Shown: piece after piece, positions 1 to 43,411 of the stretch | Numbering within the stretch: the stretch's first letter is position 1 | How the letters are laid out: each line of letters starts with the position of its first letter | NCBI GenBank assembly: GCA_016926735.1 | Contig: JAFGOA010000198.1 | Location: 1 to 43,411, forward strand | From: Promethearchaeota archaeon | Lineage (GTDB): Archaea; Asgardarchaeota; Lokiarchaeia; Sigyniarchaeales; SOKP01 | Length of the DNA stretch: 43,411 bases | Reading direction: 5' to 3' | The notes under the pieces: model-generated | The model's input: the letters and a program-made list of their open reading frames with translations, nothing else | Told to the model about the DNA's origin: nothing | The model's database searches: none | Translations under genes and position numbers: made by a program

Positions 1-254
<254 letters not shown>

Positions 255-413
255 TTTATTATGAATTAGTATAATTTTAGATAATTTCTTTCAATTAATC
301 ATAAATAATGAATTGTGTATTAAATTTTCTTATTGAAAATCTAAAAAAATCAAAAAAATTGAAGTCTTTGTAGTTTTATTTAAGATGTACTATTATTAAA
401 TATGATAGAATAA

Positions 414-2720
414 ATGGTTGATTTCGATAATTTTATAAAATATATCAAAACTCAAGATTATTATAGGAACCAAATAACACATATTCAACATATACCATCT
501 AAAAGAGCAGAATTTGGTGTATTAGAGAAACCTTTAAGAACAAGACTTCAGAGATGGTTGGATAATAAAGGGATAAAACTCTGGAAGCATCAAACTGAAG
601 CTATTAATTTAATTCGAAGAGATAGTAATATTATTATTGCTACTTCTACAGCTTCTGGAAAATCATTATGCTATAACTTCTCTGTACTTCAAAGAATTTT
701 TGAACATCCTGAAACTACAGCAATATATATCTTTCCAACAAAAGCTCTTGCCCGAGATCAATATAATTCTTTATCATCTTTAATGTCAGATATAAATGTG
801 AAAGAGACTCGTTTAGGTATTTATGATGGAGATGTCGAGCCTAATGTAAAAAAACAAGTACTTGAAAACGTAAATATCATTATAACTAATCCTTATGGAT
901 TGCATTATTATTTACCATGGTTCAAACGTAAGTGGGCTAGAATATGTAAAAATTTAAAATATATTATTATTGATGAGGTTCATATTTATAGAGGTATATT
1001 TGGATCTAATTTTGCTTTATTAATGAGAAGATTAAAACGAATTTTAAAAGAATTTAATACTAAACCAATTTGGATCTTATCCAGTGCAACTATTAATAAT
1101 TCTAAAGAATTTGCAAAAAAATTAATTGGAGAAGAATTTATTGTAGTTGATTGTGATAAGTCTCCTTCAGGAGGGAAAAAAGTAATTTTATGGGATCTTC
1201 CATATGATAGTTTTTCTGAAAAATATCATTCTGCCCATCAAGAAACTAAAAATCTTTTTATAACACATCTTAAAAAAAATATCCAAACCTTAACTTTTAC
1301 CTTATCAAGAAAAATGGCTGAATTACAAGCTATTTGGACACGAGAGATGATTCCTCAAATAAAAGAACAAATCTATAGTTATCGAGCAGGAATTAGTAAG
1401 AAAAAAAGAAGAGAGATAGAAAATAATTTTAAAAATAGAACTATATTAGGTATTAGCTCTACAAATGCATTAGAATTAGGGATTGATATTGGATCATTAG
1501 ATGCAACAATAAGTTCAGGTTTTCCTGGCACATTATCCAGTTTTTGGCAACAAATAGGGAGATCTGGAAGAGGTGAAGAATTATCAATTTCTACCCTTAT
1601 TCCTATGGAAAATCCATTAGATTTATTTTATATTCACAATCCTGATATTTTATTTGGGCCTATCCAAGAAGACATTCCAATTACATTAAAAAATAAATAT
1701 ATTGTTCAAAATCATTTATCATGTGCTTCTAAAGAAAATCCCCTAAAAGAGAATGAATTTGTTCTATTTGATATTGAAAATAAAGATTTTTATTTAGAAT
1801 GTCTTGAAGAATTGATTCTGAAAAATCTTTTGATGAAACGTGGAAATAAATATTACTGGAAAGGAAATTTTTATCCAAATCAGAAATATGGATTAAATGA
1901 CTTATCTGATAAAATTTATAAAGTAATGCTACAAGGTGATACTGAAGATCAATTTCTGACAACTGAAGATGAAAGTTTTGTATTTAGAGACTTACATCTT
2001 GGCGCTGTTTATTTATACGAAGCAGAAACCTATGTTGTCCATGAATTAGACATAGAAGAAAAAAAAGTGTATATAAGAAAAGAAAATGTGGACTATTATA
2101 CACAATCTTTAAAAAGTACAGAAATAACACCATTAGAGGTAATCTATGAAAAAAAAATCGGGCTACATAGTGAAATAGAGGTTTTCTTTGGAAATGTAAA
2201 AGTTGAACATGAATATTATTCATATAAAGTAATTGATTCATTAACTCAGAATATTCTAAGTCGACATCCTTTAGAAGATATCCCAATAATTAAATTTGAA
2301 TCTCAAGCAGTATGGTTTTACATTCCGTTTGAATGGCAAAAAGAGCTTGAAATGAATAATTTTGATCTTGGAGGAACGGTACATGCAATTGAACATGCTA
2401 TGATTGCGATGGCTCCTGCTTTAACTCAAATATCTAGGTGGGATTTAGGAGGTGTATCAATTGAATTTGATCCAATAAAACAACAACCAGTAATTCATAT
2501 ATATGATGCTTATCGTGGAGGTATTGGGATATCTGAACAATTATTTTTTAATATAAAACAGCTCTTTTCTATTACCTATAGACTAATAAAAACATGCTCA
2601 TGTAAAACTGAAAATGGTTGTCCTTGCTGTTGTCTTAGCCCTCGTTGTGGTAATCAAAATGAACCTTTAGATAAAAAGGGAGCTCTTTTTATGTTGGATA
2701 AAATTATCAATTCTTTATAA
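414..2720 (+). CDS. DEAD/DEAH-box helicase, MrfA/YprA/Hrq1 type with DUF1998-like C-terminus
   Basis: A superfamily 2 helicase of 768 residues. Visible motifs: Walker A TSTASGKS (77-84), motif Ia PTKALARDQ (109-117), Walker B DEVH (187-190), motif III SAT (224-226), and motif VI QQIGRSGRG near 385 in the second RecA domain. The C-terminal third ends in a cysteine cluster (CxC, GCPCCC, RCGN around residues 728-747), matching the four-Cys metal site of the DUF1998 domain in MrfA-type helicases. Bacterial MrfA and eukaryotic Hrq1 are DNA repair helicases (3'-5' unwinding, mitomycin or crosslink damage); a DNA repair role here is inference from family. Length agrees with MrfA-type proteins (about 750). 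It stands alone, with a glycosyltransferase-like gene 109 bp downstream on the same strand. Confidence 0.88.
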   Translation: MVDFDNFIKYIKTQDYYRNQITHIQHIPSKRAEFGVLEKPLRTRLQRWLDNKGIKLWKHQTEAINLIRRDSNIIIATSTASGKSLCYNFSVLQRIFEHPETTAIYIFPTKALARDQYNSLSSLMSDINVKETRLGIYDGDVEPNVKKQVLENVNIIITNPYGLHYYLPWFKRKWARICKNLKYIIIDEVHIYRGIFGSNFALLMRRLKRILKEFNTKPIWILSSATINNSKEFAKKLIGEEFIVVDCDKSPSGGKKVILWDLPYDSFSEKYHSAHQETKNLFITHLKKNIQTLTFTLSRKMAELQAIWTREMIPQIKEQIYSYRAGISKKKRREIENNFKNRTILGISSTNALELGIDIGSLDATISSGFPGTLSSFWQQIGRSGRGEELSISTLIPMENPLDLFYIHNPDILFGPIQEDIPITLKNKYIVQNHLSCASKENPLKENEFVLFDIENKDFYLECLEELILKNLLMKRGNKYYWKGNFYPNQKYGLNDLSDKIYKVMLQGDTEDQFLTTEDESFVFRDLHLGAVYLYEAETYVVHELDIEEKKVYIRKENVDYYTQSLKSTEITPLEVIYEKKIGLHSEIEVFFGNVKVEHEYYSYKVIDSLTQNILSRHPLEDIPIIKFESQAVWFYIPFEWQKELEMNNFDLGGTVHAIEHAMIAMAPALTQISRWDLGGVSIEFDPIKQQPVIHIYDAYRGGIGISEQLFFNIKQLFSITYRLIKTCSCKTENGCPCCCLSPRCGNQNEPLDKKGALFMLDKIINSL

Positions 2721-2829
2721 CCAATTATTAATTTCTATTATCAAAATCTTTTACATCAATCCAATAATTAAAAAGTTTTGAATTATTTAGAAAAATAATG
2801 TAAATCTTTAAGATAAATTTTATACATTA

Positions 2830-4326
2830 ATGAAGATAATGAATTTTAGGTTAACAAGATTACGTACAATATATCTTATTTATGTTATTTTTATATTGGT
2901 AATTACTTTTTTACCAATAGATATTATTTTATTATATATCTTTCCAGATGATAGTTATTATTATTTTGAGATCGCAAAAAATGCTGCAGTCAATGGATTT
3001 ATCTCTTTTGATAATATAAATAAAACCAATGGATTTCATCCTTTATGGTTTATTATGTTAATTCCTATCTTTATTCTTAACTTGGATAAAATAATAGCAT
3101 TAAGAATTATCCTATTATTTCAAGGAATCATAATTGGAATTGCTGTTTATTTTATTTATAAAATTATAAGAATTTATTTTGATGAAAAATCAGGTTTATT
3201 TGGAAGTTTAATATTCCTTTTCTTACCACTAAGTTTTTTAACATATTTAGATGGATGTGAAGCATCGCTTAATATTTTATTATTAGCAATTGTGATATAT
3301 CAATTGTTAATAAATGATTTTAGTAATTTGGATTTTAAACATACACTTTTTCTTGGGTTTAGTTTTTCACTATCCTTTCTTACACGTTTAGATAATATTA
3401 TATTAATTACACCTATCTTATGCTGGTTGCTTTTTACCAATATAATCCAAATAAATAAAAAGAATATAAAATATATTTTTACTTTTTTTATTTCTTTTTC
3501 AATTTTACCAGGATTATATTTTTTATGGGCTTTTTTAAATTTTGGTCATCTAATGCCAATAAGTGGTGTAATTTGGAATAACTCTACACAGTATACAATT
3601 ATTTATCTTTGTATAATTGTAATCACTTGTTTTTTTCTAAGTATTTTATATAGAATTATATATACCAAATTAATGAAAAGAAAGTGGGAAAGAAGCACAA
3701 AAAATGGCAAAATTCTTATTATCATTCTTTTACTTCCAATCTTCCATTTACTGTATTATTTTACAACAAGAGGTAGGTTTATGTTATGGTATTTACCAAT
3801 TGAATTAATTTTTATTGCTATCGGGGGTTCTCTTGTATTCTATAAAGCATTTGGAAATATAAAAAAAGGAAAAATCTTTTCTGTTGATAAAGAAAAGTTC
3901 ACAATTGCAATTACTGCTTTAAGTTTTATCTTTTCATATGGTACTATTTATTTTTCAGTTTGTGCTGTAGTTGATATAAAGGTATACCATTTATCTCCAA
4001 GATATTATGAAGCAACACAGTGGGTTAATAATCATATTCCTGAAAATGCTACTATGGCCAGTGCTAATGCTGGATTCTTAGGATATTTCATAGATCGTAC
4101 ATTAATTGAATGTTGGGGATTAGTAAATAGTTATGAATTTTTAGAAACATATAATGCAAATGTTACTAAATACATTATTGAAGGGGATTATGACTATTAT
4201 ATTGATCAAATACAGTATATACCTCTAAGTGCTATAGAAATGAATAGTTATGGTTTAGTATTAAATATATCATTTGTAGATTTTGATGCTCCTGAAAGAA
4301 CCCTACAAATATGGTATAAATCTTAA
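2830..4326 (+). CDS. GT-C fold polytopic membrane glycosyltransferase-like protein
   Basis: A 498-residue protein with roughly ten hydrophobic segments. After the first membrane helix comes an extracytoplasmic loop with an Asp-Asp pair (D40-D41, context FPDDSYYYFEIAKN) followed by TNGFHPLW (66-73). An acidic pair in the first outer loop is the usual catalytic feature of GT-C (PMT/ArnT/GT39-like) enzymes, which transfer sugars from polyprenyl-phosphate donors on the outer face of the membrane. The C-terminal soluble part (about 390-498) is probably extracytoplasmic. Acceptor and donor cannot be told. It could contribute to surface protein or lipid glycosylation. No partner genes are adjacent, although a sequon-rich surface protein lies at the other end of the window. 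Confidence 0.7.
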   Translation: MKIMNFRLTRLRTIYLIYVIFILVITFLPIDIILLYIFPDDSYYYFEIAKNAAVNGFISFDNINKTNGFHPLWFIMLIPIFILNLDKIIALRIILLFQGIIIGIAVYFIYKIIRIYFDEKSGLFGSLIFLFLPLSFLTYLDGCEASLNILLLAIVIYQLLINDFSNLDFKHTLFLGFSFSLSFLTRLDNIILITPILCWLLFTNIIQINKKNIKYIFTFFISFSILPGLYFLWAFLNFGHLMPISGVIWNNSTQYTIIYLCIIVITCFFLSILYRIIYTKLMKRKWERSTKNGKILIIILLLPIFHLLYYFTTRGRFMLWYLPIELIFIAIGGSLVFYKAFGNIKKGKIFSVDKEKFTIAITALSFIFSYGTIYFSVCAVVDIKVYHLSPRYYEATQWVNNHIPENATMASANAGFLGYFIDRTLIECWGLVNSYEFLETYNANVTKYIIEGDYDYYIDQIQYIPLSAIEMNSYGLVLNISFVDFDAPERTLQIWYKS

Positions 4327-4563
4327 TTTTTTAAAATTCTATATCCACAATAATTTTTAATATGAAAGCAATAGATTAAATTATTAGTTTTAACACTATC
4401 TCTTTTTTTTCAAATAATTATTAATATCAATAAATAGATCATACTTTTATTATCAAATTTTAGAGTCACAAATTATGATAGTGAGACTTAAATAATAGAA
4501 ATACGATATTATTTTTGAAAAATTTTCTTTTTTTAAATAATTCAAAAGGAATAAATATTAACA

Positions 4564-5121
4564 ATGAGCTCAAATGATCTTTTATTAATTAAGAAATATG
4601 AAGAAGAGACGGGAAAAAAGGCTATTCTTAAAGGAAAAGAAACCAAGATTTATTTAAAATGGAAGGATGAGCAACAGAAAATAGAACATAATATTAATGA
4701 TAATTCTCCATCTTCTCTTTCAAATTCTATGGATTCACCGTCATTTTTAGAAATTCAAAAAGAAATTAAACAATTATCTGAAAAAATCAATTCATTTGAT
4801 TCAAGATTAAGAATTATTGAAGAGAAGCTTGCTAATGATAATGAAATGCATTTTATCAAAGAAATTTCAATAGATATATTACTCCAAACAATTAAAGACA
4901 TCTATAATTCATCAGCAAAATTAATTGGAGATTTCGTACATCTATCAACTATAATCCAAAAATTAAAAAAAAGCTTTTATTGGTCAAATGAAAAAATTCA
5001 GAAAGAAATTTTTCAACTTTTTGAGGATGGTAAAATTCAATTATTTCCTGGAAAGACTCTTGATGATGTACCTTTTATTAAAAATGGTAAATCATACGCT
5101 TGGTTTAAAATAACAGATTAG
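4564..5121 (+). CDS. Hypothetical protein, coiled coil plus winged-helix-like C-terminus
   Basis: A 185-residue soluble protein I do not recognise. Residues 1-35 form a basic block (KKYEEETGKKAILKGKE). A Ser/Asn-rich linker follows (about 45-60), then a predicted coiled coil (about 62-95, heptad-like EIQKEIKQLSEKI). The C-terminal 85 residues alternate helices and end in a strand pair around a KNGKSYAWFKI segment, which resembles the wing of a winged-helix domain. A DNA-binding or regulatory role is possible but is inference only. It is flanked by 237 bp of AT-rich intergenic DNA upstream and followed by a small coiled-coil gene on the same strand. Confidence 0.6.
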   Translation: MSSNDLLLIKKYEEETGKKAILKGKETKIYLKWKDEQQKIEHNINDNSPSSLSNSMDSPSFLEIQKEIKQLSEKINSFDSRLRIIEEKLANDNEMHFIKEISIDILLQTIKDIYNSSAKLIGDFVHLSTIIQKLKKSFYWSNEKIQKEIFQLFEDGKIQLFPGKTLDDVPFIKNGKSYAWFKITD

Positions 5122-5182
5122 AAATTTCATTATTTTTAAAATATATTTTTGAAAAAATCAATTTAATATTTTCATCTTAACC

Positions 5183-5190
5183 TATAAATA
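5183..5190 (+). promoter_or_regulatory. Candidate archaeal TATA box for the small coiled-coil gene
   Basis: TATAAATA preceded by CC, about 74 bp before the ATG at 5257. It would place transcription start near 5213-5217 and leave a 40-nt leader that contains the GGTG ribosome site. The motif is easy to find by chance in DNA this AT-rich, so this is a candidate only. Confidence 0.35.
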
Positions 5191-5256
5191 ACAAAAAAGA
5201 ATTAATATATTGTAAATTTATTAAAAAATACATTTTAATAATTATAGGTGAAAAAA

Positions 5257-5466
5257 ATGAGTGTTGAAAAACTCGAAAAGCAAATCGATGATTTGATGGA
5301 TAAAAGAGATAAACTCGAAGAAAAATGTGATACTCTTCCAGAATGTGAAAAAGACGATGGATGTGAAACTTGTAAAGTCTTTGCTGAGATCGAAAAACTT
5401 GATGAAGAGATTGAAAAGTTAGAGGAAAAGTTGGATGAATTAATTGGATCTGATGATGAAGATTAA
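5257..5466 (+). CDS. Small acidic Cys-containing coiled-coil protein
   Basis: A 69-residue protein starting MSVEKLEKQIDDLMDK. I chose the ATG at 5257 rather than the GTG at 5248, because that GTG lies inside the ribosome-binding sequence (AGGTG, six to seven bases before the ATG). The chain is almost wholly helical and charged, with two heptad stretches separated by a central loop containing four cysteines (CDTLPEC and GCETC). Paired CxxC-like cysteines flanked by helices would suit a helical hairpin clamped by a metal ion or disulfides; this is inference. It ends in an acidic tail (DDED). Family not recognised. It sits convergent with the acyl-CoA dehydrogenase gene. Confidence 0.6.
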   Translation: MSVEKLEKQIDDLMDKRDKLEEKCDTLPECEKDDGCETCKVFAEIEKLDEEIEKLEEKLDELIGSDDED

Positions 5467-5638
5467 TTAATCTGCTTTTATATATTAAAAAACTTAACAA
5501 GTATTTTCTTTTAATTTATTATTTATTTTCGCTTTATATTCTTATTCTTTACTATTTAATTTACAATTATTGGAAAATTAACTTAAAATAAAAGAAAAAG
5601 ATAGAATAAAAAAATTAATTGTTTAATAGTACTTAATT

Positions 5639-6937
5639 TTATTTTACTGACATTTTATATAATGTTCTTAAAGCCATACTCATGATATATTGTTGGATTT
5701 GTCTGCTTCCTCCAACTATCTCTTGAATTCTGGAGATACCAAGATAATCATGTATTAAGGTATTATCTGATAGTCCTGCTCCTCCCATAAGATTTGCAGA
5801 TTCATAACATACCACTTTTGATAGATTACATGCTTGGTATTTCAACTGACTTGCGAGAACTACCATAGCTTGTTTGACTCCTTCTGGAATCTTATCTGCG
5901 CCTCCAAATTTTTCAACTTTTTCATCAAAAATTTCACAGAATTTTATTAAACCTAAAGTAAGATTGGTAGTTTGTGCCCAAAGATCAGTTAATACAAATC
6001 CTACTCCTTGGAACTTTAATATTTCTTGATTAAATTGTTTCCTTATATTGGAATAAATCATCGCATGAATCAAAGCACCCCAGCATTGGGACATAGCAAT
6101 CTGAGCAATACCTATACGTTCATCAACTAATCCCTCAAATAAATGATCACGACCCGTTCCGGTAGGGCCTAAAACATATTCTTTTGGTACTCTTAAATTT
6201 TCTAATTTTTCTTTTCCAAGATGTAATTTAGGTGCCCATGGAATATTGACTCGTTCACAATACCAACCATCCCAGCTAGTATTTACTAAGAATTGTCCCA
6301 TTTTATCTCCTTTATTTTTTTCAGCAGTTGCATATGTTATTGCCCATTTTGCTTTTGGACCATTAGTTTGAAATACTTTATCACCATTTAAAATATAACT
6401 ACCATCATCTTGCTCTTCACATATAGTTAATTGATGGACTGCGTCAGAACCTCTTTCGGGCTCAGTTATTGCAACACATCCAACAGCGTCTCCAGTAACT
6501 ACTTCTCTTAAAGCTTCCACGCGTACGGGAATATTTTCATGATGAAAATAAAGAGGATTAATACATAATACATTAGCCCCTGTAACAAATGCAAATTGTG
6601 TGTCAAACATATCAATTGGTAAAAATCTTATAAAGTCAGCAACTAAACCATATTGTTCATAATTTTGATCTATAACTTCATATGCTCTTGATCGAGAAAG
6701 ATATCCTTGCTTTCCAAATGGTCCCATCCAGTTATAAATATCTTCATTAGGACCATGTGTAATATTATTTTTCTTTTCAAATCGCATACAAAATCTTTCA
6801 ACTTCTTTGAGGAGATTAAATTTTTCAGGGGATATTATAGGCATTAAGATATTATTGAGCATACTATAACGATTTTTTAAACTCAATTTATCTAATATTT
6901 CATCACTTACTACTTGTGTTTTAAATTTCGTTTCCAT
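5639..6937 (-). CDS. Acyl-CoA dehydrogenase family flavoprotein
   Basis: A 432-residue protein with the three-part acyl-CoA dehydrogenase layout: an N-terminal helical domain, a middle beta domain (ITEPERGSD at about 158-166, then NGDKVFQTNG), and a C-terminal helical domain with VDERIGIAQIAMSQC and, near the end, GGAGLSDNTLIHDYLGISRI. These are family motifs for FAD binding and substrate contact. Such enzymes catalyse alpha-beta dehydrogenation of acyl-CoA thioesters and pass electrons to an electron-transfer flavoprotein. The exact substrate cannot be told. No ETF, thiolase or acyl-CoA ligase gene is in the window, so it appears isolated. The start ATG at 6937 follows a GTGTGA ribosome-site-like sequence. 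Confidence 0.88.
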   Translation of the reverse strand: METKFKTQVVSDEILDKLSLKNRYSMLNNILMPIISPEKFNLLKEVERFCMRFEKKNNITHGPNEDIYNWMGPFGKQGYLSRSRAYEVIDQNYEQYGLVADFIRFLPIDMFDTQFAFVTGANVLCINPLYFHHENIPVRVEALREVVTGDAVGCVAITEPERGSDAVHQLTICEEQDDGSYILNGDKVFQTNGPKAKWAITYATAEKNKGDKMGQFLVNTSWDGWYCERVNIPWAPKLHLGKEKLENLRVPKEYVLGPTGTGRDHLFEGLVDERIGIAQIAMSQCWGALIHAMIYSNIRKQFNQEILKFQGVGFVLTDLWAQTTNLTLGLIKFCEIFDEKVEKFGGADKIPEGVKQAMVVLASQLKYQACNLSKVVCYESANLMGGAGLSDNTLIHDYLGISRIQEIVGGSRQIQQYIMSMALRTLYKMSVK

Positions 6938-7043
6938 TTTCTCACACTAGATAATTTCTTTTTTTTTACTTATCACTTAAAACATTAGTAATCTTAAAAA
7001 TTTTTTTTAATGTTTTTGCCAATAAATGAAAAATAGTAAATAG

Positions 7044-7796
7044 TTATGTGATTAGATCTTTTAATCTTTGTGAGAATTTTTTAGTGATTATTAAACTGGT
7101 CTCAAAAGGACAGTTTTCTTTAAATAGAATAACAGAAATAAAATGATCATCAATTCCTTTCAATGATAAAATACCAAAATCTTCTAATGAAATTAATTCT
7201 TTGACTTTATAATTACCAGATATAAATCTTCCTTCTAACAAACGGATAATTTCTGATAAAACATTAGGATCTAAATTGGATATTATTACTCTTCCTGTCT
7301 GTGTTAAAAGAGCTGATGAAACTACAAAAACAGAAAAAGTATGCAACTCATTGAATACTTTCATAATATCTTTTTTAACTTCATAAGATATTACTTCTTT
7401 ACTGTTATCTAATATATTTTCAATATTTTTTTCGAAATCATTAAATTTAGTAATTTCTCCAGTAAAATTGTGCGTTAGTGAATCCAAGTCAAATTTCTCT
7501 AAAAATTGATTTTTTACTTCTCGTAATTGGTTTCGAAGTTCAACAAGATTATCTCCACGATCAGCAAAAATAGCAAACAACAATTCATCACTTCTTATTC
7601 GAGCAATTTCAAATATGAATTTAAATGGACCAACTTCAATTTCGGATAATTTTTCTGTTTTTAATGTTTGTTTTACAAAAGAAAAAATTGCTCCAAGAAA
7701 ACCACTTGTTAATTTTATATTAAATAAATCTTCATATGCTTTATAAAAAATCAGCTCTCCTGTGTTACCTTTTTGTATAAATATATTTTTAATCAT
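7044..7796 (-). CDS. Longin/roadblock-like two-domain protein
   Basis: A 250-residue soluble protein. The N-terminal half (about 1-100) begins with a short strand, then ELIFYKAY, TSGFLGAIFSFVKQTL and KFIFEIARIRSDELLFAIFADRGD, a beta-beta-alpha-beta pattern like a longin domain. The C-terminal part (about 150-250) has SSALLTQTGRVIISNLDPNV then a helix and more strands, like a roadblock/LC7 (MglB) domain. Such proteins are abundant in Asgard archaea and generally bind or regulate small GTPases; that this one does so is inference, supported by the two small GTPase genes 2-5 kb away. It lies between acyl-CoA dehydrogenase and spt5, with gaps of about 110 bp on each side. The assignment rests on pattern only. 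Confidence 0.5.
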   Translation of the reverse strand: MIKNIFIQKGNTGELIFYKAYEDLFNIKLTSGFLGAIFSFVKQTLKTEKLSEIEVGPFKFIFEIARIRSDELLFAIFADRGDNLVELRNQLREVKNQFLEKFDLDSLTHNFTGEITKFNDFEKNIENILDNSKEVISYEVKKDIMKVFNELHTFSVFVVSSALLTQTGRVIISNLDPNVLSEIIRLLEGRFISGNYKVKELISLEDFGILSLKGIDDHFISVILFKENCPFETSLIITKKFSQRLKDLIT

Positions 7797-7910
7797 TGCT
7801 TTTATTATCCTTTCAAATTTAAATCCAATTTCTTATTATTTAAATAATGTAAAAATAGACATTTAAAAATTTATAAAAAGAAAATTGAATAATGGATAGA
7901 AAAAGTATCA

Positions 7911-8681
7911 TTAAAATCCATCAAATTTAGCCCATTCATCTTCTTCTTCTTCAAATTCTTCTTCCTCATCTTCTTCAGCAGGAATATTATCTTTATTTCC
8001 TTGATCAGATAATTCTTCATATTCTGAATCAAAATCATCTTCAAAAGTTAGAGCCTTCTCAAGATCTTGTGGTAATTCTTCAGAGACAGATGCCATAACT
8101 TTGGGAATAGGTTTTTCTTCTTCTTCTTTCTTCTTTTCAACTAATTTAAGATAATCTCCATGGATTTTAATTGTAATTGGTGTTTCTTCTTGTAATAATC
8201 TTACAACAACTTCTTCACTACTTGATGTATCATGTGGCATTCTCATAACTTTAGCACGTTCTCCTTCAAAAACACCACTAATTATCTCTACTGTATCTCC
8301 TACTTCAAGATATTCTGTGACTGAACGTGGTAATAACACATGTTTTATTTCTCCTAAAGAAATATTCTGTACAATTCTACCTTTAATATGAGGAATTCCT
8401 TGTACTGCTATTTGAACATCATGTTTTTGAGGTGCTTCAAAGAAAATATAGCCGGGGAGTAAAGGAGAGATAAGAATTGCTTTAATATCGGGAATAATAT
8501 CTAATATTCTAAATCTATAGAAAATTTGTCTTAAGATATTACTTTCTTGATTTATTGTTGTTCTAACAGCGAATAAAGTGATTGTATCATCTATTTCATC
8601 CTTTTTATTTGTATTATTTAAATCTTTAAAATTTAAATTCTCTATATCCTTATTATTATAATTCTTTTCTTCATCCGACAT
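7911..8681 (-). CDS. spt5: Transcription elongation factor Spt5 with acidic C-terminal tail
   Basis: The archaeal NusG/Spt5 homologue, which with Spt4 clamps RNA polymerase and raises processivity. After a charged, Asn/Lys-rich N-terminal leader (1-35), the NGN domain spans about 36-120 (LFAVRTTINQE, LLPGYIFFEAP, IPHIKGRI). A KOW motif lies at about 123-160 (YLEVGDTVEIISGVFEGERA). The domain order matches archaeal Spt5, but at 256 residues it is longer than the usual 145-160. The extra length is the N-terminal leader and a C-terminal tail after about 175 that is very rich in Glu and Asp and ends EWAKFDGF. It is followed by aIF1A about 210 bp upstream in the same direction. No spt4 is nearby. 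Confidence 0.93.
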   Translation of the reverse strand: MSDEEKNYNNKDIENLNFKDLNNTNKKDEIDDTITLFAVRTTINQESNILRQIFYRFRILDIIPDIKAILISPLLPGYIFFEAPQKHDVQIAVQGIPHIKGRIVQNISLGEIKHVLLPRSVTEYLEVGDTVEIISGVFEGERAKVMRMPHDTSSSEEVVVRLLQEETPITIKIHGDYLKLVEKKKEEEEKPIPKVMASVSEELPQDLEKALTFEDDFDSEYEELSDQGNKDNIPAEEDEEEEFEEEEDEWAKFDGF

Positions 8682-8893
8682 TTTTTCTCTTATTTACCTT
8701 ATTTGAATTCTTTATTTTTTAATAATATCAATTAAATAATTAAGAAAATAAGTATATTATTATAAGGATTTTACTCAATTAATATTTTTCTTTTTTATTA
8801 AATTCTTCAATTTTAGTTAAATCTAATAAAGTTGGATTTCAATAAAAAGATTTAAATCGATTTGAGTGAAGAGAAATAAATAAATAAAATTAA

Positions 8894-9247
8894 TTAAACT
8901 GGAAGGTTATTGATATCTAATATTTCAGGTATCTTATTATTTCTAGCTAACCATGAAATCTCACTTTTAGTATAACGCCAAGAGATTTCAGCTTTTCCAA
9001 GGTCTTCTTTTGCTTGAGTTTCCCAATCCCAAGGATTAACGATAACAAGATCACCTTTTCTTATCCAGACTCTTTTTTTGATTTTTCCACGAATACGTCC
9101 TATTCTTGCGATACCATCTTCACAAAACACTCTCATTCTATCATTTCCAAAAATATCAACAACTCTAGCAAACATCTCTCCAGATTTTTTTCTGGGAAAT
9201 TTAACTCTGCCAATATTTTCTATCTCTGTTTCATTCTTTTTTTTCAA
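8894..9247 (-). CDS. eif1a: Translation initiation factor aIF1A
   Basis: A 117-residue OB-fold (S1-like) factor that binds the A site of the small ribosomal subunit during initiation. Recognisable stretches include GEMFARVVDIFGNDRMRVFCEDG, which spans the first strands, GRIRGKIKKRVWIRKGD and VIVNPWDW; these match archaeal/eukaryal IF1A. The start is a TTG (first base 9247). It is favoured because a GGTG ribosome site sits six bases upstream and no ATG precedes the conserved IGRVKFPRKK segment. The gene is close to a cupin gene upstream (about 36 bp from that gene's stop), so the two may be cotranscribed. Confidence 0.93.
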   Translation of the reverse strand: MKKKNETEIENIGRVKFPRKKSGEMFARVVDIFGNDRMRVFCEDGIARIGRIRGKIKKRVWIRKGDLVIVNPWDWETQAKEDLGKAEISWRYTKSEISWLARNNKIPEILDINNLPV

Positions 9248-9283
9248 ATTTTACACCTTTTCAATCAATCTGTTATTATTAAT

Positions 9284-9619
9284 TCAAATCTTATCATCTG
9301 GTTTATAATCACCTTTAATAAAAATGATTTTAATTGGATTTTCCGAATCGTTTCTAATATTATGCATTTCTCTAGGTTCTATTAGGAATATTGATCCTTC
9401 AGTTGCATTATATTCTTGATCATCCACGATCATTACCCCATTACCCTTTATAAAATAAAAAGTTTCATCAACGATATTATGACCATGAGATTTTTCACCC
9501 ATCATCTCTCCTGGTTTTAACAAAATTACTCCCCAGTCAATGCTAGGTCCTCGCATTAAATATTTAACTCCAGAATCACCATTCCGATAATTAAAATCAT
9601 TTTCACTAACTTTTCGAAT
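9284..9619 (-). CDS. Small cupin-domain protein, probable ATT start
   Basis: A single-domain cupin. The first motif appears as GEMMGEKSHGHNIVDETFYFIKG and the second as PREMHNIRNDSENPIKII, forming one beta barrel that usually holds a metal; His residues in SHGH and EMH are the likely ligands. Function cannot be told from sequence. The first ATG in frame (9556) leaves only 90 residues and removes VSENDFNYRNGDSGVKYL, which looks like a normal cupin N-terminus. The frame stays open upstream to a stop at 9650-9652. The best start is therefore an ATT at 9617-9619, seven bases after a GGTG ribosome site, giving 111 residues. A non-canonical start or a mutated ATG are both possible. Confidence 0.7.
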   Translation of the reverse strand: MRKVSENDFNYRNGDSGVKYLMRGPSIDWGVILLKPGEMMGEKSHGHNIVDETFYFIKGNGVMIVDDQEYNATEGSIFLIEPREMHNIRNDSENPIKIIFIKGDYKPDDKI

Positions 9620-9766
9620 AAAATAACACCAATTGTTATGATAATAACATTAAAAAGATAATATTTTACTTGATTAATAATTTTTGTTAAAATTTAAAAT
9701 ATACAATAAATAAGGAATTTAAGAAAAATTAATTTTCATTAATGATGTTTTAATTGATAGACATAT

Positions 9767-10294
9767 CTAAATTATACCTAATTTTATCAAAATTTCCCTC
9801 GATAATTTTTCAAATGATTTATGGACATTTTCACCTGTTTTTGAAGACACTTTTATATAATCTAAAAAATTATGTTTTTTCATTAGCTCATCAACATAAT
9901 CATCATCTACAGAAATGTCATTTTCTAAATCCATTTTTGTTCCTAAAAATAAGATAGGAGCTTTAGAATTACCCGCTCTACAAATTTTTACCCAATCATC
10001 TATGCGATCTAATGTCAATGGTCTTGTTAAATCAAACATTATTAATGCTCCTTTAGCCCCTGCTGCATATGATTGTAATAGAAATCTAAATCGTTCTTGT
10101 CCTCCAAAATCCCATAGTTGAAGAGCTACATTTTTACCTTCAATGATGAATTCTTTTAGAAAAAATTCCACCCCAATTGTCATATGTGTGTCTGCCATAA
10201 AAATACCATCAACATATCGATGTAGCAGTGTTGTTTTACCTACTCCTCCTTCTCCAGCTGTAAGTACTTTTAGTATTATAGGTTTTAAAGTCAT
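9767..10294 (-). CDS. Rab/Ras-like small GTPase
   Basis: A 175-residue single-domain GTPase. G1 GEGGVGKT (14-21), a switch I Thr (T39 in HMTIGVEF), G3 WDFGGQE (61-67), G4 TKMD (119-122, with Thr where NKxD is usual) and G5 SSKTG (150-154) are all in place, so it should bind and hydrolyse GTP. The WDxGGQE switch II is shared with Rab, Ran and Arf-type families. There is no C-terminal cysteine motif, so prenylation as in eukaryotic Rabs is not supported. Asgard archaea carry many such GTPases with unknown partners. It lies in a run of minus-strand genes with a second GTPase about 1.5 kb away and a longin/roadblock-like gene in the same run. Confidence 0.93.
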   Translation of the reverse strand: MTLKPIILKVLTAGEGGVGKTTLLHRYVDGIFMADTHMTIGVEFFLKEFIIEGKNVALQLWDFGGQERFRFLLQSYAAGAKGALIMFDLTRPLTLDRIDDWVKICRAGNSKAPILFLGTKMDLENDISVDDDYVDELMKKHNFLDYIKVSSKTGENVHKSFEKLSREILIKLGII

Positions 10295-10492
10295 GATTTA
10301 TACATTTTTTCAGAATAATATACAATAATTTCTTAATAGATTTTTAAAGAAATTTTAAATATTTAGACCTATCTGAATATTATAATATATAATATTATGT
10401 TGATAAAAAATTATTTGGTGATAGTTCTTTTGAAAAAAAAGATTAACTCAAATAAAAAATGTTCTAATTTTTTCGATTTAATTAAAGGATAA

Positions 10493-11659
10493 TTATAATT
10501 CTTGTGTAAAATCTTCTATTCTATTCATAGCTTCTTCTAATAGACTGATATCAGTTGCATATGAAATCCTCAGTGTATTATTTGAGAAACTCCCAAAAAC
10601 ATCTCCCGGAACTATTGCTACTCCTTTTTCCTTAATAATTCTTTCAGAAAATTCTTGACCTGTTATTTGAAATTCTTCAACAGATGGCATAATATAAAAA
10701 GCTCCCCTTGGTTTCACAACACCAAATCCCATTTTTTTTAACCTTTTATATGAAAAATCTCTTCTTTCTTTAAAATTATGAATTATATCTTTGAAGAAAT
10801 CTTTATTCATCTTTAATCCTTCTATAAATCCAAATTGTGCAGCATGATTTGTCCCTGCAACTGTATATTGATGATATTTTTCCATAAGATCTATAATTTT
10901 TTCATTTGCAACCACATATCCTAAACGAAATCCAGTTGCAGAATATAATTTTGACATTGCATTTATTGTAATCGTTCTTTCCAACAAATCTTTAAAAGAC
11001 GCTGGACTAATATGTTCCGCTTCATCATAGATATAATTTTCATAAACTTCATCTGAAATAAGATAAAGGTCAAATTCCAAAACAATATCTATCAAATTTT
11101 TTATTTCTTTTGAAGTAAAGACATAACCTGTGGGATTATTAGGAGAATTAATGAGTATTGCTTTAGTTTTTTTCGAAATTATTTTTCTCAAATTTTCAAA
11201 ATCTGGAGAAAAATCTTGCTTTCTTTTAATTTCTTTTACAGTCACACCAAAAAAGTATCCTAAATAAAAATAAGAAATAAAATTAGGAGAAAATAAAATT
11301 AATTCATCACCTATATTAAAAATTGAAGCAAATGTTAAGGTTAATGCTTGACTTCCACCATTTGAAATTATTATATTTTTATTCCAATCTACTTCAATAT
11401 TATTATCTCTTTTAACTTTTTCCTCCAATAACTGCAATAGTTCTGGATTCCCTCTTGTTGGAGCATATTGAGTGATATTTTTTTCTAAGGCTCTTATATT
11501 TCCTTGAATTATTGGATATGGGGTTTTAAAATCGGGTTGTCCTATACCTAGACTTATTATATCAGAACGACCAGAAGCAAGATTAAAAAGTTCTCTAATT
11601 TTTGATTTAGGAGTTTTATTTGCTAAGATATATGATAATTCTTTCATAACTATTTTCAC
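10493..11659 (-). CDS. Class I/II (fold type I) PLP aminotransferase
   Basis: A 388-residue aspartate-aminotransferase-like enzyme. Numbering from the GTG at 11659: GIGQPDF (38-44), NSPNNPTG (171-178; substrate/PLP Asn), SDEVYENYIY (202-211; Asp for the pyridine nitrogen), SKLYSATGFRLGY (236-248; K237 is the Schiff-base lysine, R245 contacts phosphate) and LRISYA near the C-terminus (carboxylate Arg). The residues needed for transamination are all present. Substrate could be aspartate, aromatic or other amino acids. Start alternatives are GTG at 11659 and ATG at 11647; the GTG lies in a GTGTGAAAAT stretch that could itself be the ribosome site for the ATG. It sits between two small GTPase genes with no obvious link. 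Confidence 0.9.
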   Translation of the reverse strand: MKIVMKELSYILANKTPKSKIRELFNLASGRSDIISLGIGQPDFKTPYPIIQGNIRALEKNITQYAPTRGNPELLQLLEEKVKRDNNIEVDWNKNIIISNGGSQALTLTFASIFNIGDELILFSPNFISYFYLGYFFGVTVKEIKRKQDFSPDFENLRKIISKKTKAILINSPNNPTGYVFTSKEIKNLIDIVLEFDLYLISDEVYENYIYDEAEHISPASFKDLLERTITINAMSKLYSATGFRLGYVVANEKIIDLMEKYHQYTVAGTNHAAQFGFIEGLKMNKDFFKDIIHNFKERRDFSYKRLKKMGFGVVKPRGAFYIMPSVEEFQITGQEFSERIIKEKGVAIVPGDVFGSFSNNTLRISYATDISLLEEAMNRIEDFTQEL

Positions 11660-11842
11660 ACTACTAATTAAAAATTAAGATTTTATGATTTAATATAAAT
11701 TTTATTCAAATTAATTAGTATGAATCATAATTACTATTAAAAAGTGAAGATTCTTTTTCTAAAATCAATTGGCTATATAAAGAATATTTTCAATGATTTT
11801 ATTTAAAATTTATAACCATATAAAAGTTTTATAATTAGAAAA

Positions 11843-12397
11843 TTAGAGACCCTCAACATTTTGTCTTCTTAGGATTTCGATTACTAAATTCTCAAATGCT
11901 TTGTTAACATAATCACCATATTTAGCAGAAGTCTCGATAAATTCAGTAGCATTTATCTGTTCTGCCATTTTCTTTCCTTCTTCTGTAGGAACTATTCTTT
12001 CGTTTTCTAGATCCATTTTATTCCCTATTAACATATAAACTCCTTCTTTCTTAACGTACTTCCTGAAATCTTCATACCATTTTGTCTTTATTGCATCAAA
12101 TGTATTATGTCGTGTAATGTCATACACTAATAAACCTGCTACACAGCCTTGAAAATACATACTTCTTATAACATTATATTTTTCCTGACCTGCGAGGTCC
12201 CACATAATTAAACGAATTCGAGCATTTATTTTTTCAATATGTACATCTTTACGAATGATATTCGCACCTAAAGTAGGTTTATAATCTTCAGCGAAGGATC
12301 CTTCTACATATTGATTAATAAGTGATGTTTTTCCAACTGCAGCTTCACCTAGAATTGTTATTTTAAATACATATTCTTTAATTTCATCTGTTGACAT
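11843..12397 (-). CDS. Rab-like small GTPase
   Basis: A 184-residue GTPase closer to the eukaryotic Rab pattern than the one at 9767. It shows G1 GEAAVGKT (17-24), G2 PTLG with the switch I Thr (T42), G3 WDLAGQE (66-72), G4 NKMD (126-129) and G5 ETSAK (155-159). All five boxes are intact, including the Gln of switch II needed for hydrolysis. No C-terminal lipidation cysteines are seen (ends RRQNVEGL). The neighbour on the same strand, only 42 bp upstream, encodes a V4R/TRAPP-like protein. That is worth noting because TRAPP subunits act on Rab GTPases in eukaryotes; a functional link here is inference. A GAGGA-type ribosome site precedes the ATG. Confidence 0.95.
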   Translation of the reverse strand: MSTDEIKEYVFKITILGEAAVGKTSLINQYVEGSFAEDYKPTLGANIIRKDVHIEKINARIRLIMWDLAGQEKYNVIRSMYFQGCVAGLLVYDITRHNTFDAIKTKWYEDFRKYVKKEGVYMLIGNKMDLENERIVPTEEGKKMAEQINATEFIETSAKYGDYVNKAFENLVIEILRRQNVEGL

Positions 12398-12439
12398 ATC
12401 TTTACAATCCTCTGATTGTTATTAATATATTGTTTTATT

Positions 12440-13006
12440 TTATTTAATTTTTTTTTTTATTTTTAGAGAAAATATAAAAGTATTGTGATTAGGATCTTGA
12501 AGATCTTCTTGATTAATTTGATATATTACTTCTTTTTCTGAAGTTAAGGTTTTTTCCAGAGTGTGTACAATAAATCCTTTGAATAAAGTGCATGGAATTC
12601 CTATTTCAGAACAAAAGATACAATTCCGTACTTTAATTTTAATCTCATCCTCTGTTCGATCAATTATTTCAATATCCCAATCTGTATTAATTAACTCGGT
12701 AATTTCTTTTATACTTTCTTCAAATTTTTTTCCAAAAGGAAAGAGATAGAAAGAAAATTTTCTACCAATTTCAAATAATAATTCACTACATTGATATAAT
12801 AGACAATTTTGAGCTGTTAATATTTTCTTAAAAGAAAAATAATCTATCGTACTATCTGGATTAAAATCTTTCTGATTTCTTAAATGAAGTAAACCTGCTT
12901 CCTTTAATATTGATTTCATTCCATCATAATCAAGAGTATCGAGATAAGTTTGCAATAAAGCAGTTACAACTCTGTTCCTGACTTTTCCCTTATATTCCCC
13001 AATCAT
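12440..13006 (-). CDS. V4R/TRAPP-Bet3-like domain protein (tentative)
   Basis: A 188-residue soluble protein. The C-terminal half has the Cys-rich pattern of V4R domains: KVRNCIFCSEIGIPC, then LFKGFIVHTLEKTL, then strands ending in FIFSLKI. The N-terminal half is helical. V4R domains share the fold of TRAPP Bet3 and bind small hydrophobic ligands in bacteria and archaea; Bet3-like proteins in eukaryotes form part of a Rab exchange factor. The call rests on pattern alone and another alpha/beta fold is possible. Context helps: it is immediately upstream of a Rab-like GTPase on the same strand and downstream of the PPC-domain gene (22 bp), so the three are probably one transcript. Confidence 0.5.
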   Translation of the reverse strand: MIGEYKGKVRNRVVTALLQTYLDTLDYDGMKSILKEAGLLHLRNQKDFNPDSTIDYFSFKKILTAQNCLLYQCSELLFEIGRKFSFYLFPFGKKFEESIKEITELINTDWDIEIIDRTEDEIKIKVRNCIFCSEIGIPCTLFKGFIVHTLEKTLTSEKEVIYQINQEDLQDPNHNTFIFSLKIKKKIK

Positions 13007-13028
13007 TTAAGAATTCATTTTTACCTTA

Positions 13029-13460
13029 TTAATTTATATTTAAAAGTGATACTTTAAATTGATTATTATATAGCCTTTTAATTTTAGAAGATGTTTCATA
13101 TATATATACTTCTCCAGTTACTGATATAATACTTGGTTGACCTAAATGTCCCCCATTCACTGAGAAATCATTTCTACCAACAATTATATGGAGATGAATT
13201 AGTGGATCTTCATCCTTATAGGAAATATTACCCATGCAGCTTAATAATTCAACATCGTCTATAATTGTTTCAAATTTATAATCCTTCTGTGTAATATCAA
13301 AATACCCCAATGTTACTTTTTTTAAAGCTCCAATTATATTTATCAAACCAGATTTTATATTATGTTTTTTAACAATTTTTATTAAAGAATCAATAATATC
13401 CTCATCTGGATATAGTTTTGCTATAATTACTCTCTCAGCAGAGGTTTCAATACTATTCAT
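13029..13460 (-). CDS. PPC/DUF296 domain protein
   Basis: A 143-residue single-domain protein of the PPC (plant and prokaryote conserved, DUF296) family. Visible features are the N-terminal strand RVIIAKLYPDEDIIDSL, GLINIIGALKKVTLGYFD, and the family metal or ligand motif with two His in PLIHLHIIVG followed by GGHLGQPSI. The fold forms trimers. In plants it is linked to AT-hooks in DNA-binding proteins, but free-standing prokaryotic members have no settled function. No AT-hook is present here. It is first in a minus-strand run with the V4R-like and GTPase genes, and divergent from the MoxR-like gene at 13675 across a 214-bp AT-rich region that probably holds both promoters. Confidence 0.85.
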   Translation of the reverse strand: MNSIETSAERVIIAKLYPDEDIIDSLIKIVKKHNIKSGLINIIGALKKVTLGYFDITQKDYKFETIIDDVELLSCMGNISYKDEDPLIHLHIIVGRNDFSVNGGHLGQPSIISVTGEVYIYETSSKIKRLYNNQFKVSLLNIN

Positions 13461-13674
13461 AATACTTGATAATTAAATATATAACTACACTTTTATAAAA
13501 TTGTCTACATTTCTATATCTTTTTTTTAATTAAAATAATTAATTAAAAAAAAAAGATTTAATTTATTAATTCTAAAAATCTGGAAAATTTAATTATATAT
13601 TCCACTGATAAATTAAAATATCCTTATAGATAAAAGAATAAATTTTTAATTAAAAGATCTTTAAAAATGATGAT

Positions 13675-14559
13675 ATGACAGAGAAAGTAAATATCTCCGG
13701 TGTTGACATTTTTCTTACCCAACCAGTAGAAGTAGACTTAGAATGGGTTGGTGATGAGAGTGTTATTAATCAATTAAAAGCAGCATGGTTAGTTATAGAA
13801 AAAGGAGATTTACCCCTTACTCCTAGAATCTTAGGGAAACCAGGGATAGGAAAAACAACTTTAGCTTATGCTACAGGTAAAAGACTTAATCAAGATGTAT
13901 ATATTTTTCAATGTACAATGGATACAAGACCTGAAGATTTATTGGTCTCCCCCGTTATAGCTTCAGATAAATCAATAAAATATGTTGGAAGTTCATTAAT
14001 CTCTGCTATGATTAAAGGAGGTATATGTCTTTTGGATGAGGGAAATAGGATGAGTGAAAAAAGTTGGGCTTCACTAGCTCCTCTGATGGATAAAAGAAGA
14101 TATATTGAAAGTATTATTACTGGATTAAGAATTTATGCTCATCCAGATTTCCGTCTATGTGTTACAATGAATAGTGATTCAAGTACTTATGAAATTCCTG
14201 AATATATTCTAAGTAGAATGATTAAAATACAATTAGATTTTCCAGATAAAACTGATGAATTTCAAATTTTAAAATATAATATACCCTATTCTACAGATGA
14301 ACTTTTAAATTATTGCGTTGAATTTCTTCAAAATGCTCATATGCATGAGGAACCATATGTTGTCAGGGATGCTATAAAAATTTTAAGATTATATATAAAA
14401 ACGAGAGAACTTTATAAAGAAGATAAAAATCGATTGGATAAAAATAAGTTTAAAGAAATAATCAAAAATATATTAGATCCTTACGCGACTAAATATTGTC
14501 CCGATGAATTTGTAAAGTTATTAAAAAATCCAAAAAATAATCCAGAAAATATAATTTAA
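13675..14559 (+). CDS. MoxR-like AAA+ ATPase
   Basis: A 294-residue AAA+ protein. Walker A GKPGIGKT (54-61), Walker B ICLLDEGNRM (117-126), sensor 1 TMNSD (164-168) and the arginine-finger region LSRMIKI (179-185) are all present. The Walker B Glu-Gly-Asn-Arg variant and the PLMDKRRYIES segment are typical of MoxR/dynein-related ATPases, which act as chaperones, usually on VWA-domain partners. No VWA gene is in the window. The next plus-strand gene (15710) encodes a TraB-like protein, a combination also seen in bacterial MoxR gene sets, although here an oxidoreductase on the other strand lies between. Substrate unknown. There is no clear Shine-Dalgarno. Confidence 0.88.
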   Translation: MTEKVNISGVDIFLTQPVEVDLEWVGDESVINQLKAAWLVIEKGDLPLTPRILGKPGIGKTTLAYATGKRLNQDVYIFQCTMDTRPEDLLVSPVIASDKSIKYVGSSLISAMIKGGICLLDEGNRMSEKSWASLAPLMDKRRYIESIITGLRIYAHPDFRLCVTMNSDSSTYEIPEYILSRMIKIQLDFPDKTDEFQILKYNIPYSTDELLNYCVEFLQNAHMHEEPYVVRDAIKILRLYIKTRELYKEDKNRLDKNKFKEIIKNILDPYATKYCPDEFVKLLKNPKNNPENII

Positions 14560-14648
14560 TTTGATGTTGATTATCATAAATAGTTATTAATAAAATTATT
14601 TGATTAAAATCCATAAAAACACATAATTTTTTATTAATAATTTGATAT

Positions 14649-15629
14649 TTATTCATTTGGATATTTTAAATTCCATTGGGCTCGTATAATATCCATAGTT
14701 TTTATGACCTCTAAAGTATCATTCAAAGGCATTATTTTACTTTCTAATTTATTTTGATTTATGCAGCTAACCACTTCATTTATTTCATAATTATATCCAT
14801 TTGATTCATAGGGTATTTCTATTGATTTTTGAGTTTTATTGTTCAAATGGATAATTATTCTTGAAGGGTGAAAAAAGTCAGGAACTTCAATATATCCTTC
14901 CTTTCCATAAATATAAGCTGTATGAGGAATATTAAAAATAAATGAGGATGAACATATAGCAGTTTTATTATTTTCATATTCTAATAAATAAGAAGAAAAT
15001 TCATCTATTTTTGTATCTCCAAGAGAAACACTACTTTGGATTCTTTTAGGTGCACATTGATAAATCATTTGAGTAAAAGATATTGGATATACTCCTAAAT
15101 CAAGTAGAGCTCCCCCTCCTAAATTTAAATTTGTTAACCTTTCTATTCCACTTACATTTATACCAAAATCTGCTTTAATATGATATACCCTTCCAATAAT
15201 ATTCTCTATTAACAATATTTTTAATTCTCTGATACAAGGGAAAAATCTCATCCACATTGCTTCCATTAGAAATCTCTTTTTTTCTTTTGAAATTTTTATA
15301 AGTTTTTCTGCTTGCTTGGCATTTAAAGTAAATGGTTTTTCACACAAGACATGTTTATTATTTTTTAAACATAGTAAGGTATTATTAAAATGAAGATTAT
15401 TTGTAGTCGCAATATATATAACATCTATATTAGGATCTTTAACTAAACTTTCATAATCCGTATAGTATGTCTTAATTTTGAACTTTTTACTAAATTTTTT
15501 AGCATTCCCTTGTGTTTGAGATGCCACTGCGTGTAATGTGGTATTTTTACATGATCTAAATGCTTTAACAAATTCTTGTGCAATTTTACCACATCCAATA
15601 ATTCCCCATTTAATTATTTGTTCTACCAT
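14649..15629 (-). CDS. Gfo/Idh/MocA family NAD(P)-dependent oxidoreductase
   Basis: A 326-residue protein with an N-terminal Rossmann domain (WGIIGCGKIAQEF at 8-20, the GxGxxA dinucleotide motif) and the family EKPF motif (CEKPFTLNAKQAE at about 95-107), whose Lys is catalytic. The C-terminal alpha/beta domain includes GGGALLDLGVYPISF (about 171-185), the stretch with Asp and Gly that normally precedes the catalytic His in this family; here Tyr-Pro follows. Members oxidise or reduce sugars and related alcohols. The substrate cannot be told. It is antisense to its neighbours and separates the MoxR-like and TraB-like genes, so it may be a later arrival there. Confidence 0.9.
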   Translation of the reverse strand: MVEQIIKWGIIGCGKIAQEFVKAFRSCKNTTLHAVASQTQGNAKKFSKKFKIKTYYTDYESLVKDPNIDVIYIATTNNLHFNNTLLCLKNNKHVLCEKPFTLNAKQAEKLIKISKEKKRFLMEAMWMRFFPCIRELKILLIENIIGRVYHIKADFGINVSGIERLTNLNLGGGALLDLGVYPISFTQMIYQCAPKRIQSSVSLGDTKIDEFSSYLLEYENNKTAICSSSFIFNIPHTAYIYGKEGYIEVPDFFHPSRIIIHLNNKTQKSIEIPYESNGYNYEINEVVSCINQNKLESKIMPLNDTLEVIKTMDIIRAQWNLKYPNE

Positions 15630-15709
15630 TATTTATACTGTATTTTATTAATAAAATTTAAAGTTATTTTTTCTTATATTTATTAAAACAAAGACTTTTT
15701 GAAAAAGAA

Positions 15710-17692
15710 ATGGATAAAAATCCTTTTATAAGATATGAAAATTTATATATAATTCCTTCTTTTCATTGTAGAATCGAATTTGCTAAATTAGTAATAAAAA
15801 CATTTTATAAAATTTATCCTGATGTAATTGCTGTTGAATTACCGCCTACAATTAAAGATTATATCATTGAAGCTACAGATAGATTGCCTTATTTATCATT
15901 AATTGGATATGCTGATGAATTATCTCCTAAAAACATGTATTTTATTCCAATAGATCCAGGAGATTCTATCATAGAAGCAATATTATTGGGTAAAAAACAT
16001 AATATTCCTATTGAATTTATAGATTTTTCTGTAAAAAATTATCATCCTGAAGATATTAAATTACCAGATGATTATATCATTAGTAAAATTGGATTACAAA
16101 ATTTTTATGAGAATATCTCTAATTTTATAAAAAAAAAAAGATCAGAGAAGGACTTGGATTTTAGAAATAATTTTGATTTTAATAATCGCCTAGAGAAACA
16201 TTATGATCCTGAAAAAAACACAAATAACTTAGAAAAAGACATAATGAGAGAGATGTATATGGCTTCAAGATTGATAGAACTTAAACAAGTATATAAAAAA
16301 GTCTTAGTTGTTTTAGGAATGGGTCATTGGGATCATGTTAAATATTATTTATCTCACTCAGATAAACTTAAATCCATTAATACAAATATAGTTCCTAATG
16401 AATTCATAAAAATTTATAATGTTAGAGCTAAAGATGCTAGATTTTTAATAAGAGAACTTCCATTCAGTACTTTTAAATGGGTAAATTTTAAAAAAATAAT
16501 CTCTAAAGAGATGTTGGATACTATTGAATCTCCAGCTCAATTGGAAAATCTAATTGATAAATTTGACAAAAAATACCATATTAATGAAATTTTCTTTAAT
16601 TCTAAGGAAAAATACCAGAAAGAATTTAAAGAAATAATTAATCTTCATAGAATGAAATTATTATTTCGATACTTAAGGAATTTATCTATAATAGAAAGTA
16701 AATTTCTACCAAATTTAATTGATCTTATCATTGCTTCTAAAAATATTATTGATGATGATTTTGCTTGGAAAGTTATGAAAAAAGCATCTTTTTACCCGTT
16801 TAATGATCTGACTGAGAAATATGAAACTTTAAAATTATCATATAAAGGAGCTTATGATTCAAATGGTCGATTTATTAAATTAAGAAGACATCATTCTTAT
16901 TATTACAAAGAAAATAAAATTAATCCATTAAAAACTAGACCTGAAGAAAAATATCCAGGAGAATGGAGGAAGAAATGGAATCAAGGAGGTATAACATGTT
17001 CTTATCCTCCTGAAGATCTTATTCAAGAAAATTATTTTACATATCTAAGAAAGAGGGCTATTAAGAATTTAAAAAATAAAAGGATTAAAATTGAAGAGTT
17101 CCATTCCAGTATAAAAGATGGAATTGCAATTAAAGAAACTATAAGAGATTGGGGGATAAAAAAAAATATTTATATCAAAAATGAACAAATGATACAAGGA
17201 AGAATTGATACTATTGTTATTATCTTTAATAAGGATACACTCGAAAAAGAACAATATCCATATAAGTTAACTTGGTGGGCAGAGCATGATATGGAATGTG
17301 ATATGGCATTTTATGCTACAAATCCTGGGGATTATCTGATTGGACCTGGAATCTCTCATGTGGAAGTTGGTGGAGTACTATCTATTTTTCCTCCCTTGTA
17401 TCTGGCTCCTATATTTGAATCATATATGGATGAAAAATTTAAAGATACAAAAAATAAAGCTGAAAGATTATTAAAAGCAGCTATCATATATTCTAAAGAA
17501 AAATACATATTATATATTGCAAAAAATTTACCAAGAAAATATTTTTTTTCTTTAGCTGGAGTAAAACATAAAGATATTATTTTTATCCCATTGGAACATT
17601 TTTCAAAAGAATCATATAAAACATTAAAACATATGCATATATTAAATGATAAAAAAACCAGAAAAATTGCCCATAAATATATTCTTATTTAA
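15710..17692 (+). CDS. Large TraB/ChaN-like domain protein with long C-terminal extension
   Basis: A 660-residue soluble protein. The first 230 residues have the TraB/ChaN/EreA-like pattern: a short strand with a His-containing turn (IIPSFHCRIEFAKL, 14-27), PDVIAVELPP (37-46) with its Glu, a second half-repeat ending FIPIDPGDSI, then REMYMASRLIEL (near 190) and VVLGMGHWDHV (near 210), comparable to the ExxxM and GxGH motifs of TraB. The remaining 430 residues are helical with a late beta-rich part (EHDMECDMAFYATNPG, GISHVEVGGVL) that I do not recognise. Bacterial DUF5682 proteins also combine a TraB-like fold with great length and are encoded beside MoxR ATPases; whether this is a homologue is inference. 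It may be functionally paired with the MoxR-like gene at 13675. Confidence 0.6.
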   Translation: MDKNPFIRYENLYIIPSFHCRIEFAKLVIKTFYKIYPDVIAVELPPTIKDYIIEATDRLPYLSLIGYADELSPKNMYFIPIDPGDSIIEAILLGKKHNIPIEFIDFSVKNYHPEDIKLPDDYIISKIGLQNFYENISNFIKKKRSEKDLDFRNNFDFNNRLEKHYDPEKNTNNLEKDIMREMYMASRLIELKQVYKKVLVVLGMGHWDHVKYYLSHSDKLKSINTNIVPNEFIKIYNVRAKDARFLIRELPFSTFKWVNFKKIISKEMLDTIESPAQLENLIDKFDKKYHINEIFFNSKEKYQKEFKEIINLHRMKLLFRYLRNLSIIESKFLPNLIDLIIASKNIIDDDFAWKVMKKASFYPFNDLTEKYETLKLSYKGAYDSNGRFIKLRRHHSYYYKENKINPLKTRPEEKYPGEWRKKWNQGGITCSYPPEDLIQENYFTYLRKRAIKNLKNKRIKIEEFHSSIKDGIAIKETIRDWGIKKNIYIKNEQMIQGRIDTIVIIFNKDTLEKEQYPYKLTWWAEHDMECDMAFYATNPGDYLIGPGISHVEVGGVLSIFPPLYLAPIFESYMDEKFKDTKNKAERLLKAAIIYSKEKYILYIAKNLPRKYFFSLAGVKHKDIIFIPLEHFSKESYKTLKHMHILNDKKTRKIAHKYILI

Positions 17693-17801
17693 TAAGATCA
17701 TATAGAGATCTTGTAAAATTTAAAAGATATAAATTAAAAAACTCTAAAGTTAGGATTTTTAAAAATAACAAATAAATTAAGAAAAAAATGAAATCATTAT
17801 A

Positions 17802-19505
17802 TTATTTTTCTATAGATTCAAGTAGATTTTCTATTTTACTTTGAATAACTTCTGGCTTTTCTGCTTCTTGATCTTTAAGAGCCAATTTTTTTTCAATATC
17901 AGCTCTATGTACTGTATTCATCGCACAAAAAGGAATTTCTCTAACTTTTGTTGGATCTTCTGGATCGATTACTCCATAATGAACAAGACATCTTTTAACT
18001 CTGTCTAAATCAAAATTATATGCATCTTGAAAATGCATAGCACTTATTAATAGATTACGTGTGTGAAGAAAATTACCCGCAGACTCCAAACTCGGATTAA
18101 GTACTAATTTAGCAAAAGATTGATAAGTTTTGCTTGTTAATATCTTTTGAGGATTTTTAACATATTTTGCTAATCCCGCAAAAAAATATGCTTTCATTGT
18201 TTGGCGATATCCTATGTTAGTTACATTATCAACAAAACTACTAATTTTATCACTAAAAGAACCAAGGTTCGATAAATCTAAACCTTTTATCCAATTTGAA
18301 GGTTTTGGAACTTCTTTATTATAAACCATATTATAGATCTTATTTGACCATTTTATTAATCCTTCAACATTAAAAAAGTTCTCAATTGGTTCCCATTCAC
18401 CTTTTTCGTTTATTATGCATATTGTAGCAAAACCACAATCTTTATGGCTTAACATAGACCATTCTGGTTTGTTGTCAAACCATGCGAGCAATTTAGTTAA
18501 TTTGGCTGTAGTCGCTATTGGATAAAATTTTGTAAGTGCTCCATTCGTATGTTTATTTATAGCAATCTTTAAATCTGATGTAGTAAATCTTAAGTCCATT
18601 AATTCTTCAAAACTAATCCTACCACATAAAGATATAGGTTGAAAAACAACACCTGAGATAACATCTGCATTATTTTTAGCAAATTCTAAAATATTTCCAA
18701 TTTCATGATCATTAACTCCTTTAGCAACTGTTGGAACAAGCATTACACCGTATTGTCCTACTTTACGACAATTTTCAATTACTCTTTTTTTCAAAGGCCA
18801 AAGATTAACACCTCTTACCTTTTTCCAAGTCTCAGGATCATCTGTTGCATCAAATTGTAAATAAATTGCATCTACTCCTGCTTCATGTATTTTTCTTGTG
18901 TATTCTAAGGATTTTCCCATTCTTACTCCATTAGTAGAAACCATAACCTCTATAAAACCTAATTCTTTTCCAATCTTAATTAATTCCGGTAGATCCTCTC
19001 TTACTGTAGGTTCTCCACCTGCAAATTGGAGCATAGGAGCAGGAGTAGGTTTCATAGATCGAAAATATTTCATTATCTTGACTATATCATCAAAAGAGGG
19101 TTCAACCACATATCCTTTTGCACTTGCATTGGCAAAACATATTGGACATGCAAGATTACATCGATTTGTCACATCTATTAGGCATATACAAGGTGCTGAT
19201 TGATGATTTTCACAAATTCCGCAATCATAAGGACATCCTTTCTTAGTTGATTTTATTCCATCACATACATAAATTGGCTTGGATGTATTATTTTCAGTTG
19301 AACCTATTTCATCTGTAAAATTCTGAGCCCATTTATATTCATCAGGGTTAATAGAAAGCTTATCTTTAAAGTTTCCATGATCCTTACAATTTTTTCGCAT
19401 CATTACCCAATTAGTCACTGGATCAATATATATTTCCGCAGGGATTTGCTGTAAACACTCAGGACATAAGCTTGTAGTGGTATTTATAATCTCTTCTTTT
19501 ATCAT
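17802..19505 (-). CDS. tes: Tetraether lipid synthase-like radical SAM protein (MJ0619/Tes family)
   Basis: A 567-residue radical SAM enzyme. The SAM cluster motif is CNLACPIC (C116, C120, C123) after IDVTNR. Upstream are additional cysteines: CPEC (C14, C17), C40, and CPYDCGICENH (C91, C95, C98, H101) plus C106. AGGEPTVREDL is the GGE motif. This arrangement, with an N-terminal zinc-like site and extra cluster ligands before the radical SAM core, matches the MJ0619 family. One member of that family, Tes, joins two archaeol tails to make tetraether lipids, and others were proposed to methylate methanopterin. Tes is the best guess; a related methylase is the alternative. The gene is monocistronic, convergent with the TraB-like gene. 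Confidence 0.78.
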   Translation of the reverse strand: MIKEEIINTTTSLCPECLQQIPAEIYIDPVTNWVMMRKNCKDHGNFKDKLSINPDEYKWAQNFTDEIGSTENNTSKPIYVCDGIKSTKKGCPYDCGICENHQSAPCICLIDVTNRCNLACPICFANASAKGYVVEPSFDDIVKIMKYFRSMKPTPAPMLQFAGGEPTVREDLPELIKIGKELGFIEVMVSTNGVRMGKSLEYTRKIHEAGVDAIYLQFDATDDPETWKKVRGVNLWPLKKRVIENCRKVGQYGVMLVPTVAKGVNDHEIGNILEFAKNNADVISGVVFQPISLCGRISFEELMDLRFTTSDLKIAINKHTNGALTKFYPIATTAKLTKLLAWFDNKPEWSMLSHKDCGFATICIINEKGEWEPIENFFNVEGLIKWSNKIYNMVYNKEVPKPSNWIKGLDLSNLGSFSDKISSFVDNVTNIGYRQTMKAYFFAGLAKYVKNPQKILTSKTYQSFAKLVLNPSLESAGNFLHTRNLLISAMHFQDAYNFDLDRVKRCLVHYGVIDPEDPTKVREIPFCAMNTVHRADIEKKLALKDQEAEKPEVIQSKIENLLESIEK

Positions 19506-19890
19506 TAAGCTTACTACTCTTTATCTTATTATTTTATTTAATAAATATCCTATTTAATCAAATAATTATTTTTTTTTTAAAAATACTTTGTTAAATCTAA
19601 TACGATGTTAGATATTATTTAATCTCTTTTAAATCCTTTATTTTTTGAATATTACTCTTATTTTTATTTGACTAATATCTTATAATTATTATATGAATTC
19701 TTGATTTAACTATTTTCTTTTAAATAATCTAATTAATGAAATTTCAATTTTTTTTTCTATTTAGATTGATAATCCAAATAAAATTCAACAGAATTTTAAA
19801 TTTTATAATATAATAAAAATAAATGATTCAATTGTTAAGAAATAATAGTGATCATTAATTGATATTTCATAAAATAAAAGAATAATCTAA
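19506..19890. other. Intergenic region between divergent genes, small inverted repeat
   Basis: 385 bp of very AT-rich DNA between the Tes-like gene and a small membrane protein gene. It should hold both promoters, but no single TATA element stands out. The one structured feature is an imperfectly spaced inverted repeat at 19595-19613 (ATCTAA, seven bases, TTAGAT). I see no open frame or RNA gene in it. Confidence 0.5.
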
Positions 19891-20298
19891 ATGATTTTTA
19901 TGGCAGAGAAAGAACTGATAAATAGAAAGAGTGAGCCAGAATTTAAAATTGATATAATATTTATAATATTAGTTATTATTGGCTTTATAATTTCATGGAT
20001 TAATATGTGGTTGATAGAAAATACTCCTCTTCAAGGGAGCCCTCTTTGGAATTTAAAAGTATTTGCTTATTTATCGATTATCTTTACAACTGCAATTCCT
20101 TGTGTTATAATTGGAATTAAGAATAGAATCTGGGCATATGGATATATTATTGGTTTTGCAGTAGCAGGACTTCCCTTTTCATTTTTTAATATCTATACAG
20201 GGTTATATACATTTATAACTACATTATTAATATTTTCTATAATGTGGTTAATATTTTGGAAAGCTTGGAGATCTTTAAGTTCAATCAAAACAATTTAA
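19891..20298 (+). CDS. Small integral membrane protein, unknown
   Basis: A 135-residue protein with about four hydrophobic helices (around residues 25-45, 60-80, 86-105 and 108-128), after a charged N-terminus (MAEKELINRKSEPEFK). The start could be the ATG at 19891 or the one at 19900; no ribosome site separates them. Loops are short, so most of the protein lies in the membrane. Aromatic-rich ends (IMWLIFWKAW) suggest the final helix lies near the interface. I do not recognise a family. It is isolated from other plus-strand genes. Confidence 0.6.
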   Translation: MIFMAEKELINRKSEPEFKIDIIFIILVIIGFIISWINMWLIENTPLQGSPLWNLKVFAYLSIIFTTAIPCVIIGIKNRIWAYGYIIGFAVAGLPFSFFNIYTGLYTFITTLLIFSIMWLIFWKAWRSLSSIKTI

Positions 20299-20354
20299 AA
20301 CTCATTATAGACTATATAAATTAAAAGAAAGATAAAATTAGTATATAAAAGATA

Positions 20355-20813
20355 TTACTTTAATACTTGAATATCTTCAAAAATTACATCTACTACTTTT
20401 TCTATTTGCAGGAATCTGCGTTTAACTTCCTCAATATTCCCTTTTTCTAATTCATCTCCAATAATAAATGCTTCATAATAACAATCTTTGACTTCATAAC
20501 ATAATCCAGTTATATGTAAAACATATTTACGAAGATCCAACTGCTTCAATACATCTGATATGCCATTTACTAAATCTGGTGAAAATTCTTCTAATTTGAT
20601 AAGAATTTTTTTAATATTATTAGATTTTGTAGGGAAACAGTTAATCTTTAGGACTTCTTCTCTTGATATAAAGATGAGTAAATAGAAGGAGGCATCAAGC
20701 ACTTCATTTCTAATTTCATTTGGAAAGATTTTATTTGATTTTAATTCATTATTATCTATAATAAGCCCTGTGGATATTTTTTTCTTTTTTATTTCTTCTT
20801 TTTCTTCAACCAT
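20355..20813 (-). CDS. Hypothetical protein, possible ACT-like alpha/beta domain
   Basis: A 152-residue soluble protein. A lysine-rich N-terminus (EEIKKKKIS) is followed by alternating strands and helices: SFYLLIFIS, VLKINCFPT, a long helix LVNGISDVLKQLD, LRKYVLHITGLCYE, YYEAFIIGDEL and a final helix-strand EEVKRRFLQIEKVVDVIFEDIQVL. The beta-alpha-beta-beta-alpha-beta order and the last segment resemble ACT or ferredoxin-fold regulatory domains, but this is weak. No active-site motif stands out. It is convergent with the membrane protein gene (56 bp apart) and divergent from the longin-like gene at 21058. Confidence 0.5.
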   Translation of the reverse strand: MVEEKEEIKKKKISTGLIIDNNELKSNKIFPNEIRNEVLDASFYLLIFISREEVLKINCFPTKSNNIKKILIKLEEFSPDLVNGISDVLKQLDLRKYVLHITGLCYEVKDCYYEAFIIGDELEKGNIEEVKRRFLQIEKVVDVIFEDIQVLK

Positions 20814-21057
20814 ATGAATTCAACGAAATTAATTTATAAAATTTAAAGAATTTAATTAATTTAATTTTATTCACATATTATTTAATCTTTTTTTTTCTTC
20901 TGTAGAAAGAAATTAACTTTCAGGTTTTTTTTTTTTAAAATTATAAAGATATTCTCTGAATAATATCGAAATCATATTTATATTTTTTATCAGAAATCGG
21001 TTTTTTACAATAAATCTCAAAAAATTTTTTATATCCATTTTAGAGAGAAGAATATCA

Positions 21058-21582
21058 ATGCATTTTAAAAATAATAAAAATGAATACTATAGTTCCTTTG
21101 GATTTGAGACAGATCAATTCAATAATAATAATATTAGTCAAAATAGATTTCATGCAATCTATTTTATTGATTATATAACTGGTTCATTACTATTAAGTAA
21201 CAAATATTCAAAAAAATCAAAGTTATGTAATGCTGATGAAGATCTAATTGGTAGTTTCTTAAATGCTATTAATTTATTTATAAATGAACTTAATAATAAT
21301 GAAAAAACTGAAGAGGCAATACAAGAAATTAATTTTATTGATTCAAGAATTTTATATGAAAGAAAAGGTCGTTTAATGATTATTGCCATTTCAAAAAAAA
21401 CAAATTTATCAATTGAAAGAAAGATCTTGAAAAACATATTATTTGATTTTTATTCTCGTTTTAAATATAAAATAGAACATTTCAATGGAATTATTGATAA
21501 TGAAATGTTAGATTATGGAAAATTTTTAAATGATTTAGACTTAAATACACTTTCTCGAATAAATATTTATGAAAATATATAA
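21058..21582 (+). CDS. Longin-like domain protein (tentative)
   Basis: A 174-residue protein with an Asn-rich N-terminal 25 residues, then a longin-like order: strand HAIYFIDYITGSLLLSNKY, a helix DLIGSFLNAINLFINEL, strands EINFIDSRILYERKGRLMIIAIS, and a helix ERKILKNILFDFYSRF. The DYxTGxxLLS opening and the DSRILYE strand recur in Asgard longin/roadblock-type proteins as I remember them. Such domains bind small GTPases or membranes in eukaryotes (SRX, SNAREs); a GTPase-related role here is inference. The ATG is preceded by GAGAAGAAT, a fair ribosome site. The next gene is convergent, 18 bp away. Confidence 0.5.
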   Translation: MHFKNNKNEYYSSFGFETDQFNNNNISQNRFHAIYFIDYITGSLLLSNKYSKKSKLCNADEDLIGSFLNAINLFINELNNNEKTEEAIQEINFIDSRILYERKGRLMIIAISKKTNLSIERKILKNILFDFYSRFKYKIEHFNGIIDNEMLDYGKFLNDLDLNTLSRINIYENI

Positions 21583-21600
21583 AAATTTAGAAAATAAAAT

Positions 21601-22650
21601 TTAGTTATCTGTTGGATCTTTTCTTTTCTCTATTTCAGGTTCGATCTTTTTTGAAATACCTTCAATATCGGGTTTTAATTTCATTCTATTTTCATCCATT
21701 TCTCTTTTCTTTTCTATTAAAAAGCTTTTCTCACTAACGGTTTTTTCAATTAATTTTGAAGTTCCTTCAATATCAGGTTTAATTTGCGCTTTTTTTTCAT
21801 CTTGTTCCCGTTTTTTATCAATTAAAAAACTTTTTTCCTGAATAGATTTTTCAATTAATTTTGAAGTTCCTTCAATATCAGTTCTAATTTCATTTCTCTG
21901 TCTATCATGTTCTTTTTTTCTTTCCATTAAATAACTTTTATCTTCAATTGATTTTTCAATTAATTTTGAGGTACTTTCTATATCAGCTCGAATTTCTTTC
22001 CTCTGTTTTTCTTGTTCTTTTTTTCTTTCCATCATATAAGATTTTTCTTTAATAGAATCCTCGATTTTTTGAGATTTGCTTATTATATTTGGTTTGATGT
22101 TTTTTAAGTTTTCATCTTGTTCTCGTTTTTTATCAATTAAAAAGCTTTTTTCCTGAACAGATTTTTCAATTAATTTTGATGCTCCCTCAATGTCAAGATT
22201 AATATTTGCGATAATTTTATCTTGTTCTTTTTTTTTATCCATCATAAAACTCTTTTCTTGGATAGATTTTTCTATCTTTTGTGATGTAGATTCAAGATCT
22301 AATTTAATCCCCTTAAGTTGTCCATCTTGTTCTTTTTTTTTATCCATCATAAAACTCTTTTCTTGGATAGATTTTTCAATTATTCTTGAAGTACCTTTAA
22401 TATCTGGTTTTAATAAAGCCCTTTGTTCTTCTTTCTCTCTTTTTCTATCCATTAAATAACTTTTTTCTTCAATACTTTTTGAAATACTATCCTTACTATG
22501 CTGGAAAGATTCTAATCTCTCTTGTTCTGTATTTTTTAGATATTTATCTCGATCTTCTTTTTCTTTTTTATATATCTCATTAACAATTTTCTTTTCTTTT
22601 TCAATATTCTCCTTATTTACAGCATTTTCCTGATTAGTCAAAATACTCAC
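21601..22650 (-). CDS. Tandem 35-residue repeat coiled-coil protein
   Basis: A 349-residue, extremely charged protein. After a 55-residue helical leader rich in Glu and Lys, eight repeats of exactly 35 residues fill residues 56-335, each close to IEKSIQEKSFLIDKKREQD plus a variable middle and an IKPDIEGTSKL-like end. A 14-residue tail follows (ends DPTDN). The repeats are helical with a conserved Pro-Asp break in most, so the molecule may be a rod of helical hairpins or a segmented coiled coil. There is no signal peptide or membrane segment. Function unknown; scaffolding or filament formation is speculation. It is 115 bp from a helical protein gene upstream on the same strand. Confidence 0.75.
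   Translation of the reverse strand: MSILTNQENAVNKENIEKEKKIVNEIYKKEKEDRDKYLKNTEQERLESFQHSKDSISKSIEEKSYLMDRKREKEEQRALLKPDIKGTSRIIEKSIQEKSFMMDKKKEQDGQLKGIKLDLESTSQKIEKSIQEKSFMMDKKKEQDKIIANINLDIEGASKLIEKSVQEKSFLIDKKREQDENLKNIKPNIISKSQKIEDSIKEKSYMMERKKEQEKQRKEIRADIESTSKLIEKSIEDKSYLMERKKEHDRQRNEIRTDIEGTSKLIEKSIQEKSFLIDKKREQDEKKAQIKPDIEGTSKLIEKTVSEKSFLIEKKREMDENRMKLKPDIEGISKKIEPEIEKRKDPTDN
21646..22485 (-). repeat. Eight in-frame 105-bp coding repeats
   Basis: Eight direct repeats of 105 bp, with no gaps, inside the 349-residue coiled-coil gene. Protein repeats are nearly uniform at EKSF(L/M)(I/M)(D/E)KK(R/K)E, while the 12-15 residues in the middle vary. Repeats 2 and 3 are the closest pair at DNA level, suggesting recent duplication. 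Array number could vary between strains through slippage or unequal recombination. Confidence 0.85.
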
Positions 22651-22765
22651 TTTTCTTTTTATACCATTATAAAATAAATAATCGATCTTGAATTTAAATT
22701 TAAATCTTTTATAAAAATAGTTCTAAAGAAAATAAGGAAATAATGAAGTGAATTATAAGATGATT

Positions 22766-23509
22766 TTATTTTATGCCTATTGGTTCGAACTCTTCTCCCT
22801 GAATAGATTCCATTAAACTTAGCACAGTTAATTTTAGATTCAACATTTCCATAACTTCAAGCCATAGTTTATTACATTGTTCTGAATTAGAAATAAGACC
22901 ACAATTAGTTATTAATTCATTGTATATGGATTTTAATCTTATTTTTAGATCATCTTGATTATCTAAAGAAATGTTTTGAGTTTCAATCCATTGATCAATA
23001 GCTTTTTTAATATCAACTTCTTGATCACTATTAAGAATATAAGAGACTTCAACTTCTTCGAAACCCTTAATCTTCTTTAGATATTCTTCATCTTTATACA
23101 TTGGCTTAATTAATAAACCTAAGTTGATAACCAAGGGTTGTAATTGTAGTTTTTGCAGAGACTGGGTTAAATAATTTAAAACCTGCTCTTTAGCTGATAT
23201 TTTAGAATAAGTCAGATATTCTTGAATAAAACGCATTAATGTATTTTTTATCAGTAATTGTTCAAATTCTTTAATAATATCGGGTTTATATTCTAAAGTT
23301 TTTTTGATTGTGATAAAAACAGAATTCATCATAGGTTCAATATCTCGAAACATAGTAAAATGATTTATATAACTTAGTAATTTATCTACAACTTGTTTTT
23401 TATAATCTTCTGATATATACCACTCTCTAAAAAATGATTCTAACTCATCATTAGTTTCTGGAATAGATAAGAACCATTTAATTTGATCAAAGTTAAAACT
23501 TAGAGACAT
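22766..23509 (-). CDS. Hypothetical all-helical protein
   Basis: A 247-residue protein of alternating amphipathic helices with no recognised motif. It opens MSLSFNFDQIKWFLSIPE, has an aromatic-rich early part (FFREWYISEDYKK) and ends in a helix LWLEVMEMLNLKLTVLSLMESIQ. There is no signal peptide or membrane segment, and cysteines are few (C206-like NCGL, EQCNK). A helical-repeat scaffold (HEAT-like) is conceivable but not shown. It is upstream of the repeat coiled-coil gene on the same strand, so the two may be cotranscribed. The ATG has no obvious ribosome site. The PadR operon lies divergently upstream. Confidence 0.55.
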   Translation of the reverse strand: MSLSFNFDQIKWFLSIPETNDELESFFREWYISEDYKKQVVDKLLSYINHFTMFRDIEPMMNSVFITIKKTLEYKPDIIKEFEQLLIKNTLMRFIQEYLTYSKISAKEQVLNYLTQSLQKLQLQPLVINLGLLIKPMYKDEEYLKKIKGFEEVEVSYILNSDQEVDIKKAIDQWIETQNISLDNQDDLKIRLKSIYNELITNCGLISNSEQCNKLWLEVMEMLNLKLTVLSLMESIQGEEFEPIGIK

Positions 23510-23618
23510 CCAATAATTTAATAATCTTAGTTATTATTAAATTTTTCTTATATTTATATCATCCAAGTCCAGTTTTAGAGATATAATATATTTTTTTTTA
23601 AATCATAAATCTTATATG

Positions 23619-23646
23619 TCAGTATTTGATATATATCATTAACTGA
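23619..23646. promoter_or_regulatory. Palindromic operator candidate for PadR
   Basis: A 28-bp imperfect palindrome, TCAGT at the left end and ACTGA at the right, with a perfect 12-bp core TGATATATATCA. It lies 48-75 bp before the padR start, where archaeal promoter elements are expected, so binding would block transcription. PadR regulators usually bind long dyads and repress their own operon. A second short dyad, CTCA-5-TGAG, follows at 23652-23664. Confidence 0.5.
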
Positions 23647-23693
23647 TATACCTCACTTATTGAGATATTAATTGATAATAAAAAATAATCAAA

Positions 23694-24254
23694 ATGGTTG
23701 AGAATAAAAAGATCGCAGACGAATATGAAAACGCAATGAAAAAAGGCTTCATTAGTATGCTAGTGTTATTAGTACTCGAAAAAAATCCTTCTTATGGATA
23801 TAAAATCAGTAAAGAGATTAATAAAAGAACTATGGGTATTTGGGATCCACCATCCTCAACAATGTATACTATATTGAAAGATCTCACTAAAAAGGGACTA
23901 ATTGAGATTTATGAAATAAAAGAAGATATGCAAACAAGGATAAGAACAAGGAAATTATATAGAATAACACAAAAAGGTAAAGAATCTTTAGCATTAATTC
24001 TAAAAAAACAAAGATGTATTGAAGATTCAATTGAAACTCTCAGAATGACTTTATTAAATAATAAAGAACCAAAATTACGCTTTGGTCATGGTCCATTTCG
24101 TTTCTTTTTTCAACAATTAAATGAGAAATCTGATGAAGAAAGACTTGAATTTCTTGAGATTCAACAAGTAAAAGTTGAGAGTAAAATTCAGCAATTAAGT
24201 GAGGATTTAGTAAAAATAAAAGAAGCTATAAAAAAAATTAAAGAAAAAAAATAA
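23694..24254 (+). CDS. PadR family transcriptional regulator
   Basis: A 186-residue regulator. The N-terminal winged helix carries the family signature: MLVLLVLEKNPSYGYKISKEI (18-38), then WDPPSSTMYTILKDLTKKGLIE (49-70, recognition helix) and the wing with RKLYRITQKGKESL (91-104). The C-terminal 75 residues form helices ending in a long coiled coil (VESKIQQLSEDLVKIKEAIKKI), the dimerisation arm of PadR. It heads an operon with an ABC exporter pair (13 bp to the ATPase start), a common arrangement in which PadR senses a toxic substrate and releases the exporter genes. A dyad lies just upstream. No clear Shine-Dalgarno precedes the ATG, consistent with a leaderless first gene. Confidence 0.92.
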   Translation: MVENKKIADEYENAMKKGFISMLVLLVLEKNPSYGYKISKEINKRTMGIWDPPSSTMYTILKDLTKKGLIEIYEIKEDMQTRIRTRKLYRITQKGKESLALILKKQRCIEDSIETLRMTLLNNKEPKLRFGHGPFRFFFQQLNEKSDEERLEFLEIQQVKVESKIQQLSEDLVKIKEAIKKIKEKK

Positions 24255-24267
24255 CAGGAAAAATCTT

Positions 24268-25590
24268 ATGGAAGAAAATATAATTGAAGTAGAAAATCTA
24301 ACCAAAATCTATGAAAATGGAAATGTTTTAGCTGTAGATAATATAGATTTACATATTAAACAAGGGGAAATTTTTGCTTTACTGGGTCCAAATGGAGCAG
24401 GAAAAACCACTACTATTAGTATGTTAGCTACGTTATTATCAAATACAGCTGGACAAGCAATTGTTAATGGTTATGATATAAAAAAACATCCAGATAAAGT
24501 AAGAAAAAGTATTGGAATAGTATTTCAGGAACCTTCCTTGGATGGTGATATGAAAGGTATTGAGAATTTAGAAATACATGCAATTTTATATGGAATGCCA
24601 AAAAAAATACGTAATGCTAAAATAAAAGAAGTTTTAAAATTAGTAGATCTTGAAGATAAAGCAGAGATATTTGTAAGGAATTATTCAGGAGGAATGAAAA
24701 GAAGATTAGAGATTGCAAGGGGTCTTTTACATGAACCTAAAATATTGTTTTTAGATGAACCAACTTTAGGATTAGATCCTCAAACACGTAGAAAAATCTG
24801 GGAGAAAATTAAAGAATTAAATAAAGGTGAATCAAAAATCACTATTCTCATTACAACACATTATATGGAAGAAGCAGATGAACTTGCTGATAGAATTTGT
24901 ATTATGGATCATGGAAAAATAATTGCTTTAGATACCTCTAAAAATCTTAAAAAACAATTATCTGGGGATGTTATAGATATTGAATTTGATAAAATAGAAG
25001 ACACTTCACTATTACCATCATTAATATCTCAATTAAAAGAAATACCTGGAATAAAACACATTTCTTTAGGAGATTCTAAGAATAATCAAGAAGAAATTCC
25101 ATTAAATCTTCCTAAAAATATACCTAATATAGATCCAAATGTCATAAAAGCAAGGATGCAAGAAATGATGCAAGATCCCAAAAAATTATTGATGGCATGG
25201 AAAAATTTTCCCATGTCTCAACAAATGTTTCAAGATGCCCCTTTAGAAATGAAAAAGAAAATAGCTAATATGTTTAATGATGATCTTATAAAAGATATTC
25301 CTGAAAATATTAGAGAAGTCATAATTAATATTAAGAATGGAGTCTTTGAAGATGATAATAGTAGAGAAATCTCTAAAATCTCAATTTCTTGTGAACATGG
25401 TGGGAAACAACTTCCCCTTATTATGCAAAATATAGATCAGAAAAAAATAATTATTAAAAATATATATATGCATCAACCAACTTTAGAAGATGTATTTTTA
25501 CACTATGTAGGAACAAAAATAAGAGAAGAGACTTCAGATCGTACAAAAGATATAAAAAAGAGAATTCAAATGAGGCAATTAACAAGGTGA
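24268..25590 (+). CDS. ABC transporter ATP-binding protein, ABC-2 exporter type, with unusual C-terminal insertion
   Basis: A 440-residue ATPase. Walker A GPNGAGKT (40-47), Q-loop VFQEP (85-89), signature YSGGMKRRLEIARG (139-152), Walker B LFLDEPTLGLDP (160-171) and H-loop TTHYMEEAD (196-204) are intact. It is of the DrrA/NatA-like exporter class. Usual members have 300-330 residues; here about 90 extra residues (roughly 272-362) interrupt the C-terminal regulatory domain. That insertion is rich in Met, Asn and Pro (for example ARMQEMMQDPKKLLMAWKN). The family C-terminal motif resumes with PTLEDVFLHYVG near the end. It is coupled to PadR upstream (13 bp) and the permease downstream (6 bp to its ATG). 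A CAGGAAAAA ribosome site precedes the start. Confidence 0.93.
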   Translation: MEENIIEVENLTKIYENGNVLAVDNIDLHIKQGEIFALLGPNGAGKTTTISMLATLLSNTAGQAIVNGYDIKKHPDKVRKSIGIVFQEPSLDGDMKGIENLEIHAILYGMPKKIRNAKIKEVLKLVDLEDKAEIFVRNYSGGMKRRLEIARGLLHEPKILFLDEPTLGLDPQTRRKIWEKIKELNKGESKITILITTHYMEEADELADRICIMDHGKIIALDTSKNLKKQLSGDVIDIEFDKIEDTSLLPSLISQLKEIPGIKHISLGDSKNNQEEIPLNLPKNIPNIDPNVIKARMQEMMQDPKKLLMAWKNFPMSQQMFQDAPLEMKKKIANMFNDDLIKDIPENIREVIINIKNGVFEDDNSREISKISISCEHGGKQLPLIMQNIDQKKIIIKNIYMHQPTLEDVFLHYVGTKIREETSDRTKDIKKRIQMRQLTR

Positions 25591-25596
25591 TTGAAA

Positions 25597-26385
25597 ATGT
25601 CTGATTTAAACTTAAAACATATCGGAATTAATTATCCTGCTGTTTGGATATTAACAAAAAGGGAAGTAATTGCATTTTGGAGAGATAAAGCTAGAATAAT
25701 ATCATCTTTTGCTCAAGCTATATTATTTCTATTGGTATTTGGGTATTCATTAGGTCAAAATACTTTTCCACCAGGGTTTAATTATAAAGCATATCTAGCT
25801 TCTGGAATTGGTGCTTTAACAATTTTATTTACTGGAATTTTCGGAGGTATGGGATTAATGAGAGATAAAATGTTTGGTTTTATGAAAGAATTAATTGTAG
25901 CTCCTGTAAGTCGACAAACATTAATGATTGGTAGAACTTTAGGTATTGCAATACAAACTGTTATTCAAGTATTAATTATTTTAACATTAGGTATTGCATT
26001 TGGATTCTTAGGGTATAATCCAGATTTATTTTTACGCATTTTAATAATAATACCAATAGCATTAGCAGCAAGTATGGGAATTGTGGGTATTGGATTAATT
26101 ATCGGTACCAAAATTAGAAATTTTCAATCTTTTGGGCTAATTCAAACATTTATCGTAATGCCTATGTTTTGGCTTTCTGGAACAATTCTTCCTATTACTA
26201 ATGATTCAATCTTATATCCTATTTATCAATATAATCCATTCTCATATTGTGTTGATCTTTTTCGGAGTGTTTTAATTGGTATTAATAATTTCGATATATG
26301 GCTTGATATTTTAGTAATGTCTGCTTTTGCGATTGGGTTGATACTCTTAGGTGCCATTTCTTTTAATAAAATGGACGTATCTTAA
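25597..26385 (+). CDS. ABC-2 type transporter permease
   Basis: About 262 residues with six hydrophobic segments and the ABC-2 family layout: an amphipathic N-terminal helix (VWILTKREVIAFWRDKARI), then membrane helices, with LREF-like MFGFMKELIVAPVSRQTLMIGRT after the second helix, and FWLSGTILPI plus YNPFSYCVDLFR in the typical positions before the last helix. The ATG at 25597 is chosen over the TTG at 25591, because AGGTGA at 25584-25589, overlapping the ATPase stop, is a good ribosome site for it. It forms a dimer with the upstream ATPase as an exporter, probably for drugs or lipophilic compounds; the substrate is unknown. It is the last gene of the padR operon. Confidence 0.92.
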   Translation: MSDLNLKHIGINYPAVWILTKREVIAFWRDKARIISSFAQAILFLLVFGYSLGQNTFPPGFNYKAYLASGIGALTILFTGIFGGMGLMRDKMFGFMKELIVAPVSRQTLMIGRTLGIAIQTVIQVLIILTLGIAFGFLGYNPDLFLRILIIIPIALAASMGIVGIGLIIGTKIRNFQSFGLIQTFIVMPMFWLSGTILPITNDSILYPIYQYNPFSYCVDLFRSVLIGINNFDIWLDILVMSAFAIGLILLGAISFNKMDVS

Positions 26386-26440
26386 TTTTTTTTTATTTTT
26401 TAAAGTGTTTTTATTATTTTTTATTATTATTTTCATTTTA
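26386..26440 (+). terminator. T-rich terminator after the PadR-ABC operon
   Basis: Right after the permease stop are several runs of five to eight T (TTTTTTTTATTTTTT, then GTTTTTATTATTTTTT). Archaeal RNA polymerase terminates at oligo-T without a hairpin, so this is a plausible end of the operon transcript. T-runs are common in this AT-rich DNA, so confidence is moderate. Confidence 0.4.
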
Positions 26441-26530
26441 TCATTTATTTCTATCTTATCAAAAGATATCACAAAGAACATAAGCTATGAGAGTTTAATT
26501 TGATTCATTGGTTGAAAAAAGTTAAATAAT

Positions 26531-27328
26531 ATGCCTAGAAAGTATATCTTTGGTCCTGTTAAATCAAGACGTTTAGGTTTATCTCTCGGTATAGATATTT
26601 TACTAAAAAAAAAGACCTGTACTTTTAATTGTGTTTATTGCGAAATAGGTTGTACGAATCCAAATCACTTAGTATCTCCAGAATATAGAATTCATAATCC
26701 CCCAAAACCTGCTTTTCAGAAAGAACTTAAAGATATGCTAAAATTTACTCCAAATCTGAATAGTATTACCTTTGGTTATAATGGAGAACCAACATTAAAT
26801 GAAAATATTATAGATTTTCTTAAAATTGCATATCAAATTAGAGATGAAAAAGAATGGAATAAGAAACCAAGAATGTCATTATTAACTAATTCTACTACAC
26901 TATATAATAAAGAAATAAGAGCGAAGATATCACAATTTGAATATATCATAGCTAAATTAGATGCTGGGACTGAAAAAGATTTTAAAATAACAAATAGACC
27001 CCATAAAAATATATCTGATATCAATATTATAGTAGATTCATTGATAAAATTGAAGAGAGAAATGCCAATAAATAATAAACTAGCAATTCAAATTCTATTA
27101 TATAACTCATATATAAGCAAGAGATATTCAAATAACAATAAACAAAATATATATCAATTAGGTTATGCTCTAAAAAAAATAAAACCAGATTATGTACAAT
27201 TATATTCAATCTCTAGAATTCCTGCTGAACCAACAATTTACTCTATTAATACCTCAGAATTGGAAAAAATTTCAAATAAACTAAAAAAGATAATAGATGA
27301 CAATTCAATAACTATTTATCACTATTAA
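26531..27328 (+). CDS. Radical SAM protein, COG0731-like
   Basis: A 265-residue radical SAM protein. It opens with FGPVKSRRLGLSLGID (7-22), typical of a widespread COG0731-type family, followed by the cluster motif CTFNCVYC (C30, C34, C37) and an extra C41. ITFGYNGEPTLNENI contains the GEP motif for SAM binding. The second half (ISRIPAEPTIYSINTSEL) matches the family's end. The reaction is not known for most members; some relatives act in tRNA wyosine synthesis, but this short form lacks the TYW1 features. It sits 35 bp ahead of a ROK kinase gene on the same strand. Confidence 0.8.
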   Translation: MPRKYIFGPVKSRRLGLSLGIDILLKKKTCTFNCVYCEIGCTNPNHLVSPEYRIHNPPKPAFQKELKDMLKFTPNLNSITFGYNGEPTLNENIIDFLKIAYQIRDEKEWNKKPRMSLLTNSTTLYNKEIRAKISQFEYIIAKLDAGTEKDFKITNRPHKNISDINIIVDSLIKLKREMPINNKLAIQILLYNSYISKRYSNNNKQNIYQLGYALKKIKPDYVQLYSISRIPAEPTIYSINTSELEKISNKLKKIIDDNSITIYHY

Positions 27329-27374
27329 TTTTATTTAAAATAAATTATTAATATTACCAAAGGTGAGAATTTTA

Positions 27375-28388
27375 TTGGAAAAATACATTGTAGGATGTGA
27401 TATTGGAGGTACTTGGGTCCGTGTTGCCATTTGTAAGTTAAGTTTGAGAAATGAAGACATTATTGTTAAAAAGGAAAGGACTCTAAAGGAAGATGAGAAC
27501 TCAATTAGTAAACAAATATGTAAGTTATTAAACTTATTAATTAAAGAAAAGGATCTAAAAGAAGAACAAATTCTTGGAATTGGATTAGCTTCAGCTGGTC
27601 CTTTAGATATAAACAAAGGTATAGTATTTAATAATGCAAATTTAGGATTTAAAGAAATCCCTCTTAAAGAACCAATTAAGAAAATATTTCCAGAGATTCC
27701 CCTCTATCTTATTAATGATTGTAACGCAGCTGTGTTAGGTGTTCATTTTTTTGAGGCAGATAATGATGAAAAAGACAATATTGCTTACATCACTATGTCC
27801 ACTGGTATAGGTGGGGGAGTTATATGTAATGGAAATCTCATTTTAGGAAAAGACGGAAATGCTTCAGAAATAGGACATATGATTCTAGAACCCAATAGCA
27901 TAAATAAATGCAATTGTGGTGCTTATGGATGTTGGGAAGTATTTAGTTCTGGAACAGGTATAAGAAATAGAACTTTAGATGCAATCAAAGAAGGAAAATT
28001 GAATTTTGAAAAATTATTAAGATTAGTGGATAATAATCTTTCTCAAATTACAGCTAAGGAAGTATTTGAAGCTGCAAGACAAAACGATGAGCTATCTTTG
28101 AAAATTATTGAAAAATGTATTTTATTTGCGAAAATTGGCATTGGAAGTGTAAATAACTTTTATGATTGTAAATCAATTTATTTTGGCGGAGCATTAATGG
28201 AAAACTCAGAACAGATAATCAATCCACTTCAAGAGCAATTTAAATCAGATCCTATAAAATTCACAATAAATCGTCCACCAATACTAAAAATAAGTAAATT
28301 TAAAAGTGAAATCGGTATAAAGGGTGCATTAGCTTATATTAAATACAAATTGGAAAAAAATGGAGTAGTAGCTTTTTGTACTGAATAA
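27375..28388 (+). CDS. ROK family sugar kinase (glucokinase-like)
   Basis: A ROK protein of about 337 residues. The ATP phosphate loop IVGCDIGGTWVRVAI is at the N-terminus, the catalytic Asp lies in LINDCNAAVLG, TGIGGGVICNG is the second glycine-rich loop, and EIGHMIL plus CNCGAYGCWEVFSSG supply the His and Cys ligands of the ROK zinc site. There is no DNA-binding helix-turn-helix, so this is a kinase rather than a ROK repressor. The substrate is probably glucose or another hexose. I prefer the TTG at 27375 over the GTG at 27363: AGGTGA (27361-27366) is the ribosome site, the GTG is inside it, and the TTG comes nine bases after its core. It follows the radical SAM gene at 35 bp. Confidence 0.9.
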   Translation: MEKYIVGCDIGGTWVRVAICKLSLRNEDIIVKKERTLKEDENSISKQICKLLNLLIKEKDLKEEQILGIGLASAGPLDINKGIVFNNANLGFKEIPLKEPIKKIFPEIPLYLINDCNAAVLGVHFFEADNDEKDNIAYITMSTGIGGGVICNGNLILGKDGNASEIGHMILEPNSINKCNCGAYGCWEVFSSGTGIRNRTLDAIKEGKLNFEKLLRLVDNNLSQITAKEVFEAARQNDELSLKIIEKCILFAKIGIGSVNNFYDCKSIYFGGALMENSEQIINPLQEQFKSDPIKFTINRPPILKISKFKSEIGIKGALAYIKYKLEKNGVVAFCTE

Positions 28389-28535
28389 ATTCCTCATTTT
28401 ATACCTTTATAATAATGGGTCTAAATACTTATAGTTCTTGATTATGATATAAACAATCATAAATTTTATTTTGAATTATGTATATATCTATTTATTCTTA
28501 TTTATATTGAATACAAAATTGATGTGATTAATAAA

Positions 28536-28712
28536 ATGGTAAAATGTGAATGTCCTTCCTGTTATTATGAGTTTGAGCTAGACGAAGGTACTATTGTTGG
28601 AGAAATTGTTACTTGTTCTGATTGTGGAGTTGATTTGGAAGTAACTAAAATAGAAAATGAAGTTGCCACAGTTGAAGTAGCTGAAAAGACTGAAGAAGAT
28701 TGGGGAGAATAA
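28536..28712 (+). CDS. lysW: LysW-like amino-group carrier protein
   Basis: A 58-residue acidic zinc-ribbon protein starting MVKCECPSCYYEFELDEG, with a second pair CSDCG, and ending EDWGE. The CxxC zinc ribbon plus the C-terminal EDWGE is the hallmark of LysW, whose last Glu is joined to alpha-aminoadipate or glutamate to protect the amino group during lysine or arginine synthesis. The ATG at 28536 is favoured; the GTG at 28524 is in a GATGTGATT stretch that may be the ribosome site. Unusually, no LysX, LysZ, LysY, LysJ or LysK gene is in the window, so the carrier is encoded apart from its pathway. A different role of this ribbon is possible. Confidence 0.85.
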   Translation: MVKCECPSCYYEFELDEGTIVGEIVTCSDCGVDLEVTKIENEVATVEVAEKTEEDWGE

Positions 28713-28833
28713 TTTATCTATCATTCTCGAGTTTTTAATTCTTCTTGATTAATCTTGTTTTATAAATTTATATATTATTATTATACTGATTTTTAGGTTT
28801 TAACTAATTTTTTTTCAGTAAAATTATTTTAAG

Positions 28834-30657
28834 TTACTTCAATATTTCTAGAATTTTTTGAGCTAAATTTTTTCCAACAATCTCAGAAATGTCTTGAAAG
28901 GAAGCTTTTTTAATACCTTCAATGCTACCAAACTTATTAAAAAGCATATTTCTTTTGGCAGGTCCTATTCCCTTAATATTTTCAAGAATTGATTTAGATA
29001 TTCTTTTTTCTCTTTGTTTTTTATGTAATCTCACAGCAAATCTATGTGCCTCATCTCTGATATGTTGAAATAGTCTTAAAATTGATGAATTATTCGGTAA
29101 TCTTATAGATTCTTTTTGATTTAATATGAAAATCTCTTCTAATCTTTTAGCTAAACTTATTATTGGAATCTCAAGACCTAAATCTTCAATAATTTTACCC
29201 GCAGCATTTAATTGTCCTTTACCTCCATCAATTAAAATTAAATCTGGTAAAACACCATTTCTTTTCATAATTGAACTATATCTTCTTTTAATAACTTCTT
29301 TCATCATTCCTACATCATCAGGAGTTGATTTTGATTTAATTTTATAATGTCGATATTTTTGATTAAATGGTCTACCTTCAAGAAAATACACCATAGAACC
29401 AGTTGCATCCTTACCCTCTATATTTGAAATATCAAATCCTTCAATTATTCGAGGTATAGTTGGTAAATCTAATAAAACTTTGATTTCCTCTAATACTCTC
29501 TCTTGATCTAATCCTTCTTTTTGTTTAATCTCTTCTATTTGTATTTGTTGGAAAACCATAACTTTAGCATTTTTAAATGCGATTTTTAGAAGAGCCTGTT
29601 CATTATAATCAATTGGAGCTCTAATCTTGATGTTTTCTTTTTTATTTTTAAGAATATCATTTAATAAAACAAAATTATCTGAAAATTGAGGTATTACGAT
29701 AATGTCTGGTATACTATATGAAAGATCTTGATAATATTGAACTAAAAGAGATATTAATAACTCTTTTTTTTTTACTATTTTATCATTTAGATCAATATTA
29801 AATTGACTTTTTTTCATTATTTTACCTTCTTGTATATGAATTATTATCAGTGAAAAAAAGTTTTTTTCACTATAATATTGAACTATGTCTTTACTTTGCT
29901 CTTCATAAAGAATTACATGCTGCTTAATTGTTGAGTTTTCAATAGCATCTAATTTATCTCTCCAAAAAGAAGCAGCTTCATATTTCTGAGATTTTGCCGC
30001 ATTTTCCATATTATTTTTGATTTGCTTTTTTAGATCTGTAGTTTTACCATCTAAAAACAGGTCAATTTTTTTTATATTTTCAAGATAATCCTCTTTACTT
30101 ATTATACCAATGCAAGGACCCAGGCATAGTTTTAACTGATAATAAAGGCAATGTTTCTTCCGTTGTTTTATTTTATTCTTACAAGAACAAAAAGGGAATA
30201 TTTTTCTTAAATCTCTTAAGATTCTTTGAATATTTCCTTTATCGGTATATGGTCCAAAGAATTTATTTTTTTGATTAAAATGATGAGGGTTTCTTATAAT
30301 TAGAACTCTTGGGAATTCTTCTGAATATGTAATCATAACCCAAGGATATGTTTTTGAATCTCGCATTAAAACATTAAAAGGAGGGCGATGCTTCTTAATT
30401 AAGATATTTTCTAGTATTAATGCTTCTTTTTCATTTTCTGTTACTATAAAATCAATAGAATAAATCTTACTAACTAAATCCTTTATTTTTTCTCCATAAT
30501 AAGGATCACTAAAAGATGTTTTATTAAAATATTGTGCTACTCTTTTTTTAAGACTAATGGCTTTACCGATATAAATAATAATTCCATTTTCATCTTTAAA
30601 TTGATATATTCCTGGTTCATTTGGTAAACTTTTTCTTTCTAAATCTAAATTATTCAT
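28834..30657 (-). CDS. uvrC: Excinuclease ABC subunit C (UvrC)
   Basis: A 607-residue protein with the full UvrC layout: an N-terminal GIY-YIG nuclease (PGIYQFKDENGIIIYIGKA, 15-33) that makes the 3' incision; a cysteine cluster (CSCKNK, CLYYQLKLCLGPC) near 157-181; a UVR motif (MENAAKSQKYEAASFWRDKL) near 212-231; an RNase H-like domain for the 5' incision (GFDISNIEGKDATGSMVYF, LILIDGGKGQL); and C-terminal helix-hairpin-helix motifs (LENIKGIGPAKRNMLFNKFGS). Length is normal for the family. UvrABC is a bacterial-type repair system found in part of the Archaea through transfer. uvrA and uvrB are not in this window. It is convergent with the lysW gene. Confidence 0.96.
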   Translation of the reverse strand: MNNLDLERKSLPNEPGIYQFKDENGIIIYIGKAISLKKRVAQYFNKTSFSDPYYGEKIKDLVSKIYSIDFIVTENEKEALILENILIKKHRPPFNVLMRDSKTYPWVMITYSEEFPRVLIIRNPHHFNQKNKFFGPYTDKGNIQRILRDLRKIFPFCSCKNKIKQRKKHCLYYQLKLCLGPCIGIISKEDYLENIKKIDLFLDGKTTDLKKQIKNNMENAAKSQKYEAASFWRDKLDAIENSTIKQHVILYEEQSKDIVQYYSEKNFFSLIIIHIQEGKIMKKSQFNIDLNDKIVKKKELLISLLVQYYQDLSYSIPDIIVIPQFSDNFVLLNDILKNKKENIKIRAPIDYNEQALLKIAFKNAKVMVFQQIQIEEIKQKEGLDQERVLEEIKVLLDLPTIPRIIEGFDISNIEGKDATGSMVYFLEGRPFNQKYRHYKIKSKSTPDDVGMMKEVIKRRYSSIMKRNGVLPDLILIDGGKGQLNAAGKIIEDLGLEIPIISLAKRLEEIFILNQKESIRLPNNSSILRLFQHIRDEAHRFAVRLHKKQREKRISKSILENIKGIGPAKRNMLFNKFGSIEGIKKASFQDISEIVGKNLAQKILEILK

Positions 30658-30828
30658 ATATTTTCAATATTATCGTAAATTTAACAGTGTTAATTTATCA
30701 TTTATATTTAAGCAAACAAAATAATATTTTTTTTTCCTTTATTTAAAATAAGATGGATCTTCGATTTTTTGCACTAATAAAAAAATTATTTTATTGACAA
30801 TAAATTATTATCATTTATTATTTTCCAA

Positions 30829-30838
30829 TTTATATAAA
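30829..30838 (+). promoter_or_regulatory. TATA box for the zinc-ribbon gene
   Basis: TTTATATAAA, preceded by CCAA, ends 20 bp before the ATG at 30859. With the usual 22-27 bp from TATA centre to transcription start, the transcript would begin at or near the start codon, that is, leaderless or almost so. No ribosome site is visible before this ATG, in agreement. Confidence 0.5.
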
Positions 30839-30858
30839 GAAATTTTGGTTTTCCTATT

Positions 30859-31287
30859 ATGGTAAACATTAGAATATGTCCAAAATGTAAAAAACCTTCA
30901 TTAACAAATGCTCATAATTTATTGAGTTTTTGGGGTGGAAATACCTTATTAAAATGTAAGGAATGTGATTATCAAGGATACTTTTATTTAGAGATTGATC
31001 CTAATGAATATAAAGACCAAAATGAGGAAAATATCGAAAATTATGATGATTTAACTAAAAAAAATGTTCAAAATATTATTTTTCTTAATTTATGTCATAA
31101 TTGTGGTTCAAAACTAAGAAATAACTCAAATTTCTGTTTTGAATGTGGCTTTAATAAAGAAATAAACGAAAAATTACCCTCTCCAAAATCAATACCAAAA
31201 AATGCTAAAAATTGTCTATATTGTGGTAATAAAATAAAAAAGCGGGATAAGTATTGTGTATCTTGTGGTAATGAGCTCGATCTATAA
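30859..31287 (+). CDS. Triple zinc-ribbon protein
   Basis: A 142-residue protein with three Cys4 ribbons: CPKC...CKEC (8-38), CHNCG...CFECG (about 80-98) and CLYCG...CVSCG (about 120-137). The first ribbon is followed by an acidic linker (EIDPNEYKDQNEENIENYDD). The two C-terminal ribbons are of the short zinc-ribbon_2 type common in archaeal proteins that contact nucleic acids or other proteins. There is no catalytic domain. The function is unknown and could be transcription-related or structural. Two ribbons of the same sort occurring together suggest internal duplication. Confidence 0.7.
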   Translation: MVNIRICPKCKKPSLTNAHNLLSFWGGNTLLKCKECDYQGYFYLEIDPNEYKDQNEENIENYDDLTKKNVQNIIFLNLCHNCGSKLRNNSNFCFECGFNKEINEKLPSPKSIPKNAKNCLYCGNKIKKRDKYCVSCGNELDL

Positions 31288-31368
31288 TCATCTATCTTCA
31301 TTCTTTTAATAAATAAATTAGTAGATCTACTTATTTTATACATTTAAAACTAATAAATATGAATAAAA

Positions 31369-31378
31369 TTATATATAT
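31369..31378 (+). promoter_or_regulatory. TATA box for the R15P isomerase gene
   Basis: TTATATATAT about 23-32 bp before the ATG at 31401, which would again give a very short or absent leader. Only a weak ribosome-site-like GGA precedes the ATG (GGATTAGGAATATATT), so leaderless expression is plausible. The motif is common in this DNA and the call is tentative. Confidence 0.4.
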
Positions 31379-31400
31379 CCATATGGATTAGGAATATATT

Positions 31401-32348
31401 ATGGAAAAATTACTTAAAAATGCTGAAAAAATAAAGTCGCTCGAAATTCAAGGTGCAGCTAACGTAGCCCTCTCTGCAATACAATTCTTAAGTGATTATG
31501 CTCATGAGATCGAAAAAGAATGTCAATGTCCTGATGATTGGTTCATTAAATTGGATGAGGTAAAATCAATTCTATTCAAAACAAGAGAAACAGAACCTAC
31601 TATGAGAAATGGTTTAGATTATATAATAAACAAATTAAAAAAAAAGGAGAATCAAATTAAATGTGGTAATATATTAGAATTGATTTCTAAATATAAAGAA
31701 GAATATATTAATATGATTGAAAACGCGAGAGAAAAAATAGCTGAATTTGGTGCTAGAAGAATTCCAGAAACTCCTTCTGAAAATGAATTTATTGTTATGA
31801 CTCATTGTCATTCCTCATTTGTAGATGCAATTCTTTTAAAAGCTAAAACACAAGGAAAAATGTTTAAAGTAATTTCAACAGAAACTAGACCACGATATCA
31901 AGGAAGAAAAAGTGCTAAAATATTAACGGATGCGGGTATTGAAGTTATTCATGTTGTTGATAGCGCTATGCGATGGGCTGTAAATTATTTTGAGGTTGAT
32001 TTAATTTTAATTGGTGCTGATTCAATTACCTCTGAGGGTACAGTATTAAATAAGATTGGTTCAAGACTGCTTGCATTAGTGGCACATGAAGAACATGTCC
32101 CTTTTTATGTAGCTTCTCCCTTACTTAAATACAATCCTCAGACTTCATTAGGGATATTGGAAAAAATCGAAATGAGATCTCCTATTGAAATTTGGGATTC
32201 TCCTCCTGAAAAAATTCAAATATTAAATCCTGCATTTGAAACTATAAGTAGAAGATATATAGATGGATTGATAAGTGAAGCAGGAATTTTTGCTTCCAGT
32301 CATGTTCCTACATATTTTGCTAAATTCTATCCAGAATTATTCTTCTAA
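31401..32348 (+). CDS. Ribose-1,5-bisphosphate isomerase / aIF2B-like protein
   Basis: A 315-residue member of the eIF2B alpha-beta-delta/MtnA/R15P isomerase superfamily. The N-terminal helical domain (1-120) is followed by the Rossmann-like domain with THCHSS (C136), VISTETRPRYQGR, GADSI (D207) and VLNKIGSRLLALVAHE. Cys136 and Asp207 fall where the catalytic Cys and Asp of archaeal R15P isomerase lie, and HEEHVPFYVAS is the matching substrate loop. R15P isomerase makes ribulose-1,5-bisphosphate for form III RuBisCO in AMP breakdown; a RuBisCO gene is 1.4 kb away on the other strand, which supports that role over a translation factor. AMP phosphorylase is not in the window. Confidence 0.82.
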   Translation: MEKLLKNAEKIKSLEIQGAANVALSAIQFLSDYAHEIEKECQCPDDWFIKLDEVKSILFKTRETEPTMRNGLDYIINKLKKKENQIKCGNILELISKYKEEYINMIENAREKIAEFGARRIPETPSENEFIVMTHCHSSFVDAILLKAKTQGKMFKVISTETRPRYQGRKSAKILTDAGIEVIHVVDSAMRWAVNYFEVDLILIGADSITSEGTVLNKIGSRLLALVAHEEHVPFYVASPLLKYNPQTSLGILEKIEMRSPIEIWDSPPEKIQILNPAFETISRRYIDGLISEAGIFASSHVPTYFAKFYPELFF

Positions 32349-32567
32349 ACTTTCAAACTTTAATTTTAAAAAAAAGAATTGTTATTTTCCTAAATTTAAA
32401 AAATAAATCAAAAAATTTATTAGAAATGCATATTTCAATAAAAATATAAGCGAATAGTTTAATAGATATATAAAATTCAAAAAAAAAGAAATAATAAAAC
32501 GAAGAAAAATCCCTTTTTCTATTGAATAAATATATTGAATTTTATATTAATAACTTATGAATCAAGA

Positions 32568-33749
32568 ATGACAAAAATACAAGTTAATAAAAAAATGACA
32601 GAAATCTCATTTAAAACCTTAAATATAAGTAATGAGCATATTGAAGCTTTAAAAAATATAAATATTGAAAAACCTACAGAAGTGCAAGAGAAAGTAATTC
32701 CTTTAATATTAGAAGGACGTGATATAATAACACAAAGTAAAACAGGTACAGGTAAAACTTATGCGTATTTATTACCAATTATTCAAAAATTATCTTTTAC
32801 AAAAAATGAATGTCTCATAATAGTACCTGTAAGAGAACTTGCTCTTCAAGTTGTTGATTTTATAAATAATTTAGAACAAGATCATGTAAAATCTTTTCCA
32901 ATATATGGAGGAGTTTCAATAGAAAGACAAATTAAAGAATTAAATAAAGGACAGAATATAATTGTCGGCACTCCAGGTCGATTATTAGATATATATAATA
33001 GAGGTATTTTAAAATTAAATAATATTAAATTTTTAGTATTAGATGAAGCAGATCGACTTTTAGATATGGGTTTTTTACCAGATATTAAAGCTATACTAAA
33101 CTCAATTAAAAGTAAATTTCAATTTATGTTATTCTCAGCTACCTTTGATGAAAAACTTAAAAAACTAGTTGAGAAGTATGCTAATAATGATATGAAATTT
33201 CTAAATTTAAGTAGGGACAAGCTCACTGTAAAAAATACAAAACAATATTATTATTTGATAAATACATATAGCGAAAAATACAAATACCTAAAACATATTC
33301 TTAAAGATGAAAATCCTAAATCTGCGATTATATTTGTTAATACAAAGAAAACTGGCAATTGGTTGTCTAATAAAATGAAAACCGATAAATTAAATCTTAA
33401 AGTTGGGTATCTTTCTGGAGATCAAACACAAAATCAAAGAGAAAAAATATTAGATCAATTTAGAAAGAAATATATAAGACTTTTAGTCGCTACTGATGTT
33501 GCTGCGAGAGGTCTTGATATTCAAAATATTTCTCATATTATAAATTATGATGTACCTCAATATCCTGAAAATTATGTTCATAGAATAGGTCGAACATCTA
33601 GACAAAATAAAAAAGGAACAGCAATAACATTATGTTTAGGAGATCAATATAATTTTCTCTGCCAAATAGAGGAAGTAATAAATAAAGAAATAAAACAAAG
33701 AACTCTACGTAATAAAAACAATGATCGTAGAACTGGTTTTTTTCTATAG
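32568..33749 (+). CDS. DEAD-box RNA helicase
   Basis: About 393 residues with all core motifs: the Q-motif (FKTLNISNEHIEAL then PTEVQ), motif I SKTGTGKT, Ia VPVRELALQV, GG, TPGRLL, motif II DEAD, motif III SAT, then IIFVNTKKT, VATDVAARGLD and motif VI HRIGRTSR. It is a minimal RNA helicase with a short basic tail (RNKNNDRRTGFFL), likely unwinding structured RNA. The start is uncertain: TTG 32535, ATG 32568 or ATG 32595. None has a clear ribosome site. The last starts eight residues before the Q-motif, where many family members begin, so 32595 is a serious alternative. It is convergent with the RuBisCO gene, whose stop is about 30 bp away. Confidence 0.92.
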   Translation: MTKIQVNKKMTEISFKTLNISNEHIEALKNINIEKPTEVQEKVIPLILEGRDIITQSKTGTGKTYAYLLPIIQKLSFTKNECLIIVPVRELALQVVDFINNLEQDHVKSFPIYGGVSIERQIKELNKGQNIIVGTPGRLLDIYNRGILKLNNIKFLVLDEADRLLDMGFLPDIKAILNSIKSKFQFMLFSATFDEKLKKLVEKYANNDMKFLNLSRDKLTVKNTKQYYYLINTYSEKYKYLKHILKDENPKSAIIFVNTKKTGNWLSNKMKTDKLNLKVGYLSGDQTQNQREKILDQFRKKYIRLLVATDVAARGLDIQNISHIINYDVPQYPENYVHRIGRTSRQNKKGTAITLCLGDQYNFLCQIEEVINKEIKQRTLRNKNNDRRTGFFL

Positions 33750-33777
33750 AATATCATTTTATCCTTTTTAATTCAAT

Positions 33778-35055
33778 TTATTTTTTCCATTTTTTCAATG
33801 CTGCTTTAAGCTCTGAATTAGTTTTTGCTCTCTCTTCTAAAGTAAAACCATCTATTATTGCATTTACAGCTTGTCTAATTGCTGAAGCACCTGCTAGAGT
33901 TCCATTAGGATGACCATGACAACCCCCTCCAAATTGATATACCATATCAATCCCTAATAAATCAATTAACTTTGGAATATGTAATGGACTTAAACCTCCT
34001 GAAGCTACTGGTAGCGTTGGTTTTATATGATCCCATTCTTGAGAGAGCATAGTTAAATTATTATCCTCAATTGAATTTTTTGTTAGCATTTCATTAATTT
34101 CTAATACTTCTTGTTTATCTCCTTCCATCTTTCCAACTATTGTTCCTGTATGTAATTGATCCATTCCAATTAGACGCATTAATTTCGCTATTGATAACAT
34201 TGTCATTCCATGTTTTTTATTTCTAGTTAGAGCAGCATGCATTGCTCTATGAGCATGAATTACAATATTTTTATTATCTAAATACGTCCTTAATTCTTGT
34301 AAAGCGGAGTAACCTACCGTGATTATATCTACCATAATATATTCTCCACCATAATCTATAACAAAATTAGCTCTTTTTTTCATTAATTCTATTGGTGCCG
34401 TTATATTAGGCATATATATTTTTTTTTCTCCAGTTTTTTCTTCAATTTTATTTCTTACCTTAAAAGTTTCCTCAATTCTTTTTTTAAACTTATTAAAGAC
34501 CATGCTTGTTAAATTTTCATCATCTTTTACAATATCTAATCCACCTAACCATGCTTCTCCACAAACATTAGCATGTTCGATTTCATTTAACCCCACTTTT
34601 GGTTTAACAATTGTACCTAATAATGGTCTTTTTCTAACCTTAGTAAGCTGTCTTATACCCTCTGTACCAAATTTAGGTCCCTTATACATATCTATAAAAT
34701 CCTTTGGGAAGGTTATATCTAATAATCTTAAGTTATCCAATGCTTTCATACCATAAATATTTCCAGCAATGGCGCTAAGAATTTGTGATATATTATTTAA
34801 TTCAAATAAATCTTTATTATAAGCAATCTTAGTAATTCCATTAGGCTCATCAATATAGAAAATTGAAGGTTTCAATCTATTAGCAATTTCTGCAGACATT
34901 GTAACAATATCTGTCCAAGTACCGATTGAACTTTCTTTAGCTATTTCTGTACAAGCATTTTGAAAATCTTTACAATCTTCTGATTTTTCTACATAATACA
35001 TAACAATAAGGTCATTATCATCAGGTATATAGTCCAAATCAATATAATCTACCAT
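33778..35055 (-). CDS. rbcL: RuBisCO large subunit, archaeal form III
   Basis: A 425-residue RuBisCO. Spinach catalytic positions can be matched: E41, T46, W47 (ESSIGTW), N99 (AGNIYG), K151 and K153 (GTIVKPKVGL), carbamylated K177 with D179 and E180 (GGLDIVKDDEN), H269-R270 (HAHRAMHA), H302 (LHTGTIVGK), loop 6 K309, S352 (SGGLS) and the GGG at 376-378. No essential residue is missing, so this is a true carboxylase and not a form IV RuBisCO-like protein. Length and sequence flavour fit form III. With the R15P isomerase at 31401 it can act in AMP salvage, giving 3-phosphoglycerate from ribulose bisphosphate. There is no small subunit. AAAAGGA precedes the ATG. Divergent from the eL22 gene. Confidence 0.95.
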   Translation of the reverse strand: MVDYIDLDYIPDDNDLIVMYYVEKSEDCKDFQNACTEIAKESSIGTWTDIVTMSAEIANRLKPSIFYIDEPNGITKIAYNKDLFELNNISQILSAIAGNIYGMKALDNLRLLDITFPKDFIDMYKGPKFGTEGIRQLTKVRKRPLLGTIVKPKVGLNEIEHANVCGEAWLGGLDIVKDDENLTSMVFNKFKKRIEETFKVRNKIEEKTGEKKIYMPNITAPIELMKKRANFVIDYGGEYIMVDIITVGYSALQELRTYLDNKNIVIHAHRAMHAALTRNKKHGMTMLSIAKLMRLIGMDQLHTGTIVGKMEGDKQEVLEINEMLTKNSIEDNNLTMLSQEWDHIKPTLPVASGGLSPLHIPKLIDLLGIDMVYQFGGGCHGHPNGTLAGASAIRQAVNAIIDGFTLEERAKTNSELKAALKKWKK

Positions 35056-35163
35056 AAAAAATCCTTTTTAATTTACTTTAAAATCTTTTAGTTTAATAAA
35101 TATAAGAAAATAATCATAAAAATTTTATAACATCTTTGATTTAAATAATAAGTGATTTAGGTT

Positions 35164-35496
35164 ATGGCAAAGAAAAAATACCCAAAGAAAATAAAAACAA
35201 CAAAAACAATCTATCTCAATATAAAAGATCTGAGTTTTAATAGTGAACAAAATGTTGATGATTTAATCAGATTCTTAAAGGAACACCTTCCACAATTAGA
35301 TATTTCTAGAGATGGATATGAATTGGCTGTAATAATGCCTGCTGAATTATCAAAACGAGCAATTAGAACAAGAATAAAAAATTTTCTATATAAAAAGAGT
35401 TTAAAAGAAAAATTCCGTCCAATTCAATATAAAACTGATGAAAAAGATGGATATTCTATAAAAGAAAGAAAAGTATTCGAATTTTCATATTATTAA
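35164..35496 (+). CDS. rpl22e: Eukaryote-type ribosomal protein eL22
   Basis: A 110-residue basic protein. After a lysine-rich N-terminus (AKKKYPKKIKTTKTIYLNIKD) come FLKEHLPQLDI and the characteristic C-terminal part: a strand YELAVIMPAELSKRAI, a basic helix (RTRIKNFLYKKSLKEKF), then RPIQYK and a closing strand with KVFEFSYY. This order matches eukaryotic eL22 (EVPFSKRYLKYLTKKYLKK, then LRVV and YELRYF). eL22 is normally absent from Archaea but was reported from Asgard genomes as a eukaryotic signature protein. Sequence identity is low, so the call rests on pattern, size and charge. The gene is divergent from rbcL with 108 bp between and is followed by a CitG-like gene at 56 bp. Confidence 0.75.
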   Translation: MAKKKYPKKIKTTKTIYLNIKDLSFNSEQNVDDLIRFLKEHLPQLDISRDGYELAVIMPAELSKRAIRTRIKNFLYKKSLKEKFRPIQYKTDEKDGYSIKERKVFEFSYY

Positions 35497-35552
35497 ATTC
35501 ATGCTATTTTTTAATTATAATAAATATATTCTTTGTTAACTTCTTTTAAAAT

Positions 35553-36530
35553 GTGTTATTTCAAATAAATAATGATTCTATTTTATTAATTAAAACTCTA
35601 GATGATATTCTTAGATGTACTTCCTTATCTAGTCTATTGGAAATTACTGGGTGGCCTAAGCCTGGGAATGTACATAGAACCAGAAATTATCCAAATATGC
35701 AATTTGAACATTTTATTGCTGCTATTTGTGCGATTTTACCCGAATTTAATAAATTTTGTCTGAGAATTGATAAAGAATCGAAAGATAATAAAAAAGATCT
35801 AAGATATATTCGTCTAGGAATACTTTTTAGAAAAGCTGCTAAGAAAATGATTCAATGGCAAAAGGGAGGGAATGTAATTTTAGGACATATCCTCATACTT
35901 GCTCCTCTTGTTGCAACAACTACCTTATGCCTATCTCAAAATAGAAAGAAACTTCTTGATTTTAAGGATATTCTCAATAGAATAATAAAAGATGCAACTA
36001 TTCAAGATACAATTGATCTATATGAAGCAATTAGAATTTCTAATGTTGGAGGTCTTGGAACAATAGAAAAATATGATATTAATGATAAAAAAGCCATTAG
36101 TCAACTTAAAAATGATAATATGACTTTAAAAAAAATATTTAAATTTTCAGAAGAGAAAGATATGATAAGTAAAGAATATATTTCTGGTTTTAATATCATA
36201 TTGAATGAAGGATTGCCATATTTTATTGATATTTTTAATAAATCAAAGAGTATCAATATCGCTACTGTTAATACATTTTTATATGTTTTATCTAAATATC
36301 CAGATACTTTAATTATAAAAAAATCGAATTATAATGATGCTAAACGTATATCAGATAAGGCAATGGAAATATTAAAATATGAGGGTTTATTGACACCCAA
36401 GGGAACGGATTTAATCAATAAACTCGATGATATACTATATGTTGAAAAAGGTAAATTAAATCCGGGGACTACAGCAGATTTAATTGTTGGAGTATTATTT
36501 TGTGCTTTAATATTCGGATTGAGATTTTAA
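35553..36530 (+). CDS. CitG/MdcB-like triphosphoribosyl-dephospho-CoA synthase family protein
   Basis: A 325-residue protein. The family signature is GWPKPGNVHRTRNYPNMQFEHF (about 32-53, given in two overlapping pieces: GWPKPGNVHRTR and NYPNMQFEHF). It is followed by GGNVILGHILILAPL (about 108-122) and, at the C-terminus, NPGTTADLIVGVLFCALI. In bacteria CitG makes the prosthetic group precursor of citrate lyase from ATP and dephospho-CoA. Archaea without citrate lyase carry the family (MJ1154-type) with an unknown role, and that applies here. The start is GTG 35553; the overlapping ATG at 35551 is in another frame and ends at once. No ribosome site is visible. Confidence 0.85.
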   Translation: MLFQINNDSILLIKTLDDILRCTSLSSLLEITGWPKPGNVHRTRNYPNMQFEHFIAAICAILPEFNKFCLRIDKESKDNKKDLRYIRLGILFRKAAKKMIQWQKGGNVILGHILILAPLVATTTLCLSQNRKKLLDFKDILNRIIKDATIQDTIDLYEAIRISNVGGLGTIEKYDINDKKAISQLKNDNMTLKKIFKFSEEKDMISKEYISGFNIILNEGLPYFIDIFNKSKSINIATVNTFLYVLSKYPDTLIIKKSNYNDAKRISDKAMEILKYEGLLTPKGTDLINKLDDILYVEKGKLNPGTTADLIVGVLFCALIFGLRF

Positions 36531-36580
36531 GTAGGAAGTTTTTTAGGAAAAAAGAAAATAATATTTATTGGTGATTAAAA

Positions 36581-36961
36581 ATAGAATTTTGTGATGAGTG
36601 TGGAGGACTTATGATTCCCTCAAAAGAAAAAGGAAAAAAAATATTTAAATGTAAATGCGGTGCTTCAAAAATATTTACTGAAAGTAGATCTAATGCATAT
36701 AAGATTCATACTAAAATAAAACACTCCTATAGAGAAGAAATATCAAATACAAAAGATATAATAAAGTGGAAAGATGAGAATCTAAAAAGCTCAATTAAAG
36801 ATTTTAAATGTAGAAATTGTGGATATGATAAAGCTCAGTTAGAGACACGTCAAACAAGAAGCGCAGATGAAGGTATGACAATTTAAGATATTTAATTTTA
36901 AATCATAAGACATTTTATCATCTGCCTAAAATGTGGAAAAATGAGAAAGATCGGTAGTTAA
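36581..36961 (+). pseudogene. Interrupted TFS-like transcription factor (TFIIS/RPB9-type zinc ribbons)
   Basis: The intact open frame, 36611-36886, encodes 91 residues, but homology reaches further both ways. Upstream the frame continues as EFCDECGGL in front of MIPSKEKGKKIFKCKCG, completing the N-terminal zinc ribbon of archaeal TFS. The codon before it is ATA (36581-36583), seven bases after a GGTG ribosome site, where an ATG is expected. Downstream, the C-terminal ribbon starts KCRNCG, continues RQTRSADEGMT with the catalytic DE pair, then hits TAA at 36884. After about 30 bases the same frame resumes with HFIICLKCGKMRKIGS and a stop at 36959-36961. Removing 30 nt gives a normal-length TFS, though with the usual Trp-Arg end degenerate. 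It is either a decaying gene or one needing unusual expression. Confidence 0.75.
36881..36910 (+). other. 30-nt AT-rich interruption in the TFS-like gene
   Basis: A segment made almost only of A and T, containing the premature TAA, lying between ATG-ACA and CAT-TTT. Its removal joins DEGMT to HFIICLKCG in frame and restores the exact spacing of the family (DE, three residues, one residue, F, two residues, C). Exact borders are ambiguous by several bases. GACA occurs at both ends (36877-36880 and 36909-36912). Flanking sequences GCAGATGA (36863-36870) and TCATCTGC (36918-36925) are perfect reverse complements. Confidence 0.6.
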
Positions 36962-37119
36962 ATTCACAATACATTATTAATTGAGAATATAAATGATTTT
37001 TTTCTTCGAATTAGGTAATATAGTAGAAATATAACCTTCAAATTATTTATAAAAATCTAGTAATTTCTACAAAAATCACCAATTTCTATTCTAATTATTA
37101 ATCTTTTTTTTTTTCAAAA

Positions 37120-37245
37120 GGACCAGCCCTAAGGTTATCAGGCTGTTCGCTCATCACTGAGTTCAAAACATACATCATCTATCATACATAGAGTACTTTC
37201 TCCGAAGTTTTGAAAGAAGTTATCCCACAATACTTATAAAAATAA
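37120..37245. other. Structured, relatively G+C-rich segment, candidate ncRNA
   Basis: This segment has an unusually balanced composition and several nested complements: CAGCC(12)GGCTG at about 37124-37145, CTCA-TCAC-TGAG at about 37150-37161 (on the minus strand the loop reads GTGA, a GNRA tetraloop), and CTTTC(10)GAAAG at about 37196-37215. Which strand would be transcribed is unclear. It shows no match I can name to SRP RNA, RNase P RNA or tRNA. Confidence 0.22.
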
Positions 37246-37262
37246 TAAATGTTATAGTATTC

Positions 37263-37546
37263 TAAGGAGGGACTATTCTTTTTCAAACAAGGCTCAAAAT
37301 CCTTGACTTATGAGAATACCCACATAGAATTATTTGGAAAAGATTCCAGACTTCTATTATCCTTCTAAGTTTACACACACCTATTTTGATATGAATAAAT
37401 GAATAAGTTATGTGATCGTGAGTATTAATGAGGAGCGAAATTGTAAGAGGAATTGTTGACAGTATCAATAGTTGAGAAGTTTTATTTTAAGATATTTAAC
37501 TCCAATGATTTTATTTTCGATTCTTGTTTTTTCATCTCCCTCCTTA
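37263..37546. repeat. 284-bp segment bounded by inverted TAAGGAGGGA
   Basis: TAAGGAGGGA at 37263-37272 is repeated as its exact reverse complement TCCCTCCTTA at 37537-37546. The enclosed DNA holds no intact gene. The arrangement would suit terminal inverted repeats of a degenerate mobile element, but there is no transposase and no clear target duplication. Confidence 0.35.
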
Positions 37547-37616
37547 TTTTATAATGTAAGATATAAATTACTATCATTTTAAGCGAGATCGATATTTAAA
37601 ATAAGGAGGGAGATGA
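37532..37616. repeat. Perfect 20-bp inverted repeat with 45-bp spacer
   Basis: TCATCTCCCTCCTTATTTTA at 37532-37551 and its exact reverse complement at 37597-37616 enclose 45 bp. As RNA on the plus strand it would be a 20-bp stem followed directly by TTTTTTT, which looks like a strong terminator, yet no plus-strand gene ends nearby. As DNA it resembles an 85-bp MITE-like element. The arm includes the TAAGGAGGGA word found again at 37263. Confidence 0.8.
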
Positions 37617-37702
37617 TTTTTTTGATTTTTATATAATTTTAATAAAGAGTTGAAATAATAATTTTCATTTCATATAATTATTATAATAATAATATAATAC
37701 TA

Positions 37703-38017
37703 TTAGCTTAGCAAGAAATTGTTTATCTCTTCTTGGTTAATGGATTCTTTAAAATGTATTTTAATTCTTTTTTGTTTACTTTTCATACCAGATGAAAATC
37801 TGATTTGTTCTGAAGATACTTTTAATTTTTTTCTTAGAAGTTGAATTAATTCTTTATTTGCTTTATTATTCTCTGGTGGAGATTTAAGATATACTACTAA
37901 GAATTCTCCATCAATTTCTAATTTTTGTTTGGAGGAATTTGGTTTTACTAAAATGTTAATAATATATATTGATTCTCCATTTTTCTTGATATATTTCAAT
38001 TTTGATTTGACCTTCAT
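37703..38017 (-). CDS. DUF167/YggU family protein
   Basis: A 104-residue protein of the UPF0235/DUF167 family, a small alpha/beta fold found in all domains of life with no settled function. The family core VKPNSSKQKLEIDGEFLVVYL, then SPPENNKANKELIQLLRKKL and IRFSSGMKSKQKRI is fully present. Its ATG shares one base with the stop of the DHH gene upstream (TAATG), so translation is almost certainly coupled. That pairing suggests a role connected with nucleic-acid or nucleotide turnover, which is inference. Confidence 0.9.
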   Translation of the reverse strand: MKVKSKLKYIKKNGESIYIINILVKPNSSKQKLEIDGEFLVVYLKSPPENNKANKELIQLLRKKLKVSSEQIRFSSGMKSKQKRIKIHFKESINQEEINNFLLS

Positions 38018-39423
38018 TAGATAGAATTTTGGATGTATTCATCAATATTTTCCTTGAGCCTTTTATAAGATGCTTTTGAAAGCCTTATCCCTCCTGCTAA
38101 TTTATGTCCACCTCCTGTACCCCCCAGATCTTTTTTAATCCTACTGATAATTTTATTTACACCAATTCCATTGGTTTCTCTTAAATATTTACGAGTACAG
38201 CGTATACTTAATTTTATTGTTTGGGATTTTCTTTCTAAACCTCCTAATAATAATATCTTTGAAGGATTTAAGAGTTCATTAACCGTACTAAAGGAAGCTG
38301 TATCTGACCAATTACTTGGAGGAATTTTTCCTTTCACATCAATAAATATTGCTTTTTTTGTCTCATAACGGGGGAGTTCATTTGAAAGTATTCTTAAATT
38401 TTTTGCTAAATCGCTAACATAATCCATATAAATCTCATTTGCATATCTTGTTATCTTATTTAATTGAATTATTGAAACAGCAGCACTAATATTTTTAAAA
38501 CATAAAATATTTAAAAGTAAAGCATGTTCAAAAGCAAATTTGAGAATTCCTTGCTTTTGATGTAATAAAGCATATCGTCCTATGCTATTAAATTGTACCT
38601 CCTGTTGAATTTTTTGAATTTCTATCTCATTTAATTTAACAAAGTCTTTGTTTGGATTGATTTGAAGTTTATCTAATAAAGAATTAATTTTTATTTCATT
38701 TTCACCTCCTAATCCTTTTATAAAAGGCAATATGCTATATTTTAGCCCATTTTTTACAGTATCATGCATTCCTCCAAATAAAATTAATCCTTCTTTTTCT
38801 TCGAAGATATTTTCATTTAAAAGTTCTTGATAGACCTCCTGATTAAATGATTTTAATTCATTCATTGGTTTTAAAGAATCTCCAGCAATACCTATAATTG
38901 TTAACCAACCTTGCTTAATGATCTGAGGTTTTATTTTTTTTGCAAAAAGATAAGATAAAGTTGCTCCAGCAATGTGATCTAACCCATCGAATCCATATAT
39001 AGTGGGATTTATAAAAGTTAGATTTTCTGGATATTCATCTCTATGTAAATTACTATCTACTTCGTGATGATCGAGAATAAAAAATTCTTCTTCTCTCTTT
39101 TTTATAATTGGAATTAATTCCATAAGATTTGAGCCAACATCTGTAAATACAAATGCTATTTTATTGGAACTTCTTTTGGATAAAATTCCTTTTAGATAAT
39201 CCTCCCAAGATACAGAGCGATTATATATAAAATAATCATAATTAATATTCATTTTATATAACAGATTCTGCATTAGATGTAAACAACTTATTCCATCTGC
39301 ATCATTATGCGAAATAGATACCACTTTACTAAATCCATCAGAAAGATCACTGAATTTATTAACCCCATTGTTCAGATCTTCTAGGAATTTCTTATTATCC
39401 GGAGCTCCGTCCATATAAATCAT
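38017..39423 (-). CDS. DHH/DHHA1 family phosphoesterase (archaeal RecJ-like)
   Basis: A 468-residue DHH protein: motif I SHNDADGISC (38-47), motif II VFTDVGSN (92-99), motif III ILDHHEVDSN (116-125), and motif IV with NPTIYGFDGLDHIAGATLSY. The C-terminal DHHA1 domain ends GGTGGGHKLAGGIRLSKA (about 436-453), the substrate-binding GGGHxxAGG motif. All metal-binding aspartates and histidines are in place. The layout matches archaeal RecJ-like proteins, which include 5'-3' single-strand exonucleases and the GAN nuclease tied to GINS/CMG; small-nucleotide phosphodiesterases are an alternative. Start ATGs at 39423 and 39414 are both possible. It is translationally coupled to the DUF167 gene. Confidence 0.9.
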   Translation of the reverse strand: MIYMDGAPDNKKFLEDLNNGVNKFSDLSDGFSKVVSISHNDADGISCLHLMQNLLYKMNINYDYFIYNRSVSWEDYLKGILSKRSSNKIAFVFTDVGSNLMELIPIIKKREEEFFILDHHEVDSNLHRDEYPENLTFINPTIYGFDGLDHIAGATLSYLFAKKIKPQIIKQGWLTIIGIAGDSLKPMNELKSFNQEVYQELLNENIFEEKEGLILFGGMHDTVKNGLKYSILPFIKGLGGENEIKINSLLDKLQINPNKDFVKLNEIEIQKIQQEVQFNSIGRYALLHQKQGILKFAFEHALLLNILCFKNISAAVSIIQLNKITRYANEIYMDYVSDLAKNLRILSNELPRYETKKAIFIDVKGKIPPSNWSDTASFSTVNELLNPSKILLLGGLERKSQTIKLSIRCTRKYLRETNGIGVNKIISRIKKDLGGTGGGHKLAGGIRLSKASYKRLKENIDEYIQNSI

Positions 39424-39714
39424 TTTATTCTTGAAAAATAATCAAATCAAATCAACATTCATAAAATCATAATAATATAAATATAAAATTATCATTTAGA
39501 TTATTCTACTTTATACAAAAGCTAAATTGTTATTAATACAATCAGCTTGAAACTCTAAGCAATATAACCATATAAATAATACACTCTTATTTTAAATTTT
39601 ATCTATTTCTATAAGAAAATTATTAGAAGAAAATGAAAATTAAAATTATATCAAAGATTAAAAAAAATAATTTTTGAAATTAATAAAAAAATCGAAATAT
39701 TTATTGAATTAAAG
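39424..39714. other. Divergent intergenic region, no gene seen
   Basis: About 290 bp between the DHH gene (minus) and the surface protein gene (plus). It carries several TATA-like stretches, for example TATAAATAAT at 39571-39580 after CCA, 135 bp before the plus-strand ATG, which would leave a long leader. No conserved structure or open frame was found. Confidence 0.4.
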
Positions 39715-41412
39715 ATGAGAAAAAATACAAATAAAATTAAAGTATTTTTTGCAATTTTTTTAATGCTTGTATTTATAATGAGTACTTTTTTCATGGCAAC
39801 AAGCACTCAGTATAATATATCAAGCGATAATAAAGAGGATACAATTATTAAATCTCAAGATTTTTCCTCTAAAGATTATTCTTCAATACTTAAGGAAGAA
39901 AAGAATAGTTTAGGACATATTTCTGTATTAAATTTAACATACAATAGACCGGGTTTTCATCTTTCTTCTTCTTATAGTAAATTAGAAGAGGAATATAATA
40001 GTACTGCTTTAGTATTAGATTATATAAATACAACCTATATGGAATCACTTCAAATGGCTTCACGAAATTTTAAATCCCAAGAGTATATTCAAAATGATGA
40101 TATTTTGGTTAAATTAAATGAGACTATTGTTGTTAAATATGATCAGTCATTCGATCCTGTAGATGGACTAGAAGGTTATGTTCTATATGCTCCAAGATTA
40201 CCTATAGAGGAGGTTTTTGAAATATATTACAATGACACTCTGATAAGCGAAACAGATTATTCTTTAATAGGAGATTTTATAATGTTCAACTATTTTGTAT
40301 ACGAAAATTTTGCTTATACAAAAGAAGCATTTATTATGAATATCATTTATTCTTATAAAATAAATATAGCATCTTGGCAAATGAATCAAATAGAGATAAA
40401 TGATTTACCTCTTAATGAAAGTAATTATGATTTTAATCCAACATATAATTATGTTTTTAATTTACGATGCTCTGCATATAAGGATAATGGTCCTAGTTCT
40501 GGTACTGAATTTTCTCAAGATATTATTATAAAATTAAATGTCAGTTTGTATGATCGAGAAAGCTTATCAGATTATAGTTTGAAAATAGATAACGAACAAA
40601 AAACGAACATAGATGATTATTTTGATAATTATGATAATATCATTGTAAATTTAACAGATAATTTCAGAGGAAATAATACCCTCTTTTCATTAGATTTTAA
40701 AACAGATTTTACAATCGGATTTACAAATGCAGTTCATACTACTTGGGCGGTTGATAGATTGATCTCTGAAAAACATTTTAGAGAAAAGATATACTTTCCT
40801 ACAGTAATTTCTGGTCCTGAACATTATTTATTTAAGTTTTCCTTTTTCGAATCTACCTTTTTGATGGACTATATTCAATCTGCAAGCTCCTTGTTTGATC
40901 GAATAGTTGATATTATAGATGTTAATGACACAGAGAATTCTCCAATATCTCAAGGGATCAAAATTACAACCCCTTCTCTCGTTATTGGAGAGAATGCTTG
41001 CCCTTTTAGTATCTTCTATCATGCAAATAAAACAATTAAACTTATAATAACGGACAACATAAATTTACCTGTTTGGGATGTTAATGTAAAAGTATATTAT
41101 TATGATTCTCTTTTTGGAACATATGTTTCAAATGATAAAACATTACCCAATGCTCCCCTTATACCGAATGAGAATGGTGAGATAGTTTTAAATAAAATCC
41201 CTTTAGGAGAATATAAAATAGCTATATTTCAAAATGATATTCTTATAAAAGAAGTTTTAATAAATATAACGTCCTTAAATGAAGAGATATATTATATTCA
41301 TACAGATATATTCCACTTTCCAACAATTATTTTAGTATTTGGGTTGACTAGTGCTGGTATCTTCTTATTTGGATTTGTATTTTATAATAGAAAAACCAAA
41401 AAAAGAAAATAA
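39715..41412 (+). CDS. Secreted, membrane-anchored surface protein
   Basis: A 565-residue extracytoplasmic protein. A basic N-terminus (RKNTNKIK) precedes a hydrophobic signal segment (about 10-28, VFFAIFLMLVFIMSTFF). The C-terminus has one membrane helix (about 537-557, PTIILVFGLTSAGIFLFGFV) followed by a basic stop-transfer tail (NRKTKKRK). The ectodomain is beta-rich and carries about 13 N-glycosylation sequons (such as NLT, NTT, NDT, NKT). Residues about 455-530 (LPVWDVNVKVYYYD ... IPLGEYKIAIF) resemble a carboxypeptidase-regulatory-like or Ig-like sandwich. Function unknown; an adhesin or surface-layer component is conceivable. It is tandem with a small gene seven bases downstream. Confidence 0.75.
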   Translation: MRKNTNKIKVFFAIFLMLVFIMSTFFMATSTQYNISSDNKEDTIIKSQDFSSKDYSSILKEEKNSLGHISVLNLTYNRPGFHLSSSYSKLEEEYNSTALVLDYINTTYMESLQMASRNFKSQEYIQNDDILVKLNETIVVKYDQSFDPVDGLEGYVLYAPRLPIEEVFEIYYNDTLISETDYSLIGDFIMFNYFVYENFAYTKEAFIMNIIYSYKINIASWQMNQIEINDLPLNESNYDFNPTYNYVFNLRCSAYKDNGPSSGTEFSQDIIIKLNVSLYDRESLSDYSLKIDNEQKTNIDDYFDNYDNIIVNLTDNFRGNNTLFSLDFKTDFTIGFTNAVHTTWAVDRLISEKHFREKIYFPTVISGPEHYLFKFSFFESTFLMDYIQSASSLFDRIVDIIDVNDTENSPISQGIKITTPSLVIGENACPFSIFYHANKTIKLIITDNINLPVWDVNVKVYYYDSLFGTYVSNDKTLPNAPLIPNENGEIVLNKIPLGEYKIAIFQNDILIKEVLINITSLNEEIYYIHTDIFHFPTIILVFGLTSAGIFLFGFVFYNRKTKKRK

Positions 41413-41418
41413 GTAAAT

Positions 41419-41748
41419 TTGATTGTATTATTCATTGATAATATCGAGGACTTCATAATTTTTTTAGAAAAAAGAATAATGAATGAGATTTTTTTTGAAT
41501 CTAAACAAATTGATAATAAAAATGATCTAACTGCTGAAATTGAGATAGAAATTATTTTACATTTTCTTTCTAAAGTAGCAGAATCTATTGTTTTATATGA
41601 AACTAAAATTGATATGAGTAAATTTGATAACTCTTTTGATGAAGAGAAGGTGATAAGTGAAATACAAAAAATTTTTAAAAAAGTAGATCCTTCAATTAAA
41701 CTTATAAAAGGTAAAATTAGAGAAATTTATCTTTCTTATTCTTTATAA
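41419..41748 (+). CDS. Hypothetical small protein
   Basis: A 109-residue acidic protein if started at TTG 41419, or about 89 residues if started at the in-frame ATG at 41479 (MNEIFFESKQIDNKND). The latter looks more natural, although neither has a clear ribosome site. The core is helical (AEIEIEIILHFLSKVAESIVLYE) with a C-terminal strand-helix-strand (PSIKLIKGKIREIYLSYSL). Family not recognised. It overlaps the end of the aIF2-gamma gene on the other strand by 13 bp, and follows the surface protein gene closely. Confidence 0.5.
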   Translation: MIVLFIDNIEDFIIFLEKRIMNEIFFESKQIDNKNDLTAEIEIEIILHFLSKVAESIVLYETKIDMSKFDNSFDEEKVISEIQKIFKKVDPSIKLIKGKIREIYLSYSL

Positions 41749-42938
41749 TTAACTCTTTTTCCATATCCAATTAATCTAAATCTTCTATTAATAATTCTTG
41801 ATATTGCAAATATAAAATTTTCAGGAACACAAACAGGTGGATTTAGACTTATTTGATATGAATCTTTTAGAATTTTAATAACTGTTCCTCCCGTTTTTTG
41901 AGTTCCTACAACCATAAGTAATTTTTCTCCATGTTTTAAACTATGTACTTTTATCATTTCTTCAGAACCAATAACACGATCTAGTAGATTGACATTTAAC
42001 TCAATTTCACTATAGATCTCGGGTAATGTGTCTAATCTACCCGTAAGATGGCCAATTAATGCATCTCCTTTAGTTAATGCAGGATCTAATTTTGTTCCGA
42101 TCCCAATTAATCCTCCGGGTTTTGCATTATCTAAAAAATTACTACCTTGACTTAAACTAACAATTGTGGATTTAATTGGTATATAACCTTCTTTCACTTT
42201 TAATCCTGGTCGAATTTCAATTTGTTCTCCTACAGAAATTTTACCTTTTAAAACTGATCCCCCAATTACACCACCAACCAATTTTTCAATTTTAGTTCCT
42301 GGTTTATTTACATCAAAAGATCTTGCTATTAAAAATTGAAAATCCTCATTTTCATCTGAAATTTGTGTAGGAATATACTCTTCGAATGCCTCCACAACTA
42401 ATTCAATATTTGCGCTAAAGACAGCAGAAATTGGGATAATAGGTGCATTTTCTGCAACAGTTCCCTTAACAAATTCTTTGATTTCTTTATAATTTTCCAG
42501 AGCTTCTTCTTTAGTAACAGCATCAATTTTATTTTGGATAATTATTATATTTTTTATTCCAGCAATATTTAAAGCGGCTAAATGTTCTCTCGTTTGAGGT
42601 TGAGGACAAGTTTCATCAGCAGCAATTAATAAACAAGCACCATCCATAAGAGAAGCACCACTCAACATCGTAGCCATTAATATTTCGTGACCTGGTGCAT
42701 CAACAAATGAAATATTTCTTTTAAATTTTAATTGTCCTTTACAAATTAAACATCTAAATCTGGGTTCTCCGTTTTTTCTTAGACTATCTACCATATGCAA
42801 GGTTGTGTATTGCTTACATTCAGGGCAATACAATATTGTTGTGTTAGAATATCCCAATTTAATTGAAATTCCTCTTTCTTGCTCTTCTGAATGTCTATCA
42901 GTCCAATCTCCAGTTAAAGCTTTGACCAACGTGGTCTT
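41736..42938 (-). CDS. eif2g: Translation initiation factor aIF2-gamma, main part (lacks G1 start)
   Basis: Homology to aIF2-gamma begins with KTTLVKALTGDWTDRHSEE at 42938 and continues to the normal C-terminus. Visible are switch I, the zinc knuckle (CPECKQYTTL ... CLICKG), G3 DAPGHE, G4 NKID, the ISA region of G5, and domains II and III (GGVIGGSVLKGKI, KPGGLIGIGTKLDP). The factor carries Met-tRNA to the ribosome as part of aIF2. Read alone, the frame can only begin at TTG 42929, after the P-loop lysine, and has no ribosome site there, so it could not make a working GTPase. The missing GLVGHVDHG lies 29 bases upstream in another frame (42947-43345). It may be expressed as one 526-residue protein if the 29 nt are removed. 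Confidence 0.93.
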   Translation of the reverse strand, partial: KTTLVKALTGDWTDRHSEEQERGISIKLGYSNTTILYCPECKQYTTLHMVDSLRKNGEPRFRCLICKGQLKFKRNISFVDAPGHEILMATMLSGASLMDGACLLIAADETCPQPQTREHLAALNIAGIKNIIIIQNKIDAVTKEEALENYKEIKEFVKGTVAENAPIIPISAVFSANIELVVEAFEEYIPTQISDENEDFQFLIARSFDVNKPGTKIEKLVGGVIGGSVLKGKISVGEQIEIRPGLKVKEGYIPIKSTIVSLSQGSNFLDNAKPGGLIGIGTKLDPALTKGDALIGHLTGRLDTLPEIYSEIELNVNLLDRVIGSEEMIKVHSLKHGEKLLMVVGTQKTGGTVIKILKDSYQISLNPPVCVPENFIFAISRIINRRFRLIGYGKRVNYKE

Positions 42939-42967
42939 TATGTGTATTATTTATCTAAATAATTCAT
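42939..42967 (-). other. 29-nt AT-rich interruption inside the aIF2-gamma P-loop
   Basis: On the minus strand the gene reads GGTCACGTGGATCATGGA (GHVDHG), then 29 bases rich in A and T with a stop (TAA), then AAGACCACGTTGGTC (KTTLV). Taking out the 29 bases restores GHVDHGKTTLV exactly. The segment includes a hairpin ATTATTT-AGAT-AAATAAT (7 bp). ACGTGG before and CCACGT after it are complementary. The borders can slide by one or two A residues. Confidence 0.85.
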
Positions 42968-43345
42968 TCCATGATCCACGTGACCAACAAGCCCTATATT
43001 GCATTCTGCTTGTTTTTTAATAATTTCTTTAAATGCTTTTATTGATATCTCGTCTTTAGCAGGTCTTTTTTTAATTTCTTTGCTAGGACTCTCTATTGTT
43101 GGACCCTCATTTATTTTTTCCCCGATATCTACTGAAATTGATTCTGTGTCAGGAGTAACAATGACACCTTCTAATAATTTTTTTGCCTCATCAATATATC
43201 GCAACGCTGTAGACTCTCCTATTCCTTTAACTTTTAAAAGATCCTGTAAATTGATATTTGCAATCTTTTCAACACTATCTATTCCAACTGATCTCATTCT
43301 CTCTGCTGTTGCAGATCCAATTCCTTTAATTTTTTCTAAATCCAT
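42947..43345 (-). CDS. HhH extension plus start of aIF2-gamma GTPase domain (5' part of interrupted gene)
   Basis: A 132-codon frame. Residues 1-60 hold two helix-hairpin-helix motifs (LEKIKGIGSATAERMRSVG and LLKVKGIGESTALRYIDEA), a tandem usually found in DNA- or RNA-binding proteins. A polar, acidic linker follows (about 62-105), then KEIIKKQAECNIGLVGHVDHG, which is the authentic N-terminus of an aIF2-gamma GTPase domain up to the glycine before the P-loop lysine. Six alien residues (MNYLDK) and a stop come next. Canonical aIF2-gamma is about 410 residues and lacks this HhH region, so the complete protein would be a fusion with an extra 110 residues. ATG 43345 is the only good start. Confidence 0.82.
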   Translation of the reverse strand: MDLEKIKGIGSATAERMRSVGIDSVEKIANINLQDLLKVKGIGESTALRYIDEAKKLLEGVIVTPDTESISVDIGEKINEGPTIESPSKEIKKRPAKDEISIKAFKEIIKKQAECNIGLVGHVDHGMNYLDK

Positions 43346-43411
43346 AATAAAAATAATTCTGTATGGTTATGTTTTGAAGTAAATTATAAAATAGTTTTAT
43401 CTAAATTATTA

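Follow-up and report, generated by a model that had tools for sequence, protein, structure and literature searches.

Can the TFS gene at positions 36581-36961 (+) of the window (the 43,411-nt stretch of DNA analysed here) still yield a complete protein when stop codons interrupt its reading frame? The window was one contig of a 3.88-Mb, 99% complete genome (G000), and Lokiarchaeota were its closest named relatives. On the plus strand, the TFS frame ran through RQTRSADEGMTI, a stop, DI, a stop, F, a stop and IIRHFIICLKCGKMRKIGS to a final stop, and the interruption with its stop codons occupied positions 36880-36909. As the sequence-only reading of this DNA had anticipated, the interruption was in frame and 30 nt long, and its deletion fused DEGMT with HFIICLKCGK (DEGMTHFIICLK across the predicted exon join) to give a 116-aa protein. 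Both Pfam zinc-ribbon models, for the Rpb9-type N ribbon and the TFIIS-type C ribbon with its RSADEGMT loop, scored the spliced protein over cut-off, and the TFIIS ribbon score rose from 33.7 bits unspliced to 50.4 bits after in silico splicing. The match to NCBIfam TFS_arch was 45.7 bits, under the equivalog cut-off of 64.75. That reading had wavered between a removable insert and a decaying gene. The first part held: the 30-nt segment is very probably an archaeal bulge-helix-bulge (BHB) intron in the pre-mRNA, which splicing endonuclease would remove and whose flanking exons would be joined. Decay was refuted by dN/dS and by conserved, covarying helices. The features of the TFS gene, and of a second interrupted gene in the same window, are as follows.

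36581-36961 (+): TFS gene
36581-36879 (+): TFS exon 1, with ATA start; covers the N-terminal zinc ribbon (Rpb9-type) and the beginning of the TFIIS-type one, and ends ...DEG-M-AC
36863-36870 (+): GCAGATGA, 5' arm of the outer exonic helix
36874-36877 (+): TATG, the exon side of central helix H (4 bp) of the BHB
36878-36880 (+): 5' bulge A-C^A, predicted cut after 36879; unique register, conserved in 6 genomes
36880-36909 (+): predicted TFS BHB intron, 30 nt, with in-frame TAA stops
36881-36903 (+): intron hairpin h2, 9 bp, ATTTAAGAT (36881-36889) with ATTTTAAAT (36895-36903)
36904-36907 (+): CATA, H', the intron side of the central helix of the BHB
36908-36910 (+): 3' bulge A-G^A, predicted cut after 36909
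36910-36961 (+): TFS exon 2 (T-HFIICLKCGKMRKIGS-stop)
36918-36925 (+): TCATCTGC, 3' arm of the outer exonic helix
42967-43345 (-): aIF2-gamma exon 1, comprising an N-terminal extension, then the G domain as far as GHVDHG and the first base of Lys
42938-42966 (-): predicted aIF2-gamma BHB intron, 29 nt, in the P-loop GHVDHG/KTTL
41736-42937 (-): aIF2-gamma exon 2 (KTTLVKALTGDWTD...)

The predicted TFS structure paired TATG of the exon with CATA of the intron over 4 bp, with 3-nt bulges ACA and AGA and an h2 hairpin of 9 bp, and the central helix was 3-4 bp in every other copy of the TFS and aIF2-gamma introns (only 3 of 4 pairs formed in the TFS introns of G044 and G033). Archaeal BHB substrates are cut between the 2nd and 3rd bulge residues (PMC2738675), and cuts at these positions yielded MTHF, the sequence of intact orthologues, in all six TFS carriers. 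The register was the only one with a BHB structure among shifts of -8 to +8 in G000, and it was unique among shifts of -6 to +6 in all six carriers (3-4 bp in H plus 9-10 bp in h2). Shuffled introns did as well as the real one in 19 of 200,000 trials for G000 and 1 of 200,000 for the same-genus genome G001 (MAG bin106, contig JAGXOA010000156.1, L091), frequencies whose significance is overstated by sequence kinship. Across the alignment of six copies, 92% of cells were paired, vs 28-54% when the partner strand was slid, and the intron hairpin contained compensatory changes at columns 25/45 and 26/44. Unconstrained minimum free energy folds displayed the helix-bulge architecture for TFS in both genomes of the genus and for aIF2-gamma in L091. 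BHB-like geometry is common in AT-rich DNA (1054 geometries with H=4 and h2>=5 in 43 kb of this window), so the case rests on register, product and conservation. The perfect 8-bp complement reported to flank the interruption is present, GCAGATGA at 36863-36870 with TCATCTGC at 36918-36925, but both of its arms are exonic and fall outside the core BHB, made up of TATG/CATA and the intron hairpin. RNAalifold favoured pairing of column 17 with column 53 instead of 50, which leaves some doubt about where the outer helix ends. A BHB with the bulges on the wrong side of the helix was also considered and was rejected because its products were non-functional.

A family search of 65 genomes with the TFIIS zinc-ribbon model revealed four further genomes in which the match broke off at the same position. 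The comparison of orthologous loci proposed earlier placed the 30-nt insert at the same TFS codon in five other Lokiarchaeota genomes (six in total, from three genera), namely G001, with 30 nt at the same site as in G000, and G071, G044, G038 and G033, whereas 35 other TFS orthologue loci were uninterrupted and read DEGMTHF. The putative record pairings of the last four are G071 with L140 (isolate BC1), G044 with L095 (ABR06), G038 with L107 (LW30_13) and G033 with L115 (YT1_053). Recurrence of the same interruption at one codon across five further genomes excludes chance, and because the carriers are separate metagenome assemblies, assembly error is excluded as well.

The same window contained a second gene of this kind. 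About 5 kb from TFS, aIF2-gamma (41736-43345, -) carried a 29-nt interruption inside its conserved P-loop, and the likeness between the two inserts that had been pointed out from the sequence was correct. An insert of 29 or 30 nt at this one site was found in 16 Lokiarchaeota sequences including the window, and 44 sequences in the comparison set were without it; the introns of L108 (9958-10020) and L111 (2494-2560) were 30 nt, in frame, and differed in hairpin sequence at the same site. In aIF2-gamma, ATGG paired with either CCAT or CUAU to form the BHB helix, and the whole structure, including its bulges and hairpin, was available in the product-restoring register in every copy, the predicted GKTT being the sequence of intact orthologues. 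Helix H formed 3 of 4 pairs in three introns (G000, L108 and L111). In the alignment, 84% of cells were paired vs 31-50% after sliding, and the covariation score was reached by none of 500 shuffles, a result whose significance related sequences overstate. One His codon has its third base in helix H, and it was CAT in 16/16 intron carriers vs 13/44 non-carriers (Fisher test, p=4.5e-7; because the sequences are related, the p-value is weakened, but the direction is unaffected); carriers and non-carriers were alike in codon use at a control His. This pattern indicates that the silent-position base of helix H at the His codon is constrained in carriers. The N-terminal extension of aIF2-gamma (42967-43345, -) resembled a helix-hairpin-helix domain, and long open frames were present there in relatives too.

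A non-exhaustive tblastn scan for split genes (175 loci plus the window, 1.6 Mb) recovered aIF2-gamma as the sole strong interruption and overlooked TFS, which has a short exon 2. A BHB/ORF scan of approximately 370 kb of the window's genome was too noisy for naming new introns. The shared motif GGTATGA..CATAAA was rejected as a splice signal because the BHB registers of the two introns differ, and in four genomes the pattern was near background apart from the known cases.

Gene decay, in which the insert killed TFS and left the downstream piece as a remnant, would explain the stop codons in the insert and an ATA where ATG is expected at the TFS start. The ATA is real, and it was common to both genomes of the genus (36581-36583, +, in the window and approximately 6092 in L062), whereas orthologues mostly started with ATG GAA TTT TGT or had a start close by or just upstream; upstream of the first zinc-ribbon cysteine, back to the nearest stop, the frame held no ATG, GTG or TTG. 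However, the accumulation of non-synonymous changes that a pseudogene would suggest was not seen between G000 and G001 (dN 0.086, dS 0.70, dN/dS about 0.12), and exon 2 had 0/17 amino-acid changes with 4 nucleotide changes. This low dN relative to dS and the identity of the exon 2 protein reject a pseudogene, and the comparison indicates that the gene, exon 2 included, is under purifying selection, so that the ATA start does not serve as a sign of decay. Nor does the missing Trp, which is usual in this TFS subfamily: the intact orthologues compared end in KIGS and a stop, as TFS does here. That six genomes keep an insert of exactly 30 nt whose helices covary also speaks against decay, as does a similar insert in aIF2-gamma, for which the genome yielded no further full-length copy scoring over the family cut-off. 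An intact TFS elsewhere had been named as a mark of a pseudogene; none was found in the G000 assembly, and G001 has one. Overall, a decaying gene is very improbable.

Programmed translational bypassing, by which ribosomes would hop over the 30 nt with the aid of the hairpin, would accommodate an in-frame insert with a stop and a hairpin. The bypassing elements of T4 gene 60 and of Magnusiomyces mitochondria (byp) are similar in size range to the TFS insert. However, in known bypassing the take-off and landing codons must match, and the two did not match in TFS (ACA vs AGA, AAA, ACT or AAT); in aIF2-gamma the last codon was GGA/GGT, but the triplet directly ahead of the resume codon did not encode Gly (ATA in most). 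A BHB register and a constrained CAT codon would also be unexpected, which leaves bypassing with as little credit as decay. Still less probable, by a small degree, is excision at the DNA level or a different RNA-processing pathway that merely resembles BHB splicing. Patchiness among close relatives would suit a mobile or excisable element, but the insert was without coding content, its hairpin covariation and its coding-strand pairing with exon bases indicate RNA, and its register matches that of the tRNA endonuclease exactly. A group I or group II intron was rejected on the size of the insert (only 29-30 nt), and the window gave no Rfam match.

If TFS carries a BHB intron, the splicing endonuclease would cut its RNA at AC^A and AG^A and the 30-nt intron would leave. 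The exons would then be joined, presumably by RtcB, to read GGT ATG AC/A CAT TTT (G-M-T-H-F), completing the TFIIS-type zinc ribbon, and the aIF2-gamma intron would be removed in the same mode, with predicted cuts at AA^T and AA^A. Cleavage and ligation in the cell, the identity of the ligase and any regulatory use are points that we infer. The G000 genome contained two splicing-endonuclease genes, encoding one catalytic and one non-catalytic subunit. The alpha subunit was closest in PDB to 3p1z/3ajv chain B and, by alignment, had the triad Tyr, His and Lys together with the KPR loop lysine, and the second subunit was without the Tyr and His; we take these residues to be the catalytic ones from the alignment. 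The pair fits, as expected, a hetero-oligomeric enzyme, putatively a heterotetramer. Hetero-oligomeric endonuclease is the type linked to cbf5 mRNA splicing (PMC2738675). RtcB was absent among the genes found in the G000 assembly and present in G001, and the lack of RtcB and of the intact TFS paralogue in G000 may reflect either assembly gaps or losses.

The distribution of the two introns was patchy. On the aIF2-gamma tree, the aIF2-gamma intron needed 10 changes, at least 6 of them on well-supported branches, and the TFS intron needed 4. The two occurred together only in the window's genus, and close pairs differed in intron presence (L118 vs L121/L126; L124 vs L116; L151 vs L114). Such patchiness fits precise loss or repeated gain, and it offers a natural system for the study of mRNA intron gain and precise loss in archaea. 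A broader scenario is speculative and rather unlikely: Lokiarchaeota might splice further mRNAs by the BHB route, with introns seated in catalytic motifs of genes essential to information processing (the aIF2-gamma P-loop and the TFS catalytic loop). Such introns would tie expression to the tRNA-splicing machinery and would be repeatedly gained and precisely lost.

The TFS intron resembles archaeal pre-tRNA introns at 37/38 in its 4-bp central helix and two 3-nt bulges, and differs in that it lies in an mRNA coding sequence and its outer helix is partly mismatched. Its site is a 7-nt loop with the predicted cut ahead of the last base, like anticodon loop positions 37/38. Short BHB introns in mRNA are of an already known kind. 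The cbf5 pre-mRNAs of Crenarchaeota carry BHB introns of 16-44 nt (Watanabe 2002; Yokobori 2009, PMC2738675), with the same features of a short intron in a protein-coding gene, 2nd^3rd bulge cuts, a hetero-oligomeric endonuclease and lineage-specific loss; the hosts here are instead TFS and aIF2-gamma, and the phylum is Asgard/Lokiarchaeota. No cbf5 intron was seen in Lokiarchaeota, cbf5 being uninterrupted in the window's genome and in 11/12 relatives searched and present only as a fragment in the other. HVO_1309 of Haloferax volcanii likewise has a BHB intron as a splicing-endonuclease substrate in an mRNA, but in the 5' UTR, and the same 2020 paper named cbf5 as the one coding-sequence example (PMC7714728). 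In the literature searched, crenarchaeal cbf5 was the only archaeal gene with confirmed BHB introns in its coding sequence. Dense introns have been reported in Asgard Atabeyarchaeia and Freyarchaeia, but for tRNA genes only (PMC11291895). A literature search, with subscription papers and preprints outside its scope, did not turn up BHB introns in protein-coding genes of Asgard archaea; within that literature, both the host genes (TFS and aIF2-gamma) and their occurrence in Asgard archaea appear to be new. Judged from its genomes, a group of Lokiarchaeota apparently splices essential mRNAs (TFS and aIF2-gamma) with the tRNA-splicing enzyme. These two further hosts are central to gene expression and come from the phylum nearest to eukaryotes, which suggests that protein-coding BHB introns are not merely a crenarchaeal oddity. 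Standard annotation splits such genes, leaving a truncated TFS and an aIF2-gamma without its P-loop, and interrupted genes of this sort can be mis-annotated or mistaken for pseudogenes.

Other genes were observed in passing. By eye, the window contained genes for a RuBisCO-like protein (33778-35055, -) and for a UvrC-like excinuclease in an archaeon (28834-30657, -). In L198, an open frame of 367 aa that contains a NurA domain (4469-5569, +) had its first ATG/GTG/TTG approximately 200 nt inside, possibly owing to another non-AUG start or to an undetected 5' interruption.
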